DNA of 64,000 bases from Flavobacterium ardleyense. Its GTDB lineage: Bacteria; Bacteroidota; Bacteroidia; Flavobacteriales; Flavobacteriaceae. Both the position numbers and the translations under genes were made by a program. Position 1 is the first letter of the stretch; each line of letters opens with the position of its first letter. The notes below the pieces were generated by a model. That model was given only the letters and a program-made list of their open reading frames with translations. It searched no databases and was not told the origin of the DNA. Positions 1-64,000 of the stretch are shown here, in pieces. The stretch covers positions 1,116,001 through 1,180,000 of the forward strand of contig NZ_CP137891.1 in assembly GCF_033547075.1 (NCBI RefSeq), in the 5' to 3' direction.

Positions 1-1
1 T

Positions 2-310
2 CTGGATGTAAATCCAAATGCTAAAGGACATACATTATGTATTCCGAAGCAGGAGATTGATAAGATTTTTGACATGGACGAAGATCTTTATCTTGAATTG
101 ATGCAGTTTTCACGTAAAGTTGCAATCGCGTTGGGAAAATCAATTGATTGCAAAAGAGTAGGAATGGCGGTTGTGGGTCTTGAAGTGCCTCATACGCACG
201 TGCATTTGATTCCGTTGAACAATATGGATGAAATGCGTTTTGAAAAGAAAGTAAAACTTGAAGCAGATGAATTTAAAGCAATCGCAGCGAAGATTGCTTC
301 GAATATGTAA
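2..310 (+). CDS. HIT family protein (5' end cut by window)
   Basis: This is a histidine-triad nucleotide-binding protein, a family of small nucleotide hydrolases and transferases acting on substrates such as AMP-lysine or dinucleoside polyphosphates. The reading frame is open from base 2, so the start codon lies upstream of the window. The visible C-terminal 102 residues include the catalytic triad motif HTHVHLIP (H-x-H-x-H-x-x), which is intact. The stop at 308-310 is followed at once by a strong terminator, so it is the last gene of its transcript. In Flavobacteriaceae it often lies downstream of greA, but the upstream gene is not visible here. The family call is secure; the substrate is unknown. 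Confidence 0.9.
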   Translation: MDVNPNAKGHTLCIPKQEIDKIFDMDEDLYLELMQFSRKVAIALGKSIDCKRVGMAVVGLEVPHTHVHLIPLNNMDEMRFEKKVKLEADEFKAIAAKIASNM

Positions 311-330
311 TCTGAGATCTATAAAAATTA

Positions 331-368
331 AAAACCTGCAATTGCACAAAGCGATCGCAGGTTTTTTT
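331..368 (+). terminator. Intrinsic terminator after the HIT gene, probably bidirectional
   Basis: AAAACCTGC (331-339) pairs with GCAGGTTTT (357-365), and the stem can extend inward with one mismatch. A T-run follows on the plus strand and an A-run precedes it, so it can also end the convergent sensor-kinase transcript. Confidence 0.85.
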
Positions 369-1519
369 TATGATATTTTCTTAAAGCTTATCTGAATCGT
401 GGTTCCTTTTCCAATTTCTGATTTTAATACTTTGATTCGGCCTTTGTGATATTCTTCGACAATTCGCTTGGTGAGCGAAAGTCCTAATCCCCAACCACGT
501 TTTTTGGTGGTAAAACCAGGTTCGAAAATGTTTTTGAACTGATTCTTCGGAATTCCTTTTCCTGTATCGCTGACCAGAATTTTTACAAATTTAGCGTCTT
601 CATCCATCAAAACGGAAATTTCGCCTCGACCTTTCATGGCATCGATAGCATTCTTCACCAGATTTTCTATTGTCCAGCTATGTAGTGCCGCGTTCAAATC
701 GATCATCACCGGCGATGGCAAACTTTTGAAAGTAAAAACGACTTGTTTCGAAAACCTAGAAGTAAGATATTCAAAAGATTTCTGAGTTTCCTCAACTACA
801 TCAATTCTTTCAAGCACTGGCGCAGATCCAACTTTTGAAAAGCGATCGGCAATTGTTTGAAGTCTGTTAATGTCAATTTCGATTTCAGAAACGATGGTTT
901 CGTCAATATCGTCGGCTTTCATAATTTCGATCCAGCCGAGAAGCGATGACAAAGGCGTACCTATTTGATGCGCCGTCTCCTTTGCCATTCCCGCCCAAAG
1001 TTTATTTTGCGCAGACATTCTATTGCTTGTGTAATAATTGTAAACCAAAGCTGCAAACAGCACAATTATCAATAACAATGCGATCGGATAATATTTAAGT
1101 TGATTCAGCAAAGAGGAATTTCCGTAGTATAGATACTGAAAACTTCCCGGAACATATTCGTAGGCTATTGGTTCATTTTCTTTTTTGAGTGACTCGAGCA
1201 AATTTTGCGAAAGCTTTTGATCTTTTAATATTTTTTCATCAATATTGACCCCGCTGATAATACTATCTTTTTCATTGGTCAAAATAATTGGAAGAGTGGT
1301 ATTGTGGCTAATTATTTTTAGCGGAAGCTCCACATCTGTAAAAACATCTGCTTGCAATAATGTTCTCTGTGCTTCTGCCCAAAATTCCATTTTGGTGCGT
1401 TCTTCGTTTTTAAAGATTTGAAAAAAAATATAGGTATTCCAAAGTATGAGAACCGTGATAAAGAAAGAAAATGAGATTATAATCCAGCGGATCGTATTGT
1501 TTTTTTGAGCGAACTGCAT
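368..1519 (-). CDS. Membrane sensor histidine kinase (orphan)
   Basis: This is a two-component sensor kinase of 383 residues. A membrane segment at about 11-33, a periplasmic sensor region to about 140 and a second membrane segment at about 143-163 precede the cytoplasmic kinase core. The H-box ETAHQIGTPLSS places the phospho-accepting histidine at 184. The ATPase domain carries the N-box (NAIDAM, N290), the G1 box (DTGKGIP, from 328) and the G2 box (GWGLGLSLTKR, about 352-362), all intact. There is no HAMP domain and no response regulator on either side, so the partner must be encoded elsewhere. It is transcribed alone, convergent with the HIT gene and divergent from the flavin reductase. 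The signal sensed cannot be read from the sequence. Confidence 0.9.
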   Translation of the reverse strand: MQFAQKNNTIRWIIISFSFFITVLILWNTYIFFQIFKNEERTKMEFWAEAQRTLLQADVFTDVELPLKIISHNTTLPIILTNEKDSIISGVNIDEKILKDQKLSQNLLESLKKENEPIAYEYVPGSFQYLYYGNSSLLNQLKYYPIALLLIIVLFAALVYNYYTSNRMSAQNKLWAGMAKETAHQIGTPLSSLLGWIEIMKADDIDETIVSEIEIDINRLQTIADRFSKVGSAPVLERIDVVEETQKSFEYLTSRFSKQVVFTFKSLPSPVMIDLNAALHSWTIENLVKNAIDAMKGRGEISVLMDEDAKFVKILVSDTGKGIPKNQFKNIFEPGFTTKKRGWGLGLSLTKRIVEEYHKGRIKVLKSEIGKGTTIQISFKKIS

Positions 1520-1635
1520 TAGCTATTTTTTAGATTTATAAATGTACACAATCAGATGTGATTTTGATGTTTCAATTGTTGAGAAATACTTTCACTATCC
1601 GTCAATTGTGCAAGACTGAAACCAAATGATTTTAG

Positions 1636-1643
1636 TATTTTTG
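1636..1643 (+). promoter_or_regulatory. -7 promoter element of the flavin reductase gene
   Basis: TATTTTTG matches the Bacteroidota -7 consensus TAnnTTTG, 17 bases before the ATG. No TTG was found at the usual 17-23 base spacing, so only the -7 half is convincing. Confidence 0.5.
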
Positions 1644-1660
1644 CTTAAAGCCAAAATCAT

Positions 1661-2536
1661 ATGATAAGTTTCGAGCCTAAAGAAGTTACGCCACAGGAAT
1701 TACAAGGATATTTGCAAACTGCAGTAGCACCACGACCAATCGCATTTGCGAGTACTCTGGACTCCGAAGGAAATCCAAATCTTTCGCCTTTTAGTTTTTT
1801 TAATGTCTTTAGTTCAAATCCACCGATTGTAGTATTTTCGCCCGCAAGACGTGTGCGCAATAATACGGTCAAGCATACGTTGCTCAACGTTCAGGACAAC
1901 GGCGAAGTGGTAATAAATATTGTGAATTTTGCCATGGTACAGCAGGTTTCTCTTGCAAGTACAGAATATGCTGATGGTGTAAACGAGTTTGAAAAAGCAG
2001 GTTTTACAATGATACCTTCGGATAATATAAAACCTTTTCGTGTTGCCGAAGCGCCAGTTCAGATGGAATGTAAGGTGCAACAAATTATCGCTTTGGGCGA
2101 TGAAGGCGGGGCGGGAAATCTTGTAATTTGCGAAGTTGTAAAAATGCATGTTTCAAAAGAGGTTTTAGGATCTGATGGAAAAATTGATCAGCATAAAATC
2201 GATTTGGTTTCGAGACTAGGCGGTAATTGGTATTCACGAGCAAATGCAGGTTTATTTGAAGTAGAAAAACCATTAACTACTTTAGGAATAGGCGTGGATA
2301 ATATTCCGATGGAAATTCGCAATAGCGAAATCCTTGATGGGAATGATTTAGGAAAATTAGGCAACATTGAAGTATTGCCAACCCAAGAAGAAATTAATAT
2401 CTTTGTAACCCAAAGTTTTAAAGTAAAAGGTGTTTTAAGCGCGGATGACATTACGGCAAAACATCAAAAAGCAAAAGACTATTTAAATAATAACGATGTG
2501 CTTTCTGCGTGGAAAGTGCTACTAGCAACAAAATAA
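1661..2536 (+). CDS. Flavin reductase family protein (FMN-binding split barrel)
   Basis: This 291-residue protein belongs to the DIM6/NTAB flavin reductase family, which binds FMN in a split beta-barrel and reduces flavins or acts as an FMN-dependent oxidoreductase. The FMN-binding region covers about residues 15-200, with PRPIAFAST (24-32), NLSPFSFFN (40-48) and RLGGNWYSRA (185-194). The remaining roughly 90 residues form a C-terminal extension seen in Bacteroidota members. The ATG at 1661 follows a TAnnTTTG element by 17 bases. The DUF3127 gene starts 3 bases after its stop, so the two are probably co-transcribed. The physiological substrate is unknown. Confidence 0.85.
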   Translation: MISFEPKEVTPQELQGYLQTAVAPRPIAFASTLDSEGNPNLSPFSFFNVFSSNPPIVVFSPARRVRNNTVKHTLLNVQDNGEVVINIVNFAMVQQVSLASTEYADGVNEFEKAGFTMIPSDNIKPFRVAEAPVQMECKVQQIIALGDEGGAGNLVICEVVKMHVSKEVLGSDGKIDQHKIDLVSRLGGNWYSRANAGLFEVEKPLTTLGIGVDNIPMEIRNSEILDGNDLGKLGNIEVLPTQEEINIFVTQSFKVKGVLSADDITAKHQKAKDYLNNNDVLSAWKVLLATK

Positions 2537-2538
2537 TT

Positions 2539-2916
2539 ATGGAAGTATCAGGAAGAGTAAAAGTGATAGGAGCAGATCAGCAGATAAGTGCAAGCTTCAA
2601 GAAAAGAGAAATTGTAGTTACTACAGATGAGCAGTATCCACAAGTGATTATGGTTGAGTTTACACAAGATAAAACTGACTTGCTTAACAATTATGCAGTT
2701 GGTGATGAGGTGAAAATCTCAATCAACCTTAGAGGTAGAGAATGGGTAAATCCACAAGGAGAAACTAAATATTTTAACTCAATCCAAGGATGGAGAATTG
2801 AAAAAATGACTCAAGCACAAGCACAGGGGCAAGCGCAAGCGCCACCAATGCCAGCAGCTCCATTTCCTCCAGCGGGCCAGTTTACAGAAAAAGAAGAAGA
2901 TGATCTTCCTTTCTAG
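2539..2916 (+). CDS. DUF3127 protein with an SSB-like acidic tail
   Basis: This 125-residue DUF3127 protein is widespread in Bacteroidota and has an OB-fold-like core. Residues 1-85 form the core, with VKISINLRGREW typical of the family. A Gln/Ala/Pro-rich linker follows (about 89-115), and the chain ends in EEDDLPF. That layout copies bacterial single-stranded DNA-binding protein: OB core, flexible Q/P-rich linker, acidic tip ending in Pro-Phe. An in-frame ATG at 2509 lies inside the flavin reductase gene. I prefer 2539 because the domain begins there and the spacing to the upstream stop is normal. A role in DNA metabolism is inferred, not shown. Confidence 0.85.
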   Translation: MEVSGRVKVIGADQQISASFKKREIVVTTDEQYPQVIMVEFTQDKTDLLNNYAVGDEVKISINLRGREWVNPQGETKYFNSIQGWRIEKMTQAQAQGQAQAPPMPAAPFPPAGQFTEKEEDDLPF

Positions 2917-2932
2917 TATCAAATAAATTTTC

Positions 2933-2968
2933 AAAAAATCCCGTCGCTGTTGCAGCTTCGGGATTTTT
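2933..2968 (+). terminator. Intrinsic terminator after the DUF3127 gene
   Basis: AAATCCCG pairs with CGGGATTT around a 15-base loop, followed by a T-rich tract. It ends the flavin reductase-DUF3127 transcript. Confidence 0.8.
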
Positions 2969-2991
2969 GTTTTTAAAATTAATTAAGACCA

Positions 2992-3639
2992 ATGTTTTAC
3001 TTAGGAGAAGAACTTTATTTTCCGCCATTATCTCAAACGCATCCTACGGGAATAGTGGCGTTTGGTGGCGATTTATCTCTGCGCAGACTTGAGCTGGCCT
3101 ATAGAAGCGGAATTTTTCCGTGGTTTGAAGATGGTGAGCCAATTACTTGGTATTCGCCCGCAGAACGGATGGTTTTGTTTTTCGAAGATCTTAAAGTTTC
3201 CAAAAGTCTAAAGAAAATTATTGATCGAAAAGTTTTTGAAATTACTTTTAACACAGCTTTTCGGGAAGTGATTACCAACTGTCAGGAAGTAAAAAGATCG
3301 GGGCAATTAGGCACTTGGATTACCGATGATATGATACACGCTTACTGCAAATTGCACGAAGCAGGAATGGCGCAATCAGTTGAGGTTTGGGAAAATGGAC
3401 AACTTGTCGGTGGTTTGTACGGAATAGATTTGGGACATATTTTCTGTGGCGAAAGTATGTTTTCGCTGAGGTCCAATGCATCGAAAGTTGCTTTTGTGCA
3501 TCTTGTCGAAAAACTGAAAGAGGAAAATTATTTGTTGTTGGATTGCCAAGTTTTTAATCCGCATCTCGAAAGTTTGGGAGCGGTAGAAATTGATCGAGAC
3601 GATTTTTTGATGATTCTAAAATCAGCTAAGAAACTTTAG
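2992..3639 (+). CDS. aat: Leucyl/phenylalanyl-tRNA--protein transferase
   Basis: Aat transfers Leu or Phe from aminoacyl-tRNA to proteins with N-terminal Arg or Lys, marking them for ClpS/ClpAP degradation in the bacterial N-degron pathway; it is cytoplasmic. The 215-residue length is normal. Family landmarks are FPP near residue 11, the GGDLSLRRLELAYRSGIFPW block (about 25-44) and WYSPAERMVL (about 53-62). The later SVEVWENGQLVGGLYGI and FCGESMF segments belong to the GNAT-like transferase fold. It stands alone and converges on the VF530 gene with only two bases between the stop codons. Confidence 0.95.
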   Translation: MFYLGEELYFPPLSQTHPTGIVAFGGDLSLRRLELAYRSGIFPWFEDGEPITWYSPAERMVLFFEDLKVSKSLKKIIDRKVFEITFNTAFREVITNCQEVKRSGQLGTWITDDMIHAYCKLHEAGMAQSVEVWENGQLVGGLYGIDLGHIFCGESMFSLRSNASKVAFVHLVEKLKEENYLLLDCQVFNPHLESLGAVEIDRDDFLMILKSAKKL

Positions 3640-3641
3640 AA

Positions 3642-3866
3642 TTAGTCTTTCTTGGCAAGTTTTGGAAGTGTTCTGATATAAAGTTGTTCTACTTTTTCGC
3701 GTGCCCACGGAGTTTTGCGCAAGAAAGTTAGGCTTGATTTGACCGATGGATTTTCGGTAAAACATTTGATGGCAATCAATTCGCCCAAAGTATCAAATCC
3801 GTAAAATTCTTCGAGTTGTTCTAGAATTAATTTTAGGGTAATGCCGTGAAGTGGATCTTTGTTCAT
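3642..3866 (-). CDS. VF530 / DUF2132 family small protein
   Basis: This 74-residue protein matches the VF530 (DUF2132) family, small helical proteins proposed to bind DNA. The opening DPLHGITLKLILEQLEEFYG and the central CFTENPSVKSSLTFLRKTPW are the conserved blocks, and the length fits the family. It starts 13 bases after the stop of tag on the same strand, so the two are probably co-transcribed, which agrees loosely with a DNA-related role. The biological function is not established. Confidence 0.85.
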   Translation of the reverse strand: MNKDPLHGITLKLILEQLEEFYGFDTLGELIAIKCFTENPSVKSSLTFLRKTPWAREKVEQLYIRTLPKLAKKD

Positions 3867-3879
3867 TTCTTTTTATTTA

Positions 3880-4446
3880 TTATTTTTCGCTTTTGCAAAA
3901 GCAGGAATTTATATGATCGTCAACCATTCCCGTAGCTTGCATAAATGCATATACTACAGTCGAACCGACGAATTTAAAACCACGTTTCTTTAAATCTTTG
4001 CTGATTTTATCACTTAAGTCGGTTGTTGCGGGAGCATCAGAATAGGATTCGATATTATTCCAAATTTGTTTTCCTCCACTGAATGCCCAAAAGTACTCAG
4101 AAAAACTTCGAAATTCCTCTTGAATTTCCATAAAAGCAATTGCATTTGATACGGCTGAATTCACTTTGAGTTTATTTCGAATAATTCCAGAATCTTCTAG
4201 AAGTTCAGCGATTTTATCCGATTTATAATTAGCAATTTTCTTATAATCGAAATTGTCAAAAGCTTTTCTGAAGTTTTCGCGCTTTCGCAAAATGGTGTGC
4301 CAACTCAATCCCGCTTGAAAAGTTTCTAGAATTATAAATTCGAAAAAGACAGCGTCGTCAAATACAGGTTTTCCCCACTCAATGTCGTGATAGGCGCGGT
4401 ATAGGTCGTCTTTTTCTGACCATTGACATCTTGTATTGCTTTTCAT
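3880..4446 (-). CDS. tag: DNA-3-methyladenine glycosylase I
   Basis: Tag is a base-excision repair enzyme that removes 3-methyladenine from alkylated DNA. The 188-residue protein has the family N-terminus RCQW...YHDIEWG (from about residue 6), the central ILETFQAGLSWHTILRKR segment of the helix-hairpin-helix fold, and the C-terminal GMVDDHINSCFC. The last, with the early Cys and His, supplies the zinc site typical of Tag. It lies upstream of the VF530 gene on the same strand. No unusual features. Confidence 0.95.
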   Translation of the reverse strand: MKSNTRCQWSEKDDLYRAYHDIEWGKPVFDDAVFFEFIILETFQAGLSWHTILRKRENFRKAFDNFDYKKIANYKSDKIAELLEDSGIIRNKLKVNSAVSNAIAFMEIQEEFRSFSEYFWAFSGGKQIWNNIESYSDAPATTDLSDKISKDLKKRGFKFVGSTVVYAFMQATGMVDDHINSCFCKSEK

Positions 4447-4600
4447 ATCTGTTGAATTTGGAGAGCATTTATTTAGCGAAAGCTATATTTTAAATTTTTT
4501 TGAAATGGGCTTTCGCCAAAATTATAGCTTTCAATTGAAATGAGGTGGTTTCAAACGAAAAATTCCTCAAGGTGTATTGGACGAATTAGTTCAACTTTTA

Positions 4601-5068
4601 TTAAAATGAATATTTAAATCCAATCTGATTTTGACCTGCGGTGAGAGTGACTTTAATAGCAGTTGATGCAGCCTTGCTGTCTAACGAATCATTGTACAAA
4701 TCAATAGCCTTGTTAACCTTTTTTGTATGCCCAATTTTGACTGGTATTGCTACCAACAGCATAATCGCTCCAACGATGGTTGGTGCATATTCGGCATTAA
4801 CATCTTGCGTAGAATAATACAATAAACTGGTAGTTGTGAGACCTAGTCCTCCATAAAGAAACACATTACCCCAAGTTTTCTTTTCACGTCCTTCGGTATA
4901 AAGAGCAAGTGCTTTTGGATTGGTATATAAGATGTCTTCCACTTCTTTTACAGTCCATTTGTTTCCATCAGCATCAAAGACGTTTCCTGAGCCGTTAACA
5001 GTTAGGGTTTGAGAGAAGGAGAATAATGATGTTAAAAGAAACGCCAAAAGAATGTAATTATTTTTCAT
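4601..5068 (-). CDS. Secreted or membrane hypothetical protein
   Basis: I do not recognise this 155-residue protein. A clear signal peptide (about 1-19, ending FSFSQ) is followed by a short polar region and two hydrophobic stretches, about 69-86 and 95-112. The C-terminus ends in Phe after alternating polar and hydrophobic residues (QIGFKYSF), a pattern common in Bacteroidota envelope proteins. The gene stands alone, with about 150 bases to tag and a repeat-rich gap upstream. Envelope location is inferred; no function is claimed. Confidence 0.6.
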   Translation of the reverse strand: MKNNYILLAFLLTSLFSFSQTLTVNGSGNVFDADGNKWTVKEVEDILYTNPKALALYTEGREKKTWGNVFLYGGLGLTTTSLLYYSTQDVNAEYAPTIVGAIMLLVAIPVKIGHTKKVNKAIDLYNDSLDSKAASTAIKVTLTAGQNQIGFKYSF

Positions 5069-5392
5069 ATAATATTTTTGGCGAATATATTGAATCTTAT
5101 GCTATGTTCTTTGGGAGAATCCGGAAATTATTCTGAAATAGTGGTTGCATAGTCAAAGTCCTGAGAAAGCTATTAAGATATTGAAATAAATCTAAATACG
5201 CGAAGTAATCTATATGATCCAAATGAATTTGCAGCTGACAGCTAAAAGCTCACGATTTACTACGACACTTTTTTTTAGTAATTGATATTTGCAGAGTGTA
5301 TCGCTACATCTACCCACAACAAACTCGGCATCCTCGCATAGGAAGATTTTATAATAGCGAAGCAATTGCAATCGAGACCAAGATTATGTGAT

Positions 5393-5530
5393 TTGCTTCG
5401 CCTATTCGCTTTGCTCGGGTCTCCTTCGTCGAAATGACAAGCGTATGTGTTGTAATGATGTGTGAATATCCGCTAGCGTAAACTTGTCATCCTAACATAG
5501 GACCCGAGCCAAAGCGAATGGGTGAAGCAA
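5393..5530. repeat. Long imperfect inverted repeat made of two copies of a 28-30 bp unit
   Basis: The left arm, starting TTGCTTCGCC and ending CTCGGGTC (5393-5421), is the near reverse complement of 5501-5530. Pairing continues inward through tccttcgtc...atgacaag (5422-5440) and cttgtcatcc...tagga (5482-5502), so each arm is about 50 bases. The same unit occurs again inside another repeat at 20960-20987. Confidence 0.8.
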
Positions 5531-5622
5531 TTTCATTTGAGAATCAATCTCATTTCTGAAATGTCATAAATTTATTTCTGGTCATTATATTGTACGCAAT
5601 TATTATCCGTAAACTTTACTCG

Positions 5623-5664
5623 GCTGACAGCTGACAGCTAACAGCTAAGAGCTACAAGCTTCGG
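5623..5664. repeat. 7-bp tandem repeat (GCTGACA-like)
   Basis: The heptamers GCTGACA, GCTGACA, GCTAACA, GCTAAGA, GCTACAA follow one another from 5623. A shorter run (GCTGACA, GCTAAAA) lies at 5234-5250. Confidence 0.7.
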
Positions 5665-5756
5665 AGGATAAGAGGATGGAAATAGTGGAGGGGAAGAAAG
5701 GAAGATTGGAGGGATTGTCTTTTGTCCAGTCAATGTAAAAATCTATAAAAGCAAAA

Positions 5757-5786
5757 AAAAATCCCAACTCTTACGAGTCGGGATTA
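5757..5786 (-). terminator. Intrinsic terminator of the ribosomal protein/tsf operon
   Basis: On the minus strand AATCCCGACTC pairs with GAGTTGGGATT around a 4-base loop, followed by a run of T, 27 bases past the tsf stop. Confidence 0.9.
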
Positions 5787-5812
5787 ATTTATATAAAATT
5801 CAAAACTGTAGA

Positions 5813-6775
5813 TTACCCTAGAGCAACACGTTTGAAACCAGTGATTTCAACATTGTGTTCTTTAACATAAGTACCCACTTTCTTGCTTTCGTCTTTGATG
5901 AAATTTTGATCCAATAAACATTTTTCTTGGTCTAAAGTAGTGTTGTCAGAAATGAAACGCTCCATTTTTCCTGGGATAATTTTGTCCCAAATTTGTTCTG
6001 GTTTTCCGTCTGCTTTCAATTCTGCTCTTGCATCTTCTTCAGCTTGTTTTAGAACTTCGTCAGTCAATTGGTGACGTGAGATATATTTAGGAACATTTTT
6101 TAATGTTTTTCCTAAACGCAATGCTTCTTCATTTTCTTTTTCGATAATCGCAATACGAGCATCAGTTTCAGATGCAACATAGTCAGCATCGAAATCTTTG
6201 TATGATAAAGTAACCGCTCCCATTGAAGCAATTTGCATAGAAATATCTTTTGTGAATGTCTCAGCATTGTCAATCTTAGCAGAAATTGCTGTTAGAGCTG
6301 CAATTTTGTTCACGTGAACGTAAGAACCTACGAATACACCTTCTAAAATTTCAAACCCACCAATTTCGATTTTCTCACCAATAACTCCTGTTTGCTCGAT
6401 TAATTTCTCAGCAACAGTCATTCCGTTGAAATCTGAAGCCAAAAATTCTTCTTTTGTAGAAAAATTAATTGCTTTTTCAACCATTTCTTTAGCTAAAGCT
6501 ACGAAAGATTCGTTTTTACCAACGAAATCAGTTTCACAGTTTAATGTAATGATAGCTCCTTTAGTTTTCTCAGCATTGATAAAACAAACAGCTGCTCCCT
6601 CACTTGACTCACGGTCAGAACGGTTTTCAGCAACTTTTTGTCCTTTTTTTCTTAAGTTTTGGATTGCTTCGTCAAAATTGCCCTCAGCTTCAACCAAAGC
6701 TTTCTTACAATCCATCATTCCAGCACCAGTAGCTTGTCTTAATTTATTTACGTCTGCAGCAGTTATAGTTGCCAT
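5813..6775 (-). CDS. tsf: Translation elongation factor Ts
   Basis: EF-Ts exchanges GDP for GTP on EF-Tu in the cytoplasm. The 320-residue protein is longer than the E. coli factor (283) but normal for Bacteroidota. The N-terminal UBA-like domain (1-45, with TGAGMMDCKKAL) is followed by TDFVGKNESF (82-91), the TDFVAKN motif that contacts EF-Tu. Two core subdomains with an insertion follow, and the chain ends in the conserved HNVEITGFKRVALG. It is the last gene of rplM-rpsI-rpsB-tsf and is closed by a terminator. Confidence 0.98.
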   Translation of the reverse strand: MATITAADVNKLRQATGAGMMDCKKALVEAEGNFDEAIQNLRKKGQKVAENRSDRESSEGAAVCFINAEKTKGAIITLNCETDFVGKNESFVALAKEMVEKAINFSTKEEFLASDFNGMTVAEKLIEQTGVIGEKIEIGGFEILEGVFVGSYVHVNKIAALTAISAKIDNAETFTKDISMQIASMGAVTLSYKDFDADYVASETDARIAIIEKENEEALRLGKTLKNVPKYISRHQLTDEVLKQAEEDARAELKADGKPEQIWDKIIPGKMERFISDNTTLDQEKCLLDQNFIKDESKKVGTYVKEHNVEITGFKRVALG

Positions 6776-6885
6776 ATAGTTTTTTGATTTAAAGATTAAA
6801 AGATTGAAAAATTCAAAGATTTAAATACTAATTATAAAACCAGTAAGTAGAATCTTCGAACTCTTCAATCTTTAAAAAATTTTAT
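6776..6885. repeat. AAAGATT-type short repeats in the rpsB-tsf spacer
   Basis: Several AAAGATT words and their reverse complement AATCTTT occur at 6790-6825 and 6851-6875. A similar cluster lies in the rpsI-rpsB spacer (7797-7836). They can pair in the operon mRNA. Confidence 0.5.
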
Positions 6886-7731
6886 TTATTCTTCTGTCTT
6901 AGCTTCAGTTTCTACCGCTTCAGCAGCCGGAGCTTCTGTAGTTGTAGCCTCTGCTTTAGGAGTAGCCTCTGCAGTTGGAGCAGCTGTCTCAGTCTGAGAT
7001 GCTGTATCTTCAGTTGCATTGTCATCACCTTCTTTATCAGAAGTTCTGTTTGATAATCCGTCAATGATAGCGCTAGTAACCAAAGTTAAAATCTTATCAA
7101 TTGATTTTGAAGCATCATCATTTGCAGGGATAACATATTCAACCTCACGAGGATCAGAATTTGTATCGACCATTGCAAAAACTGGAATGTTTAATTTTTG
7201 AGCTTCTTTTATTGCGATATGTTCAGCTTTTATATCTACTACAAAAAGAGCAGCAGGAAGTCTAGACATATCAGAGATAGAACCTAGGTTTTTCTCTAAT
7301 TTTGCACGTAGACGATCTACCTGAAGACGTTCTTTTTTAGACAAAGTCAAGAAAGTACCATCTTTCTTCATTTTGTCAATTGTTGACATCTTTTTTACAG
7401 CTTTTCTAATTGTTACAAAGTTTGTAAGCATTCCACCAGGCCATCTTTCAGTGATGTACGGCATGTTAGCTGCTTTTGCTTTCTCAGCAACGATATCTTT
7501 AGCTTGTTTTTTTGTAGCTACAAATAATACTTTTCTACCTGATGCTGCAATTTTTGCTAGAGCGTCTTGCGCTTCTTCAATTTTTGCTGCTGTTTTATAT
7601 AGATTGATAATGTGAATACCATTACGTTCCATATATATGTAAGGAGCCATGTTCGGATCCCACTTTCTAGTCATGTGACCAAAGTGAACCCCAGCTTCTA
7701 GTAATTCTTTTACTTCTACTTTGTTTGCCAT
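6886..7731 (-). CDS. rpsB: 30S ribosomal protein S2
   Basis: S2 is a small-subunit protein that recruits S1 and is needed for initiation. The 281-residue chain has the S2 signatures LLEAGVHFGHMTRKWDP (10-26) and the C-terminal PVFAMVDTNSDPREVEYVIP block. After about residue 230 comes a tail of some 50 residues rich in Ala, Thr and Glu, longer than in E. coli S2 (241 residues) and common in Flavobacteriaceae. The tail is acidic and probably disordered. It lies between rpsI and tsf in a minus-strand translation operon. Confidence 0.98.
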   Translation of the reverse strand: MANKVEVKELLEAGVHFGHMTRKWDPNMAPYIYMERNGIHIINLYKTAAKIEEAQDALAKIAASGRKVLFVATKKQAKDIVAEKAKAANMPYITERWPGGMLTNFVTIRKAVKKMSTIDKMKKDGTFLTLSKKERLQVDRLRAKLEKNLGSISDMSRLPAALFVVDIKAEHIAIKEAQKLNIPVFAMVDTNSDPREVEYVIPANDDASKSIDKILTLVTSAIIDGLSNRTSDKEGDDNATEDTASQTETAAPTAEATPKAEATTTEAPAAEAVETEAKTEE

Positions 7732-7974
7732 TTTAATTTTTAGTTTACGTTCTGTTACTTAGCAATGAACTTTTTATTTATTAATCTTAAACTCTCGAAT
7801 CTTTCAATCTTTAAATTCTTCAATCTTTAAATCTCTAATCCATTTAGATGCTAAACTAATTTCCTATCTGCATAGGAAGCAACAATAACTTTTTTGAATT
7901 TGATACAACATTGTTGTAGTATCGATTTTTGTAACTCTGATATTCTGAAAAGAAAATTCGAAAAAAATTCGATA

Positions 7975-8361
7975 TTAACGTTTAGAGAACTGGAATTTCT
8001 TACGAGCTTTCTTCTGACCGAATTTCTTACGTTCAACCATTCTTGGATCTCTTGTAAGAAGACCTTCTGGTTTCAAGATTGCTCTGTTTTCTGCGTCAAC
8101 TTCACACATTACACGAGCAAGAGCCATTCTCACAGCTTCTGCTTGTCCAGTGCTACCACCTCCGTAAACGTTTACTTTTACATCAAAGTTTGAAGCATTT
8201 TCTGTCATAGCCAGAGGTTGCATAACTTTGTACTGCAAAGTAGCAGTTGGGAAATACGTTGCGAATTCTTTTTTGTTAACTGTAATTTGTCCCGTTCCTT
8301 CTGTAACGTATACACGAGCAACCGCAGTTTTTCTTCTTCCGATTTTGTGGATTGTAGCCAT
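7975..8361 (-). CDS. rpsI: 30S ribosomal protein S9
   Basis: S9 binds the 3' major domain of 16S rRNA, and its C-terminal tail reaches the P-site tRNA. The 128-residue protein begins IHKIGRRKTAVARVYV and carries NVYGGGSTGQAEAVRMALAR, both standard for S9. It ends in the basic tail KKFQFSKR. Its ATG overlaps the rplM stop codon by one base (TAATG), so the two are translationally coupled. A spacer of about 240 bases with AATCTTT repeats separates it from rpsB. Confidence 0.98.
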   Translation of the reverse strand: MATIHKIGRRKTAVARVYVTEGTGQITVNKKEFATYFPTATLQYKVMQPLAMTENASNFDVKVNVYGGGSTGQAEAVRMALARVMCEVDAENRAILKPEGLLTRDPRMVERKKFGQKKARKKFQFSKR

Positions 8362-8816
8362 TACTTAAGGTCGTTTAGGTTAACAGTTTTAGGTTGTTGA
8401 GCTTCATGTTTATGAGCCGAACCTACATTTACATTTAAGTTTCTGAAAAGTTCAGCACCAAGTTTGTTCTTTGGTAACATTCCTTTTACAGCTTTTTCTA
8501 CTAAGATTGCAGGGTTTTTCGCCTGTAATACTTTTGCAGTCAAAGATCTTTGACCTCCTGGGTAGCCAGTGTGGCGGATGTACGTTTTATCGTCCATCTT
8601 GTTTCCAGTTAGGTTAATTTTTTCTGCATTAATAACGATAACGTTATCTCCGCAGTCCACGTGTGGTGTATAACTTGGTTTGTATTTTCCTCTAAGGATC
8701 ATAGCGATTTTAGAAGCAAAACGACCTAAGTTATGACCTTCAGCATCTACAACAATCCACTCTTTCGTGACAGTGGCTTTGTTAGCTGACATTGTCTTGT
8801 AGCTTAATGAGTTCAC
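8361..8816 (-). CDS. rplM: 50S ribosomal protein L13
   Basis: L13 is an early-assembly protein of the large subunit. The 151-residue protein contains the L13 signatures VDAEGHNLGRFASKIA, YTPHVDCGDNVIVINAEKI and RHTGYPGGQRSLTAKVL, and ends in the family's VNLNDLK. An internal Met at residue 9 is possible, but Bacteroidota L13 commonly carries this N-terminal extension, so the 8816 start is kept. It opens the rplM-rpsI-rpsB-tsf operon behind a well-formed promoter (8862-8891) and a short leader hairpin. Confidence 0.97.
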   Translation of the reverse strand: MNSLSYKTMSANKATVTKEWIVVDAEGHNLGRFASKIAMILRGKYKPSYTPHVDCGDNVIVINAEKINLTGNKMDDKTYIRHTGYPGGQRSLTAKVLQAKNPAILVEKAVKGMLPKNKLGAELFRNLNVNVGSAHKHEAQQPKTVNLNDLK

Positions 8817-8861
8817 AATAATAATTTTTAATTAAACATTCCATCCCCAATAAAGGGGTTG

Positions 8862-8891
8862 CAAAAGTACAATTAATTATTTTAAAACCAA
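8862..8891 (-). promoter_or_regulatory. Promoter of rplM-rpsI-rpsB-tsf
   Basis: On the minus strand TTG (8889-8891), 19 bases, then TACTTTTG (8862-8869) fits the Bacteroidota TTG-N19-TAnnTTTG promoter. Just downstream CCCC-TTTATT-GGGG forms a small hairpin in the leader (about 8846-8859). Confidence 0.8.
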
Positions 8892-9071
8892 ACCACTTAA
8901 AAGAATAATTTAAATAGTTTTCTCGCTGATTATCAACGCGGTATTTATGGGAGTAAAATTTCAAGTATGTTTTAACCCAATGCGTATCTCCAATTAAGTT
9001 AGAGTGGGAGATTGCATTCGCAAAAATAGTGATTTCAAGAGAAGTTTTCAAAAGGATATTTTGTTTTTTTT

Positions 9072-9153
9072 GGAGCTTTATCCCGCTATCCACTATATCT
9101 TTTTCTTTTTTCTAAGAAAAAAAGAAAAAGGATGCCGTTGCTATCGGGGCTAG
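9072..9153 (+). repeat. Dispersed hairpin repeat, family 1 copy E1
   Basis: The flank CGCTATCCACTATATC leads into a hairpin whose arms are tctttttctttttt (from 9098) and aaaaaagaaaaagga (to 9132), then GATGCCGTTGCTATC. Other copies are at 18798-18910, 20868-21002, 22624-22745 (minus), 43412-43541 and 55654-55744. Confidence 0.85.
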
Positions 9154-9169
9154 AAAATCCTCGCCATAG

Positions 9170-9222
9170 TCCAAACCCCATCCTCCCCCCAGCCCCCTCC
9201 GAAGGAGGTGGAGCCTGAACGT
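9170..9222 (+). repeat. Dispersed GC-rich hairpin repeat, family 2
   Basis: CCCCCTCC and GGAGGTGG form a hairpin ending GGAGCCTGAACG. A homologous copy lies on the minus strand at 22553-22613. Both sit just downstream of a family 1 repeat in the same relative orientation. Confidence 0.7.
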
Positions 9223-9437
9223 GAATTAGTTATTGGTGATTTTGTTGTAGGTTAGATGGCTTTACTCGCCGGTTTACTCACGCAAACTTATCATCCGAAC
9301 TATAGAATATTGCAATACCAAACTGGTACTCACTGAAAATTTTCAACCGAACTAAGCAGGACGCTAATCTCTAACTTGCACCCACGCAAATTTTTACTGA
9401 TGACGAAGGAAATACGCTAACATCAAACCACCTCCCG

Positions 9438-9492
9438 CGCAAACTTGTCATCCTGACGAGGGAAGGATCCAATTTGAGACTCAATCTCATAT
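9438..9492 (+). repeat. Dispersed repeat shared with 5481-5556
   Basis: AACTTGTCATCCTGACG ... AATTTGAGACTCAATCTCAT matches 5481-5556, except that the latter carries about 28 extra bases in the middle. Confidence 0.65.
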
Positions 9493-9778
9493 AATCAAGG
9501 ACGTTATAAATAGTCCTTTTTATGAACCGTAGTATGAGAAAGTTCGAAAGTAAGTTAGTTTTGCACAGTGATGTACAGATATGTGAATTGTACTTTTTGA
9601 AAAAAAATTATGATATTTTACACAATAATTACACCTTCAATCGAAGACAAAATCCCCTTCTTTCCCCCGTTCAATCAAAGACGAAAACCTCAAATTTCGC
9701 AATCAACTTGTTGTGAGCAGCGTTCTTTCGGCGAAAGCCAAAAAACTTTTTTCGTCGGGATTTTTAATACAAAAAAGA

Positions 9779-9820
9779 AGGGACTATTCAGAGTATAAAA
9801 TTATACTTCAAATAGTCCCT
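9779..9820 (-). terminator. Terminator of polA
   Basis: AGGGACTATT (9779-9788) pairs with AATAGTCCCT (9811-9820), with further pairing inside. On the minus strand a TTCTTTTTTG tract follows. It sits 21 bases past the polA stop. Confidence 0.8.
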
Positions 9821-9841
9821 AATAGCTTTAATCTCCAATTT

Positions 9842-12649
9842 CTAATGCGCTTCCAGCCAATCTTTACCCATTCCTAACTCAACAGTCAAAGGCACATCAA
9901 GCTTGAATGCATTTTCCATTTCGTGCTTGATAAGTGGCTGAATTTTCTCTAATTCGGAGTTATGAACATCAAACACAAGCTCATCGTGTACTTGCAACAA
10001 CATTTTGGATTTCCAGTTTTCATCGGTCAATCTTTTGTGAATATTGATCATCGCAATTTTGATAATATCCGCGGCCGAACCTTGAATAGGCGCGTTCACA
10101 GCATTACGCTCGGCGGCAGATCTGACCATTGCGTTTTGCGAATTTATATCTTTCAAATAACGACGCCTGCCCGAAATTGTCTCGGCATACCCGCGCTCGC
10201 GAGCCAAGTCTATCTGCTCCTGAATATAATTTTTAAGCTGCGGATAACTTGCATAGTACGCATCAATCAAGTCCTTGCTTTCTGCACGTGACAATGAAGT
10301 CTGATTGCTCAATCCAAAGGCCGAAACTCCGTAAATAATTCCGAAATTGACCGTTTTGGCGTGGCTTCTCTGCTCGCGGGTGACATCTTCGACTGCGACA
10401 TTAAATACTTTGGCAGCGGTAGATTTGTGAATATCTTCGTTGGCATTAAAAGCTTCGATCATGTTTTTCTCGCCACTTAAAGCTGCGATAATTCTTAATT
10501 CAATTTGAGAATAATCCGCAGAAACAATGGTGTAATTTTCATCTCTTGGCACAAAAGCTTTCCGGATTTGACGGCCGCGCTCGGTTCTAATCGGAATATT
10601 CTGCAAGTTTGGATTGTTGGAGCTCAGTCGACCTGTTGCTGCAACCGCTTGCATATATTCGGTGTGAATGCGACCTGTAGAAGCGCAAACCTGCAAAGGC
10701 AGCGCATCCACATAGGTATTCTTAAGTTTTATAAGTTGTCTGTATTCTAAAATTTCGGCAACAATAGGATTCTCATCTGCCAGAAGAGAAAGTACTTCTT
10801 CGCCAGTTGCATATTGCCCAGTTTTGGTTTTCTTCTGCTTTGCGCCACCAATCTGAAGTTTGTCAAACAAGATTTCACCCAATTGCTTTGGAGATCCAAT
10901 ATTGAAGGTCTCGCCTGCAGTCTCGTGAATTTTAGCTTCTAAATTCTGAATGTCCTTGTCCAATTCGAAGGACAAAGTTTTTAAGAAATCTACATCAAGT
11001 CGAATTCCTTCTGTCTCCATATCGGCAAGAACCACAAGAAGCGGAATTTCGATTGTTTCGAAAAGCTTGGTTGCTTCGTTTTCTTCAAGCGATTTTTCGA
11101 AAACAGTTTTCAGCTGCCCTGTAATATCGGCATCTTCGACCGCAAATTCTTTTAGATCTTCGAGAGGAACCAACCTCAGGCTAATCAGCGTTTTTCCTTT
11201 GCCGATAAGTTCACTCTGTGTCTTTGGAGTGTAATGTAAATATGTTTCAGATAATACATCCATACTATGGCGCATATCCGGATTGATCAAGTAGTGTGCG
11301 AGCATCGTATCAAACAATTTTCCCGAAACGGTGATTCCGTAGCGAGACAATACTTTAAGATCGTATTTTAAATTATGACCAATTTTTTCGATGGTTTCAC
11401 TTTCAAAAAATGGTTTAAATTTTTCGAGAGTTGCTTTTGCTTCATCGGCATTTTCTGGAAGTGGCAAGAAAAACCCTTGGCCTTTTTCCCAAGAAAACGC
11501 AAGTCCGACTAACTTGGCTTCTAAGAAATCTGTCGAAGTAGTTTCGGTGTCAATGCTCACAGAGGTCTGCTTGAGTAAATTTTGCAACAGCAATTTTATT
11601 CCCATTTCACCCTGAATCAATTGATAAAAATGAGTGGTATTGCTCAAGATATTGAATTGCTGCATACTGATTTCTTCTCCGCTCTCACTAGTGAAAGTCG
11701 AAAACAGATCGGGTACGGCATTATTCGCGCTTGGTTTTGTGGCTTTCGCCGAAGGTTCGTCGCCACTATAAAACAGATTGTTAAACTGCTCTGCCATTCT
11801 TCTGAATTCCAGTTCCTGAAAAAGCGCTTCCACCTTTTCTGAATCAGGGCGAGTCAATTCGTAATCTGTCTCATTAAAAGTTACATCACAATCGCATATA
11901 ATGGTCGCCAGCGTTTTTGACATTAACGCTTTCTCATGATTCTCTTCTATATTTTGTTTCATCTTCCCTTTCAGTTGATGCGAATTGGCAAGAAGATTTT
12001 CTATAGTTCCAAACTGCTTTAGGAATTTCTTGGCGGTCACTTCGCCAACTCCGGGAATTCCCGGGATATTATCAACCGCATCGCCCATCATTCCCAAAAA
12101 GTCAATAACTTGGTCCGGTCTTTCGATTCCAAATTTCTCCAAAACCTCAGGAACGCCCAATATCTCGATTCCATTTCCCATTCGGGCAGGTTTGTACATA
12201 AAGATATTTTCGGACACTAACTGTGCAAAATCCTTGTCAGGAGTAACCATATAAACTTGATAATTCTGCTTTTCGGCCTGCTTTGCAATTGTTCCTATCA
12301 AATCATCAGCTTCGCAACCTTCCAATTCAACTATCGGAATATGCATTGCTTTCAAAATATCTTGTATATAAGGAATAGCAATTCGGATCGCTTCGGGAGT
12401 TTCGCTACGATTGGCTTTATAATCGGTAAACATTTCTGTCCGAACGTGACTTCCACCTTTGTCAAAAGCTACGGCCAAATGATCCGGTCTCTCTCGTTTG
12501 ATGACATCCATTAGCGAATTCATAAAACCTAAAATCGCCGATGTATCCATTCCTTTTGAGTTGATACGCGGGTTTTTTATAAATGCATAATAGCCTCTAA
12601 AGATTAAAGCATAAGCATCAAGCAAGAAAAGTTTTTTTTGTTGTGACAT
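9842..12649 (-). CDS. polA: DNA polymerase I
   Basis: PolA fills repair gaps and removes Okazaki primers. The 935-residue chain has three complete domains. The 5' nuclease (about 1-290) contains GCEADDLIGT and DAVDNIPGIPGVG. The 3'-5' exonuclease (about 335-520) keeps DTET (367-370), HNLKYD (D430) and FAVEDAD (D508), so proofreading should be active. The polymerase domain (about 560-935) has motif A DYSQIELR (from 712), motif B KTVNFGIIYG (from 765) and motif C QVHDE (886-890). The linker between nuclease and exonuclease (about 295-330) is low complexity. Its coding sequence at 11739-11753 holds the same GTGGCTTTCGCCGAA word that marks the 29 kb tandem repeats. It is transcribed alone. Confidence 0.98.
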   Translation of the reverse strand: MSQQKKLFLLDAYALIFRGYYAFIKNPRINSKGMDTSAILGFMNSLMDVIKRERPDHLAVAFDKGGSHVRTEMFTDYKANRSETPEAIRIAIPYIQDILKAMHIPIVELEGCEADDLIGTIAKQAEKQNYQVYMVTPDKDFAQLVSENIFMYKPARMGNGIEILGVPEVLEKFGIERPDQVIDFLGMMGDAVDNIPGIPGVGEVTAKKFLKQFGTIENLLANSHQLKGKMKQNIEENHEKALMSKTLATIICDCDVTFNETDYELTRPDSEKVEALFQELEFRRMAEQFNNLFYSGDEPSAKATKPSANNAVPDLFSTFTSESGEEISMQQFNILSNTTHFYQLIQGEMGIKLLLQNLLKQTSVSIDTETTSTDFLEAKLVGLAFSWEKGQGFFLPLPENADEAKATLEKFKPFFESETIEKIGHNLKYDLKVLSRYGITVSGKLFDTMLAHYLINPDMRHSMDVLSETYLHYTPKTQSELIGKGKTLISLRLVPLEDLKEFAVEDADITGQLKTVFEKSLEENEATKLFETIEIPLLVVLADMETEGIRLDVDFLKTLSFELDKDIQNLEAKIHETAGETFNIGSPKQLGEILFDKLQIGGAKQKKTKTGQYATGEEVLSLLADENPIVAEILEYRQLIKLKNTYVDALPLQVCASTGRIHTEYMQAVAATGRLSSNNPNLQNIPIRTERGRQIRKAFVPRDENYTIVSADYSQIELRIIAALSGEKNMIEAFNANEDIHKSTAAKVFNVAVEDVTREQRSHAKTVNFGIIYGVSAFGLSNQTSLSRAESKDLIDAYYASYPQLKNYIQEQIDLARERGYAETISGRRRYLKDINSQNAMVRSAAERNAVNAPIQGSAADIIKIAMINIHKRLTDENWKSKMLLQVHDELVFDVHNSELEKIQPLIKHEMENAFKLDVPLTVELGMGKDWLEAH

Positions 12650-12821
12650 AGAAAAATTTATTGAAGCGTAAAATTAATCAAAGCAACTGAATATGGCTGT
12701 CTAAATAATATTTAAAATCTTTTGGATAATCAGGTGCGCAAAACTCAGTTCATCGTTAAAGTTTTCTTTAGCATTCTGCGAAAACATTGTATAAATTGTT
12801 TATTTGCATAAAAATTATTGT

Positions 12822-14054
12822 ATGACCCGTTGGATTATCCTCGTAATTGTAGTTTTGGCGGTTGAATTTTACGCCTTCCAAGCAATAAAAAATGCCTTCC
12901 GAATTAAATGGATTGCTTATGGTTACGAAATTATAAGTGTAGTAGCACTGATTTTTGTTATTTGGACATTTACCCAATTTGATAGACACGAAGGTCAAAC
13001 AAAACTTACACTCTATAGTGCGAGTATTTTACTTATACTATCCATTCCAAAAATCATTTTGACTTTAATACTTTTTGGAGAAGATTTGGTCCGACTATTT
13101 AATGCAGTCGTTCATTACTTCATGCATCAAGAATCTCTTGAGGGACATATGCCAGACAGACGCAGATTTGTTAGTCAAATAGCGTTGGGTTTGGCAGCAG
13201 TTCCGTTCTTTAGTTTGATTTACGGCGTGCTTAAAGGGAAGTACGATTATAGAGTAATTAAGCAGGCGGTGTTTTTTGAAGATCTTCCCGATTCTTTTGA
13301 CGGTTTTACGATCACTCATATTTCAGATTTACACAGTGGAAGTCTCGATAATCCTGAGAAAATTCAATATGCTGTAGATTTAATCAACGAGCAGAATTCA
13401 GATTTGGTAGTCTTTACTGGTGATATTGTAAATAGTCTGGCCAGCGAAATGACTCCTTGGATTGATACTTTTAAGCAAATTCACGATGCGCCTTTTGGTA
13501 AATTTTCTATTTTGGGAAATCACGATTACGGCGAATATATTATTTTTGACTCTAGAGAAGAGAAAGAGGCGAATTTTGAAGCTATAAAAGCACTTCATGA
13601 AAAAATTGGATTTAAGCTATTGCTAAATGAAAACAAGATTTTGAAAAGAGGCGCGGATTCAATTGCACTAATTGGAGTTGAAAATTGGGGGCACCGCTTT
13701 AGAAAGGCGGGTGATTTGAATATTGCTTCTCGAGGTTTGGCAAATTCTGATTTCAAAATATTATTGAGTCACGATCCCTCGCATTGGGAAATGGAGGTCA
13801 AGAAAGATCCTCGAAAATACCATCTTACACTTGCTGGGCATACGCACGGTTTTCAATTTGGAATTGAAATTCCCGGCTTTATCAAGTGGAGTCCAGTATC
13901 TTTCGTTTACAAACAATGGGCAGGACTTTATGAACATTTAGGTAGGTTTATTTATGTGAATAGAGGGTTGGGTTTTCACGGCTACAGTGGTCGAGTGGGA
14001 ATTTGGCCTGAGATTACTGTCTTGAAGCTAAAAAAGAAACAAAAAATATCGTAA
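12822..14054 (+). CDS. Membrane-anchored metallophosphoesterase
   Basis: This 410-residue calcineurin-type phosphoesterase has several N-terminal membrane segments within about the first 90 residues and another hydrophobic stretch near 120-140. The catalytic domain has all metal-ligand motifs: ISDLHSG (D-x-H), FTGDIVN (GD), LGNHDYGEY (GNHD), LLSHDPSHW and LAGHTHGFQFG. This layout resembles the YkuE/LpxH-like membrane phosphoesterases, some of which act on lipid-linked pyrophosphates, but the substrate cannot be assigned. I choose ATG 12822; the frame also opens at a TTG at 12804, which adds six polar residues and is less likely. It is divergent from polA. Confidence 0.88.
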   Translation: MTRWIILVIVVLAVEFYAFQAIKNAFRIKWIAYGYEIISVVALIFVIWTFTQFDRHEGQTKLTLYSASILLILSIPKIILTLILFGEDLVRLFNAVVHYFMHQESLEGHMPDRRRFVSQIALGLAAVPFFSLIYGVLKGKYDYRVIKQAVFFEDLPDSFDGFTITHISDLHSGSLDNPEKIQYAVDLINEQNSDLVVFTGDIVNSLASEMTPWIDTFKQIHDAPFGKFSILGNHDYGEYIIFDSREEKEANFEAIKALHEKIGFKLLLNENKILKRGADSIALIGVENWGHRFRKAGDLNIASRGLANSDFKILLSHDPSHWEMEVKKDPRKYHLTLAGHTHGFQFGIEIPGFIKWSPVSFVYKQWAGLYEHLGRFIYVNRGLGFHGYSGRVGIWPEITVLKLKKKQKIS

Positions 14055-14069
14055 TTGTGTTAATAATAG

Positions 14070-14077
14070 TACATTTG
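14070..14077 (+). promoter_or_regulatory. -7 promoter element before the thioredoxin-like gene
   Basis: TACATTTG matches TAnnTTTG, 16 bases past the phosphoesterase stop. No TTG at normal spacing was found, so this is tentative. Confidence 0.4.
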
Positions 14078-14131
14078 TATAACTATTTTGCCCGATTTAA
14101 TTAATAAATTGCCAACATAAAACAATAATAG

Positions 14132-14428
14132 ATGTCAAAATTCGGAGAACTTATACAAGCAAAGACCCCAGTTTTAATTGGCTTTTATGCAGACTGGAAT
14201 GAGCAGTCGGGAGATATACATCCTATCATTAGAGATGTGGCTGCTGCACTTGGCGATAAAGCAAGAGTGATAAAAATTGATGTCGATAAGAATCAAGAAC
14301 TTTCTGATGCTTTACGAATCAAGACACTTCCCACTTTGATGATCTATAAAGATGGCCAAATGGTATGGAGACAATCAAATGCGGTTGACGCAAATTCACT
14401 TATTACCATAATTGGCGAGTACTTCTAG
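14132..14428 (+). CDS. Thioredoxin-fold protein lacking all cysteines
   Basis: This 98-residue protein has the full thioredoxin pattern. The strand before the active site reads VLIGFYADW; where WCGPC is expected the sequence is WNEQS. The middle strand is VIKIDVDKNQEL, and the cis-proline loop LPTLMIY is intact. There is no cysteine anywhere, so it cannot be a disulfide reductase. Substitution only at the active site, with the fold kept, suggests a binding or chaperone-like role (inference). The gene ends in a 3-base overlap with the convergent polysaccharide deacetylase gene and stands behind a candidate -7 element at 14070. Confidence 0.85.
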   Translation: MSKFGELIQAKTPVLIGFYADWNEQSGDIHPIIRDVAAALGDKARVIKIDVDKNQELSDALRIKTLPTLMIYKDGQMVWRQSNAVDANSLITIIGEYF

Positions 14429-15060
14429 TCTAGTAATTTACATTCAAAATCATTTTCTTTAAGAAATTGCAGCACTTTTGGCAATGCGAACTGTAAATTT
14501 GGCCACGCTTTTTCGCTGTCATGAAAAATGATGATGCTCCCTGCTAGTACATTATTCAAAACATTCTGTAGGCATTCTTCGGGCGTGATTGTCTGATCAA
14601 AGTCGGCGCTGAGTACATCCCACATTACAATTTTATAGCCTTTTTGTAAAACTGCTGTTGCTTGGCGCGGAGTAATTTTGCCGTAAGGCGGTCTAAAATA
14701 CTTCTGCTGCTGATTGGGCAAATTCCCTATCGCATTTTCACATTCTTCAATATTTTTCAAATAAACATCGGTCGAATTTCTCCAACCATTGATGTGGTTT
14801 TGGGTGTGATTGCCAACCGCATTTCCAGAATCCAACAACCGCTGAAAAATTTCATGTTGCTCTTCTACGTTTTTTCCAATACAAAAGAAGGTCGCCTTAG
14901 CATTGTACTGCTGCAACTGCTGCAAAACCCAATCGGTAATTTGTGGCGTTGGTCCATCATCAAAAGTTAGGTATACTACCTTATCATTCTGCTCCTTGCT
15001 CCACATATATCTCGAGAAGATTTTCTTAATAATCCAATGTGTCTTTACCCAGTAAAACAT
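14425..15060 (-). CDS. Polysaccharide deacetylase (NodB domain)
   Basis: This 211-residue metal-dependent carbohydrate esterase 4 protein removes N-acetyl groups from cell-wall or exopolysaccharide sugars. All five NodB motifs are visible: TFDDGP (motif 1, catalytic and metal Asp), GNHTQNH (motif 2, metal His pair), RPPYGK (motif 3), DVLSADFD (motif 4) and IIFHDS (motif 5). There is no clear signal peptide, only a mildly hydrophobic, Trp-rich N-terminus. It is probably expressed separately from the DUF2723 gene upstream, since a terminator lies between them. The substrate is unknown. Confidence 0.92.
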   Translation of the reverse strand: MFYWVKTHWIIKKIFSRYMWSKEQNDKVVYLTFDDGPTPQITDWVLQQLQQYNAKATFFCIGKNVEEQHEIFQRLLDSGNAVGNHTQNHINGWRNSTDVYLKNIEECENAIGNLPNQQQKYFRPPYGKITPRQATAVLQKGYKIVMWDVLSADFDQTITPEECLQNVLNNVLAGSIIIFHDSEKAWPNLQFALPKVLQFLKENDFECKLLD

Positions 15061-15076
15061 ACAAACAATATAATAA

Positions 15077-15107
15077 AAAAAGGCAGAACATTACTGTCTG
15101 CCTTTTT
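15077..15107 (-). terminator. Bidirectional terminator between DUF2723 and deacetylase genes
   Basis: AAAAAGGCAGA pairs with TCTGCCTTTTT around a 9-base loop, with A- and T-runs on either side, 20 bases past the DUF2723 stop. Confidence 0.85.
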
Positions 15108-15126
15108 AAAAATAACTCAAAATTTT

Positions 15127-18100
15127 CTATTCATTCTTGCGACCAAAACGTTTGAAACGCTCATTCATCTGATTAAAACGAACTTTTTCCGTTTTATAGA
15201 AACTAGGGTCTTGATCTTGAATGACCAATAACAAACTTCGGTAACGCTCAATATCCGTCATAATAGTAATTGCAATTGCATTCTGACTTGAAGAAGGTAA
15301 CCCTGCATAGAAATTTAAAGATTCTTGATATTTTCCAGCCAATTTTATAATCAGCGCGCGCCCTTTTGACTCTTCGCCAACGGCATAATATCCTGCTGCA
15401 AACGGCTCAAGCATCGTGTAATATCCAAAATAATCCACCGGCATCTCTTTCATTGCAAGATTGATTATATTTTTTGCTTTGTCAATTTTCTCTTCATTGA
15501 TAAGCTGCTCCATCAATCTAGCCATATTTGTGCGGTAGGTAATGCTGTTTTTTCGTGTTTCGGGATCGTGATAGATTACGGTGCTACCACTATTTCCCCA
15601 ATGCCAATCCATCACAATCTTGTACATTTTCTCACTATCTATTTGTCCCATATCCAGTGGACTTGCTGCTTTGGCAACTGGATTTTTAAGTGGAACAAGT
15701 TTGTATATCAATCCGTCAAGTTGCAGATAATCTTTCATCCACATATAATCGTCATCTCCAAAAGAACCTCCGGTAAAATAAATAGGACGTTTCCAATCAT
15801 TATTTAGCATAACGTCAAGCATCATAATTCTATTTTTGTATAGCGCCGAACCTTTGATATCTACATCAATATACGGAACGATCGAATCATAATACTGCTC
15901 ACTTACTACTTTGTTTTTTATAATATGTTCCTTATTAACTGGAATTCTAAGTTTATTTGTTGGGAAGAAATGAAGTTTCTGACCGTTGCGCATTTCTACC
16001 ATTGTACGTGGATCATCACTTTTGATGAAGTTCATAAACTCGTCAAGTCCAATTCTCGCTTCTGTACGAGGGCTGTAGATTGCTGCATCAAGTTTGTCAC
16101 CAACATATTGAGAATGTTCAAAAGATATCGGAAGACCTTCGGCCTCATATGATTTGGCTTTCATCGAATCGATATACCAATCAGTCATAAACAAACTAGT
16201 ATTTACCACTTTAACATCGGTTCTAAAACCTTCAATTTCTTGTGCATACCAAAGAGGGAAGGTGTCGTTGTCTCCAATCGTGTATAAAATGGCATTCGGC
16301 TCACATCCTTGCAAATAGTTTTTGGCTATTGCCAAAGCTGTATAGCGGTCAGAACGATCGTGATCATCCCAGTTTTGAGCTGCCATCAATACAGGAGCTG
16401 CCAATAAGCAAACTGCAATTACGATAGGACCCGCGATTTTCGGCTGAAGGTATTTTTTGATAAAATCATAGATGGCATAAACTCCAATTCCAATCCAAAT
16501 CGCAAAGACATAAAACGATCCGACTAAAGCATAGTCACGCTCTCGAGGTTCAAATGGACGCTCGTTAAGGTAGATCTTCAAGGCAAAACCTGTAAACAGA
16601 AATAGCACTAACAAGACATAAAAACTTTTCTGATCTTTTTTGGCGTGGAACACCAAACCGATAATCCCCAGAATAAATGGCAAGAAGAAATACGTATTAC
16701 GACCTTTATTATTCAGCACATCACTTGGTAAATTGTCCTGCGGTCCCAAGTGCATTTCGTCAATAAAAGTAATTCCGCTCAACCAGTTTCCATCAAGATT
16801 GTCGTATTTTCCTTGTACATCGTTCTGCCTTCCGGTAAAGTTCCACATCAAGTATCTCCAATACATATAGCCAAACTGATATTCAAACATAAATTTGAAA
16901 TTGTCTACCGTAGTCGGTTTTTCGATAATCAGATAATCTCCGTAGCTTTTTAAGAATTCAAGATAACCAGAATTGTCAATTTTATCTTGGGCATAAGCGA
17001 TCCTAAATTCTTTAACCGTTTTGTTAACTTCATTTTGCAATTGCGCGACTGCACCTTGTAACTCTTCGTCACTAATATTCTCGACATCAATTCCATACTT
17101 GCCCAGTTCACTTTCGTAGTCGTAGTTGGGATTGATTTTAAACTCTAGCGGATTTGTAAAGTTCATGTAATTTTCGGCATGATCAGTGCTCCACATTCGA
17201 GGCAGAATAGTCTTATGATAATCATCGCTATTTTGCTCAGCATCTTTCCAATTATTGGTAATTACATACTTTCCAGTCTTGTAATCACGCTCATAATTTG
17301 GTTTTTTGTCCAAATAAGGTTTGTCAGGGTCCAGTCCTGCAAACATCTCTGAGAACTGTTTTCCGTAGAACAATGCATTCGAACCATACTGCTCACGATT
17401 GTAGTAAGCCAAAACTTCGGCAGCATCCGAAGGTTTATTTTCGTTAATTACTACATTCGCATTTGCACGAATAGGTAGCATTAGCCAGGTAGAGAATCCG
17501 ATGAATATAAATAGCACGCAAAGAATAAGCGTGTTATAAAACGGCAAGTTTTTTTTGTTAGTATAATTTAGAAAGTAGTAAAAAAGTCCAATTAAAATCA
17601 GCCCAGCAATTATAGTCCCGCTATTGAAAGGCATTCCGAAAGTATTGACCATAAAAACCTCACTTTTCCCGAAGAAGGCAAGCGTCCATGGCAGCAACAA
17701 TTGGAATATAAACAGGAGGACACCAACCACGATGATATTAGCTATGATAAAATTCTTGGTGGTTATCGTTTGATAATTTTTGAAATAATACAAAAATCCG
17801 ATCGCAGGTATGGTCAATAATGCCATAAAGTGTACGCCGAAAGTCAGTCCCACTACTAGCGAAATAAGCAGAAGCCATTTATTTCCCCGTGGTAAATGCA
17901 TTTCTTGCTCCCAACGAAGTCCCAACCAAAACAGCAATGCAATTAAGAAAGACGCCATAGCATATACTTCCGCTTCCACCGCATTAAACCAGAAACTGTC
18001 AGAAAATGCGAAAGCAAGCGATCCAACAAAAGCACTTCCAAGCAAAGCAACTTCAGCATTTTGGTCAAGAGTAGCAAAGTTTGAAATGATCTTTTTTAGC

Positions 18101-18405
18101 AAAATTGTTGTCGACCAGAACATAAATAGGATGGTAAATGCGCTAGAAAATACCGACATCATATTGACCATTAACGCCACTTGCGTGTTTTCTAACGCAA
18201 ACATTGCAAAGAAAGCACCAAGCATTTGAAATAGTGGCGCCCCTGGAGGGTGTCCTACTTGAAGCTTGGCAGAGGTTGCAATATATTCGCCCGTATCCCA
18301 AAAACTCAAGGTCGGCTCTACGGTTAGAGTGTAAGTGATGAGTGCAATTGCAAATGCAGTCCAACCCAAAATCGTATTCCACTTCTTAAAATTAAATGCC
18401 ATCAT
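15127..18405 (-). CDS. DUF2723 membrane protein (glycosyltransferase family 117-like)
   Basis: This 1092-residue polytopic inner-membrane protein belongs to DUF2723, related to GT-C glycosyltransferases such as protein O-mannosyltransferases. The first luminal loop carries PTLSFWDTGEYIATSAKLQ and GHPPGAPLFQ (about 30-58), with acidic residues placed as in GT-C enzymes. About 9-12 membrane segments occupy the first 330 residues and another cluster lies at about 580-690. The C-terminal third is soluble, and its last part (about 960-1060) looks helical and TPR-like. Bacteroidota carry a general O-glycosylation system for exported proteins; a part in it is possible but unproven. A second Met follows the first, so the start could be 18402. 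Confidence 0.9.
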   Translation of the reverse strand: MMAFNFKKWNTILGWTAFAIALITYTLTVEPTLSFWDTGEYIATSAKLQVGHPPGAPLFQMLGAFFAMFALENTQVALMVNMMSVFSSAFTILFMFWSTTILLKKIISNFATLDQNAEVALLGSAFVGSLAFAFSDSFWFNAVEAEVYAMASFLIALLFWLGLRWEQEMHLPRGNKWLLLISLVVGLTFGVHFMALLTIPAIGFLYYFKNYQTITTKNFIIANIIVVGVLLFIFQLLLPWTLAFFGKSEVFMVNTFGMPFNSGTIIAGLILIGLFYYFLNYTNKKNLPFYNTLILCVLFIFIGFSTWLMLPIRANANVVINENKPSDAAEVLAYYNREQYGSNALFYGKQFSEMFAGLDPDKPYLDKKPNYERDYKTGKYVITNNWKDAEQNSDDYHKTILPRMWSTDHAENYMNFTNPLEFKINPNYDYESELGKYGIDVENISDEELQGAVAQLQNEVNKTVKEFRIAYAQDKIDNSGYLEFLKSYGDYLIIEKPTTVDNFKFMFEYQFGYMYWRYLMWNFTGRQNDVQGKYDNLDGNWLSGITFIDEMHLGPQDNLPSDVLNNKGRNTYFFLPFILGIIGLVFHAKKDQKSFYVLLVLFLFTGFALKIYLNERPFEPRERDYALVGSFYVFAIWIGIGVYAIYDFIKKYLQPKIAGPIVIAVCLLAAPVLMAAQNWDDHDRSDRYTALAIAKNYLQGCEPNAILYTIGDNDTFPLWYAQEIEGFRTDVKVVNTSLFMTDWYIDSMKAKSYEAEGLPISFEHSQYVGDKLDAAIYSPRTEARIGLDEFMNFIKSDDPRTMVEMRNGQKLHFFPTNKLRIPVNKEHIIKNKVVSEQYYDSIVPYIDVDIKGSALYKNRIMMLDVMLNNDWKRPIYFTGGSFGDDDYMWMKDYLQLDGLIYKLVPLKNPVAKAASPLDMGQIDSEKMYKIVMDWHWGNSGSTVIYHDPETRKNSITYRTNMARLMEQLINEEKIDKAKNIINLAMKEMPVDYFGYYTMLEPFAAGYYAVGEESKGRALIIKLAGKYQESLNFYAGLPSSSQNAIAITIMTDIERYRSLLLVIQDQDPSFYKTEKVRFNQMNERFKRFGRKNE

Positions 18406-18502
18406 ATTAAGAGAAAGTATTATTTTTTATCACAACAAAGAAAATGCTTTTTTATGTAACGAAGTAGTAAAAAAAATATTTTCACTTTTTTTCATTTTTT
18501 GT

Positions 18503-18532
18503 TTGCACCATTGAGAAAATGTTATAAATTTG
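18503..18532 (+). promoter_or_regulatory. Promoter of the first tRNA-Gln
   Basis: TTG (18503-18505), 19 bases, TAAATTTG (18525-18532), a full match to the Bacteroidota promoter, 16 bases before the tRNA. Confidence 0.8.
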
Positions 18533-18547
18533 CACCCGAATCAGAAT

Positions 18548-18618
18548 TGGTCTATGGTGTAATGGTAACACAACTGTTTTTGGTGCAGTCTTTCTAGGTT
18601 CGAGTCCTAGTAGACCAA
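18548..18618 (+). tRNA. tRNA-Gln(UUG), copy 1
   Basis: The 71-base gene folds as a cloverleaf: acceptor arms TGGTCTA and TAGACCA, anticodon stem ACTGT/GCAGT with loop TTTTGGT giving anticodon TTG, and T arm CTAGG-TTCGAGT-CCTAG. The terminal CCA is not encoded. An identical gene lies at 22918. Confidence 0.95.
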
Positions 18619-18629
18619 CAACAATTTGA

Positions 18630-18668
18630 AAAAACCCTGTAACTTAATTGTTATGGGGTTTCTCTTTT
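18630..18668 (+). terminator. Terminator of tRNA-Gln copy 1
   Basis: AAACCCTGTAAC pairs imperfectly with GTTATGGGGTTT, followed by TCTCTTTTT. Confidence 0.7.
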
Positions 18669-19243
18669 TAGGCAATTTCCGAAATATATTTCTTCAGGGA
18701 GATTTTCAACACGACGATAAGTTGCCATTTATTTTACTTTTTTCGAATTATTTGGGTGTTGCGTCGGCTAGAAAATTCGTTTTCAAGTTAGAAATTTTAT
18801 GAATGCCGCCGCCGGGCTGTCCACTGTATCTTTGCTGCCAGCACGATTAGTTTTCAAAATTCCAAGTTTTGCTTAGGCAGCAAAGGATGCCGTTTCCATC
18901 CCTAACACGGAGGAACATTAAGTTGAGGTTTTTGTGCAAAAATCATATATTTGAGTTTCGCTATAGTTTTACTTGAACGATATGAAAATCCGAGCTTTGG
19001 TTCATAATTATGCAGTTTGGACACGCGAGCGTCTTGCCCTTGTCCACTATCAAAATTAATAAACTCACCACAATATTGTACTGCTACAAGTTTTATGAAC
19101 TACTTATTGTAATTTCAAAAATCAGATTTACTACGATCTAACTCGTTGTTTTTACATAACTTAATTTATGTAAAAAATATAAATTGTATTAATTTAAAGT
19201 ATAAATTGCAATCATAACTGACCGACAATTAAATATTAATATT
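18669..19243. other. Gap holding a long dispersed repeat
   Basis: No gene is supported. A repeat of about 220 bases (18737-18955) fills the left part. The right part is AT-rich and presumably contains the promoter of the sorting-domain gene, though no clean TAnnTTTG was found. Confidence 0.6.
18737..18955 (+). repeat. Long dispersed repeat copy 1 (contains family 1 hairpin E2)
   Basis: It is nearly identical to 20806-21050, from TTTTTCGAATTATTT to CATATnTTTGAG. The core CCGGGCTGTCCACTGTATC leads to a hairpin with arms ATCTTTGCTGCC (18828-18839) and GGCAGCAAAGGAT (18876-18888), then CGTTTCCATCCCTAAC. Confidence 0.9.
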
Positions 19244-20800
19244 ATGAAATTGAAAATTATTTTATCCGCATTTTTATTTTTTCAATTTTTCAGCAATCAA
19301 GCACAAAATGAGTTTATCGATTCGAATTTTGGTACTAACAATGGCTACACGCTTTCGCCAGCATATCAAGGTGATTTAATTCTAAGGGATGTTTTGCAGG
19401 TAAATGACAAAATTTATGCTACTAGTATAGGTTTTGATCAAACTTGCTATCTAATAAGATATGATTTAAATGGTATCGTAGATTTAACTTTTGGCACAAA
19501 TGGATTTGTATTGATGCCTCAAAGTCCAGATGGGTTATTCCTGGGTAACAGATTTAGTCAGCTCAAATTAACAAGCAACAATAAACTTTTATTGATTACA
19601 AGCGTACTTCCAGATAATTTTGAAGCCGCAGGCTTTTACATCGCCCAGGTAACCAAAATCAATTTAGACGGTACCTTAGATTTAAACTACGGAACAAATG
19701 GAAGCTATTTAAGCAGCTTCGAATTTGGACTACGAACCATAGGTGTCGAGAAATCTAGCGAGGACGGATTAACAATCGTAGGATATAACGGGTACATAGA
19801 CGATGATAACACTCATACTGTCACCATCCAAAAGATAAACGGCCAAGGTCAGCTCGACACTAATTTTGGCACTAATGGATATATAGATTTATCGTACAAT
19901 AGCGAGATTTATACACCAGTCTTGGCAAATATCAAAGGTGACTTCGTATATATATTATTTAGTAGTTATGAAGGCAACAATTATATTTCAAAATACAATA
20001 CTTCTGCTCTGAGCTATGATATGTCTTTTGGGCAAAATGGTATTGTTACTGGAAATTCTAGCACTATGGTCATTGACTACTTTTATATTGATGACGATTC
20101 CAACGCGATGTATGTTTCTGGCGGGCGAGTGGTGCAAGTAGCAATGCATTTGGAAACTCTAGTTGTAGTAAAAAAATATGTGAATGGTATTTTAGATTCT
20201 AATTTCGGTAATAATGGTGAAGCTATTGTTGACGTGCTTCCAAATACCGCTACTGTCAAATTCGTTCAAAGTATTGAGAAGCACGCGAATAAAATCCTTA
20301 TTCACGGAGATGTAAACAGCGTTGCAACAGCGCCTTATGATAAAACTTTTTTGGCACAAATCAATATGGATGGAAGTATGGATCAGAATTTCGGTCAAAA
20401 TGGAGTTATTATAAATGAACTTTTCCCAAGTGATAACAAAACATTTGGATATGTATATAATGAGGATTCCATCATTACTTGTGGTTCTTGTCCAAGTATA
20501 GATGGCTTTTATCCTCAAAGGCCTTGCTTGATAAAATATTTAAAAAGCTCTAATTTAAATATCGAAAGTTTCCATAATCAGAATGCTAGATTTTATCCTA
20601 ATCCAGTTCAGGATTTAATGTATTTTAGAACCGACAAAAATATCGTAAGCATAGATATCTATGATTACTCAGGTAGATTGGTGGGAAAATACAAGTCAGA
20701 AGACAACAGCGTAAATATTGTAGATTTGCAATCGGGATTGTATATAGGCGCGGTCAACACCGATGCGGACAGCTACAAAATTAAGTTGGTAAAAAAATAG
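19244..20800 (+). CDS. Secreted delta-60 repeat protein with type IX sorting domain
   Basis: This 518-residue exported protein has a signal peptide at 1-20 (cleavage near NQAQ). It then carries at least seven delta-60-like repeats marked by D-x-x-F/Y-G-x-N-G: SNFGTNNG, LTFGTNGF, LNYGTNGS, TNFGTNGY, MSFGQNGI, SNFGNNGE and QNFGQNGV. These repeats probably fold into a beta-propeller. The last 75 or so residues (FYPNPVQDLMYF ... YDYSGRLVGKY ... LQSGLYIG ... YKIKLVKK) are a type A C-terminal sorting domain that sends the protein through the type IX system to the cell surface. SprA of that system is encoded at 47.6 kb. The gene is flanked by two direct copies of a long repeat. The ligand is unknown. 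Confidence 0.88.
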   Translation: MKLKIILSAFLFFQFFSNQAQNEFIDSNFGTNNGYTLSPAYQGDLILRDVLQVNDKIYATSIGFDQTCYLIRYDLNGIVDLTFGTNGFVLMPQSPDGLFLGNRFSQLKLTSNNKLLLITSVLPDNFEAAGFYIAQVTKINLDGTLDLNYGTNGSYLSSFEFGLRTIGVEKSSEDGLTIVGYNGYIDDDNTHTVTIQKINGQGQLDTNFGTNGYIDLSYNSEIYTPVLANIKGDFVYILFSSYEGNNYISKYNTSALSYDMSFGQNGIVTGNSSTMVIDYFYIDDDSNAMYVSGGRVVQVAMHLETLVVVKKYVNGILDSNFGNNGEAIVDVLPNTATVKFVQSIEKHANKILIHGDVNSVATAPYDKTFLAQINMDGSMDQNFGQNGVIINELFPSDNKTFGYVYNEDSIITCGSCPSIDGFYPQRPCLIKYLKSSNLNIESFHNQNARFYPNPVQDLMYFRTDKNIVSIDIYDYSGRLVGKYKSEDNSVNIVDLQSGLYIGAVNTDADSYKIKLVKK

Positions 20801-20805
20801 CTTCT

Positions 20806-21050
20806 CTTTTTTTCGAATTATTTAAGTGTTGCGTCGGCTACAAATTTAGTTTTCAAGCTAGAAATTTTCTGCAAGCCGCCGCCGGGCTGTCCACTGTATC
20901 TTTGCTGCCAGCACGATTAGTTTTCAGAATTCCAAGTTTTGCTTAGGCAGCAAAGGATGTGCTTCGCCAGTTCGCTTCGCTCGGGTCGTTTCCATCCCTA
21001 ACACGGAGGAACATTAAGTTGAGATTTTTGTTTAAATTCATATTTTTGAG
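20806..21050 (+). repeat. Long dispersed repeat copy 2 with a nested 27-bp insertion (hairpin E3)
   Basis: It matches 18737-18955 but carries 27 extra bases at 20960-20986 (starting TGCTTCGCC, ending CTCGGGT) where copy 1 has a single C, just after the hairpin's right arm. The insert matches one arm of the inverted repeat at 5393-5421. Confidence 0.9.
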
Positions 21051-21202
21051 ATCAGATGTTACTAAAATTTATCAAAGCAGAAATAATCGATAGTCAATTT
21101 CAAATTATTTAATTTTCTAACGTGAGCAACTCTCTCGTGCCTGCAATTATAAAAAAGCACAATATTTACAAAAGTATGGCAGACCATTAAAAAAGATTAA
21201 AA

Positions 21203-21637
21203 ATGAAAACCATCTCCTATAATAAAATCGATGCTTCAGAATCCGACTATCTCTATGTCGCGACTTCTCAAATAACAAATTCCGGTAACGGACTTTTTAC
21301 CGCTATCGATATTTATAAGGACGAAATGATTGCTGTTTTTACGGGCGATATTCTCAACGATTCTCAAGCAGCAGAGCGTGCCGAAAAAGGAAATGACCGA
21401 TATTTTATAATGATGCCCGACGGATCAACTTTGGATTCTATGAATTCAGATTGTTTTGCAAAATATGCAAATGATGCGAGCGTCAATTCTGAAACTAATT
21501 TCAAGAATAATTCGAAAATTGCTTTTGACGATGATGGACATGTTGGCTTAATTGCTTTGCGTAAGATAAAATCTGGCGAGGAGATATTTTGCAGCTACGG
21601 AAAAGTGTATTGGAAGAAGTGGTTGAAATTAGTATAG
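21203..21637 (+). CDS. SET domain-containing protein
   Basis: This 144-residue stand-alone SET domain belongs to a fold that uses S-adenosylmethionine to methylate protein lysines. The SET motifs are recognisable: NSGNGLFTAIDIYKDEMI (the G-x-G motif near residue 25), then AKYANDASVNSETN in place of the canonical R-F-x-N-H, and GEEIFCSYGKVYW for the E-x-x-x-D-Y-G motif. No pre-SET or post-SET zinc motifs are present. Bacterial SET proteins of this size may methylate ribosomal or chromatin-like proteins; no substrate can be inferred. It lies in the cassette between the two tRNA-Gln genes. Confidence 0.85.
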   Translation: MKTISYNKIDASESDYLYVATSQITNSGNGLFTAIDIYKDEMIAVFTGDILNDSQAAERAEKGNDRYFIMMPDGSTLDSMNSDCFAKYANDASVNSETNFKNNSKIAFDDDGHVGLIALRKIKSGEEIFCSYGKVYWKKWLKLV

Positions 21638-21702
21638 TGGAAATGATTCATTTATTTCGCATCTTGCTTACTAACAATTCTAACTTCATCTAAATTATAA
21701 TA

Positions 21703-22428
21703 ATGTGTACCGTAAGTTATATCCCCAAAACCGTTGACGGCAGTTTTGTGCTCACTTCAAATCGTGATGAAGACTCAAGGCGCCCAACTATAGCTCCGAT
21801 GATTTATGATTTCGGAACGGTTCAGCTCGCCTTTCCCAAAGATGAAGTATCTGGTGGGTCTTGGATTGCAATGAGCAATCTGGGGAAGATCAACTGTTTA
21901 CTTAATGGTGGCATTGGAACTCATACAAAACAAGAGTACCACACAATTAGCCGAGGTACAATTTTAATCGATTTAACCAAATCACAACTTTCAACTAAGA
22001 ATTTCTTTCAAAATTATCACCTGCACAATGTCGAGCCATTTACAATTGTCTCGATTCAGCATCAAGAGGGCAAGGTGGTTTCTTTAACCGAAGTGATTTG
22101 GGACGGAAACAAAAAGCATTTGAGAAATCTCGAAGTCAATCATCCTCATATTTGGTCAGCTGCACAATTATATTCTGAAGAGCAGAAACAATTACGTCAA
22201 AAGTGGTTTGAAAATTTCATCAAAAAAAATATATCAAATCTGACTTCCGTTAAAATCGCTGAATTCCATTTTGGAAATCATTCGGAAGATGTTGGAGTGA
22301 ATGTAATAATGGAACGTGGCGATCTTTTGAAAACGGTAAGTATTACGCAAATTATTTCTCAAAATGAGAACTTGAAAATGAGTTATTCAGATTTGCTTAG
22401 AGGTGGTAGGGTGCAAGTGGAGCTATAA
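21703..22428 (+). CDS. NRDE family protein (TANGO2-like)
   Basis: This 241-residue protein contains the family-defining NRDE motif (SNRDEDSRRPT, about 19-29) and begins MCTVSYIP. The Cys directly after the initiator Met is conserved in the family and would be exposed by Met removal, as in N-terminal nucleophile hydrolases; that mechanism is inference. SGGSWIAMSNLGKINCLLNG (about 49-68) is the second conserved block. Eukaryotic TANGO2 has been linked to heme and lipid handling, but the bacterial role is open. It follows the SET gene by 65 bases on the same strand and may share its transcript. Confidence 0.9.
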   Translation: MCTVSYIPKTVDGSFVLTSNRDEDSRRPTIAPMIYDFGTVQLAFPKDEVSGGSWIAMSNLGKINCLLNGGIGTHTKQEYHTISRGTILIDLTKSQLSTKNFFQNYHLHNVEPFTIVSIQHQEGKVVSLTEVIWDGNKKHLRNLEVNHPHIWSAAQLYSEEQKQLRQKWFENFIKKNISNLTSVKIAEFHFGNHSEDVGVNVIMERGDLLKTVSITQIISQNENLKMSYSDLLRGGRVQVEL

Positions 22429-22552
22429 TTTTTTTATTTTATGTGCACGAATCGGTTTTTTTTTCGAATTGTAAGGATTCAAAATAATTATTTCGCCCTT
22501 CCAAAAGCTCATGAACCAAGACTCTAATTTTAATTAATTTTCAATAATACCT

Positions 22553-22613
22553 TTACGTCCAGGCTCCTCCTCCTTGGTTATTGAGCCCGTCGAAATATCG
22601 GAGGAGTTTGGGG
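22553..22613 (-). repeat. Dispersed GC-rich hairpin repeat, family 2
   Basis: Read on the minus strand it has CTCCTCC ... GGAGGAG and ends GGAGCCTGGACG, matching 9170-9222. Confidence 0.65.
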
Positions 22614-22623
22614 AGAATTTGCG

Positions 22624-22745
22624 TTAGGGATTATCTCATAAGATAATATTTCCATAGGAATTCGATGAATTTCATTTGTAGCGGAAATCTTTATCAGGTC
22701 TTTTCGGTCCAGAAAGATTGGGAGTGTAAAGCCCGACTGAAGGGA
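22624..22745 (-). repeat. Dispersed hairpin repeat, family 1 copy E4
   Basis: Its reverse complement matches 43412-43541: CGGGCTTTACACTCCCAATC, hairpin, then TGAAATTCATCGAATTCC, a small ATTATC/GATAAT palindrome and CCCTAAC. Its hairpin stem is less regular than in other copies. Confidence 0.85.
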
Positions 22746-22872
22746 ACGCTCAAAAAAACCAATTGGTCGAAGATAAAAACTTTATTATTCTTTAATTTCT
22801 GATTGCTTTGGGTGTTATTATTGGAACTTTACAGCGCAAAATAAAACATATTGCCAATTTCCTTATTTTCAT

Positions 22873-22902
22873 TTGGAACTTTCAAAATAATGCATAAGTT
22901 TG
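22873..22902 (+). promoter_or_regulatory. Promoter of the second tRNA-Gln
   Basis: TTG (22873-22875), 19 bases, TAAGTTTG (22895-22902), the same spacing as the copy 1 promoter. Confidence 0.8.
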
Positions 22903-22917
22903 CAGCCGCGTAGCAAT

Positions 22918-22988
22918 TGGTCTATGGTGTAATGGTAACACAACTGTTTTTGGTGCAGTCTTTCTAGGTTCGAGTCCTAGTAGACCAA
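22918..22988 (+). tRNA. tRNA-Gln(UUG), copy 2
   Basis: It is identical base for base to the gene at 18548-18618, on the same strand 4370 bases away, while promoter and downstream sequences differ. Anticodon TTG in loop TTTTGGT; no encoded CCA. Confidence 0.95.
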
Positions 22989-22991
22989 CAA

Positions 22992-23023
22992 AAAAACTCC
23001 TCAAATTATGAGGAGTTTTTTTT
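22992..23023 (+). terminator. Terminator of tRNA-Gln copy 2, probably bidirectional
   Basis: AAAAACTCCTCA pairs with TGAGGAGTTTTT around a 5-base loop. It can also end the convergent universal stress gene. Confidence 0.9.
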
Positions 23024-23046
23024 ATGTTTATTTTTCAAAAAATTTC

Positions 23047-23871
23047 TTAGATTTTAAACGTCACCATAGGAATAGAGGTGCGATTCACTAAATCTTCACT
23101 GATACTACCGTTAAGCAATCTCGCCATTCCAGTACGACCATGTGTACAGATTGCGATAAGATCGGCATTTACGGTATGTGCAAAATTTAAAATTCCTTTT
23201 TCAATATTTGCATCGTTGTAAATGAATTTCTTTAAGTGAGACATCTCAAAACGATCGGCAAAATCAGTCATCATTTTCTCCGCAACTGCAGTAGTTTTAA
23301 AGCTATTAGGAGTATTAATCATTACTAGTTTTAATTCTGCGTCAAGCATATCTGCAAATTTTAATACCTTCTTGAATGGTTCATTTACTTCATCTGTAAA
23401 ATCTGATGCAAAAATCATATTTTTAGTTTTAAAATGATCTGTCTCATTTTTAATAACTAAGACAGGCACCTCAGACGAACGCACAACCTTTTCAGTATTC
23501 GATCCAATAAACATTTCTTTGAATCCGCTTGCACCATGAGATCCCATTACTACTAAATCAATATCATTTTCTTTAGAAATTGCTAAGATTCCTTCAAATG
23601 CACGTTCAAATTGTACTATGTTGCTCGCTTTTACATCAGAAAGCAAATCGCTTTTTGTTAGATCATCAATTCGTTGGACAGCCATTTTCTTGTAAAGCAT
23701 AATTTCTGGAATTTCACTTCCACGATCTAAAGCATCACTTGTCTGTTGCGGCAACTCAAGCATATGGAGTAAAACAATTTCGGCATCGTGCTCTTTTGCA
23801 ATTTGAACAGCAACCTTTAAAGCATTTGTTGCGTGCTTAGAAAAATCGGTAGGGACTAATATTTTTTTCAT
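23047..23871 (-). CDS. Universal stress protein, tandem Usp domains
   Basis: This 274-residue cytoplasmic protein is made of two Usp domains (about 1-145 and 150-274), a common Bacteroidota arrangement. The first starts KKILVPTDFSKHATNALKVA and carries the nucleotide-binding loop VMGSHGASGFKEMFIGSNTE (G-x-x-G-x9-G-S). The second has CTHGRTGMARLLNGSISE with the same pattern. Both domains therefore look able to bind ATP. Usp proteins respond to starvation and stress; the specific role here is unknown. It is divergent from the rimP operon. Confidence 0.92.
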   Translation of the reverse strand: MKKILVPTDFSKHATNALKVAVQIAKEHDAEIVLLHMLELPQQTSDALDRGSEIPEIMLYKKMAVQRIDDLTKSDLLSDVKASNIVQFERAFEGILAISKENDIDLVVMGSHGASGFKEMFIGSNTEKVVRSSEVPVLVIKNETDHFKTKNMIFASDFTDEVNEPFKKVLKFADMLDAELKLVMINTPNSFKTTAVAEKMMTDFADRFEMSHLKKFIYNDANIEKGILNFAHTVNADLIAICTHGRTGMARLLNGSISEDLVNRTSIPMVTFKI

Positions 23872-23985
23872 AAAGGATGTTTTTTTAAGGGTTGATATAA
23901 TTATTTATTAGTGTAATTTGATTGTTTATAAAGGTAGGAAAAATTTAACATTCAGCAATGCTTTTAATTTTACAAAAAAAATCAC

Positions 23986-23993
23986 TACATTTG
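23986..23993 (+). promoter_or_regulatory. -7 element of the rimP-nusA-infB promoter
   Basis: TACATTTG matches TAnnTTTG. Only TTT-rich sequence stands at the -33 position, so the upstream half is weak. Confidence 0.55.
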
Positions 23994-24022
23994 CACCGTT
24001 ATTTATTAGAATACTAGATAAT

Positions 24023-24047
24023 GAGGGGACAGTAGTCCCCTCTTTTT
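24023..24047 (+). promoter_or_regulatory. Terminator-like hairpin in the rimP leader (candidate attenuator)
   Basis: GAGGGGAC (24023-24030) and GTCCCCTC (24035-24042) form a perfect 8-bp stem with loop AGTA, followed by TTTTT. It lies between the TACATTTG element and the rimP ATG (24056), so the leader contains a complete intrinsic-terminator shape ahead of an operon encoding the termination factor NusA. Confidence 0.75.
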
Positions 24048-24055
24048 ATAAAATT

Positions 24056-24520
24056 ATGACATTTAGAGAAAAAGTTTTAAATTTACTAGACGAAGCTATA
24101 GCTAGCCATCCCTCACTTTTTTTGATTGATCTGGAAATTACAGATGCTTTCAAAATTATTGTGGCAATTGATGGAGACAATGGCGTTACATTACAAGATT
24201 GCATCGATATTAGTCGCGCAGTAGAGAATAATTTGGATCGTGAAGAACAGGATTTCTCTCTTGAAGTAGCTTCGGCAGGAGTTTCTAAGCCTCTAAAAAA
24301 TGTTCGTCAGTACAAGAAGAATATTGGCCGTACTCTAAAAGTAAAAACAGCAAGTGAAACTATTGAAGGAATTTTAACCTCAGTAGATGATGAAAAAATC
24401 ACCTTAGAGTGGGAAGCACGGGAGCCCAAAAAGTTAGGGAAAGGTAAAGAAACAGTACAGAAAAGGCAAGATGTGCTTTTTGCAGATATAAAAGAATCAA
24501 TCGTTATTATAATATTTTAA
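24056..24520 (+). CDS. rimP: Ribosome maturation factor RimP
   Basis: RimP helps mature the 30S subunit in the cytoplasm. The 154-residue protein starts [15 protein letters not shown] and contains the family blocks [19 protein letters not shown] and [12 protein letters not shown] (about 79-90), followed by a small SH3-like C-terminal domain. The frame is open further upstream to 23918, but that stretch covers the promoter element and leader hairpin, so ATG 24056 is the start. It is the first gene of rimP-nusA-infB, 14 bases before nusA. Confidence 0.95.
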
Positions 24521-24534
24521 AATAAAGACTTCGC

Positions 24535-25776
24535 ATGGAAAATATAGCATTAATCGAATCATTTTCAGAATTTAAAGACGACAAGTTAATTGATCGCGTA
24601 ACTCTGATGGCGATTCTAGAAGATGTATTCCGTAATGCATTAAAAAAGAAATACGGATCTGATGAAAATTTTGATATTATCATCAATCCAGATAAGGGAG
24701 ATATGGAAATTTGGCAGCGAAGAGTAATTGTAGCTGACGATGATTTAGATTTAGACCATCTGGAAATTACATTAACTGATGCTAGAAAAATTGAGAAGGA
24801 TTTCGAAATTGGCGAAGAGGTTTCAGAGGAAGTAAAATTAGTAGATTTAGGTAGAAGAGCTATTTTAGCTTTGCGCCAAAATTTAATTTCAAAAATACAC
24901 GAACATGACAATACCAATCTTTATAAGCAATTTAAAGATTTAATTGGCGACATTTACACCGCCGAAGTACATCATGTGCGTCCTAGAGTAGTGATTCTTA
25001 TCGATGATGAGAATAATGAAATAGTATTGCCAAAGGAAAAACAAATTCCTTCTGACTTTTTTAGAAAGGGAGATAGCGTACGCGGTATTATAGAAAGTGT
25101 AGAGCTTAAAGGCAATAAACCGCAGATTGTTATGTCTCGAACTTCAGATATTTTCCTTGAGAAATTGTTTGAACAAGAGATTCCTGAAGTAGCAGATGGA
25201 CTAATTACGGTGAAGGCTGTAGTAAGAATTCCTGGCGAAAAAGCTAAGGTAGCGGTAGATTCCTATGATGATAGAATTGATCCTGTAGGAGCTTGTGTAG
25301 GTATGAAAGGCTCTCGTATCCATGGAATCGTTCGTGAACTAGGAAATGAAAATATTGATGTAATCAATTACACGACAAACACGCAATTGTTTATTACAAG
25401 AGCATTGAGTCCTGCTAAAGTATCATCAATAAAAATTAATGAAGAAACAAAACACGCAGAAGTGTTTTTGCAACTTGAAGAAGTTTCAAAAGCAATTGGT
25501 CGCGGTGGTCATAACATCAAACTGGCTGGTTTGCTAACAGGTTATGAGCTAGACGTAATACGTGAAGGTAGTGTCATTGAAGACGAAGATGTTGAATTAT
25601 CTGAGTTTTCTGACGAAATAGAAGGGTGGATTATTCAAGAATTCGCCAAAGTAGGGTTGGATACAGCGCTAAGCATCCTTAAACATGATGTAGCAGATCT
25701 AGTGCAAAGAACTGACCTTGAAGAAGAGACTATTCTCGATGTAATGAGAATTTTGAAAGATGAGCTTGACAATTAA
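24535..25776 (+). CDS. nusA: Transcription termination/antitermination factor NusA
   Basis: NusA binds RNA polymerase and nascent RNA and modulates pausing, termination and antitermination. The 413-residue protein has the N-terminal polymerase-binding domain (about 1-125), an S1 domain (about 135-200), KH1 with VGMKGSRIHGIVREL (from about 254) and KH2 with GRGGHNIKLAGL (from about 323). It lacks the C-terminal acidic repeats of E. coli NusA, as usual outside gamma-proteobacteria. It lies between rimP and infB, and a terminator-like hairpin in the operon leader suggests possible self-control. Confidence 0.97.
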   Translation: MENIALIESFSEFKDDKLIDRVTLMAILEDVFRNALKKKYGSDENFDIIINPDKGDMEIWQRRVIVADDDLDLDHLEITLTDARKIEKDFEIGEEVSEEVKLVDLGRRAILALRQNLISKIHEHDNTNLYKQFKDLIGDIYTAEVHHVRPRVVILIDDENNEIVLPKEKQIPSDFFRKGDSVRGIIESVELKGNKPQIVMSRTSDIFLEKLFEQEIPEVADGLITVKAVVRIPGEKAKVAVDSYDDRIDPVGACVGMKGSRIHGIVRELGNENIDVINYTTNTQLFITRALSPAKVSSIKINEETKHAEVFLQLEEVSKAIGRGGHNIKLAGLLTGYELDVIREGSVIEDEDVELSEFSDEIEGWIIQEFAKVGLDTALSILKHDVADLVQRTDLEEETILDVMRILKDELDN

Positions 25777-25828
25777 AAGCATGTAGACAGTACAGCAACA
25801 CAACAAAAGGTAATAATAAAGGTTTTTT

Positions 25829-28800
25829 ATGTCTGAAGATAGAGTAATAAGAATAAACAAGGTTTTAAGGGAATTCAATATTTCGTTAGAAAGAGCCGTG
25901 GATTATCTAAAAGATAGCGGAATCGCTATTGATGCAAATCCAAACGCGAAAATTTCTGATGCGGAGTATGGAATCTTGCAGAAACAATTTGCGGGCGATA
26001 AGGGCAATAAAGAAGCTTCGAAAGAAGTGGGAGAAGAAAAGCGTAAAGAAAAAGAAGCGCTAAGAATTGAACGTGAAAAGGAAATTGAGGACAAACGTCG
26101 TCAAGATGAAGAGCGTCAGAAAGCACAGGAAGTTGTAAAAGCGAGAGCTACACTTGCAGGTCCTAAGCAAGTAGGAACAATTGATCTTAACCCGAAGAAA
26201 GCTGCTCCTGCAGAAACTGCAAAAGCACCCGCCGCAAAAACGGCTCAGCCAACTCCGTCCAAAGATATAGAAGTTGCGAAAGAAGTAACGGCAGAAGCTG
26301 TTGCTAAACCCGCAGTAGAACAAGCAAAAGTTGAAAAACCAGTAGCAGAAATACCTCAAGTTGAAAAGCCAGCTGCCCAAAAACCAGAAATGGAAAAACC
26401 AGCAGTTGACAAGCTTACTACAGAAAAACCAAAAAAGGTTATGACTGATAAGCCCTCTACACCCGAAGTAAAAGCTGAAAAGCCTGTTGCTAAAGACGAG
26501 ACTACCAAAACTGAAGCGAAGATTGAAACTCCTGCAGAGGTTCAGCCAACAGCTGCAAAAGAAGAGTCAACACAAAAAGAAACTCCGGTGCAGGGCACTA
26601 ATGTCCCTACAGAGCCGACGGAAGAACTTGTTGCAACTCAATATAAAAAATTAACGGGTGCTACTCTAACAGGGCAAACTATCGACCTTTCTAAATTTGA
26701 GAAACCAAAGAAGAAAAAAGAAGAGCCTAAAATAACTCCTAATAAACCAGGAGCAGCAGGAGCAGCCGCAAATAATAAAAACAAACGCAAAAGAATTGCG
26801 CCAAAACCGGGAACAGTAAGTACAAGACCGCCACTAGCGCCAGGTCAAGTTAACCCAAATAAAATTACACCAAATGTTGGTGGCGCTGCGGCAAACAGAG
26901 GATCACGTCCTGGATTCGTTCGCGGAAACAGACCTGCAATCGTTGCAAAGGTAGAGCCGACAGAGGAAGAAGTTAAAAACCAAATTAGAGAAACTCTTGA
27001 AAAACTTCAAGGTAAAGGTGGTAAATCAAAAGCTGCCAAATATCGTAGAGACAAGAGAGACACGCACCGTCAGAAAACTGATGATGAGCAAAGAACTCTA
27101 GAGGAAGGTAGTACAACAATTAAGGTTACAGAATTTGTTACCGTAGGAGAAGTTGCTATAATGATGGATGTGCCAATTAATAAAGTAATTGGAACTTGTA
27201 TGATGCTTGGAATCATGGTAACGCAAAATCAGCGTCTCGATGCTGAAACGCTTACCATTGTTGCAGATGAATTTGGATTCAACGTAGAGTTTATTACTAC
27301 AGATCTGGAAGATTCTATTGCGCAAGTAGCAGACAATCCAGAAGATCTAGAAACTAGAGCTCCTATTGTTACGGTAATGGGTCACGTTGACCACGGTAAA
27401 ACATCTCTTCTAGATTATATTAGAAAAGAAAATGTAATTGCAGGTGAGTCGGGTGGAATTACCCAGCACATTGGTGCATACGGAGTAACTCTAGACAACG
27501 GACAAAAAATAGCATTCCTAGATACTCCAGGACACGAGGCGTTTACAGCGATGAGAGCGCGTGGTGCACAGGTTACAGATATCGCTATTATTGTTGTAGC
27601 TGCCGATGATGATATCATGCCAACTACCAAAGAGGCAATTAGTCACGCACAAGCTGCAAATGTTCCTATTATTTTTGCTATCAATAAAATTGACAAGCCT
27701 AACTCAAACCCTGAGAAAATTAAGGAACGTCTAGCAGGTATGAACTTACTTGTAGAAGACTGGGGTGGAAAGATTCAGTCACATGATATTTCTGCGAAAG
27801 TTGGAACAGGCGTAAAAGAATTATTAGAGAAAGTATTGCTAGAGGCAGAATTGCTTGACCTTAAAGCAAATAAAGATAAAGCTGCTGTTGGTACGGTAGT
27901 GGAAGCTTTCCTTGACAAAGGAAAAGGATATGTTTCTACTATATTAGTGCAAGAAGGTACCCTTCGAGTAGGAGATTACATGCTTGCTGGTAAACATCAC
28001 GGTAAGATTAAAGCAATGAATGACGAAAGAGGAAATGTCGTGATGAGCGCAGGTCCTTCGACTCCCGTTTCTGTTCTAGGTCTTGACGGAGCAGCAACTG
28101 CAGGAGATAAATTCAACATTCTTGCCGATGAAAAAGAAGCGAAAGCTATTGCTGCCAAACGTACTCAATTAATGCGTGAGCAATCTGTAAGAACACAACG
28201 TCACATTACTCTTGATGAAATTGGACGTCGTATTGCTCTTGGTCAGTTTAAAGAATTGAACATTATCCTTAAAGGTGACGTTGATGGTTCGGTTGAAGCA
28301 TTATCTGATTCATTCTCTAAATTATCTACAGAAGAAATTCAAATCAATATTATTCACAAAGGTGTTGGTGCTATTACAGAAACCGACGTTATGTTGGCCT
28401 CTGCTTCAGATGCAATCATTATCGGATTTAACGTGAGACCTGCTGGAAATGCGCGTCAACTTGCTGACAAAGAAGAAATCGATATCCGTAATTACTCTAT
28501 TATTTACGATGCAATTGATGACCTTCGTGATGCAATGGAAGGAATGCTTTCTCCAGAAATGAAGGAAGAAGTTACCGGTACTGCAGAGATTAGAGAGATA
28601 TTCAAAATTTCTAAAGTGGGTAGTATTGCAGGTTGTATGGTTACTGATGGTAAGATCTTCAGAAACTCTAGAATCCGCGTAATCCGTGAAGGTGTTGTGG
28701 TATTTACAGGTGAACTTACGGCTCTTAAACGATTTAAAGACGACGTAAAAGAGGTGTCAAAAGGATACGATTGTGGTATTCAAGTTAAAGGTTTCAACGA

Positions 28801-28864
28801 CATCGAGGAGCTTGATATTATCGAAGCTTACCAAGAAGTTGCGGTTAAGAAAAAACTTAAATAG
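25829..28864 (+). CDS. infB: Translation initiation factor IF-2
   Basis: IF-2 is the GTPase that places fMet-tRNA in the ribosomal P site. The 1011-residue chain has an N-terminal IF2_N helix region (1-50), then a long low-complexity linker rich in Lys, Glu, Pro and Ala with imperfect VEKPxxE repeats (about 60-420). A second IF2_N-like block lies near 430-490. The GTPase domain has G1 GHVDHGKTS (from 518), G2 GITQHIG, G3 DTPGHE, G4 NKID and G5 SAK; domains II to IV follow to the end. Long linkers are usual in Bacteroidota IF-2. It closes the rimP-nusA-infB operon. Confidence 0.98.
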
Positions 28865-28886
28865 TTTATTAAAATATTTTATTTTA

Positions 28887-28914
28887 AAAGACCTGAGCAA
28901 TCAGGTCTTTTTTT
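28887..28914 (+). terminator. Terminator of rimP-nusA-infB
   Basis: AAAAGACCTGA and TCAGGTCTTTT flank loop GCAA and a T-run, 22 bases past the infB stop. Confidence 0.9.
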
Positions 28915-29077
28915 GTGTCTAATTTCTAGGAACGAAAGAGAAGGAGAGGATGATATTATTGCTGGTTTTGTCTAAAGAATTGTATTTATAGTCTAATGTT
29001 TAATCTCACAATATAGCTGTTGCATTAAAACTAGCTTTTACGATTTCTTACTTTCATAGTAGTCCTAATTCGGTTTT

Positions 29078-29775
29078 GCACTTTTGAACACCTTTTTAAT
29101 CTAAGGATTTTTTGGATATCCATTTCGAAAATCAAAAACCAATATGTGGCTTTCGCCGAAAGAACTCTTAGCAGAACTTTTTTGTGCTATTTCCAAGGAT
29201 TCTAGGAAGACAGCTATAAAACGCATATGCATACTTTTCCGAAACTTAACTGCACTTTTGCACACTATTTTTATCTAAAGATTATTTTGGTATTCTTTAA
29301 AACTTTAAAAACTAATATGTGGCTTTCGCCGAAAAAACTCTTAGCAGAACTTTTTTGTGCTGTTTCCATCGATTCTAGCGAGACATTTGTAAAACGCATT
29401 TTCGTGTTTTACCGAATCTAAGTTGCGTTTTTGTACACTGTTTTATCTAAACATTATGTGGAAATTTCTTTTAAACTTCAAAAACCAATGTCTGGCTTTC
29501 GCCGAAAGAACTCTTAATAGAACTTTTTTGCGGTATAGGTAGCTCCTTATATCGGGACATCATTAACACTCCGATTCATTCATTTCCTTGAAACTCAGTT
29601 GCAATTTTGCACACGTTTGTATCAAAAATCTATTTGCGTATTTCTTTAAAATTCTACAAATTAGTATATGGCTTTCGCCGAAAGAAATCTTAGCAGATTT
29701 GTATGCTGTAGCAAGCCATTTCGTAAAATCTTTAGTATTCGACTTTAAAGTCTTGAGAATGTCAAACGCTGATAA
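29078..29775. repeat. Degenerate four-unit tandem array, period about 174 bp
   Basis: Units start at about 29078, 29252, 29425 and 29601 (174, 173, 176 and about 175 bases). Each opens with a GCAnTTTTGnACAC-like block, passes through TTTAAAnTTnnAAAA, and carries the core TGGCTTTCGCCGAAAGAAnTC, usually followed by TTAGCAGAACTTTTTTG. Units A and B are closest; C and D have drifted. The core contains the near-palindrome CTTTCGCCGAAAG. The rest of the 28915-29860 gap holds nothing else that I can support. Confidence 0.85.
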
Positions 29776-29860
29776 GTATTTAAGTATATATCAATTTCTT
29801 TGATCATCTTGATAAAGCTATTAAGCATCGTTCGCATCAAGAGATAACTAATAAAAACAA

Positions 29861-29886
29861 AAAAGCGGGCTAGTAGCTCGCTTTTT
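29861..29886. terminator. Bidirectional terminator next to the SPOR gene
   Basis: AAAAGCGGGCT pairs with AGCTCGCTTTT (one G-T pair) around loop AGT, with A- and T-runs on both sides. Confidence 0.75.
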
Positions 29887-29910
29887 ATATGATATATGTA
29901 ATTCTGTTGA

Positions 29911-30297
29911 TTAATTAGGCTTAATCAAAAAGGCTTTGGGATACTTTTTCTTTAGAATTTCAAGATTTCTCTCCGCCTCTATTCTACTTTTAAAACTGCC
30001 CACCCATACTTTATAGATCGGAGTACTAAAGACAATTGTTGATTCATACTGCCTAAACTCTCTTTTAAAATCTAATAATTGCTTTTTTGAAGATGCATTG
30101 TCTCCGTTAAAAATTTGAATTTTATACCTATTGTTAGCTATTAAACTTGAATTAATTTTCCTTTTTTCATTTAAAAGCTGCTCAAAATTAGCATCTTGAC
30201 TAAGAGTTACTGATCCTTGCTGCGCAGACGAATTTGTGTTAAAAAACGTCATTAACATTATCGAGTAAATGAATGATTGTATGGTATTTTGTTTCAT
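29911..30297 (-). CDS. Secreted SPOR domain protein
   Basis: This small exported protein of 128 residues has an N-terminal signal sequence (about 1-26, ending NSSAQQ) and a C-terminal SPOR domain (about 57-128). The domain contains YKIQIFNGD, YKVWVGSFKSRIEAERNLEI and KKYPKAFLIKPN. SPOR domains bind denuded peptidoglycan strands at division sites. I place the start at Met 30297 rather than at the upstream Met 30318, because the promoter element TACATTTG (30316-30323) would overlap the latter. It is transcribed alone, divergent from the actA operon. Confidence 0.85.
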   Translation of the reverse strand: MKQNTIQSFIYSIMLMTFFNTNSSAQQGSVTLSQDANFEQLLNEKRKINSSLIANNRYKIQIFNGDNASSKKQLLDFKREFRQYESTIVFSTPIYKVWVGSFKSRIEAERNLEILKKKYPKAFLIKPN

Positions 30298-30315
30298 AAC
30301 AAAGTGATTTGTATG

Positions 30316-30349
30316 CAAATGTAATTATTAATAAGAAATTAGGTTTCAA
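30316..30349 (-). promoter_or_regulatory. Promoter of the SPOR gene
   Basis: On the minus strand TTG (30347-30349), 23 bases, TACATTTG (30316-30323). The expected transcript start is within about 15 bases of ATG 30297, giving a very short leader. Confidence 0.65.
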
Positions 30350-30420
30350 TAATTTATTTAGAATGTTTATAAATTGTTCCTTAAGATAGAATTAAGGTTT
30401 TTTACAAAGGTAGTAAATCG

Positions 30421-30428
30421 TATTTTTG
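30421..30428 (+). promoter_or_regulatory. Candidate -7 element of the actABCDEF-coxBA operon
   Basis: TATTTTTG matches TAnnTTTG about 80 bases before actA. The -33 element is weak. Confidence 0.45.
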
Positions 30429-30506
30429 TCCAAGTTTTGGAAAATCGGCAACAAGTGCTAGATTTTCAACAACCATACCAATTTTAGTCGATAATTAATT
30501 TGTGAT

Positions 30507-31826
30507 ATGAAAAAAGTGGGTAACCATAAGTCGATTTCAAGAATTTTAATTTTCAGTTTAGCTTTCATGCTCAACTTTTCATTAACTTCTTTTGCTCAAG
30601 ACGCCGCAGAAGCTCCAATGGAGGCTGCTGCAGCTGTACCAAGTGGCGGAGACGCCGTAAACGGTAAAGCTTTATTTAATTCAAATTGTGCTGCATGTCA
30701 TAAAATGGATGCTAAGTCAACAGGGCCTGCATTGCGCGGTGTGTCTGCAAAGCACTCTACAGAGTGGCTGCACAAGTGGATTAAAAATAGTACTGCCATG
30801 ATTAAGGCTGGAGATCCAGCGGCTGTAAAGTTATATGAAGAATATAACAAAGCGCTAATGACTCCATTTCCTCAATTATCTGATGCTGATATCGATGATA
30901 TTATAGCATATACTGACGAAAAACTAGCTGCGCCTTCAGCGTCTACTGCGCCTCCGGGAACTGCTGTAGCATCTGATAATGCTGGTATATCGCCAAATAT
31001 AATTCTTGGTGCTCTGATAGTTGTAATGATTGTTCTACTTGTTATGCTTGTTTTAGTAAATAAAGTACTAACAAAGGTAGCCGCAGCCAACAACATTCAC
31101 GTAGGGCCGAAAGAACCTACAATGCCAATTTGGAAAGCATTTGCTAAAAACCAATTTCTGGTTTTGGTGACTACTATTTTTCTTATGCTTACTGCAGCTT
31201 ACCTAATATATGGGTTTCTTATGCAAGTAGGTGTAGATCAAAATTATCAGCCAATACAGCCAATTCATTATTCGCACAAAATTCACGCTGGTGATAATGA
31301 AATAGATTGTAAGTTTTGTCACTCCGCTGCCCGTGTAAGTAAAAATGCCGGTATTCCTTCTCTAAATGTTTGTATGAACTGTCATAAAAATATCTCTGAA
31401 GTTGCAGAAGGTACTGCGACAGCTGAGCATTCAAAAGCATTTTATGATGGAGAAATCCAAAAGTTGTACGAAGCTGTTGGGTGGGATAAAGAGAATCAAC
31501 AATATACAGGAAAAACGCAGCCAGTAAAATGGGTTCGTATTCACAATCTTCCAGATTTTGCTTACTTTAATCACTCACAACACGTTACAGTTGGAGGTAT
31601 TGAATGTCAAACATGTCACGGTCCGGTTGAGGAGTATGAATATATGAAACAATTTGCGCCACTTACAATGGGATGGTGTATCGATTGTCACCGTAAGACT
31701 GATGTGAAAATGGAGGGTAATGAGTATTACACAAAAATTCACGAAGAATTATCTAAGAAATACGGAGTAGACAAGCTAACTGCAGCTCAAATGGGCGGGT
31801 TGGAATGTGGTAAATGCCACTATTAA
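30507..31826 (+). CDS. actA: Alternative complex III subunit ActA, multiheme cytochrome c
   Basis: ActA carries electrons from menaquinol oxidation out of alternative complex III. The 439-residue protein has a signal/anchor segment (about 11-31), then a monoheme cytochrome c domain with CAACH (61-65). Two membrane segments (about 164-188 and 218-240) precede a pentaheme domain with CKFCH (268-272), CMNCH (289-293), CQTCH (367-371), CIDCH (391-395) and CGKCH (434-438). Six heme sites in all mean a monoheme domain is fused ahead of the usual pentaheme ActA. It is the first gene of actABCDEF-coxBA, a layout typical of Bacteroidota. Confidence 0.93.
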   Translation: MKKVGNHKSISRILIFSLAFMLNFSLTSFAQDAAEAPMEAAAAVPSGGDAVNGKALFNSNCAACHKMDAKSTGPALRGVSAKHSTEWLHKWIKNSTAMIKAGDPAAVKLYEEYNKALMTPFPQLSDADIDDIIAYTDEKLAAPSASTAPPGTAVASDNAGISPNIILGALIVVMIVLLVMLVLVNKVLTKVAAANNIHVGPKEPTMPIWKAFAKNQFLVLVTTIFLMLTAAYLIYGFLMQVGVDQNYQPIQPIHYSHKIHAGDNEIDCKFCHSAARVSKNAGIPSLNVCMNCHKNISEVAEGTATAEHSKAFYDGEIQKLYEAVGWDKENQQYTGKTQPVKWVRIHNLPDFAYFNHSQHVTVGGIECQTCHGPVEEYEYMKQFAPLTMGWCIDCHRKTDVKMEGNEYYTKIHEELSKKYGVDKLTAAQMGGLECGKCHY

Positions 31827-31857
31827 TTAAATTATTAAAGAAGCAAATTTATATACG

Positions 31858-34800
31858 ATGTCATCAAACAAAAAATACTGGAAAAGTGTTGAAGAGCTAA
31901 ACGAAAATAGTTCTATTGTTGAGGCGCTTAGAAATAACGAATTTATTGAAGAGATTCCTGTTGGTGATTTTTTGGGAGACAAAGAAACACTAGAATCAAC
32001 TTCAACTTCACGTCGTGATTTCTTAAAGTACGTCGGCTTTAGTACTGCAGCTGCATCTTTAGCTGCGTGCGAAGGTCCAGTTAACAAATCTATTCCTTAT
32101 GTGGTACAACCAGAACAAATTATACCAGGGGTAGCGGATTATTATGCTACAACTGTATTTGATGGTTTTGATTTTGCAAATATTCTTGTAAAAACACGCG
32201 AAGGTCGACCAATTAAAATTGAAAATAATAAATTAGAGGGAGCTCAATTTGCTGCAAATGCAAGAGTTCACGCATCGGTATTGTCTTTATATGACAATAT
32301 GAGAATGAAAAATCCTCGTATTGCTGGAAAGCAAGCTTCTTGGAAAGATGTCGATGCAAAAGTAAAAGCCAATATGGCGGATGTTGCATCTACTGGAGGG
32401 CAAGTTGTTTTACTTACAAATACTTTAGCGAGCCCTTCAACTGAAAAAGTTGTAGCGGAATTTTTAGCTAAAACTCCTAATTCTAAGCATGTAGTTTATG
32501 ATGCTGTCTCGAGCTCATCGGCTTTAGATGCTTTTGAAGCTGCACATGGTAGAAGAGAATTAGTAAATTATGATTTTTCTAAAGCGTCACTTATAGTTTC
32601 AGTAGGAGCAGATTTCCTTGGAGACTGGCAAGGTGGTGGTTATGATAAGGGATATACTGCAGGTCGTATTCCGCAAAACGGAAAAATGTCACGCCATTTC
32701 CAAATGGAGTCGAACATGACGCTTTCAGGCGCAGCTGCTGATATTAGAATTCCTATGACTACGGCGCAACAAAAACAGGCGTTAGTAAAAATTTACAATA
32801 TAGTTACTAATAATTCTGTAGGTACAACTAAAATTGTAGGAGAAGAATCTGTAATCAAAGCAGCCCAACAACTTAAGGCTGCCGGTAGTAACGGGCTTCT
32901 AGTTTCTGGGATCGATGATAAAAATGCTCAACTTCTTGTGCTTGCAATAAATCAAGCATTAGGTAGTCAAGCTTTTTTGAGCGGTGGAACTAGACTGGTT
33001 AAAAAGGGTTCAAATGCTCAGATGTTACAACTAGTAGCTGATATGAAAGCAGGAAAAATTCACACTCTTATTATGAGTGGTGTTAACCCTGTTTATACAT
33101 TAGCCAATAGTAAAGATTTTGTCGAAGGATTAAAAAAGACTAAGATGTCGATTGCCTTTGCAACGAGTGAAGATGAAACTGCCGCTATATCTACGATAGG
33201 TGCTGCAACTCATCACTACTTAGAATCTTGGAATGACCATATGCTTACTCCAGGTACTTTATCTATTACACAGCCTACAATAAGACCATTATTTAATAGT
33301 AGGCAGTTTCAGGACGCATTACTAATGTGGACAGGATCTGATGTTAAATTTTACGATTACATAAAGGCAAATACATCATCTGCATTTCCAGGTTCAAAAT
33401 GGAATCAAATGATTCATGATGGTGTGTATTCTGCAGCAGCAACTTCGTCAATAGGCGCAGGAAGTGCTGATTATTCTGCTGCGGCTTCTGCTTTAGCTCA
33501 GGCAAAATCAGCTGGAGAATTCGAATTAGTTTTATATACAAAAACTGGTTTAGGAGATGGGCAGCAAGCAAACAATCCATGGTTGCAAGAATTCCCAGAT
33601 CCAATTACGAGAGTATCTTGGGATAATTACTTGACAGTTTCTAAAGCTGATGCTGATAAATTAGAAATGACAAACAGAATTGTTGCCGATGGTGGACTTA
33701 ATGGAAGTTATGCAACTATTACCGTTAATGGAATTTCGTTGGATGTTCCTGTTATAGTTCAGCCAGGTCAAGCAGTAGGGACAATAGGTCTTGCGCTTGG
33801 CTACGGAAAAACTGCAGCCATGAAAACTGAAATGCAGGTTGGTATTAATGCGTATCAATTTTATAAAGATTTTAATAGTGTTCAGTCAGCTTCAATGAAA
33901 AAAGGAGCCGGTGAGCATGAGTTTGCTTCAGTACAATCTCAGAAAACCTTGATGGGTAGAGGAGATATTATAAAAGAAACAACTCTAGAAATATTTAATA
34001 CAAAAGATGTAAGAGAGTGGAATATTTTACCGATGGTATCTTTAGACCACACGCCAGTAGAGGCTTCAAAAGTAGACCTTTGGGAAAGTTTTGATAGATC
34101 TGTTGGGCATCACTTTAATATGTCAATTGACCTTAACTCTTGTACTGGTTGTGGTGCTTGTGTTATTGCTTGTCATGCTGAGAATAATGTGCCAGTTGTG
34201 GGTAAAGAAGAAATAAGAAGAAGTCGTGATATGCACTGGTTGCGTATCGATAGATATTACTCTTCTGAAGATACTTTTGCTGAGGATCTGGAGAAAAAAG
34301 AAGGTTTTGACGGATTATTTGGAGATAATGGTTCTCTAGGTGGATTTGGGCATATGGAGATCGCTGCAGACAATCCTCAGGTTGCATTTCAACCAGTGAT
34401 GTGTCAGCACTGTAATCACGCACCATGTGAGACAGTTTGTCCAGTTGCTGCTACTTCTCATGGTCGTCAAGGTCAGAATCAAATGGCTTATAATAGATGT
34501 GTAGGTACTCGTTACTGTGCCAATAACTGTCCATATAAAGTTCGTCGCTTTAACTGGTTCTTATATAATAAGAATAGTGAATTTGACTATAATATGAATA
34601 GTGACTTGGGAAGAATGGTATTAAATCCTGACGTGAATGTTCGCTCAAGAGGGGTAATGGAAAAGTGTTCAATGTGTATTCAAATGACGCAACTTACGAT
34701 ACTTACTGCCAAAAGAGAAGGACGTGCCGTAAACGTAGATGAGTTTCAAACTGCATGTTCTGCAGCTTGCTCACCAGGATCTATTAAATTTGGTGACGTA

Positions 34801-34917
34801 AACAATGAGGAAAATGAAATAGCTGCATTGGCTCAAAACGATAGGATGTACCATTTGTTAGAACATATTGGGACAAAACCAAACGTTTTCTACCACGTGA
34901 AGGTCAGAAATAACTAG
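31858..34917 (+). CDS. actB: Alternative complex III subunit ActB, Fe-S/molybdopterin oxidoreductase-like
   Basis: ActB is the large peripheral subunit of alternative complex III. The 1019-residue protein has a Tat-like signal set unusually far in: SRRDFLKYVGF (51-61), then LAAC (C71), which could be lipidated. Residues about 80-720 resemble a molybdopterin oxidoreductase fold; ActB proteins are known to have lost the cofactor. The C-terminal part is a ferredoxin-like domain: CTGCGACVIAC (762-772), CQHCNHAPCETVC (849-861), CVGTRYCANNC, and CSMC with a distant CSAAC. That gives the usual four-cluster cysteine pattern. ActA lies 31 bases upstream and ActC 37 bases downstream. Confidence 0.95.
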   Translation: MSSNKKYWKSVEELNENSSIVEALRNNEFIEEIPVGDFLGDKETLESTSTSRRDFLKYVGFSTAAASLAACEGPVNKSIPYVVQPEQIIPGVADYYATTVFDGFDFANILVKTREGRPIKIENNKLEGAQFAANARVHASVLSLYDNMRMKNPRIAGKQASWKDVDAKVKANMADVASTGGQVVLLTNTLASPSTEKVVAEFLAKTPNSKHVVYDAVSSSSALDAFEAAHGRRELVNYDFSKASLIVSVGADFLGDWQGGGYDKGYTAGRIPQNGKMSRHFQMESNMTLSGAAADIRIPMTTAQQKQALVKIYNIVTNNSVGTTKIVGEESVIKAAQQLKAAGSNGLLVSGIDDKNAQLLVLAINQALGSQAFLSGGTRLVKKGSNAQMLQLVADMKAGKIHTLIMSGVNPVYTLANSKDFVEGLKKTKMSIAFATSEDETAAISTIGAATHHYLESWNDHMLTPGTLSITQPTIRPLFNSRQFQDALLMWTGSDVKFYDYIKANTSSAFPGSKWNQMIHDGVYSAAATSSIGAGSADYSAAASALAQAKSAGEFELVLYTKTGLGDGQQANNPWLQEFPDPITRVSWDNYLTVSKADADKLEMTNRIVADGGLNGSYATITVNGISLDVPVIVQPGQAVGTIGLALGYGKTAAMKTEMQVGINAYQFYKDFNSVQSASMKKGAGEHEFASVQSQKTLMGRGDIIKETTLEIFNTKDVREWNILPMVSLDHTPVEASKVDLWESFDRSVGHHFNMSIDLNSCTGCGACVIACHAENNVPVVGKEEIRRSRDMHWLRIDRYYSSEDTFAEDLEKKEGFDGLFGDNGSLGGFGHMEIAADNPQVAFQPVMCQHCNHAPCETVCPVAATSHGRQGQNQMAYNRCVGTRYCANNCPYKVRRFNWFLYNKNSEFDYNMNSDLGRMVLNPDVNVRSRGVMEKCSMCIQMTQLTILTAKREGRAVNVDEFQTACSAACSPGSIKFGDVNNEENEIAALAQNDRMYHLLEHIGTKPNVFYHVKVRNN

Positions 34918-34954
34918 GATCAAAAATAATTATTAAGAAACAAGATAAAGGATT

Positions 34955-36358
34955 ATGTCGTCTCACTACGAAGCACCCATTAGAAAACCATTGATCATTG
35001 GTGATAAATCTTATCACGATGTCACAGTAGATATTGCTGCGCCTGTTGAAGGTCGTGCAAACAAACAATGGTGGACAGTTTTTACCATCGCATTAATAGC
35101 TTTTCTTTGGGGTATAGGCTGTATTATATACACTATATCAACAGGAATTGGAACCTGGGGTTTGAATAAAACTGTAGGTTGGGCTTGGGATATCACCAAC
35201 TTTGTTTGGTGGGTTGGTATTGGTCACGCAGGAACATTGATTTCTGCAGTACTATTATTATTCCGACAAAAATGGAGAATGGCAATTAACCGTTCTGCAG
35301 AAGCAATGACAATTTTTTCTGTAGTACAAGCCGGTATATTTCCAATTATCCACATGGGACGTCCATGGTTAGCATATTGGGTATTGCCAATTCCAAATCA
35401 ATTTGGATCTTTATGGGTGAATTTTAACTCACCTCTTTTATGGGATGTATTTGCAATTTCTACCTACCTTTCTGTTTCTATGGTTTTCTGGTGGACTGGA
35501 TTGCTACCCGATTTTGCAATGTTGAGAGACCGTGCAATCACGCCATTCAATAAAAAAGTTTATTCCATTTTAAGTTTTGGATGGAGTGGTAGAGCTAAAG
35601 ATTGGCAGCGCTTCGAAGAAGTATCTCTTATCCTTGCAGGACTTGCAACGCCGCTTGTATTATCTGTACACACTATTGTATCTTTTGACTTTGCTACTTC
35701 GGTAATTCCAGGATGGCATACTACCATTTTCCCTCCATACTTCGTTGCAGGGGCAGTATTCTCTGGATTTGCGATGGTAAACACACTTCTTATCATTATG
35801 AGAAAAGTGTCAAACCTTGAAGCATATATTACATTACAGCACATCGAACTTATGAATATTGTAATTATGATTACAGGATCTATAGTGGGTGTAGCTTATA
35901 TTACAGAATTATTTATGGCTTGGTACTCTGGAGTGGAGTATGAGCAATACGCTTTCCTTAACAGAGCAACTGGTCCTTACTGGTGGGCATACTGGGCGAT
36001 GATGACGTGTAATGTTTTTTCGCCACAATTTATGTGGTTCAAGAAATTGAGAACTAGTATTATGTTCTCATTTATAATCTCCATTGTAGTAAATATCGGA
36101 ATGTGGTTTGAGCGATTTGTAATTATCGTAACTTCACTTCACCGTGATTACCTTCCATCATCATGGACGATGTTCTCACCAACTTTTGTTGATATTGGAA
36201 CTTTTATTGGAACAATTGGTTTCTTCTTCGTTCTTTTCCTCCTTTATGCTCGAACATTCCCAGTGATTGCTCAAGCAGAGGTGAAAACAATTTTGAAATC
36301 ATCTGGAGAATTTTACAAAAAACGTAGAGACGAAAATAAACAGACACACCATGAGTAA
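34955..36358 (+). CDS. actC: Alternative complex III subunit ActC (NrfD/PsrC family)
   Basis: ActC is an integral membrane protein of the NrfD/PsrC family that forms a quinol site and membrane arm of alternative complex III. The 467-residue chain has about ten hydrophobic helices. Conserved Trp- and His-rich segments include WWVGIGHAGTLISAVLLLFR (about 88-107) and FPIIHMGRPWLAYW (about 130-143). It overlaps actD by 8 bases (ATGAGTAA), implying translational coupling. Length and order match other Bacteroidota operons. Confidence 0.95.
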   Translation: MSSHYEAPIRKPLIIGDKSYHDVTVDIAAPVEGRANKQWWTVFTIALIAFLWGIGCIIYTISTGIGTWGLNKTVGWAWDITNFVWWVGIGHAGTLISAVLLLFRQKWRMAINRSAEAMTIFSVVQAGIFPIIHMGRPWLAYWVLPIPNQFGSLWVNFNSPLLWDVFAISTYLSVSMVFWWTGLLPDFAMLRDRAITPFNKKVYSILSFGWSGRAKDWQRFEEVSLILAGLATPLVLSVHTIVSFDFATSVIPGWHTTIFPPYFVAGAVFSGFAMVNTLLIIMRKVSNLEAYITLQHIELMNIVIMITGSIVGVAYITELFMAWYSGVEYEQYAFLNRATGPYWWAYWAMMTCNVFSPQFMWFKKLRTSIMFSFIISIVVNIGMWFERFVIIVTSLHRDYLPSSWTMFSPTFVDIGTFIGTIGFFFVLFLLYARTFPVIAQAEVKTILKSSGEFYKKRRDENKQTHHE

Positions 36359-36878
36359 TAAAGTAATATACGCAATGTATAATGATGACGATGTATTGAT
36401 GGATGCAGTTGTAAAAACACGTGCTGCTCATCATCATATCGAGGAGATATTTTGTCCTTTTCCTGTGCATGGATTGGACAAAGCAATGGGACTTGCTCCT
36501 ACTAGATTAGGTATTTGTGCTTTCATTTATGGATGTATAGGGCTTTCTTTTGCAACTTGGATGATGAACTTTATGATGATTCAAGATTGGCCTCAAGATA
36601 TTGGTGGTAAACCAAGCTTTAGTTTTATCCAAAATATGCCAGCGTTTGTTCCTATTATGTTTGAGTTGACTGTCTTTTTTGCAGCTCACCTTATGGTAAT
36701 TACTTTTTATATGAGAAGTAGAATATGGCCATTCAAAACCGCTGAGAATCCTGATGTTCGTACAACAGACGATCATTTCTTAATGGAAGTAGCAGTAGGT
36801 AATCACAACGAAGATGAACTTGTATCGTTTTTTCAAAATTCAGGTGCAGTTGAAGTTAAAGTAATTGAAAAGTATTAG
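36351..36878 (+). CDS. actD: Alternative complex III subunit ActD (DUF3341)
   Basis: ActD is a DUF3341 membrane subunit. The 175-residue protein has a soluble N-terminal ferredoxin-like part (about 1-55, with FCPFPVHGLDKAMGL) and two membrane helices (about 58-80 and 99-122). A short cytoplasmic tail follows, including TDDHFLMEV. The start overlaps the actC stop, and actE begins 3 bases after its own stop. The role is structural, joining ActC and ActF in known complexes. Confidence 0.95.
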   Translation: MSNKVIYAMYNDDDVLMDAVVKTRAAHHHIEEIFCPFPVHGLDKAMGLAPTRLGICAFIYGCIGLSFATWMMNFMMIQDWPQDIGGKPSFSFIQNMPAFVPIMFELTVFFAAHLMVITFYMRSRIWPFKTAENPDVRTTDDHFLMEVAVGNHNEDELVSFFQNSGAVEVKVIEKY

Positions 36879-36881
36879 TAT

Positions 36882-37430
36882 ATGAAAATCGTATATAGAT
36901 TAGCAATTTTGGCAGGTATTGCAACTTTGGTAACTTCATGTTATGACACGAAGGCGCCAAACTATCAATACTTCCCTAATATGTATGAGGCAGTGAGCTA
37001 TGAAACTTATTCTGAGCACGAAGTGTTCAATAGAGGTGGAGTCGCAGCTCAATTGCCACCAGAAGGAACTGTAAGTAGAGGATTTGAAGTTTATGAATCA
37101 GAAGATAACGTTCAAGGGTATCTACTTTCTAAAACTGTTCAAGGAGCTCAACTAGATGCTGCTGAATATGATTCGGCGAAAGCTGGAGCACTTTACGGTA
37201 TTTATTGCGCAATCTGCCACGGTGGAGCGGGAGACGGTAAAGGACCTTTGGTTGTTAAAGAAAAGTTTTTAGGTGTTCCAAGCTATAAAGACAGAGAATT
37301 TACAGAAGAAAGTGTTTTTCACGTACAGACTTATGGATTGAACTCTATGGGATCGTATAAAAATCAATTAAACGCCAAAGAGCGTAGAATGGTTGCTAAG
37401 TATGTGCTAGAACTTAAGAGTAAATTATAA
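36882..37430 (+). CDS. actE: Alternative complex III subunit ActE, lipoprotein cytochrome c
   Basis: This 182-residue monoheme cytochrome c is anchored by a lipid. The signal peptide ends in a lipobox, LVTSC with Cys at 20. The single heme site CAICH lies near residue 110, and a likely axial Met is in YGLNSMGSY further on. The PNMYEAVSYETY segment near the N-terminus is typical of ActE. It sits between actD (3 bases) and actF (27 bases) and would pass electrons between ActA and the oxidase. Confidence 0.93.
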   Translation: MKIVYRLAILAGIATLVTSCYDTKAPNYQYFPNMYEAVSYETYSEHEVFNRGGVAAQLPPEGTVSRGFEVYESEDNVQGYLLSKTVQGAQLDAAEYDSAKAGALYGIYCAICHGGAGDGKGPLVVKEKFLGVPSYKDREFTEESVFHVQTYGLNSMGSYKNQLNAKERRMVAKYVLELKSKL

Positions 37431-37457
37431 TTGTAGAACAAACTGACTGTAATAGAT

Positions 37458-38963
37458 ATGTATACATTTTCAAGTAAATTAAAAACATTCTCTTTTATCC
37501 TTATGATCCTTGGATTATTAGGAGTAGGATATGCTTTTTTCACTGCACCAAGTACCGTTCAAGAGGTAGAGGCAATCCTAGCCGAGCAACATGACGGTCA
37601 TGATTCTCACTCGACAGTTGTTCATAATGACGCTGCGGAGCACAAAGAGCATACAACTACAGAAACTGAAAAAACTGTAGTAGCTCCAGTTGCTGTAATT
37701 TCAACAGATTCTTCAGTAGCTAATACTTCTATTTTAAAAGATACAATTGCTGTGTCTTCTACTTTAGTAGCAAATAAAGTCGTAACTGCTAAGACGCCAA
37801 TAGCTTCTTCTAGTTATGTAAATAAAAATAACAAAATCGATGAACATGCGGAGCATCAAGCTCACTTAGAGCACGTTTTGCATCAGCTGAGCAACAAACC
37901 ATGGGCTGCAGTATATGTAGCTGCTATCTTCTTTTTGTTGTTAACAATGGGAGTTTTAGCATTTTATGCTATTCAAATTGTAGCGCAAGCAGGATGGTCG
38001 CCAGTATTGTTTAGAGTAATGCAAGGTATAACTGCATATTTGCCAGTTGGATCTATAATATTTTTTATTCTGTTAATTTTAAGTGGTTTACACTTTAATC
38101 ATCTTTTCGTTTGGATGGATGCCGATGTAGTTGCTGCAGATAAATTAATTCAGAATAAATCTGGGTATTTAAACTTTCCATTTTGGATTGCTAGAGCAGC
38201 GATATTCTTAATTGGTTGGAATCTGTATAACTACTACACTAAGAAATTTTGTTTAGCACAAGATAGAGCTACAGACAATTTACAATACAAGAAAAATTTT
38301 AATGCTTCGGCAATATTTATGGTATTCTTTATTGTATCAGAATCAATCATGTCGTGGGATTGGATTATGTCGGTAGATCCGCACTGGTTTAGTACATTGT
38401 TCGGGTGGTATGTATTTGCTTCATTCTTTGTATCTGGAATTACTGTTATTATGCTAGTAACAATATTTATGAAGTCGTTAAATCTTCTACCTAACGTAAA
38501 TACAAGTCACTTACATGATTTGGCTAAATTTATCTTCGGATTCAGTATTTTTTGGACATATTTATGGTTTTCACAATTCATGCTTATATGGTATGCAAAC
38601 ATTCCAGAAGAGGTAACATACTTCATTACTCGTATTGAAGATTATCAAATCCCATTCTTTGCAACTATTGGAATGAACTTCTTATTCCCAGTGCTAATTT
38701 TGATCAACACAGACTTTAAACGAATCTCATGGATTCTTGTGATGGCTGGTATTGTTATCTTATTAGGACATTACGTTGACTTCTTTGTTATGATTATGCC
38801 AGCTACTGTAGGTGACCAATGGTTTATCGGTATTGCTGAAATTGGATCAGTTCTTTTCTTTCTTGGATTGTTTATCTTTGTTGTCTTTACGGCAATGGCG
38901 AAATCTCCTTTGTTACCAGAAAGACATCCATTGATAGAAGAAAGTAAACATTTTCATTATTAA
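37458..38963 (+). CDS. actF: Alternative complex III subunit ActF
   Basis: ActF is the second NrfD-like membrane subunit of alternative complex III. The 501-residue chain starts with one membrane helix (about 11-29). A hydrophilic insertion of roughly 115 residues follows (31-147), rich in His, Thr and Val, with His clusters at 45-65 and 130-142. From about 150 to the end there are nine or ten further helices. The sequence ASFFVSGITVIMLVTIF and the WDWIMSVDPHW motif belong to the family. The His-rich insertion is unusual and could bind metal (inference). It is followed by coxB after 19 bases. Confidence 0.92.
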   Translation: MYTFSSKLKTFSFILMILGLLGVGYAFFTAPSTVQEVEAILAEQHDGHDSHSTVVHNDAAEHKEHTTTETEKTVVAPVAVISTDSSVANTSILKDTIAVSSTLVANKVVTAKTPIASSSYVNKNNKIDEHAEHQAHLEHVLHQLSNKPWAAVYVAAIFFLLLTMGVLAFYAIQIVAQAGWSPVLFRVMQGITAYLPVGSIIFFILLILSGLHFNHLFVWMDADVVAADKLIQNKSGYLNFPFWIARAAIFLIGWNLYNYYTKKFCLAQDRATDNLQYKKNFNASAIFMVFFIVSESIMSWDWIMSVDPHWFSTLFGWYVFASFFVSGITVIMLVTIFMKSLNLLPNVNTSHLHDLAKFIFGFSIFWTYLWFSQFMLIWYANIPEEVTYFITRIEDYQIPFFATIGMNFLFPVLILINTDFKRISWILVMAGIVILLGHYVDFFVMIMPATVGDQWFIGIAEIGSVLFFLGLFIFVVFTAMAKSPLLPERHPLIEESKHFHY

Positions 38964-38982
38964 TATTTAAATTCAGAGATAG

Positions 38983-40116
38983 ATGACGAGTTTGTTGGTA
39001 ATTATAGTTTTAGTTTTATTGGCTGTCGCGATTTGGCAGTTAACTAAAATATTTGATTTAACCCAGGTGGGTACTCATATCAATACAACGCAAGTTGCAG
39101 ATGATAATGATAACAACCTGCAGGGATACATAATGTTTTTTTTCCTAGGATTTATTTATATCCTTACTATTTGGTGTCTTGTGTTTTATGGTGATTTGCC
39201 ATTGATGAGTAACGCAGCATCGGTACACGGAGCAGAAGTAGATAATCTAATGTGGATTTCTATGGTTCTAATCTTTATCGTGCAGATAATTACACAAGGA
39301 CTTTTGCATTACTTCTCTTTTGCTTATAGAGGAATCAATGACAGAAAAGCATTATACTTCGCTGATAATGATAGGCTAGAATTTGTGTGGAGCGTTATTC
39401 CTGCAATAGTTTTGGCTGGACTTATCTTATACGGATTGTACGCTTGGACAAATATTATGTTTGTTGACGAAGATGAAGAAGTAATTGTTGTCGAATTATA
39501 TGCTAAACAATTTGCTTGGGAAGCCCGCTATTCTGGGAAAGATAATGTTCTCGGTAAAGCAAACGTTCGTTTTATCGAAGGTGTAAATACTGTAGGTATG
39601 GACCCTGCAGATCCTAATGGTCAGGATGATTTTATGGCAAATGAAATCCACCTCCCTCTTGGTAAAAAAGTGCTTTTCAAGATTCGCTCTCAAGACGTAC
39701 TGCATTCAGCTTATATGCCTCATTTTAGAGCGCAAATGAATTGTGTACCGGGAATGGTGACTCAGTTTGCATTTGTTCCAAGTATTACTACTGCTGAAAT
39801 GCGTGCTAAACCTGAGATGATCGAAAAAGTGGCTCGTATTAATAAGTTACGTGCAGATAAAAGTAAAGATTTGGCTGCCAATGGCCAAGCTGAATTAGAT
39901 CCGTATACTTTTGATTACGTACTTCTTTGTAATAAAATCTGCGGGACATCGCACTACAATATGCAAATGAAAATTGTAATTGATACCCCAGAAGATTATA
40001 AAGAATGGTTGAAAGACAAAGCAACTCTTGCATCTAAGATTAAAGAAGAAGCGATGTCTAAAGAAGTTCCAGCAGAAACAGTGACTCCAGAAGTTGCAAT
40101 GATGCCAGCAAAATAA
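38983..40116 (+). CDS. coxB: Cytochrome c oxidase subunit II
   Basis: Subunit II takes electrons from cytochrome c through the binuclear CuA center. The 377-residue protein has hydrophobic helices at about 2-18, 48-70, 88-110 and 133-158. A periplasmic cupredoxin domain then carries DVLHSAYMPHF (CuA His) and CNKICGTSHYNM (C316, C320, H324, M327), the complete CuA ligand set. An extra N-terminal helix compared with classical subunit II and a C-terminal tail rich in Ala/Glu/Pro are usual in this phylum. It is cotranscribed with the alternative complex III genes and coxA. Confidence 0.96.
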   Translation: MTSLLVIIVLVLLAVAIWQLTKIFDLTQVGTHINTTQVADDNDNNLQGYIMFFFLGFIYILTIWCLVFYGDLPLMSNAASVHGAEVDNLMWISMVLIFIVQIITQGLLHYFSFAYRGINDRKALYFADNDRLEFVWSVIPAIVLAGLILYGLYAWTNIMFVDEDEEVIVVELYAKQFAWEARYSGKDNVLGKANVRFIEGVNTVGMDPADPNGQDDFMANEIHLPLGKKVLFKIRSQDVLHSAYMPHFRAQMNCVPGMVTQFAFVPSITTAEMRAKPEMIEKVARINKLRADKSKDLAANGQAELDPYTFDYVLLCNKICGTSHYNMQMKIVIDTPEDYKEWLKDKATLASKIKEEAMSKEVPAETVTPEVAMMPAK

Positions 40117-40144
40117 TTATTACTAAAATTTAAAGTAAACATAT

Positions 40145-41941
40145 ATGTCAGCAGTAGGTCACGATCTCACTCACGATCACGAACACGAACACCACCATAA
40201 AGATACTTTTATAACTAAATATATCTTTAGCATTGACCACAAGATGATTGCCAAGCAATACCTTATTACTGGTATTATAATGGGAGTTATTGGAGTTGGT
40301 ATGTCAATGCTCTTTAGAATGCAGCTCGCTTGGCCAGAAGAATCTTTCCAAATCTTCAACATGCTGTTAGGTGATAAATTTGCGCCTAATGGAGTTATGA
40401 CAAATGAGGTGTATCTAGCTTTGGTTACAATACACGGTACAATTATGGTCTTCTTCGTCTTGACCGCAGGACTTAGTGGAACCTTTTCAAATCTCTTAAT
40501 TCCACTGCAAATTGGAGCAAGAGATATGGCGTCTGGATTTATGAATATGCTTTCATACTGGATGTTCTTTGTATCAGCAGTTATAATGTTGTGCTCTTTA
40601 TTTGTCGAGTCAGGACCAGCTTCTGCAGGTTGGACAATCTATCCGCCATTATCGGCGCTTCCTCAAGCAATTGGAGGTTCTGGAACAGGTATGACTCTTT
40701 GGTTAATTTCTATGGCGATATTTATTGCATCATCTCTAATGGGATCTTTAAATTATATCGTTACAGTAATCAACCTTAGAACGAAAGGAATGTCTATGAC
40801 TAGACTTCCACTTACAATTTGGACTTTCTTTGTAACAGCTATCATTGGATTAATCTCGTTCCCTGTTCTATTATCTGCAGCTTTATTGCTAATTATGGAC
40901 AGAAGCTTTGGAACTTCATTTTTCCTGTCAGATATATACATCGCTGGAGAAGTACTTCACTATCAAGGTGGGTCGCCGGTTTTATTTGAACACCTTTTCT
41001 GGTTCCTTGGTCACCCTGAGGTTTATATTGTAATACTTCCTGCCATGGGTATTGTTTCAGAAGTTTTGGCAACAAACTCTCGTAAACCTATTTTCGGATA
41101 CCGCGCGATGATTATGTCAGTAATTGCAATTGCTTTCCTTTCTACAATCGTTTGGGGTCACCATATGTTTGTATCTGGAATGAACCCGTTCCTAGGATCG
41201 GTATTTACATTTACAACTTTACTTATTGCGATTCCTTCTGCTGTAAAAGCATTTAACTGGATTACAACTCTTTGGAAAGGTAACTTGCAACTAAATCCTG
41301 CAATGTTATTCTCAATCGGAATGGTATCTACGTTTATTACAGGAGGACTTACAGGAATTATCTTAGGAGATAGTACTTTAGATATTAACGTTCACGATAC
41401 TTATTTCGTTATTGCTCACTTTCACTTAGTAATGGGTATTTCTGCTCTTTACGGAATGTTTGCTGGAGTTTACCACTGGTACCCAAAAATGTTCGGTAGA
41501 ATGTTGAATAAGAATCTTGGATATGTACACTTTTGGGTTACTGCTATCTGTTCTTATGGAGTATTTTTCCCAATGCACTTTATTGGAATGGCTGGATTAC
41601 CACGTCGATATTATACAAACACAGCTTTCCCACTATTTGATGACTTACAGAATGTAAACGTTCTTATAACAGTATTTGCTCTTGTAGGAGGTGTTTTTCA
41701 AATTGTTTTCTTGTACAACTTCTTCGTAAGTATTTTCTACGGAAAAAGATCAGTACAGAATCCATGGAAATCTACTACTCTTGAGTGGACAGCACCAGTT
41801 GAGCATATTCACGGTAACTGGCCGGGAGCAATTCCAGAGGTACACCGTTGGCCTTATGACTACAGTAAGCCTGGTCACGATATTGATTTCATCCCGCAAA
41901 ACATTCCATTTATGGAGGGTGAAGAGGAGTTACATCACTAA
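40145..41941 (+). CDS. coxA: Cytochrome c oxidase subunit I
   Basis: This is the catalytic heme-copper subunit that reduces O2 and pumps protons. The 598-residue chain has about 12 helices. The active-site segment GHPEVYIVILP (about 289) contains the CuB His and its crosslinked Tyr. WGHHMF (about 337-342) supplies the other two CuB His residues, and HDTYFVIAHFH (about 417-427) carries the heme ligands. The first 20 residues are His- and Asp-rich (HDHEHEHHH). It ends the act-cox operon. The subunit III and IV genes lie in a separate block at 59.7-61.8 kb. Confidence 0.97.
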   Translation: MSAVGHDLTHDHEHEHHHKDTFITKYIFSIDHKMIAKQYLITGIIMGVIGVGMSMLFRMQLAWPEESFQIFNMLLGDKFAPNGVMTNEVYLALVTIHGTIMVFFVLTAGLSGTFSNLLIPLQIGARDMASGFMNMLSYWMFFVSAVIMLCSLFVESGPASAGWTIYPPLSALPQAIGGSGTGMTLWLISMAIFIASSLMGSLNYIVTVINLRTKGMSMTRLPLTIWTFFVTAIIGLISFPVLLSAALLLIMDRSFGTSFFLSDIYIAGEVLHYQGGSPVLFEHLFWFLGHPEVYIVILPAMGIVSEVLATNSRKPIFGYRAMIMSVIAIAFLSTIVWGHHMFVSGMNPFLGSVFTFTTLLIAIPSAVKAFNWITTLWKGNLQLNPAMLFSIGMVSTFITGGLTGIILGDSTLDINVHDTYFVIAHFHLVMGISALYGMFAGVYHWYPKMFGRMLNKNLGYVHFWVTAICSYGVFFPMHFIGMAGLPRRYYTNTAFPLFDDLQNVNVLITVFALVGGVFQIVFLYNFFVSIFYGKRSVQNPWKSTTLEWTAPVEHIHGNWPGAIPEVHRWPYDYSKPGHDIDFIPQNIPFMEGEEELHH

Positions 41942-41959
41942 TAACATTATATTTTTTTT

Positions 41960-41991
41960 AAAAAGTCCTTCGGTTACGAAGGACTTTTTTT
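41960..41991 (+). terminator. Terminator of the act-cox operon
   Basis: AAAAAGTCCTTC pairs with GAAGGACTTTTT around a short loop, followed by T's, 19 bases past the coxA stop. Confidence 0.9.
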
Positions 41992-42024
41992 GTAACTTAG
42001 AGTTTTAACTTTTAAATCATTTTT

Positions 42025-42300
42025 ATGGAATCTAATTTTTCAAACAATGGTGAGAAGCAACGATTTGAATTGGAGCTTGACCACAAAATTGCCTTTATTG
42101 ATTATCAGCTTACAGGAGAGACAATTACTATGTTACATACCGAAGTTCCGCAGGATTTAGAAGGGAAGGGAATTGGAAGTATGCTAGCCTCTAAAGCTCT
42201 AGACTACGCTACTATTCACAATCTAAAAGTTGTCCCTAGCTGCACATTTATCGCCGATTATATACGCAAAAATCCAAAATACGAAAGTTTACTTAAGTAA
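42025..42300 (+). CDS. Small GNAT-type N-acetyltransferase (YjdJ/COG2388-like)
   Basis: This 91-residue minimal GNAT fold protein is of the kind related to human GATD1/YjdJ. The acetyl-CoA loop appears as VPQDLEGKGIGSMLASKALD (about 48-67, with the G-x-G-x-G/A pattern), and the C-terminal CTFIADYIRKNPKYESLL is typical of the family. Beta strands such as IAFIDYQLTGETITMLHTEV precede it. It stands alone between the coxA terminator and ruvB. The acetyl acceptor is unknown. Confidence 0.88.
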   Translation: MESNFSNNGEKQRFELELDHKIAFIDYQLTGETITMLHTEVPQDLEGKGIGSMLASKALDYATIHNLKVVPSCTFIADYIRKNPKYESLLK

Positions 42301-42376
42301 TTCTGTGTCGATAGCTGTATTCTAGTAGCGTAACAACTGTTTAATTGCTACAGCGTATTCAACTGCGCTTTTTAAT

Positions 42377-42384
42377 TATCTTTG
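42377..42384 (+). promoter_or_regulatory. -7 element directly before ruvB
   Basis: TATCTTTG matches TAnnTTTG and ends only 4 bases before the ruvB ATG, so the mRNA may start at or very near the start codon. Confidence 0.55.
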
Positions 42385-42388
42385 CATC

Positions 42389-43411
42389 ATGAATGAGAAT
42401 TTAGACCCTACCAATAACAGTTTTACTTCGGAAGAATTTGACATTGAGAAAAAATTACGTCCTCTCACCTTTGACGATTTTGCGGGACAAGATCAAGTGT
42501 TAGATAATTTAAAGGTCTTTGTTGCTGCTGCAAATCAGCGGGATGAAGCTTTAGATCACGCACTTTTCCACGGGCCACCTGGATTAGGAAAAACTACATT
42601 AGCCAATATTCTCGCTAATGAACTTGGGGTTGGAATTAAAATCACATCTGGTCCCGTTTTAGATAAGCCTGGCGATCTGGCAGGATTGCTTACTAATCTA
42701 GAGGAGCGCGATGTGCTTTTTATTGACGAAATTCACCGTCTCAGTCCCATTGTCGAAGAATATCTCTACTCTGCAATGGAGGATTTTAAGATAGATATAA
42801 TGATTGAGTCTGGTCCCAATGCACGGACTGTTCAATTAAATCTAAATCCCTTCACACTTGTTGGAGCAACAACTCGATCAGGCTTGCTGACAGCTCCTAT
42901 GCGTGCCCGGTTTGGTATTCAAAGTAGGTTGCAGTATTATACTACAGAGCTTCTAACAAGTATTATCGAACGGTCGGCAAGCATTTTCAAAATGCCAATA
43001 TCAATGGAAGCAGCTGTCGAAATTGCTGGACGTAGTCGAGGTACACCAAGAATTGCAAATGCTCTTTTACGTCGTGTACGCGACTTTGCACAAATCAAGG
43101 GTAATGGTAAAATTGACATCGAGATTGCAAAATTTGCATTAAAAGCTCTTAATGTAGACGCCTACGGTTTAGATGAAATGGATAATAAAATACTTACAAC
43201 TATTATTGACAAATTTAAAGGTGGACCAGTTGGACTTTCTACCATTGCTACTGCGGTTTCGGAAAGTACAGAGACGGTGGAAGAAGTGTATGAACCATTC
43301 CTCATTCAGCAGGGTTTTTTGATGAGAACGCCTCGTGGTCGCGAGGTTACAGAGAAAGCCTACAAACATTTAGGTCGAGTGAAAGGTCTTATTCAGGGCA
43401 ATCTTTTTTAG
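42389..43411 (+). CDS. ruvB: Holliday junction branch migration helicase RuvB
   Basis: RuvB is the hexameric AAA+ motor that drives branch migration together with RuvA, which is encoded at 46,981. The 340-residue protein has Walker [10 protein letters not shown] (about 65-73), Walker [10 protein letters not shown] (about 110-118), sensor 1 ATTRSG and the arginine-finger region APMRARFG. It also has sensor 2 [12 protein letters not shown] and a C-terminal winged helix. Family length is normal. Downstream, the whole gap to queG is a dispersed repeat. Confidence 0.98.
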
Positions 43412-43541
43412 GGCATTTCCCTTCGGGCCGGGCTTTCCACTCCCAATCTTTGTGGGCAGAAAAAGCCCAAAAAGGATTTCTGGTCTAAATGAAATTCATC
43501 GAATTCCTATGGAAATATTATCCCATGAGATAATCCCTAAA
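43412..43541 (+). repeat. Dispersed hairpin repeat, family 1 copy E5 (fills the ruvB-queG gap)
   Basis: CGGGCTTTCCACTCCCAATC leads into a hairpin with arms AATCTTTGTGGGC (43445-43457) and GCCCAAAAAGGATT (43465-43478). Then come TGAAATTCATCGAATTCC and a second small palindrome ATTATC-CCATGA-GATAAT. It starts right after the ruvB stop and ends 5 bases before queG. Confidence 0.88.
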
Positions 43542-43546
43542 GAAAA

Positions 43547-44470
43547 ATGAAATCTACGAAAGAATATACCGCTTTTATAAAAGCCGAAGCCAAGCGCCTC
43601 GGCTTTTTGTCTTGCGGAATTTCTAAAGCTGGATTCTTAGAAGACGAAGCGCCGCGCCTCGAAAGTTGGCTTATGAATAATAGTCATGGTCAAATGTCCT
43701 ATATGGCAAATAATTTTGATAAGAGACTCGATCCAACTTTACTTGTCGAAGGTAGCAAAAGCGTTGTGTCACTTCTATTAAATTATTATCCTGAAAATCA
43801 CCAAAGGGATGACACGTTTAAAATTTCGAAATATGCCTACGGTGAGGATTATCATTTTGTCATAAAAGACAAACTTAAAGAATTGCTTTTTTCTATTCAG
43901 TCTAATATTGGCGAAGTTTCTGGTCGAGCTTTTACAGATTCTGCTCCAGTTCTAGACAAAGCATGGGCCGCAAAAAGTGGACTAGGTTGGATCGGAAAAA
44001 ACAGCAACCTACTGACTCAAAAAGTAGGCTCTTTTTATTTTATTGCCGAATTAATTATAGATCTAGAGTTGGAATATGATTCAGCGGTTACAGATCATTG
44101 TGGCTCCTGCACCGCTTGCATCGACGCATGCCCAACCCAGGCAATTGAGTCTCCCTATATTGTTAATGGTAGTAAATGCATTTCTTACTTTACAATCGAG
44201 CTCAAAGAAGCAATTCCACAAGATGTGAAAGGAAAATTTGAAGATTGGATTTTTGGATGTGATATTTGCCAAGATGTCTGTCCTTGGAATCGATTTTCGA
44301 AGCCGCATAATGAGCCTCTGTTTAATACAAAGCCAGAACTGCTCAACTTTACCAAAAAAGATTGGAATGAAATAACTCAGGAAACTTTTAGGCAAGTTTT
44401 TAAAAATTCTGCTGTAAAGAGGACAAAACTTGAAGGGTTATTACGAAATATTTCTTTTGTTCAGGAATAA
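43547..44470 (+). CDS. queG: Epoxyqueuosine reductase
   Basis: QueG makes the last step of queuosine synthesis, reducing epoxyqueuosine in tRNA using cobalamin and two 4Fe-4S clusters. The 307-residue protein shows both cluster motifs: [16 protein letters not shown] (near residue 185) and [11 protein letters not shown] (near 241). The upstream segment [19 protein letters not shown] (about 138-156) is the conserved family block. It lacks the C-terminal HEAT-like extension of longer QueG proteins, as common in Bacteroidota. Its leader derives from the E5 repeat. Confidence 0.95.
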
Positions 44471-44585
44471 TGCGCGAATGATTGTTATCTTTCAATCTCT
44501 AAAACAAATATAAAGCTTCGGGGAAAAATAATTCATAGTGGCTAAAGAAAATTTGCCAAATGTTTAGTTTTCTTTCATAGTCTTT

Positions 44586-44593
44586 TATCTTTG
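44586..44593 (+). promoter_or_regulatory. -7 promoter element of maeB
   Basis: TATCTTTG matches TAnnTTTG, 23 bases before the ATG at 44617. It overlaps a GTG that could otherwise be read as an earlier start. Confidence 0.55.
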
Positions 44594-44616
44594 TGAGTCT
44601 CAAGAAAAATGATATT

Positions 44617-46899
44617 ATGGAAAAATCAAATAAAAGAATAGAAGCTTTACTATACCACGCAAAACCCAGACCAGGAAAAATCCAAGTATTACCAACAAAA
44701 AGGTATGCCACGCAACGAGATTTGTCACTTGCATATTCTCCAGGTGTTGCAGAGCCATGTCTTGAAATAGCAAGAGATGTTGCAAATGTTTACAAATATA
44801 CTGCCAAAGGAAATTTGGTTGCCGTTATTACAAACGGAACTGCAGTACTTGGTCTTGGAGACATTGGACCCGAGGCGTCGAAACCAGTGATGGAAGGAAA
44901 AGCACTTTTATTTAAAATCTTCTCAGACATAGATGTCTTTGATATTGAAATCGACACAAAAGATGTTGATAAATTTATAGAAACCGTAAAGAATATCGCC
45001 CCTACTTTTGGAGGTATTAATCTTGAAGATATAAAGGCGCCAGAATCATTTGAAATTGAACGACGATTGGTGGAGGAATTAAACATTCCTGTTATGCATG
45101 ATGATCAGCATGGAACTGCAATCATTTCTTCTGCTGCCTTAATCAACGCCTTAGAATTGGCAGGAAAAAAGGCCGAAGAAGTTAAAGTTGTTGTTTCTGG
45201 AGCAGGTTCTGCAGCCTTGGCCTGCGCTAATTTGTACCTATTACTAGGTGTTAAAGCTGAAAATGTCTTGATGTTCGATTCGAAAGGATTAATTTCTAAA
45301 GATCGTGAAAATATCAAAGTAATGCAGCAGAAATATGCAAATGGTACTGCTGGCACTACGCTATTAGAAGCGCTTACGGGTGCAGACGTTTTTCTTGGAC
45401 TATCAACAGGAGATATTATGTCTGCCGAAATGCTTCTTGCAATGGCCGACAACCCTATTGTTTTTGCCATGGCAAATCCACAACCCGAAATAGCTTATGA
45501 CTTAGCAATTTCTACCCGTAAAGATGTTATTATGGCTACTGGCCGCTCTGACCACCCTAATCAAGTGAATAATGTTCTCGGTTTTCCTTATATCTTCCGA
45601 GGCGCCTTAGATGTGCGTGCTACTATAATCAATGAAGAAATGAAAATGGCCGCGGTAACTTCTTTAGCAGCTTTGGCCAAAGAATCAGTTCCCGAAACGG
45701 TGAATATTGCGTATGGTGAAACCAAATTAACTTTTGGTAGAGAGTATATTATTCCCAAACCATTTGACCCACGATTAATCACCACTGTTGCTCCTGCTGT
45801 TGCAAAAGCTGCCATGGATTCGGGAGTAGCACTACAACCAATTTTTGATTGGGACAAATACAATACTGAATTACTAGAAAGATTAGGATCTGATAATAAA
45901 ATGGTTCGTCTAATTGCAAATAGAGCTAAGACAAATCCTAAAAGAGTAGTTTTTGCGGAAGCAGATCAACTTGATGTTCTAAAAGCAGCTCAGATTTCGT
46001 ATGAAGAAAAAATTGCCATCCCAATTCTCTTAGGAAATAAAAAAATTATTTTAGAATTAATGAAGGAGATTGGCTTTAGTGCCAATGTTGAGATCATTGA
46101 TCCTAAAGAAGATGAGGAAGAGGTCAGGAGAAATAACTACGCAAGTGTTTTCTATAAAGCACGACAACGTAAAGGAATTCAGCTATTAGATGCACAAAAA
46201 TGGATGCGAGAGCGTAATTACTTTGCGGCAATGATGGTGGTGCAAGGAGAGGCAGATGCTATGGTTTCTGGATATTCACGCAGTTATTCATCTGTCGTTC
46301 GGCCAATTTTACAATTAATTGGTAAAGCGCCTGGGGTTTCTTTAGTGGCAACTACCAATATGATGATGACAAATCGAGGTCCGATATTTTTATCTGATAC
46401 TGCAATTAATCCAAATCCGTCGGCAGAGGGAATCGCCAAAATCGCTCTAATGACCGCCAAGACCGTACGCATGTTCGGTATGGAGCCAGTAATTGCGATG
46501 GTTTCTTATTCAAATTTTGGGTCGTCTCAAGGAGAAAGTGGAAAAAAACTGAGAGAAGCAGTTGCCTATCTACATGAAAATTATCCAGATCTAGCGGTTG
46601 ACGGCGAACTTCAATCAGACTTTGCTTTAAATCCTGAAATGCTCAAAAAGAATTTTCCTTTCTCTAAATTAGCCGGAAAAAAGGTAAATACGTTGATTTT
46701 CCCAAACCTTGATGCCGCAAATATTACTTATAAAATGCTCAAAGAATTATACGGTGCAGATTCAATTGGACCGATTATGTTAGGTATGAATAAACCTGTG
46801 CACATTTTTCAACTAGGAGCAAGTGTGGATGAGATGGTTAATATGACGGCGATTGCAGTGATCAATGCTCAATCTGTAGAACATCGTACCAAGAAATAA
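44617..46899 (+). CDS. maeB: NADP-dependent malic enzyme with phosphotransacetylase-like domain
   Basis: This 760-residue fusion of a malic enzyme (about 1-420) and a phosphotransacetylase-like domain (about 430-760) converts malate to pyruvate and CO2 with NADPH formation. The first half contains the malic signature YSPGVAEPC, MHDDQHGTA and the nucleotide-binding VVVSGAGSAALACANLYLL. The second half contains VQGEADAMVSGYSRSY and AINPNPSAEGIAKIA of the PTA fold, which in MaeB proteins is usually regulatory (acetyl-CoA binding) and not catalytic. ATG 44617 is preferred over GTG 44593, since the latter overlaps the promoter element. A strong terminator follows. Confidence 0.96.
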   Translation: MEKSNKRIEALLYHAKPRPGKIQVLPTKRYATQRDLSLAYSPGVAEPCLEIARDVANVYKYTAKGNLVAVITNGTAVLGLGDIGPEASKPVMEGKALLFKIFSDIDVFDIEIDTKDVDKFIETVKNIAPTFGGINLEDIKAPESFEIERRLVEELNIPVMHDDQHGTAIISSAALINALELAGKKAEEVKVVVSGAGSAALACANLYLLLGVKAENVLMFDSKGLISKDRENIKVMQQKYANGTAGTTLLEALTGADVFLGLSTGDIMSAEMLLAMADNPIVFAMANPQPEIAYDLAISTRKDVIMATGRSDHPNQVNNVLGFPYIFRGALDVRATIINEEMKMAAVTSLAALAKESVPETVNIAYGETKLTFGREYIIPKPFDPRLITTVAPAVAKAAMDSGVALQPIFDWDKYNTELLERLGSDNKMVRLIANRAKTNPKRVVFAEADQLDVLKAAQISYEEKIAIPILLGNKKIILELMKEIGFSANVEIIDPKEDEEEVRRNNYASVFYKARQRKGIQLLDAQKWMRERNYFAAMMVVQGEADAMVSGYSRSYSSVVRPILQLIGKAPGVSLVATTNMMMTNRGPIFLSDTAINPNPSAEGIAKIALMTAKTVRMFGMEPVIAMVSYSNFGSSQGESGKKLREAVAYLHENYPDLAVDGELQSDFALNPEMLKKNFPFSKLAGKKVNTLIFPNLDAANITYKMLKELYGADSIGPIMLGMNKPVHIFQLGASVDEMVNMTAIAVINAQSVEHRTKK

Positions 46900-46908
46900 T
46901 TATTATTT

Positions 46909-46952
46909 GTTTAAGCTCTCGCTACCGAAGTAGCAAGAGCTTAAACTTTTTT
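46909..46952 (+). terminator. Terminator of maeB
   Basis: TTAAGCTCTCGCTAC pairs with GTAGCAAGAGCTTAA (one mismatch) around a short loop, then CTTTTTT. Confidence 0.9.
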
Positions 46953-46980
46953 GCTATATTTGGCTTTTACTTAACGTTTT

Positions 46981-47562
46981 ATGATTGCACATATTCAGGG
47001 CAAATTGGTAGAAAAGCTACCTACCGAAGTCTTAATAGACTGTGGTGGTGTAGGCTATCAAGTTAATATCTCTCTGCACACTTATTCGCTAATTCCGGAT
47101 ACCGAAAATATCAAACTTTTTACCTACTTACAAATTAAGGAAGATTCGCACACCTTGTTTGGATTCGTAGAAAAATCTGAGCGCGAAATTTTCAAAATGC
47201 TGCTATCCGTTTCTGGAATAGGCGCTAGCATTGCTAGAACGATGCTCTCTTCGTTAGAGCCTAAGCAAATAATACAAGCACTCGCTTCTGGAGATGTAGC
47301 AACAATACAATCTATCAAGGGAATAGGTAGTAAGACCGCACAAAGAGCTATTTTGGATTTAAAAGAAAAGGTATTAAAAATCTACAATCTTGACGAAGTT
47401 TCTATAGTGCAAAACAATACAAACAAAGATGAAGCGTTATCTGCTTTGGAGGTTCTAGGTTTTAACAAAAAATTGGCTGAAAAAGTAGTCGATAAATTTG
47501 TTAGAGAAAGTCCTGAGGCATCGGTTGAAACTATTATTAAACAAGCTTTAAAAAATTTATAA
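46981..47562 (+). CDS. ruvA: Holliday junction DNA-binding protein RuvA
   Basis: RuvA tetramers hold the Holliday junction and load RuvB. The 193-residue protein begins MIAHIQGKLVEKLPTEVLID (OB domain, about 1-63). It has helix-hairpin-helix motifs in LLSVSGIGASIARTMLS and IKGIGSKTAQRAILDLKEK (about 76-135), and ends in the RuvB-binding domain (about 148-193). sprA begins 4 bases after its stop, a neighbourhood shared by many Bacteroidota. Confidence 0.97.
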   Translation: MIAHIQGKLVEKLPTEVLIDCGGVGYQVNISLHTYSLIPDTENIKLFTYLQIKEDSHTLFGFVEKSEREIFKMLLSVSGIGASIARTMLSSLEPKQIIQALASGDVATIQSIKGIGSKTAQRAILDLKEKVLKIYNLDEVSIVQNNTNKDEALSALEVLGFNKKLAEKVVDKFVRESPEASVETIIKQALKNL

Positions 47563-47565
47563 TAC

Positions 47566-50500
47566 TTGAAAACAGTGTACACAGCAGGAATTTCTGCATT
47601 GAGACCCGTAATGTTTTTGCTTTTACTTATCGCATCAGCACAAACTCAAGCCCAAGTTGATGAGGAGACACAAGATACTATTACAGGAAGTGTAGTAGGG
47701 CAGATTGCTATCGGAAATCCGTCTAGCATTTTGGAAGCCTATACCTATGATCCCGTAACTGATCGTTACATCTATACCAATACAGTGGACGGCTTTAATA
47801 TAAATTATCCAATAATTTTAACGCCAAAAGAATATCAAGAGCTAGTTCAGAGGGAAAGTATGCGCGCATATTTTAAACAAAAATCTGATGCTATTGATGG
47901 AAAGAAGGATGGGAGTGATGCTGCTCAACGGGATTTACTACCGCGTTACTATGTAAATTCGGGTCTTTTCGAGTCTATCTTTGGAGGAAACACAATCGAT
48001 GTAAAACCGACCGGATCTGTAGAAGTAGATCTTGGTGCTCGTTATACAAAACAGGATAATCCAGCTTTTTCACCTCGAAATAGAACTTCTACAACTTTTG
48101 ACTTCGATCAGCGTATCAGCATGAGTTTGATGGGAAAAGTCGGTACAAGACTTAACGTTAATGTCAATTATGATACTGAATCAACTTTTGCCTTCCAGAA
48201 TCTTATCAAATTAGAATACACTCCTACCGAAGACGATATTATCCAAAAAATTGAAGTTGGTAACGTAAGTCTCCCATTAAATAGTTCACTTATTAGAGGT
48301 GCACAGAGTCTCTTTGGGGTAAAAGCACAATTTCAGTTTGGTAAAACGACCATTACGGGGATTTTCTCTGAGCAGAAATCTCAAACAAAAAGTGTCACTG
48401 CCGAGGGCGGTGGTACGGTCGAACCTTTTGAACTTTTTGGCCTTGATTATGATGCCGATAGACACTTCTTCCTTTCTCAATATTTCCGTAGCAAATACGA
48501 CAAATCACTCAATAACTATCCATTTATTGATAGTCGAGTACAAATTACGAGGATTGAAGTTTGGATAACCAATAAGCAAAATAGAGTAAATCAGAACAAT
48601 AATAACCTTCGTAACATTATTGCTCTTCAAGATCTAGGGGAATCACAACTTACTAATTATTTAGATCCTGTCGTGGTTGGTACACCGCCCGCCGGTTTCT
48701 TTAATAATCCAGCCGACTCTCCAACAGATAATAAAAATAATGATTATGATCCAGGGCTAATCGGTGCTGGAGGTGCACTTAACGGAAATATTAGAGAAAT
48801 CGTAACAGCAAATTCAGGGTTTGTTGGTATTACTCCTTCGGAAGGTCGTGATTATTCTAAACTAGAAAATGCAAGAAAGTTAACTTCGACAGAGTTTACT
48901 TATAATACACAACTTGGATATATTTCACTTCAACAAAGACTTGCTAATGACGAAGTATTGGCGGTAGCCTATCAATATACTATCGGAGATAAAGTATATC
49001 AAGTAGGTGAATTTGGAACTGACGGTATTGATGCAACTCAAACCGGAGCAATTGATCCTGATACAAATCAACCGACAACAGTTTCTACGCAAGCACTTCT
49101 GCTAAAAATGCTGAAAAGTAATTTAACCAATATTGCAGATCCTGTGTTTAATTTGATGATGAAGAATATTTATCAAATACCTGGTGCTTATCAATTAGAG
49201 CAAGAAGATTTCAGATTTAATATTCTATATACAGATCCATCACCGCTTAACTATATTACTCCAGTTGCAGGAACACAATTTCCAACTACATCAGATCCTG
49301 AACAACAGTTAGCTGAAACACCTCTTTTGCAAGTCTTTAATGTAGATAGACTGAATTATAATAATGATCCTCAAGTTGGTGGAGACGGATTTTTTGATTT
49401 CTTGCCAGGAATTACAGTTGATCGACAGAATGGTCGAATTATTTTTACCTCTGTGGAACCTTTCGGTAAATTATTGTTTGATAAGCTTAAACTCGGTACA
49501 GAAAACTACAATGATCCATTAACTTATAATGCCAATCAGAATAAATACGTTTTTAGAAAAATGTATAATAGCACTCAAGCAGGTGCATTGCAGGAATCAG
49601 ACAAAAATAAATTTCAACTAAAAGGTAGATTTAAATCATCGGGAGGTGATGGAATTCCTATTGGAGCTTTCAATGTGCCTAGAGGTTCGGTGGTAGTAAG
49701 TGCTGGCGGTAGAATACTTCTTGAAGGTGTAGATTATAGTGTGAACTATCAACTAGGACGAGTTCAGATTTTAGATCCTTCTCTTCAAGCATCAAATACA
49801 CCTATTGAAGTTTCGGTAGAGAATAATTCGGTATTTGGTCAGCAGACGCGTCGTTTTATGGGTGTAAATGTGGAGCATAAATTCTCGGACAAATTCCTTG
49901 TTGGTGCTACATTTCTCAAGATGAGTGAAAAACCATTTACTCAAAAATCAAACTACGGGCAAGAGTCTGTCAATAATTCAATCTTCGGCGCAAATGCAAA
50001 TTTTGCGACTGAAGTTCCTTTTCTAACGAGATTGGTAAATAAATTACCAAACATTGATACAGATGTACCATCAAATATCTCTTTGCGTGGAGAGATTGCG
50101 TTTTTACAACCAGATTCGCCAAAAGCTGACAACTTCCAAGGTGAAGCTACTATTTATATAGATGATTTTGAAGGTTCGCAGACTGCTATTGATATGCGTT
50201 CTCCTTCAGCTTGGAGCCTTGCTAGTGTTCCAGTTCGAAATTCAAATAGTACCTACGGTGACTTTGGTGCCGAAGCAAACGACCTTTCTTATGGTTTTAA
50301 AAGAAGTAAACTTGCTTGGTACAGTATCGATCCAACATTCTATGCTGAGAAACCGAGCGGAATTTCGCCTCAGGACATTGCTTTAAATTCGACTAGAAGA
50401 ATTTTTAGCGCAGAACTTTATCCTCAAACGGATATCGCGGTTGGGCAAACTCAAGTAGTTAACACTTTTGACTTATCGTATTATCCAACTGAGCGTGGTC

Positions 50501-53500
50501 CTTATAACTACAACCCTTTGGCAGCAGCCACAAATGGATTCTCCGCAGCACAAGCTACAGAAAATTTTGGAGGGGTGATGAGAGCAATCAATTCAACAAA
50601 TTTTGAACAAGCAAATGTTGAGTACATTCAGTTTTGGGTACTTGATCCTTATTATGATCCGGGAAATCCACAAGCGCAAGCATCAGTAGGAAATAGCGGA
50701 AAATTGTATTTTAACCTTGGTTCTATTTCTGAAGATATTCTTAAAGATGGTCGTAAGCAATATGAGAATGGTTTAGGTGCCGATCAGATTCTGGTAAATC
50801 CAGCTCCAATTTGGGGTAATGTTCCAGCCTCACAATCTCTTATTTATGCTTTTGATACAGATCCCGCAAACAGAGCACGTCAGGATGTGGGACTTGATGG
50901 TCTTAATGACGACGAAGAAGCGACTCGTTTTCCAGCATTTGCAGGATTAGCAGATCCATCACAAGACAATTACGAATATTATCTAACTGCTGAAGGAAAC
51001 GTTCTAGAACGCTACAAAAATTATAATGGAACTCAAGGAAACTCACCAGTAGAATTGAGTGGAAATAATAGAGGGTCTACCACACTACCAGATGTAGAAG
51101 ATATCAATCGGGATAACACAATGAATACAATTAATGCTTATTATGAGTATGAAATAGAGATTCGTCCAAATATCCAAATTGGTGATCCTTTCGTTACAGA
51201 TATTAAAGATACGCCAGCGGCAAATTTGCCAACCGGCGCAACTCCAACATCAGCAAGATGGATTCAATATAAAATTCCAGTTTCTCAGCCAAACAACGTG
51301 ATTGGCGGAATCTCAGATTTCAGAACGATTGGTTATATGCGTATGTTTATGACAGGATTTAATGATGATATTACATTGCGTTTTGGTGCACTTGACCTAG
51401 TACGTGGTGAGTGGAGACGTTATGAAAATTCTCTTGATATTACCGATTCTAATCCTGATGATGATGGAACAAATTTTGACGTTCAAGCTGTAAATATCCA
51501 AGAAAACAGCGATAGACTTCCTATTAAATATGTATCTCCTCCAGGAGTTGTTCGCGAGGAATTATATAGCAACAATTCGGTAATCCAACAAAATGAGCAA
51601 TCACTTTCTTTAAAAGTTGGTGGTACTGGGTTGGAGCCACTTGATGGTCGTGCTGTATTTAAAAATGTATCGGTTGATTTTAGACAATTTAAAAATCTTA
51701 AGATGTTTCTTCACGCCGAAGCGCTTGTTGGAGATGCAATGCCATTACAAGACAATGAACTAATCGGTTTCATTAGATTTGGAAATGACTTTACGCAAAA
51801 CTTTTATGAAGTAGAAATTCCTTTAAAGGTTACTAATCCTGGAGCGTTAAATGCCGATGAAATTTGGCCGGATGCGAATGAGATTGATCTTTCTTTAGAA
51901 TTATTAACGAGATTAAAAATCCTATCAATGGGTGCATCAGCTCCTATCGAAGATGCAAATGGAATTCGTTTTATTAACGAGGGAGATCTCGATCCTAGCA
52001 AAGCTGGAAGATCTAATGAATTACGACTAGGTATTCGTGGTAATCCAAACTTCGGGTTGGTTCGTACTTTAATGGTCGGAGTGAAAAATAATACGCAAAA
52101 CACTAAAATTCCAGCTGGCTACGTACTTTCATCAAAAGATGTTAAAGGAGAAGTTTGGTTTAATGAATTGCGACTTTCAGATATGGACAATCAAGGTGGT
52201 ATGGCCGCAGTTTTGAATCTTGATTCTAATATTGCCGATTTTGCAACGGTTGCGGCAACTGGTAGAATGAGTACAATTGGTTTCGGTTCGCTAGAACAAG
52301 GATCAAATGAAAGATCACGTGAAGATATAGTGCAGTACAATCTTGTGACCAACGTAAATCTTGGTAAATTACTTCCTAATAAATGGGGAATTAATGTTCC
52401 ATTTAATTATGCGGTGGGCGAGGAAATTATCACTCCAGAATATGATCCTTACAACCAAGATATCAAACTTGATTTGCTTCTTGATAACACTGAAAATGCT
52501 GCAGAGCGTCAAAATATAAAAGATCGTGCGATTGATTATACAAAACGTAAAAGTATCAACTTCATCGGTGTTCGTAAAGATCGCGCTCCAGAGCAAAAGC
52601 AACATTTCTACGATCTTGAAAACTTAACACTTTCATACTCGTTTAATGAAGTAGAAAGACATGACTTTGAAATTGAAGATTACCTAGATCAGCAACTTAA
52701 TACTGGTGTTGATTATGCGTATGCTTTTCAACCAAAATTGGTAGAACCTTTCAAAAAGACAAAATTCATGAAGAAAAGTTCTTATTGGAAAATGTTAAGC
52801 GACTTTAATTTCAATTACTTACCTTCAAATATTTCGTTTAACACAAAAATTTTGCGTCAGTATAACCGTCAGCAGTTCAGGCAAATCGATATCGAAGGTA
52901 TTGGAATTGATCCCCTGTACAGACGTAATTTCTTGTTCAATTACAATTATGGCTTCAATTATAACCTAACCAAAGCTTTAAAAGTAAATTATACAGCTGC
53001 GACTAGTAATATAGTTAGAAATTATCTGGATGATAATAATGTACCAAATGACGATATCACGATTTGGGATGATTACTTCGAAATTGGAGAAGCAAACCAA
53101 CACAATCAGCAGATTATCGTAAACTATGCTTTGCCTCTTAACAAATTGCCGTTTTTAAGCTTTTTAAAATCTGATTATTCTTATACAGGAGATTTTAATT
53201 GGCAACGTGCTTCATTGGCATTAGAATCTATTGAATCCAATGGTATCAATTATGACCTTGGAAACACTGTTCAAAATGCAGGATCACATCGATTGAACAC
53301 TGCTCTTAATATGGACTTGTTTTATAAATATATTGGTCTAACCAAAAAACCTAAGAAAACAGCGACCAAGCCCGCGGCACTTCCTAAGCCCGGAGAAAAA
53401 ATTGTAAATACCGCACAAGCGGCAACAGAGGAGCGCAACGTTTTTATGACAGGATTAATCGGGGTTCTAACTTCTGTAAAAAACGTTCAAGTTAATTATA

Positions 53501-54786
53501 CAGAAAACAGAGGAACGGTGCTTCCAGGATATCTTCCAGGAATTGGATTTATGGGTACTTCTAGACCCACTTTAGGATTCGTTCTTGGGTCACAATCTGA
53601 CGTTCGTTACGAAGCAGCAAAAAATGGCTGGTTGACAAACTATCCTGAGTTTAATCAAAACTTTACGCAGGTTACAACCAAAGTTATAAACGCAACTGCA
53701 AATGTTGATTTGTTTCCAGATTTCAAAATAGATCTTACCGCCGATCGTTCGTACTCAGAAAATTTCTCTGAGCAGTACAATATTTTCGATGGTGATTATA
53801 ATCCGCAGTCTCCATATTCATTTGGTAATTTTAGCATCTCGACTATTTTGATTAAAACGGCATTTAGTACAAGCGATGTTAACGGTTCAGCAGCATTTGA
53901 TGACTTTAGAGCAAATCGTTTTATCGTTGCCAACCGTCTAGCTGAGAATTTTTATGGTACTACAGAGTATCCACTTAATGCTGATGGATATCCTGCAGGT
54001 TTTGGTAAAAACTCTCAGGCGGTTTTGCTTCCTTCATTTTTGGCAGCCTATTCGGGTGCCGATGCTGGTGGAATTTCATTAGGTGCTTTCCGCAATATGC
54101 CAATTCCAAACTGGACTGTAAAATACAGCGGATTGATGCGCTACAAATTCTTCAAAGATACATTCAAGCGTTTCTCTTTGCAGCATACGTACCGAGCTTC
54201 GTACACCGTAAACTCATTTAGATCTAATTTCGAATTTGATCAAAATCCGGCAGGAGTAGATGCTGGTGGTAACTTTAATAACAAACTTATTATATCCAAT
54301 ATTAATCTTGTTGAACAGTTTAACCCGCTGATAAGAGTAGATTTTGAAATGAAAAATTCATTTAAGATCCTTGCCGAAATGAAAAAAGATCGCGCATTGT
54401 CAATGAGTTTTGACAATAATCTGCTTACAGAAGTAAAGGGATTAGAGTATGTTGTGGGAGTTGGATATAGATTTAAAGATGTGATTTTCTCAACAAAGCT
54501 GGCAGACAATCCAACGGGAGTTGTGAAAAGTGACATCAATGTAAAAGTTGATTTATCTTACAGAAACAACGAGACTATTGTTCGTTATTTAGATTACAAC
54601 AACAATCAATTAGCCGGTGGACAGGATTTGTGGTCAGCAACATTGCGTGCCGATTATATGTTTAGCAAAAATCTCACAGCCATTTTCTATTATGATCATT
54701 CGTTTTCAAAAGCCGTAATTTCAACCTCATTTCCTATGACAAATATTCGTGCAGGATTTACATTGAGATATAATTTTGGAAATTAA
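47566..54786 (+). CDS. sprA: Gliding motility/type IX secretion outer-membrane protein SprA
   Basis: SprA is the giant outer-membrane beta-barrel translocon of the type IX secretion system, needed for gliding and export of sorting-domain proteins. The 2406-residue length fits known SprA proteins. A hydrophobic signal region (MFLLLLIASAQTQAQ) is followed by repeated strand-rich segments, and a long series of Tyr/Phe-rich beta strands ends in RAGFTLRYNFGN, a typical outer-membrane barrel terminus. A frame start at TTG 47566 gives a 32-residue signal peptide; the first ATG (47611) leaves only about 15 residues before VDEE, which is short. TTG is therefore favoured but not certain. It follows ruvA by 3 bases and precedes gcvH. 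Confidence 0.96.
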   Translation: MKTVYTAGISALRPVMFLLLLIASAQTQAQVDEETQDTITGSVVGQIAIGNPSSILEAYTYDPVTDRYIYTNTVDGFNINYPIILTPKEYQELVQRESMRAYFKQKSDAIDGKKDGSDAAQRDLLPRYYVNSGLFESIFGGNTIDVKPTGSVEVDLGARYTKQDNPAFSPRNRTSTTFDFDQRISMSLMGKVGTRLNVNVNYDTESTFAFQNLIKLEYTPTEDDIIQKIEVGNVSLPLNSSLIRGAQSLFGVKAQFQFGKTTITGIFSEQKSQTKSVTAEGGGTVEPFELFGLDYDADRHFFLSQYFRSKYDKSLNNYPFIDSRVQITRIEVWITNKQNRVNQNNNNLRNIIALQDLGESQLTNYLDPVVVGTPPAGFFNNPADSPTDNKNNDYDPGLIGAGGALNGNIREIVTANSGFVGITPSEGRDYSKLENARKLTSTEFTYNTQLGYISLQQRLANDEVLAVAYQYTIGDKVYQVGEFGTDGIDATQTGAIDPDTNQPTTVSTQALLLKMLKSNLTNIADPVFNLMMKNIYQIPGAYQLEQEDFRFNILYTDPSPLNYITPVAGTQFPTTSDPEQQLAETPLLQVFNVDRLNYNNDPQVGGDGFFDFLPGITVDRQNGRIIFTSVEPFGKLLFDKLKLGTENYNDPLTYNANQNKYVFRKMYNSTQAGALQESDKNKFQLKGRFKSSGGDGIPIGAFNVPRGSVVVSAGGRILLEGVDYSVNYQLGRVQILDPSLQASNTPIEVSVENNSVFGQQTRRFMGVNVEHKFSDKFLVGATFLKMSEKPFTQKSNYGQESVNNSIFGANANFATEVPFLTRLVNKLPNIDTDVPSNISLRGEIAFLQPDSPKADNFQGEATIYIDDFEGSQTAIDMRSPSAWSLASVPVRNSNSTYGDFGAEANDLSYGFKRSKLAWYSIDPTFYAEKPSGISPQDIALNSTRRIFSAELYPQTDIAVGQTQVVNTFDLSYYPTERGPYNYNPLAAATNGFSAAQATENFGGVMRAINSTNFEQANVEYIQFWVLDPYYDPGNPQAQASVGNSGKLYFNLGSISEDILKDGRKQYENGLGADQILVNPAPIWGNVPASQSLIYAFDTDPANRARQDVGLDGLNDDEEATRFPAFAGLADPSQDNYEYYLTAEGNVLERYKNYNGTQGNSPVELSGNNRGSTTLPDVEDINRDNTMNTINAYYEYEIEIRPNIQIGDPFVTDIKDTPAANLPTGATPTSARWIQYKIPVSQPNNVIGGISDFRTIGYMRMFMTGFNDDITLRFGALDLVRGEWRRYENSLDITDSNPDDDGTNFDVQAVNIQENSDRLPIKYVSPPGVVREELYSNNSVIQQNEQSLSLKVGGTGLEPLDGRAVFKNVSVDFRQFKNLKMFLHAEALVGDAMPLQDNELIGFIRFGNDFTQNFYEVEIPLKVTNPGALNADEIWPDANEIDLSLELLTRLKILSMGASAPIEDANGIRFINEGDLDPSKAGRSNELRLGIRGNPNFGLVRTLMVGVKNNTQNTKIPAGYVLSSKDVKGEVWFNELRLSDMDNQGGMAAVLNLDSNIADFATVAATGRMSTIGFGSLEQGSNERSREDIVQYNLVTNVNLGKLLPNKWGINVPFNYAVGEEIITPEYDPYNQDIKLDLLLDNTENAAERQNIKDRAIDYTKRKSINFIGVRKDRAPEQKQHFYDLENLTLSYSFNEVERHDFEIEDYLDQQLNTGVDYAYAFQPKLVEPFKKTKFMKKSSYWKMLSDFNFNYLPSNISFNTKILRQYNRQQFRQIDIEGIGIDPLYRRNFLFNYNYGFNYNLTKALKVNYTAATSNIVRNYLDDNNVPNDDITIWDDYFEIGEANQHNQQIIVNYALPLNKLPFLSFLKSDYSYTGDFNWQRASLALESIESNGINYDLGNTVQNAGSHRLNTALNMDLFYKYIGLTKKPKKTATKPAALPKPGEKIVNTAQAATEERNVFMTGLIGVLTSVKNVQVNYTENRGTVLPGYLPGIGFMGTSRPTLGFVLGSQSDVRYEAAKNGWLTNYPEFNQNFTQVTTKVINATANVDLFPDFKIDLTADRSYSENFSEQYNIFDGDYNPQSPYSFGNFSISTILIKTAFSTSDVNGSAAFDDFRANRFIVANRLAENFYGTTEYPLNADGYPAGFGKNSQAVLLPSFLAAYSGADAGGISLGAFRNMPIPNWTVKYSGLMRYKFFKDTFKRFSLQHTYRASYTVNSFRSNFEFDQNPAGVDAGGNFNNKLIISNINLVEQFNPLIRVDFEMKNSFKILAEMKKDRALSMSFDNNLLTEVKGLEYVVGVGYRFKDVIFSTKLADNPTGVVKSDINVKVDLSYRNNETIVRYLDYNNNQLAGGQDLWSATLRADYMFSKNLTAIFYYDHSFSKAVISTSFPMTNIRAGFTLRYNFGN

Positions 54787-54826
54787 AAATGATGAGTTTA
54801 TAGTTTTAAATTTCAAGTAGAACCTT

Positions 54827-54834
54827 TACATTTG
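54827..54834 (+). promoter_or_regulatory. -7 promoter element of gcvH
   Basis: TACATTTG matches TAnnTTTG, 23 bases before the gcvH ATG. A TTT stands 19 bases upstream instead of TTG. Confidence 0.5.
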
Positions 54835-54857
54835 TCAAACAACATAAAATAATAAAA

Positions 54858-55238
54858 ATGAACTTACCAGAACAATTAAAGTATACAAAAGACCACGAGT
54901 GGATTAGCTTAGATGGTGATGTTGCTACAGTAGGAATTACTGATTTTGCTCAAAAAGAATTGGGAGATATCGTGTATGTAGAGGTAGAAACTCTTGATCA
55001 GGACATGGAAGCTGACGAAGTTTTCGGAACTGTTGAAGCTGTAAAAACTGTTTCTGATTTATTCTTGCCATTGGCTGGTACAATCGTAGAATTTAACGAG
55101 GAACTAGAAACTACTCCAGAAGTGGTAAATGCTGACCCTTATGGAAAAGGGTGGATGATTAAAGTAAAAGTGACAGATGTTGCTGATTTTAACAAATTGA
55201 TGTCAGCCGAAGATTACAAAAAATTGATTGGTGCTTAA
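54858..55238 (+). CDS. gcvH: Glycine cleavage system H protein
   Basis: GcvH shuttles the aminomethyl group between P, T and L proteins on a lipoyl-lysine. The 126-residue protein begins with YTKDHEWISLDGDVATVGIT and has the lipoylation site in GTVEAVKTVSD with Lys 63. It ends with the NADPYGKGWMIKVKV block. P, T and L protein genes are not nearby. The VanZ-like gene overlaps its 3' end by a few bases, so the two share a transcript. Confidence 0.98.
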   Translation: MNLPEQLKYTKDHEWISLDGDVATVGITDFAQKELGDIVYVEVETLDQDMEADEVFGTVEAVKTVSDLFLPLAGTIVEFNEELETTPEVVNADPYGKGWMIKVKVTDVADFNKLMSAEDYKKLIGA

Positions 55239-55617
55239 AAATGTATTCTTATTGTTAGCGATATTTTGGACAACACTATCTGTTTATTTATTTTTAAGCA
55301 GTTCCAGTTCGCTATCCATAGATACTCAAGTAAAAAATGCCGATAAGTACTTTCATGCTGGTTTTCACGGTCTCTTTGTGGTCTTTTGGTATCTTGGTCT
55401 CCGGCCTAAAACCATATTTGATCCGATAAGAAAACTGCTTATTCCAGTGGTTGCGACCTCCATAATTTATGGCATAGCAATAGAATTTGCACAATATGCA
55501 TTTACAGATTCAAGATCTGCTGATTTTTTTGATATTTTAGCAAATTGTTCGGGAGCACTTATAGCTTTTGTTCTGATGCTTGCCTACGAAAAGTGGGGTC
55601 ATAAGTCAGTAATTTAA
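55231..55617 (+). CDS. VanZ-like membrane protein
   Basis: This 128-residue VanZ-like protein has four hydrophobic helices (about 5-22, 42-58, 71-90 and 97-118) and the family motifs ADKYFHAGFHGLFVVFW (about 37-53) and EFAQYAFTDSRSADFFDILA. VanZ is linked to teicoplanin tolerance, but most such proteins have no known role. No ATG fits; the frame allows TTG 55228 or GTG 55231, both inside the gcvH end. I give GTG, overlapping gcvH by 8 bases, which suggests translational coupling. The start is uncertain. Confidence 0.85.
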   Translation: MLKNVFLLLAIFWTTLSVYLFLSSSSSLSIDTQVKNADKYFHAGFHGLFVVFWYLGLRPKTIFDPIRKLLIPVVATSIIYGIAIEFAQYAFTDSRSADFFDILANCSGALIAFVLMLAYEKWGHKSVI

Positions 55618-55624
55618 TACTATA

Positions 55625-55653
55625 AAAATCTCGCTTCGGTGAGATTTTTTTTT
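55625..55653 (+). terminator. Terminator after the VanZ-like gene
   Basis: AAAATCTC pairs with GAGATTTT around loop GCTTCGGT, followed by a T-run. Confidence 0.85.
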
Positions 55654-55744
55654 AGGAGCTTTTTCCTGCTGTCCACTGTATCTTTTTCTTTTTTTCCGAA
55701 AAGGGAAAAAAAGAAAAAGGATGACGTTCCCATCAGGGCTAGGG
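55654..55744 (+). repeat. Dispersed hairpin repeat, family 1 copy E6
   Basis: CTGCTGTCCACTGTATC leads to a hairpin with arms atctttttctttttttcc (55680-55697) and ggaaaaaaagaaaaaggat (55704-55722), then GACGTTCCCATCAGGGCTAG. It lies between the VanZ terminator and deoC. Confidence 0.88.
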
Positions 55745-55809
55745 CTCTCCGTTTAACAAGAATTTATATTGCTAATCAAGAAGTATCAATTTTTACAGAC
55801 CTTATCATT

Positions 55810-56556
55810 ATGGAAATTTCTAACAATTCCAATTTTAATATTAACGAATATCTGGAATCTACTTACCTAAAAACTGCCGATCAAGCAGGAATATCGGAAG
55901 AAGAAAATCTATTGATTACGCAACAATTGGTGCAACAAGCAATCGATCAAAATTATAAAGTGGCGATGATTTTGCCGCAGTATGTGGCAATGGCTCGCAA
56001 TATGCTTTTTGCCCAAAAATCAGACGTGCTTTTGGGAACCGTAATCGATTTTCCAGAAGGGAAGAGCACGCTTGAAGACAAGTTAATGCAAGCAGCAACT
56101 GCTATTCTTGACGGTGCAGATGAATTGGATTTTGTGGTAAATTACACGTCTTTCCGCTTTGGTGATCTCGATTTAGTGCGTCAAGAAGTTTTAGAATGCA
56201 GCAGAATTTGTCTCGCCAATAATCGAGCAGTAAAGTGGATTATTGAAACTGCCGCACTCAACAATCAAGAAATCGAATCTCTTACTAAGTTGATTAGAGA
56301 AGAAATTGTGGGAAATTTTGAAGAGAAAGATTTTCAAAAAGTATTTGTAAAATCATCAACGGGGTTTTATAAAACCGAAAACAATCTTCCAAATGGCGCT
56401 ACACTTGAGACTATTGCTGTAATGCTTGAAAGTGCCCGGCCGCTACAAGTTAAAGCTTCTGGAGGAATAAAAACAAAGCAACAAGCGTTAGAAATGATTA
56501 ACTTGGGAGTTCAAAGGATCGGAACATCATCGGCGGCTGTAATTTCAGCAGATTAA
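55810..56556 (+). CDS. deoC: Deoxyribose-phosphate aldolase
   Basis: DeoC cleaves 2-deoxyribose 5-phosphate to acetaldehyde and glyceraldehyde 3-phosphate in deoxynucleoside catabolism. The 248-residue class I aldolase has DGADELDFVVNY with catalytic Asp 107. The Schiff-base lysine is K181 in VKSSTGFY and the second lysine is K215 in VKASGGIKT. The frame is open back to 55639 but that would run through the E6 hairpin and overlap the VanZ terminator, so ATG 55810 is used. It stands between the VanZ-like gene and remB. Confidence 0.95.
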   Translation: MEISNNSNFNINEYLESTYLKTADQAGISEEENLLITQQLVQQAIDQNYKVAMILPQYVAMARNMLFAQKSDVLLGTVIDFPEGKSTLEDKLMQAATAILDGADELDFVVNYTSFRFGDLDLVRQEVLECSRICLANNRAVKWIIETAALNNQEIESLTKLIREEIVGNFEEKDFQKVFVKSSTGFYKTENNLPNGATLETIAVMLESARPLQVKASGGIKTKQQALEMINLGVQRIGTSSAAVISAD

Positions 56557-56588
56557 TTTGTCCAATACAATTCTACAACATATTTTTT

Positions 56589-58700
56589 ATGAGATACAGC
56601 CTTATTCTCTTGCTATTATTGGTGTCTTTTTCCGGATATTCGCAACAGCGAATAAGAGAAACTATTCCTGTATATCCTGGTTGCGATGCACAGAGTCTTC
56701 AATTGGAAAGCTGCTTTTATAATAATGTTCAGAATTATGTCTTTGAAAATTTTGAAGTGCCCGAAGTCTTGAAGAATTCAGAATTCAAAGATATCGTAAC
56801 TGTCCTTTTTGAAGTTGATACTACGGGAGTTTTTAAAGTTTTATACGTTAATGCTATCGATGCTTCACTTGTAGCTGAAAGTAAAAGAGTATTTAGTGCG
56901 TTGCCAAAAGTACAGCCTGCTTATTACAACGGCCGACCTACTTATGCAAAATTTACAATTAATATAAATATTCCGCTTCAACCGGCGAATTCGATTGTCA
57001 CTCAGAATTCATATGTTGAGAATGTACCCAAATCTCGTGGGAAGTTTTTTAAAGAACACGTGCCAGAATTAACCGAATTTGATAGTATTATTTACAAGCG
57101 TTTTAATAATCCCCAACTTAGCTCGCATCTCAATATTCCGTTTTCACATTCTTATTACAACCGCTTTGACGCTGCAATGAATCAAATTGGCAGTAATAAT
57201 CACACCGCTTCAAAACCCTATACTTATGCCGAGGTTGCAAAATACTATGACCTTCATAAATGGCAAGAATCCATCTCTAAAAAAGGAACTAGTTGGTATT
57301 CTAGAAAATTTTGGAACGAGAACTTTGTTGAAATTCAAGGTGACAACTACTGGTTTACTTTCAATCCGATTTTAGATCTTCAATTAGGAAAAAGTTTTGG
57401 TGACCAAGATGTCAGCACATTTGTCAATACAAGAGGTATACAATTTAGAGGTGGGCTAGGAGAGCAGATTAATTTTTCTACCACGATTTACGAAAGTCAA
57501 GGACGTTTTGCCGACTACTATAATATGTATGCTGAATCTATTAAACCTTCGGGTGGAAATCCTGCAATTATTCCCGGAATCGGAATTGCCAAAGGTTTTA
57601 AGGAAGATGCTTATGATTTTCCTACTGCCGAAGCTAGTCTAACCTTTACGCCAAGTAAATTTTTAAATCTTGAGCTTGGCTACGGCCGAAACTTCATTGG
57701 TGACGGATATCGTTCACTACTCGAAGGCGATGGAGCAAGTCCGTATCCATACTTTAAAGCAAATACGACTTTCTGGAAAATCAAATATACCAACACCTAT
57801 ATATGGATGAAAGACGTCCGACCAGAAGCTACATTGGAAAAAACTTATTCTACAAAATATATGGCAAACCACTATCTAAGTTGGAATGTTACCAAGCGTT
57901 TTAATCTTGGATTGTTTGAATCGGTAGTTTGGGCCAATACCAATAATCGTGGTTTCGATATCAACTTTGTAAATCCCTTAATTTTTTACCGAGCAGTCGA
58001 ATTTTCTTCTTCTCCCAAAACTGGAAATGCCTTACTAGGAGCAACATTTAAGTACAAATGGAATAGTCAACTTAACTTTTATGGACAGTTTTTGTTAGAC
58101 GAATTTTCTTTAGGCGATGTGAAAGAAAGAGAGAAAAGTTGGAAAAATAAATATGGATATCAAGTTGGGGCGAAATATTACAACGCGTTGAATATTGACA
58201 ATTTGTACCTTCAATTAGAATATAATAGAGTTAGGCCTTACGTATATTCTCATAGTGATCCACTCACCAATTATGCTCACAACAATCAAAGTGTAGGACA
58301 TCAATGGGGTGGAAATTTTAGTGAATTTATCGCAGTTGCTCGTTATAATAAAGGAAGGTATTTTGCGGATGCCAAAGTAACTTTTGGAAAAAGAGGTTTG
58401 GATTTTAATACCGCTACCGATTCTTTAAATTATGGAGGCAATATTTATAGAGGTTATAATGACAATCGTGCCCGCGACAAAAATGCTTATGTGGGTCAAG
58501 GTAACGAGACATCTATTTTTATTGCAGATTTGCAAGCTGGATATGTAATTAATCCTTCTACAAACTTAAAATTATTTGGGAATGTAATTTTTAGAAATTT
58601 TGATCCTCTAGAAAACACCGAAACTACCTTTAAACAAACGACGACTTGGATATCTATTGGTGTTAGAAGTGATATTTTTAACTGGTATTACGACTATTAA
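56589..58700 (+). CDS. remB: Gliding motility protein RemB
   Basis: RemB is an outer-membrane-associated protein needed for full gliding motility in Flavobacterium. The 703-residue protein has a signal peptide (1-18, ending GYSQQ). An N-terminal TonB-C-like domain follows (about 28-135, with VYPGCDAQ, DIVTVLFEVD and YNGRPTYAKFTI). The rest is a long beta-rich region with many aromatic strands, ending TWISIGVRSDIFNWYYDY, as expected for a membrane barrel similar to capsule-assembly Wzi proteins. The assignment rests on this layout and on the order sprA, gcvH, VanZ-like, remB, which I recall from F. johnsoniae. Confidence 0.85.
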   Translation: MRYSLILLLLLVSFSGYSQQRIRETIPVYPGCDAQSLQLESCFYNNVQNYVFENFEVPEVLKNSEFKDIVTVLFEVDTTGVFKVLYVNAIDASLVAESKRVFSALPKVQPAYYNGRPTYAKFTININIPLQPANSIVTQNSYVENVPKSRGKFFKEHVPELTEFDSIIYKRFNNPQLSSHLNIPFSHSYYNRFDAAMNQIGSNNHTASKPYTYAEVAKYYDLHKWQESISKKGTSWYSRKFWNENFVEIQGDNYWFTFNPILDLQLGKSFGDQDVSTFVNTRGIQFRGGLGEQINFSTTIYESQGRFADYYNMYAESIKPSGGNPAIIPGIGIAKGFKEDAYDFPTAEASLTFTPSKFLNLELGYGRNFIGDGYRSLLEGDGASPYPYFKANTTFWKIKYTNTYIWMKDVRPEATLEKTYSTKYMANHYLSWNVTKRFNLGLFESVVWANTNNRGFDINFVNPLIFYRAVEFSSSPKTGNALLGATFKYKWNSQLNFYGQFLLDEFSLGDVKEREKSWKNKYGYQVGAKYYNALNIDNLYLQLEYNRVRPYVYSHSDPLTNYAHNNQSVGHQWGGNFSEFIAVARYNKGRYFADAKVTFGKRGLDFNTATDSLNYGGNIYRGYNDNRARDKNAYVGQGNETSIFIADLQAGYVINPSTNLKLFGNVIFRNFDPLENTETTFKQTTTWISIGVRSDIFNWYYDY

Positions 58701-58785
58701 TGGCAGCTATATCTTAAAGCCTTGACTTTAACGCTTTGCAAATCAAAATTTGATATAATCAAGCATTATAAGATAATGAAATTTG

Positions 58786-58793
58786 TATCTTTG
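58786..58793 (+). promoter_or_regulatory. -7 promoter element of the ctaB-coxC operon
   Basis: TATCTTTG matches TAnnTTTG, 20 bases before the ctaB ATG. No clear TTG at standard spacing. Confidence 0.5.
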
Positions 58794-58813
58794 CCGAAGT
58801 TTAAAAAACCTTA

Positions 58814-59728
58814 ATGAATTCTGCATTGCAATCTTCTGTAAATACATTTTCCATAAAAGCTCTTTTTCTTGATTTTAAAGAAATCACCAAAGCAGGACTT
58901 GCTATAAGCGTTTTGTTTTCTTCGATTGCTGGTTATTTTTTGGGCTTTGATAGCGAAAATCCCTTTCAGTGGTCAGTTCTTATCATGTTAATTATCGGAG
59001 GCTACTGCATGGTTGGAGCATCAAATGCCTTTAATCAAGTCATCGAAAAAGATATTGACAAATTAATGGACAGAACAAAGGATCGTCCCGTTCCTTCTGG
59101 CCGTATGTCATCAACTGTTGCGCTAGTCTTGGCCAGTATTCTAACCATAATTGGTATTGTATTACTTTATTTGATAAATCCTAAAACAGCAATGTTTGGT
59201 GCGATTTCAATATTCTTATACACAAGTTTGTATACGCCACTTAAAACCATTACGCCTCTTTCTGTATTTGTTGGTGCCTTTCCAGGTGCTATTCCATTTA
59301 TGTTAGGGTGGGTTGCGGCAACTGGCGAATTTGGAATCGAAGCAGGAACACTGTTTTTAATTCAGTTTTTTTGGCAGTTTCCACACTTTTGGGCGATTGG
59401 TTGGATGTTGTTTGCCGATTATGAGAAAGCAAAAATATTTATGTTGCCTACTGGTAAGCGAGATACTTCAACAGCGTTGCAAATTATATTATACACTGTA
59501 TGGTTGATAGTGGCATCGTTATTACCTGCTTTAGGCTATACAGGTAAGTTTTACATTACGCCAGTTTCGGCAGTTTTAGTGCTTCTTTTAGGCTTATGGA
59601 TGCTTTTTTATAGTGTCAAATTATATAAAATCCGAACACCCAAAGCAGCAAGAACATTAATGCTTGTAAGCGTTTTGTACATTACGCTATTGCAATTAAT
59701 TTATATTGCTGACAAATTCTTAAGATAA
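58814..59728 (+). CDS. ctaB: Heme O synthase (protoheme IX farnesyltransferase)
   Basis: CtaB/CyoE adds a farnesyl group to protoheme to make heme O, the precursor of heme A for the oxidase. The 304-residue integral membrane enzyme has about eight helices. The prenyl-diphosphate motif is NAFNQVIEKDIDKLMDRTKD (about 72-91, two Asp-rich clusters), and RPVPSGRMS follows. A second conserved loop is YTPLKTITPLSVFVGAFPGA. It heads the second oxidase block, 7 bases ahead of the first subunit III gene. Confidence 0.96.
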   Translation: MNSALQSSVNTFSIKALFLDFKEITKAGLAISVLFSSIAGYFLGFDSENPFQWSVLIMLIIGGYCMVGASNAFNQVIEKDIDKLMDRTKDRPVPSGRMSSTVALVLASILTIIGIVLLYLINPKTAMFGAISIFLYTSLYTPLKTITPLSVFVGAFPGAIPFMLGWVAATGEFGIEAGTLFLIQFFWQFPHFWAIGWMLFADYEKAKIFMLPTGKRDTSTALQIILYTVWLIVASLLPALGYTGKFYITPVSAVLVLLLGLWMLFYSVKLYKIRTPKAARTLMLVSVLYITLLQLIYIADKFLR

Positions 59729-59735
59729 TAAATTT

Positions 59736-60323
59736 ATGGATATGACAATGACTCTAGATGAACACAATGCGAGAAAAGCGCGTTCGTCCAAATTGATTCT
59801 GGCCTTTGCCATGATTAGTATGACTATGATGTTTGCAGGACTTACCAGCGCATTTGTGGTAAGTAAATCACGAGCAGACTGGTTGACAGATTTTCAACTT
59901 CCAACTGCGTTTTATGCTAGTACTGCGGTAATTTTATTTTGTAGTCTTACCTTTCATTTAGCAAAAAAAGCAATTCTAAAAAATAATTGGTCCCAAACTA
60001 CTGTATATTTATTGGCTACTCTTTTACTAGGTGTGTCATTTGTAATTTTGCAGTTTGTAGGCTTTGGTGAGATCATCGATGCGGGTCATTATTTCACCGG
60101 AAGTGAAAGTTCAATAACAACTACATTTCTCTATGTTGTGACCGTAACGCACCTTGCTCACCTTGCTGGAGGCTTAATTTCACTACTTATTATTATTTAT
60201 AATCATTTTAAACATAAATACAATTCAAAGCAAACTCTTGGTATAGAGCTAGGTGCAATGTACTGGCACTTTCTCGACTTCCTTTGGATCTATTTGTTTT
60301 TGTTTTTATATTTCTTTAAATAA
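59736..60323 (+). CDS. Cytochrome c oxidase subunit III, short form
   Basis: This 195-residue subunit III-like membrane protein has five helices (about 19-41, 56-75, 86-107, 132-154 and 174-193). The C-terminal ELGAMYWHFLDFLWIYLFLF holds the WHFxDxxWIxLF pattern typical of subunit III. It is followed by a second, longer subunit III gene; adjacent pairs like this are common in Bacteroidota, though the division of labour between them is not clear. It lies 7 bases after ctaB. Confidence 0.93.
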   Translation: MDMTMTLDEHNARKARSSKLILAFAMISMTMMFAGLTSAFVVSKSRADWLTDFQLPTAFYASTAVILFCSLTFHLAKKAILKNNWSQTTVYLLATLLLGVSFVILQFVGFGEIIDAGHYFTGSESSITTTFLYVVTVTHLAHLAGGLISLLIIIYNHFKHKYNSKQTLGIELGAMYWHFLDFLWIYLFLFLYFFK

Positions 60324-60364
60324 GAAAAAAACGTAAATTTGGGAACTTTTAACGAATAACTTTT

Positions 60365-61390
60365 ATGGAAGCGATTACTACTGTAAATAGCAAAAACAAA
60401 ACTTGGGGCGGCGGAAATGAGCCGATGGGAGCCAGTTATGGTAAATTAATGATGTGGTTTTTTATCGTATCGGATGCCTTAACCTTTTCAGGATTCTTAG
60501 CAGCTTATGGCTTCTCTAGATTCAAATTTATCGACACTTGGCCTATTGCCGATGATGTCTTTACCCACTTTCCGTTCTTGCACGGAATTTCAGCGCCAAT
60601 GTACTATGTGGCACTGATGACTTTTATCCTAATCTTCTCGTCAGTTACTATGGTATTGGCGGTAGATGCAGGTCATCAAATGAACAAAGCAAAAGTAACA
60701 TTGTATATGTTTCTTACTATTTTGGGAGGTTTGATATTCGTAGGTTCACAAGCTTGGGAATGGAAAAACTTTATCAATGGCGGATTAGGTGCGGTTGAAA
60801 CTCACGGAGGGTCTTTGTTGCAATTTGTTGATAAAACTGGTAAAAGGGTTGCGTTGGCAGACTTTGCAGTAACATTAGAGGGGCAAAAAGAACAGTTGTC
60901 AAGAAACGAAGGGACATGGTTTATGTCATCAGCTTCAATGTCGGACTATTCTATGGCAGAGATTCAGGCTGGTTTTAAAGCAAATCCTGATTTACTAATT
61001 CGAACAGAAACAACTTTTCATGGTACCGAAGCAAATTTAAAAGATGCTAGACTAGAGCAGTCGCTAAATAAAGTTAAGCACAAAGAAGTGCTAACTCGTG
61101 CTGAATCTGAAAAGATGCTTGCCAAAGGCTTGCACGTTGTAGAAGGTGCAAATCTTATACGCAACGAATACGGAAATAAATTGTTTGGAGATTTTTTCTT
61201 CTTTATTACTGGATTTCACGGATTCCACGTAATTACAGGAATCCTTATTAATATTATCATCTTTTTCAATGTACTAGTGGGTACATATGAAAAAAGAGGA
61301 AGCTATGAGATGGTAGAGAAAGTTGGTCTTTACTGGCACTTTGTCGACTTGGTTTGGGTATTTGTATTTACATTCTTCTACCTAGTTTAA
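60365..61390 (+). CDS. Cytochrome c oxidase subunit III, long form
   Basis: This 341-residue subunit III has helices near 26-48, 75-98, 112-132, 270-295 and 316-340. A long soluble insertion of about 130 residues (about 135-265), rich in Glu, Lys and Ala, separates the third and fourth helices. It is absent from classical subunit III but frequent in Flavobacteriaceae. GFHGFHVITGILINIIIFFN and YWHFVDLVWVFVFTFFYL are the subunit III signatures. It lies between the short subunit III and the subunit IV genes. Confidence 0.95.
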   Translation: MEAITTVNSKNKTWGGGNEPMGASYGKLMMWFFIVSDALTFSGFLAAYGFSRFKFIDTWPIADDVFTHFPFLHGISAPMYYVALMTFILIFSSVTMVLAVDAGHQMNKAKVTLYMFLTILGGLIFVGSQAWEWKNFINGGLGAVETHGGSLLQFVDKTGKRVALADFAVTLEGQKEQLSRNEGTWFMSSASMSDYSMAEIQAGFKANPDLLIRTETTFHGTEANLKDARLEQSLNKVKHKEVLTRAESEKMLAKGLHVVEGANLIRNEYGNKLFGDFFFFITGFHGFHVITGILINIIIFFNVLVGTYEKRGSYEMVEKVGLYWHFVDLVWVFVFTFFYLV

Positions 61391-61409
61391 TTTTTCAAAA
61401 GTAATTATC

Positions 61410-61760
61410 ATGACACACGAATACGTATCAAATACTAAAAGAATCTGGATTGTTTTTGCAATTCTATCTGTATTAACAATTGTAGAAGTAGCATTAGGAA
61501 TCGAAAAACCTGCCGTGCTATTTATGAATACTGTTTTAGGTATGAACCTCCTGAATTGGATTTTCATTATCCTAACCATCGTAAAAGCTTATTACATTGT
61601 TTGGGCGTTTATGCACATGGAAGGTGAAAAGTCTAGTCTTCGATGGGCTGTTGTAAGCACGCTTTGCTTCTTGATTGTGTATTTATTCTTCATCTTACTT
61701 GTTGAAGCAGATTATATCTTTGGGGTTTATAGAGATTCCACTATTAAGTGGAACTTTTAA
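61410..61760 (+). CDS. Cytochrome c oxidase subunit IV-type protein
   Basis: This 116-residue small membrane subunit has three helices (about 9-28, 43-68 and 80-102). The motif VWAFMHMEGEKSSLRW is shared with bacterial subunit IV/CtaF-like proteins. It probably stabilises the oxidase complex. It follows the long subunit III after 19 bases, and a terminator ends this part of the operon before the assembly genes. Confidence 0.92.
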   Translation: MTHEYVSNTKRIWIVFAILSVLTIVEVALGIEKPAVLFMNTVLGMNLLNWIFIILTIVKAYYIVWAFMHMEGEKSSLRWAVVSTLCFLIVYLFFILLVEADYIFGVYRDSTIKWNF

Positions 61761-61776
61761 CAACTTATTAATTCAT

Positions 61777-61804
61777 AAAAGACGGTTTCTGACCGTCTTT
61801 TTTT
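61777..61804 (+). terminator. Terminator after the subunit IV gene
   Basis: GACGGT pairs with ACCGTC around loop TTCTG with AAAA/TTTT extensions and a T-run. Confidence 0.85.
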
Positions 61805-61811
61805 ATTTTTG
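61804..61811 (+). promoter_or_regulatory. -7 promoter element of the SCO cluster
   Basis: TATTTTTG matches TAnnTTTG right after the terminator and 26 bases before the next ATG, so the assembly genes may have their own transcript. Confidence 0.5.
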
Positions 61812-61837
61812 TACTTTATATATTTGAATTTTCAAAA

Positions 61838-62473
61838 ATGAAAAAAACAGCTGTTCTTACAATTCTATTTGTTCTGCCTATAGTTTGTTATTTATTCTTT
61901 TCCTCAGGCATTAATGGGTTTTCTACGCTCCCAACGCTTACTCCAAAAGTGCAGGATATGAAAGCTTGGCCAACTCTCAGAAATGACACAATTTCACTTA
62001 CTAATAAGATTACGATTCTAGGATTTGGGGGTGAGCAACTTCTGGCAAATCGCGAAAATCTTTTTAATCTTAATTTAAAAATCTACGAACGGTATCACGC
62101 TTTTGAGGACCTTCAGTTTGTAATACTTTGTCCAATTGGCACCGAAAAAGAAGCCAAACATATTGTAGACAAATTTGCAACTATCGTTGATCCTACTCAG
62201 TGGAATTTTGTATTTGCACCTAAGGAAGAAATTATTCAGTTTCACCAAGGTTTAAAAATGAAAAAACCCTTAGATCAATTTGCAGGAACTCCCGAAGTAT
62301 TTATTCTAGACAAAGAGAGAAATCTTCGAGGTCGTAAACATGAAGATCCAGATGAATACAAAGAAGGCTATAATACTTCTTCGGTTTCAGAGTTAAGTAA
62401 TGAGATGCTCGACGATTTCAAAATTATATTATATGAATATCGCGCAGCATTAAAAAAGAACAGAAAAATTTAA
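61838..62473 (+). CDS. Membrane-anchored SCO/thioredoxin-like protein without redox cysteines
   Basis: This 211-residue protein has one N-terminal membrane helix (about 4-22) and a periplasmic domain that looks like a degenerate SCO/thioredoxin fold. The strand ITILGFGGEQLLANRENLFN sits where SCO carries its CxxxC, but has no cysteine. The later AGTPEVFILDKERNLRGRKH matches the SCO strand and loop pattern. The only cysteines are in the membrane helix and in FVILCPIG. It lies 10 bases ahead of a true SCO gene, so it probably assists copper-center assembly as a non-catalytic partner (inference). Confidence 0.7.
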   Translation: MKKTAVLTILFVLPIVCYLFFSSGINGFSTLPTLTPKVQDMKAWPTLRNDTISLTNKITILGFGGEQLLANRENLFNLNLKIYERYHAFEDLQFVILCPIGTEKEAKHIVDKFATIVDPTQWNFVFAPKEEIIQFHQGLKMKKPLDQFAGTPEVFILDKERNLRGRKHEDPDEYKEGYNTSSVSELSNEMLDDFKIILYEYRAALKKNRKI

Positions 62474-62483
62474 ATACAATACC

Positions 62484-63167
62484 ATGAAAAATAAATCCTA
62501 TATAGGAATTTCTTTTATCATTTTACTTTTCGGAATTTGGGCTGTGCCTAATATTGTCGAAAGAATCAAAACTGGAACCGTAGTTAAGGGAGATAGACTT
62601 AATAAAGTGGATGCGTCAGACAAATTGGACGAAAAACTTGTAGTTATAGGACCTGTGCCAAAATTCATTCTTACCGATCAAAATAACAAAACTATCAGTA
62701 ATACTGATTATCTGAATAAAGTCTACGTTTTGGAGTTTTTCTTCACTAAGTGTCCTACGATTTGCATCAAAATGAATGAGAATATGCTTGACATCGAAAA
62801 GACGTTCTTTGGCAACCCTAATTTTGGTGTTGCTTCTATTACAATCGACCCAAAAAATGATACTCCAGAAGTACTCAAAGAACATGCTGATTTTTTGGGA
62901 ATAACATCTAGCCATTGGCACATGCTAACGGGAGATAAAGACTATATCTACGATCTAGCAAATAAGGGTTTTAATCTATATGCAGGAGAAGATAAGGCTG
63001 ATAAAACTAATTTTGAACATTCTGGAATGTTTGCCTTAATTGATAAAAAAGGAAACATTCGCTGTCGTAGAGACAATCAAGGAAATCCAATCTTATATTA
63101 CGATGGTCTTGATGCCCAGGGTATAAATGATATTAAAAAAGATATTAAATTGTTGCTAAATGAATAA
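62484..63167 (+). CDS. SCO1/SenC family copper chaperone
   Basis: SCO proteins deliver copper to, or reduce, the CuA site of oxidase subunit II. The 227-residue protein has a membrane anchor (about 6-23) and a periplasmic thioredoxin fold. The copper-binding CPTIC (C90, C94) and the distant ligand His 179 in NFEHSGMFALID are both present. Its neighbours are oxidase subunits III and IV, the cysteine-free homolog upstream and the DUF420 gene, whose start overlaps this stop by 8 bases. Confidence 0.95.
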   Translation: MKNKSYIGISFIILLFGIWAVPNIVERIKTGTVVKGDRLNKVDASDKLDEKLVVIGPVPKFILTDQNNKTISNTDYLNKVYVLEFFFTKCPTICIKMNENMLDIEKTFFGNPNFGVASITIDPKNDTPEVLKEHADFLGITSSHWHMLTGDKDYIYDLANKGFNLYAGEDKADKTNFEHSGMFALIDKKGNIRCRRDNQGNPILYYDGLDAQGINDIKKDIKLLLNE

Positions 63168-63711
63168 TCAAGATTCCCCAATTAATGAGAAGTTGTACAA
63201 TAGATGGATTATCGTTCTGTCAATTGTAATTCCGTTGGTTGTAGCTTTGCTGTTTTCTGTCAACCTACAAAAATTAGGTTATGATGTGGAGCCCTTATCA
63301 TTTCTTCCTCCAATATATGCTACTATAAATGGGTTCACCGCTATATTGCTAATAGCAGCTTTCTGGGCGGTAAAAAATGGAAAGCTAAAGTTGCACGAAA
63401 ATTTGATGAAAACGGCGATAGGGTGCTCGGTTTTGTTTCTACTGATGTATGTTGCTTACCACATGACTTCAATCGAAACTAAATACGGAGGAGAAGGGAC
63501 TTTAAAGTATGTTTACTTCTTTATCCTGATCACCCACATCGTTCTCTCTATCGCGGTAATTCCGTTAGTGCTTATTTCATTTGTAAGAGCACTTTCAAAA
63601 AGATTTGATAAGCATAGAAAAATTGCGAGAATCACTTTTCCTATTTGGCTTTATGTTGCCGTAACAGGAGTTGTAGTGTACTTGATGATTTCTCCATATT
63701 ACCAAAATTAA
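63160..63711 (+). CDS. DUF420 membrane protein
   Basis: This 183-residue integral membrane protein of DUF420, related to oxidase-assembly CtaM/YozB, has five helices (about 14-34, 52-70, 82-102, 118-140 and 154-177). The conserved pattern includes HENLMKTAIGCSVLFLLMYV, YHMTSIETKYGG, THIVLSIAVIPLVLISF and HRKIARITFPIWLYVAVTGV, with several His residues in helices. Its position after SCO suggests heme or copper handling during oxidase assembly. It overlaps the SCO gene by 8 bases. Confidence 0.9.
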   Translation: MNNQDSPINEKLYNRWIIVLSIVIPLVVALLFSVNLQKLGYDVEPLSFLPPIYATINGFTAILLIAAFWAVKNGKLKLHENLMKTAIGCSVLFLLMYVAYHMTSIETKYGGEGTLKYVYFFILITHIVLSIAVIPLVLISFVRALSKRFDKHRKIARITFPIWLYVAVTGVVVYLMISPYYQN

Positions 63712-63729
63712 TATTTTAAGATATTTGAC

Positions 63730-63963
63730 ATGTCAAAAGTAAAAATGCTCTTGGTTGTTTTCTTTATATTTGTGATGAACTCTTCTGTACAGGCTCAATG
63801 TGCGATGTGTCGTGCTGCTCTTGAGAGTGGCGGAAATGACGCTCAAGCTGAAGCGGTAAACGACGGAATCGTTTATCTGATGATCATCCCGTATGTACTT
63901 GTTGCCGCAATCGGAATTTTTGTATATAATAGCCGAAAAAATATTGGTAAAAAGACCGAGTAA
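63730..63963 (+). CDS. Small conserved membrane protein with CxxC
   Basis: I do not know a function for this 77-residue protein. A signal peptide (1-22, ending VQAQ) is followed by CAMCRAALESG (C24 and C27), then a membrane helix at about 48-66 and a basic tail. After cleavage the CxxC would sit almost at the N-terminus, outside the membrane. It follows DUF420 by 18 bases in the oxidase-assembly cluster, which points to metal or thiol chemistry in assembly (inference). The window ends 37 bases after its stop. Confidence 0.75.
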   Translation: MSKVKMLLVVFFIFVMNSSVQAQCAMCRAALESGGNDAQAEAVNDGIVYLMIIPYVLVAAIGIFVYNSRKNIGKKTE

Positions 63964-64000
63964 GCTTCTTGTTAGATGTGAATAGTTCATCAGAAATTTT

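Follow-up and report, generated by a model that had tools for sequence, protein, structure and literature searches.

The hairpin repeats in the window, by which we mean the whole analysed stretch of 64,000 nucleotides from Flavobacterium ardleyense, are copies of the known bacterial motif Flavo-1 (RF01705) or of its longer or degenerate relatives. Their fold is real and strongly selected, and in about half of the copies in this genome it exceeds the Rfam model and forms a three-way junction. What has to be explained is a selected, one-strand fold which occupies about 100 sites in this one genome independently of gene direction. We favour, with a probability of roughly 45%, a reading in which Flavo-1 is a resident, strand-specific hairpin recognised by its shape, more likely as DNA than as RNA.

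An earlier note on this DNA had described six dispersed hairpin copies, and the element is present at all six places (Table 1). The Rfam gathering cut-off of 42 bits is passed by E1, E2 and E6 and failed by E4 (21.8 bits) and E5 (21.9 bits). E3 is not listed by the Rfam model even at E ≤ 1, probably because of the extra stretch in its left arm. Our model R1, trained on 18 long-form copies of this genome that all lie outside the window, matches all six at E ≤ 1 (E2, 1.1e-12; E3, 2.7e-7; E6, 6.1e-5; E1, 6.3e-5; E5, 0.0076; E4, 0.039). The stem sequences given previously were found in the copies, and the single bulged G that five of them were said to share is a bulged C on the folded strand (ATCC-TTT / AAA-GAT). 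E4 had been called degenerate, which agrees with its sub-threshold score, its left-arm insert and, by eye, the absence of the bulged C; pairing of its closing stem P1 (GCGTT/AACGC) is retained. The proposed picture of shared flanks around a changing stem was right about the stem, but the copies extend further than described, and the "flanks" of the long form contain two helices of their own, P1 and P3.

Table 1. Flavo-1 elements in the window. The strand is the one that folds (minus in five of the six copies, plus in E4); E4 ends were set by eye.
Copy	Form	Positions	Strand	Matches and features
E1	short (A-type) Flavo-1	9069..9155	-	Rfam match 9075-9155, 78.8 bits; 3' end runs on into GCTCC-AAA
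E2	long (B-type)	18750..18911	-	Rfam match 18806-18910, 44.0 bits; P1 GTGTT/AACAC, P2 = Flavo-1 hairpin with GCTGCC/GGCAGC apex, P3
E3	near-copy of E2	20820..21007	-	model R1; ~30 nt extra stretch in left arm
E4	degenerate B-type, other strand	22618..22754	+	R1 match 22676-22731; left-arm insert
E5	B-type-like	43407..43500	-	R1 match; same insert as E4, at and beyond the upper end
E6	short (A-type)	55651..55744	-	Rfam match 55658-55744, 71.3 bits

Two other repeated features were seen in the window. Two tRNA-Gln (TTG) genes with similar 5' flanks (18548-18619 and 22918-22989, 4.4 kb apart) bracket E2 to E4, and a repeat around TGGCTTTCGCCGAAAGAACTC forms four tandem-like copies at 29092-29712 with a spacing of 173-176, with an inverted copy at 9710-9740, 19 kb off.

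Collecting the copies of the complete genome (3,185,123 bp) with the covariance model, a check that had been named in the earlier note, gave 119 Flavo-1 matches at E ≤ 1, of which 94 exceed the cut-off; E2 was missed by the whole-genome search and added by hand, which makes 95 elements. Among the matches listed, R1 points to at least eight further places outside the Rfam list. Flavo-1 was described in 2010 by Weinberg et al. and is named once in the accessible text of that paper, in Table 1, where it is entered for Bacteroidetes as RNA "y" (probably), cis-regulatory "n" and riboswitch "n" (PMC2864571). Rfam classes it as "Gene; sRNA". No function is given in the consulted texts on Flavo-1 or RF01705, PMC9029176 among them, and these texts do not mention a three-way-junction form, of which the 2010 supplement may hold an earlier mention.

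On the folded strand, the short form reads TAGCCC-Y-GAT ... ATCC-(apical hairpin)-GAT ... AGC-R-GGG ... GCTCC-AAA and folds into a single hairpin whose apical stem varies freely and which contains two internal loops and a bulged C. From the bottom up, its helix consists of a G-C-rich base, a variable pair N-N', a small internal loop, a two-pair step, the second internal loop, ATC/GAT, the bulged C and the apical stem. A sequence pattern for this core gave 94 matches in the genome, comprising 91 real elements and three chance hits. Since the pattern itself demands ATCC, GAT, AG and [GCA][GA]A on the 3' side of the internal loop, these letters are no evidence of conservation. Across the 94 matches, N-N' is G-C in 50, A-T in 23, T-A in 17 and C-G in one, the 5' side of the first internal loop is GNA in 85, and the second internal loop is mostly GGC/AYA (54) or of a GNAA/TGNRA kind.

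The start of the short form is absent from 56 of the 95 elements, and 52 of these 56 are closed by the five-base stem P1, of which we found nine Watson-Crick sequences (GCGAG/CTCGC, GCGTG/CACGC, GCGCG/CGCGC, GCGCA/TGCGC, GTGTG/CACAC, GCGTT/AACGC, GCATT/AATGC, GCACG/CGTGC and GTGTT/AACAC). The 52 fully paired cases compare with a mean of 18.3 and a maximum of 29 in 2000 shuffles in which the 3' partner was re-chosen each time; without the commonest stem, 28 of 32 are paired (shuffled mean 12.5, maximum 18). Pairing is Watson-Crick throughout in 48 of the 52, and the other four include wobbles, the wrong partner having probably been chosen in two of these four. A further helix, P3, lies between P1 and the Flavo-1 hairpin; in 51 elements it has 282 paired cells, where shuffling gives 222.8 on average and 245 at most, and the observed count is lowered by a misplacement of the 5' arm by the parser in some rows. 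Alignment A1 comprised 25 of 28 length-filtered long forms, and alignment A2 the 18 of these with one internal-loop type, after removal of seven in which the other loop type or a longer apex misaligns. Over the entire three-way junction, 98.9% of the cells of A2 are paired, and both partners have changed in ten pairs, compared with 3.9 on average after shuffling and 1-3 for slid structures. Since P1 closes nearly all of these copies and P3 covaries, the long form is a three-way junction; P1 is its closing stem, and its end reads CCCAAA.

Free-energy folding of E2 returned a three-way junction with the same three helices, and that of the long-form copy L060 showed P1 and the apex and lacked both P3 and the lower hairpin. 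The z-scores are modest for single copies (E2, -1.29; E1, -1.83; E6, -2.97) and reach -4.51 for L060. Because the opposite strands fold as well (E1, -1.13; E6, -3.35; L060, -3.85) and L060 has a best fold other than the junction, energy alone gives neither the strand nor the shape.

Our comparison of further genomes showed that both forms extend beyond this species. The Rfam model matches 58 of 61 genomes of the genus, with no match in the other three (G018, G020 and G058), and R1 matches 57. As R1 scores short forms as well, 27 of its high-scoring loci in other genomes, 12 of them from a single one (G014), were inspected for the long form; 23 could be parsed and four could not. P1 is fully paired in 22 of the 23, with six different sequences (shuffled mean 11.7, maximum 19). 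In a sample of the phylum, Flavo-1 was found in 60 of 392 genomes, which fall into 25 of the genus itself, 11 others of the family, seven others of the order, 11 others of the class and six farther away.

Pairing is also kept in the core and apex. The N-N' pair is Watson-Crick in 91 of the 94 pattern matches, against a mean of 36.5 and a maximum of 52 in 2000 shuffles, and 355 of the 364 cells at apical positions 4-7 of the 91 real elements are paired, compared with a shuffled mean of 204 and a maximum of 234. Copies and orthologues are non-independent samples, so that all such shuffle counts overstate significance. Wobble-type mismatches in the core and the first six apical pairs are strongly one-sided, with 24 G·T and no A·C in the 91 elements and 11 G·T and no A·C in 49 elements of other species, thus 35 to 0 in all those with an intact apex. 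This count leaves out seven pattern matches without an intact apex (three from this genome, four from others; 6 G·T and 9 A·C), which look like chance hits; over all rows including them the ratio is 41:9. The elements come from searches with covariance models, in which G·U is favoured over A·C. A score could be assigned to 85 elements of this genome; those with at least 50 bits give 12:0 and those with at least 60 bits 5:0, both small numbers. The P1 cells hold seven G·T and one A·C, wrongly chosen partners included. Mutation alone would give G·T and A·C about equally, and the ratio of 35:0 therefore identifies the Rfam strand as the folding strand. One particular strand must fold, which applies to RNA and to single-stranded DNA alike. 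The selection for structure suggested in the earlier note is supported by covariation among paralogues, by covariation among orthologues at one site (below) and by the strand-specific wobbles.

Two sites were followed across species, and at both the copies are passed on in place, with occasional loss. At the first, which lies upstream of a pirin gene, 14 of 19 related loci (17 with a protein identity of at least 90% and the two starting loci) have an element above the cut-off; two further loci, L130 and L136, carry an insert-bearing element by eye, and none was seen in L131, L137 and L141. The core and near flanks are constant at this site, around apical stems that read GTGGTG/CACCAC, GTGCCG/CGGCAC, ATGCTG/CAGCAT or GTTGCG/CGCAAC with one and the same loop, or that are replaced by a wholly new hairpin. 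In the 14 rows, 8 of 23 pairs have changed on both sides (shuffled mean 3.8; 0 of 500 shuffles as high), including an exchange of a core G-C for C-G in one species. A further palindrome-like repeat, GATCTCTCCTTCGTCGAGATGACAA with its complement, recurs in the pirin spacers (upstream flanks of L124, L125, L134, L139 and others). Furthermore, small palindromes of the TCCCGA...TCGGGA type lie inside Flavo-1 apices or arms in several species (L133, L134, L212, L214, L216 and L251).

The second site is the serC-serA spacer, where the element is present in 27 and absent from 23 of 50 loci; these were the 30 best matches to a filled query plus 20 picked for broken alignments, a non-random choice, so that 27:23 is no frequency. 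The tree of serC and serA requires at least seven changes between filled and empty, four of them forced by well-supported branches, and under midpoint rooting, with a weakly supported root, five filled loci lie at its base. Basal filled loci and repeated changes suggest that the element at this site is old and has been lost repeatedly. Among these chosen loci we found no clean empty site and no target duplication, and the junctions are imprecise.

Such compensatory changes might also arise without any present function, if hairpins were kept perfect by template switching (correction of imperfect palindromes) and by gene conversion between copies. Apical stems are indeed swapped as blocks, gaining ready-made palindromes such as TCCCGATAGCTATCGGGA, and by eye the same apex types occur in different copies and species. 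However, palindrome correction would be expected to erase the bulge and the mismatched internal loops that recur among the copies, and to spare G·T no more than A·C, of which hardly any is left; moreover, at the pirin site single pairs have changed on both sides within otherwise unchanged helices. We therefore consider a purely mutational origin of the pairing improbable.

Several observations bear on how the copies spread. Copies look discrete: in the pair at 858516 and 862411, similarity covers the element and reaches 74-105 nt upstream and about 80 nt downstream of the Rfam match, and outside this stretch the sequences diverge. In genome G016, L303-L306 appear near-identical by eye with different outer flanks; since two of them lie about 1 kb apart, larger duplications are possible there. 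A long-form copy lies about 600-640 nt downstream of each of four 5S genes, and the only other 5S gene is followed by a short-form copy at a distance of about 2.1 kb. A link to stable RNA was considered and rejected because the four long-form copies (L054, L061, L073 and L076) are duplicates of one another, alike for at least about 700 nt upstream, so that the association counts only once. The likeness of these rRNA-operon copies stops at the CCCAAA end of the element in four of six pairs, as if its 3' end were the edge of the duplicated unit, and 30-50 nt further on in the other two. Elsewhere in the genome, the surroundings of two Flavo-1 copies, L037 and L038 (2287035 and 2300194, 13 kb apart), are identical in 1479 of 1479 aligned bases and represent either a recent segmental duplication or an assembly repeat. 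One 141-nt short-form query, a weak test, had no match in plasmids or phages.

The earlier note had also raised the idea that a Y1 (RAYT) transposase acts on the hairpins as it does on REP/REPIN repeats. Their dispersed, intergenic placement and their bulged base would suit such an enzyme, and the genome holds six Y1_Tnp (PF01797) matches above the cut-off, one of them about 1 kb from a Flavo-1 copy. However, Y1_Tnp is missing at E ≤ 1e-3 from 20 of the 61 genomes of the genus, 12 of which have at least 30 Flavo-1 matches, and the two counts correlate weakly (rho 0.23, p 0.07; Flavo-1 counted among the matches listed, a value of 64 meaning at least 64). Counted in the same way among the matches listed, the median number of Flavo-1 copies is 34.5 in the 20 genomes without Y1_Tnp and 48 in the 41 others (Mann-Whitney p 0.10). 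One of the genomes without a Y1_Tnp match is G016 with its near-identical-looking copies, and two RAYT-like genes of F. ardleyense, at 590114 and 1240247, adjoin other repeats. Since Flavo-1 populations persist without Y1_Tnp, such an enzyme is dispensable for the existence of the population, and we regard the transposase-substrate reading as very improbable; past mobilisation of Flavo-1 by a Y1 enzyme is possible. The two RAYT-like genes (L020 1429-2288 and L021 1164-2174, the second in two frames) stand beside direct repeats which are known only as repeated peptides in neighbouring frames, FEVRDHRR... and AGTDCTRGASRTDEVNPR.

The placement of the elements bears on whether they act as RNA or as DNA. 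All but one of 94 elements lie outside genes, which were called with a simple codon-usage script rather than a standard program. They are co-oriented with the upstream gene in 45 of 88 cases (p 0.83 with 87 as the total) and with the downstream gene in 42 of 93 (p 0.41), and neither the promoter motif TTG-N-TAnnTTTG nor its -7 part is in excess upstream over downstream of the 95 elements. This agrees with transcriptomics of F. psychrophilum, in which, as published, Flavo-1 matches are found in sense and antisense alike and many lack transcription. Several 5' transcripts of that species overlap Flavo-1 matches. A role as terminator was rejected by eye, as neither strand has a run of T after the hairpin. 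A replication-strand bias was likewise rejected: the folded strand is leading in 46 of 95 elements with the origin placed at 0.5 Mb (44-49 for 0.4-0.7 Mb), a position inferred from the skew of sampled loci and from the strand on which each of the five 5S genes lies, although dnaA is found at the contig start.

A structured RNA acting as such, either as a processing or protein-binding element in read-through transcripts or as a trans-acting small RNA, is a possible reading to which we give appreciable weight. The strand-specific G·U tolerance, the recurring internal-loop types and the three-way junction would fit it, as would the Rfam class, the RNA entry in the accessible text of the 2010 paper (PMC2864571) and the sense orientation of the element in the serC-serA spacer. 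The lack of orientation preference relative to genes, the lack of an upstream promoter signal and the lack of consistent sense transcription in published RNA-seq argue against it. Conversely, G·U tolerance and conserved internal loops are equally typical of RNA and count against the DNA reading, as do the sRNA class in Rfam, the "probably" RNA of the same 2010 table and the 5' transcripts of F. psychrophilum that overlap matches. For a mechanism on lagging-strand single-stranded DNA in particular, the strand bias that it predicts at the replication fork was not seen (46 of 95, with the inferred origin).

We nevertheless prefer recognition of a resident hairpin by its shape. A folding strand that is fixed whatever the direction of genes or replication, together with the lack of a promoter of its own, probably points to recognition by a host factor. 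This putative factor would read the internal loops, the bulge and the junction, and may do so on extruded or single-stranded DNA, as for REP-like repeats, rather than on an expressed small RNA. The apical stem would only need to be a helix, so that its letters could change over time through compensatory substitutions and through small palindromes that insert into it. Taken further, Flavo-1 might be a chromosomal structure tag rather than an sRNA gene, that is, a REP-like family of strand-specific hairpin and three-way-junction repeats which selection keeps in place at many sites per genome, which a non-Y1 enzyme rarely copies and which a host factor reads in the form of folded DNA; we put this forward as speculation that is unlikely to hold. 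The three-way junction offers a concrete recurring target for finding a partner protein, and a placement that is indifferent to transcription makes the question of RNA versus DNA directly testable.

REP/REPIN repeats with their RAYT enzymes are many dispersed, unoriented intergenic hairpins that are long-lived in place. Flavo-1 copies resemble them in being numerous, dispersed, intergenic, unoriented and persistent in place, but show no dependence on Y1_Tnp and have a larger fold. Imperfect palindromes of the MITE/ERIC type are discrete units with paired ends, scattered in spacers; Flavo-1 is likewise discrete, with paired ends, and spread over spacers, but differs in being a strand-specific three-way junction. 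Compared with Flavo-1 as first described (accessible text of PMC2864571) and modelled in Rfam, the elements studied here share the core, with three window copies above the gathering cut-off, as well as the strand and the occurrence in Bacteroidetes. The family itself has thus been known since 2010, and what appears to be new here is the long form, a three-way junction present in other species too, which adds the covarying helices P1 and P3 to the 76 positions of the Rfam model and places the CCCAAA end outside the Rfam match.
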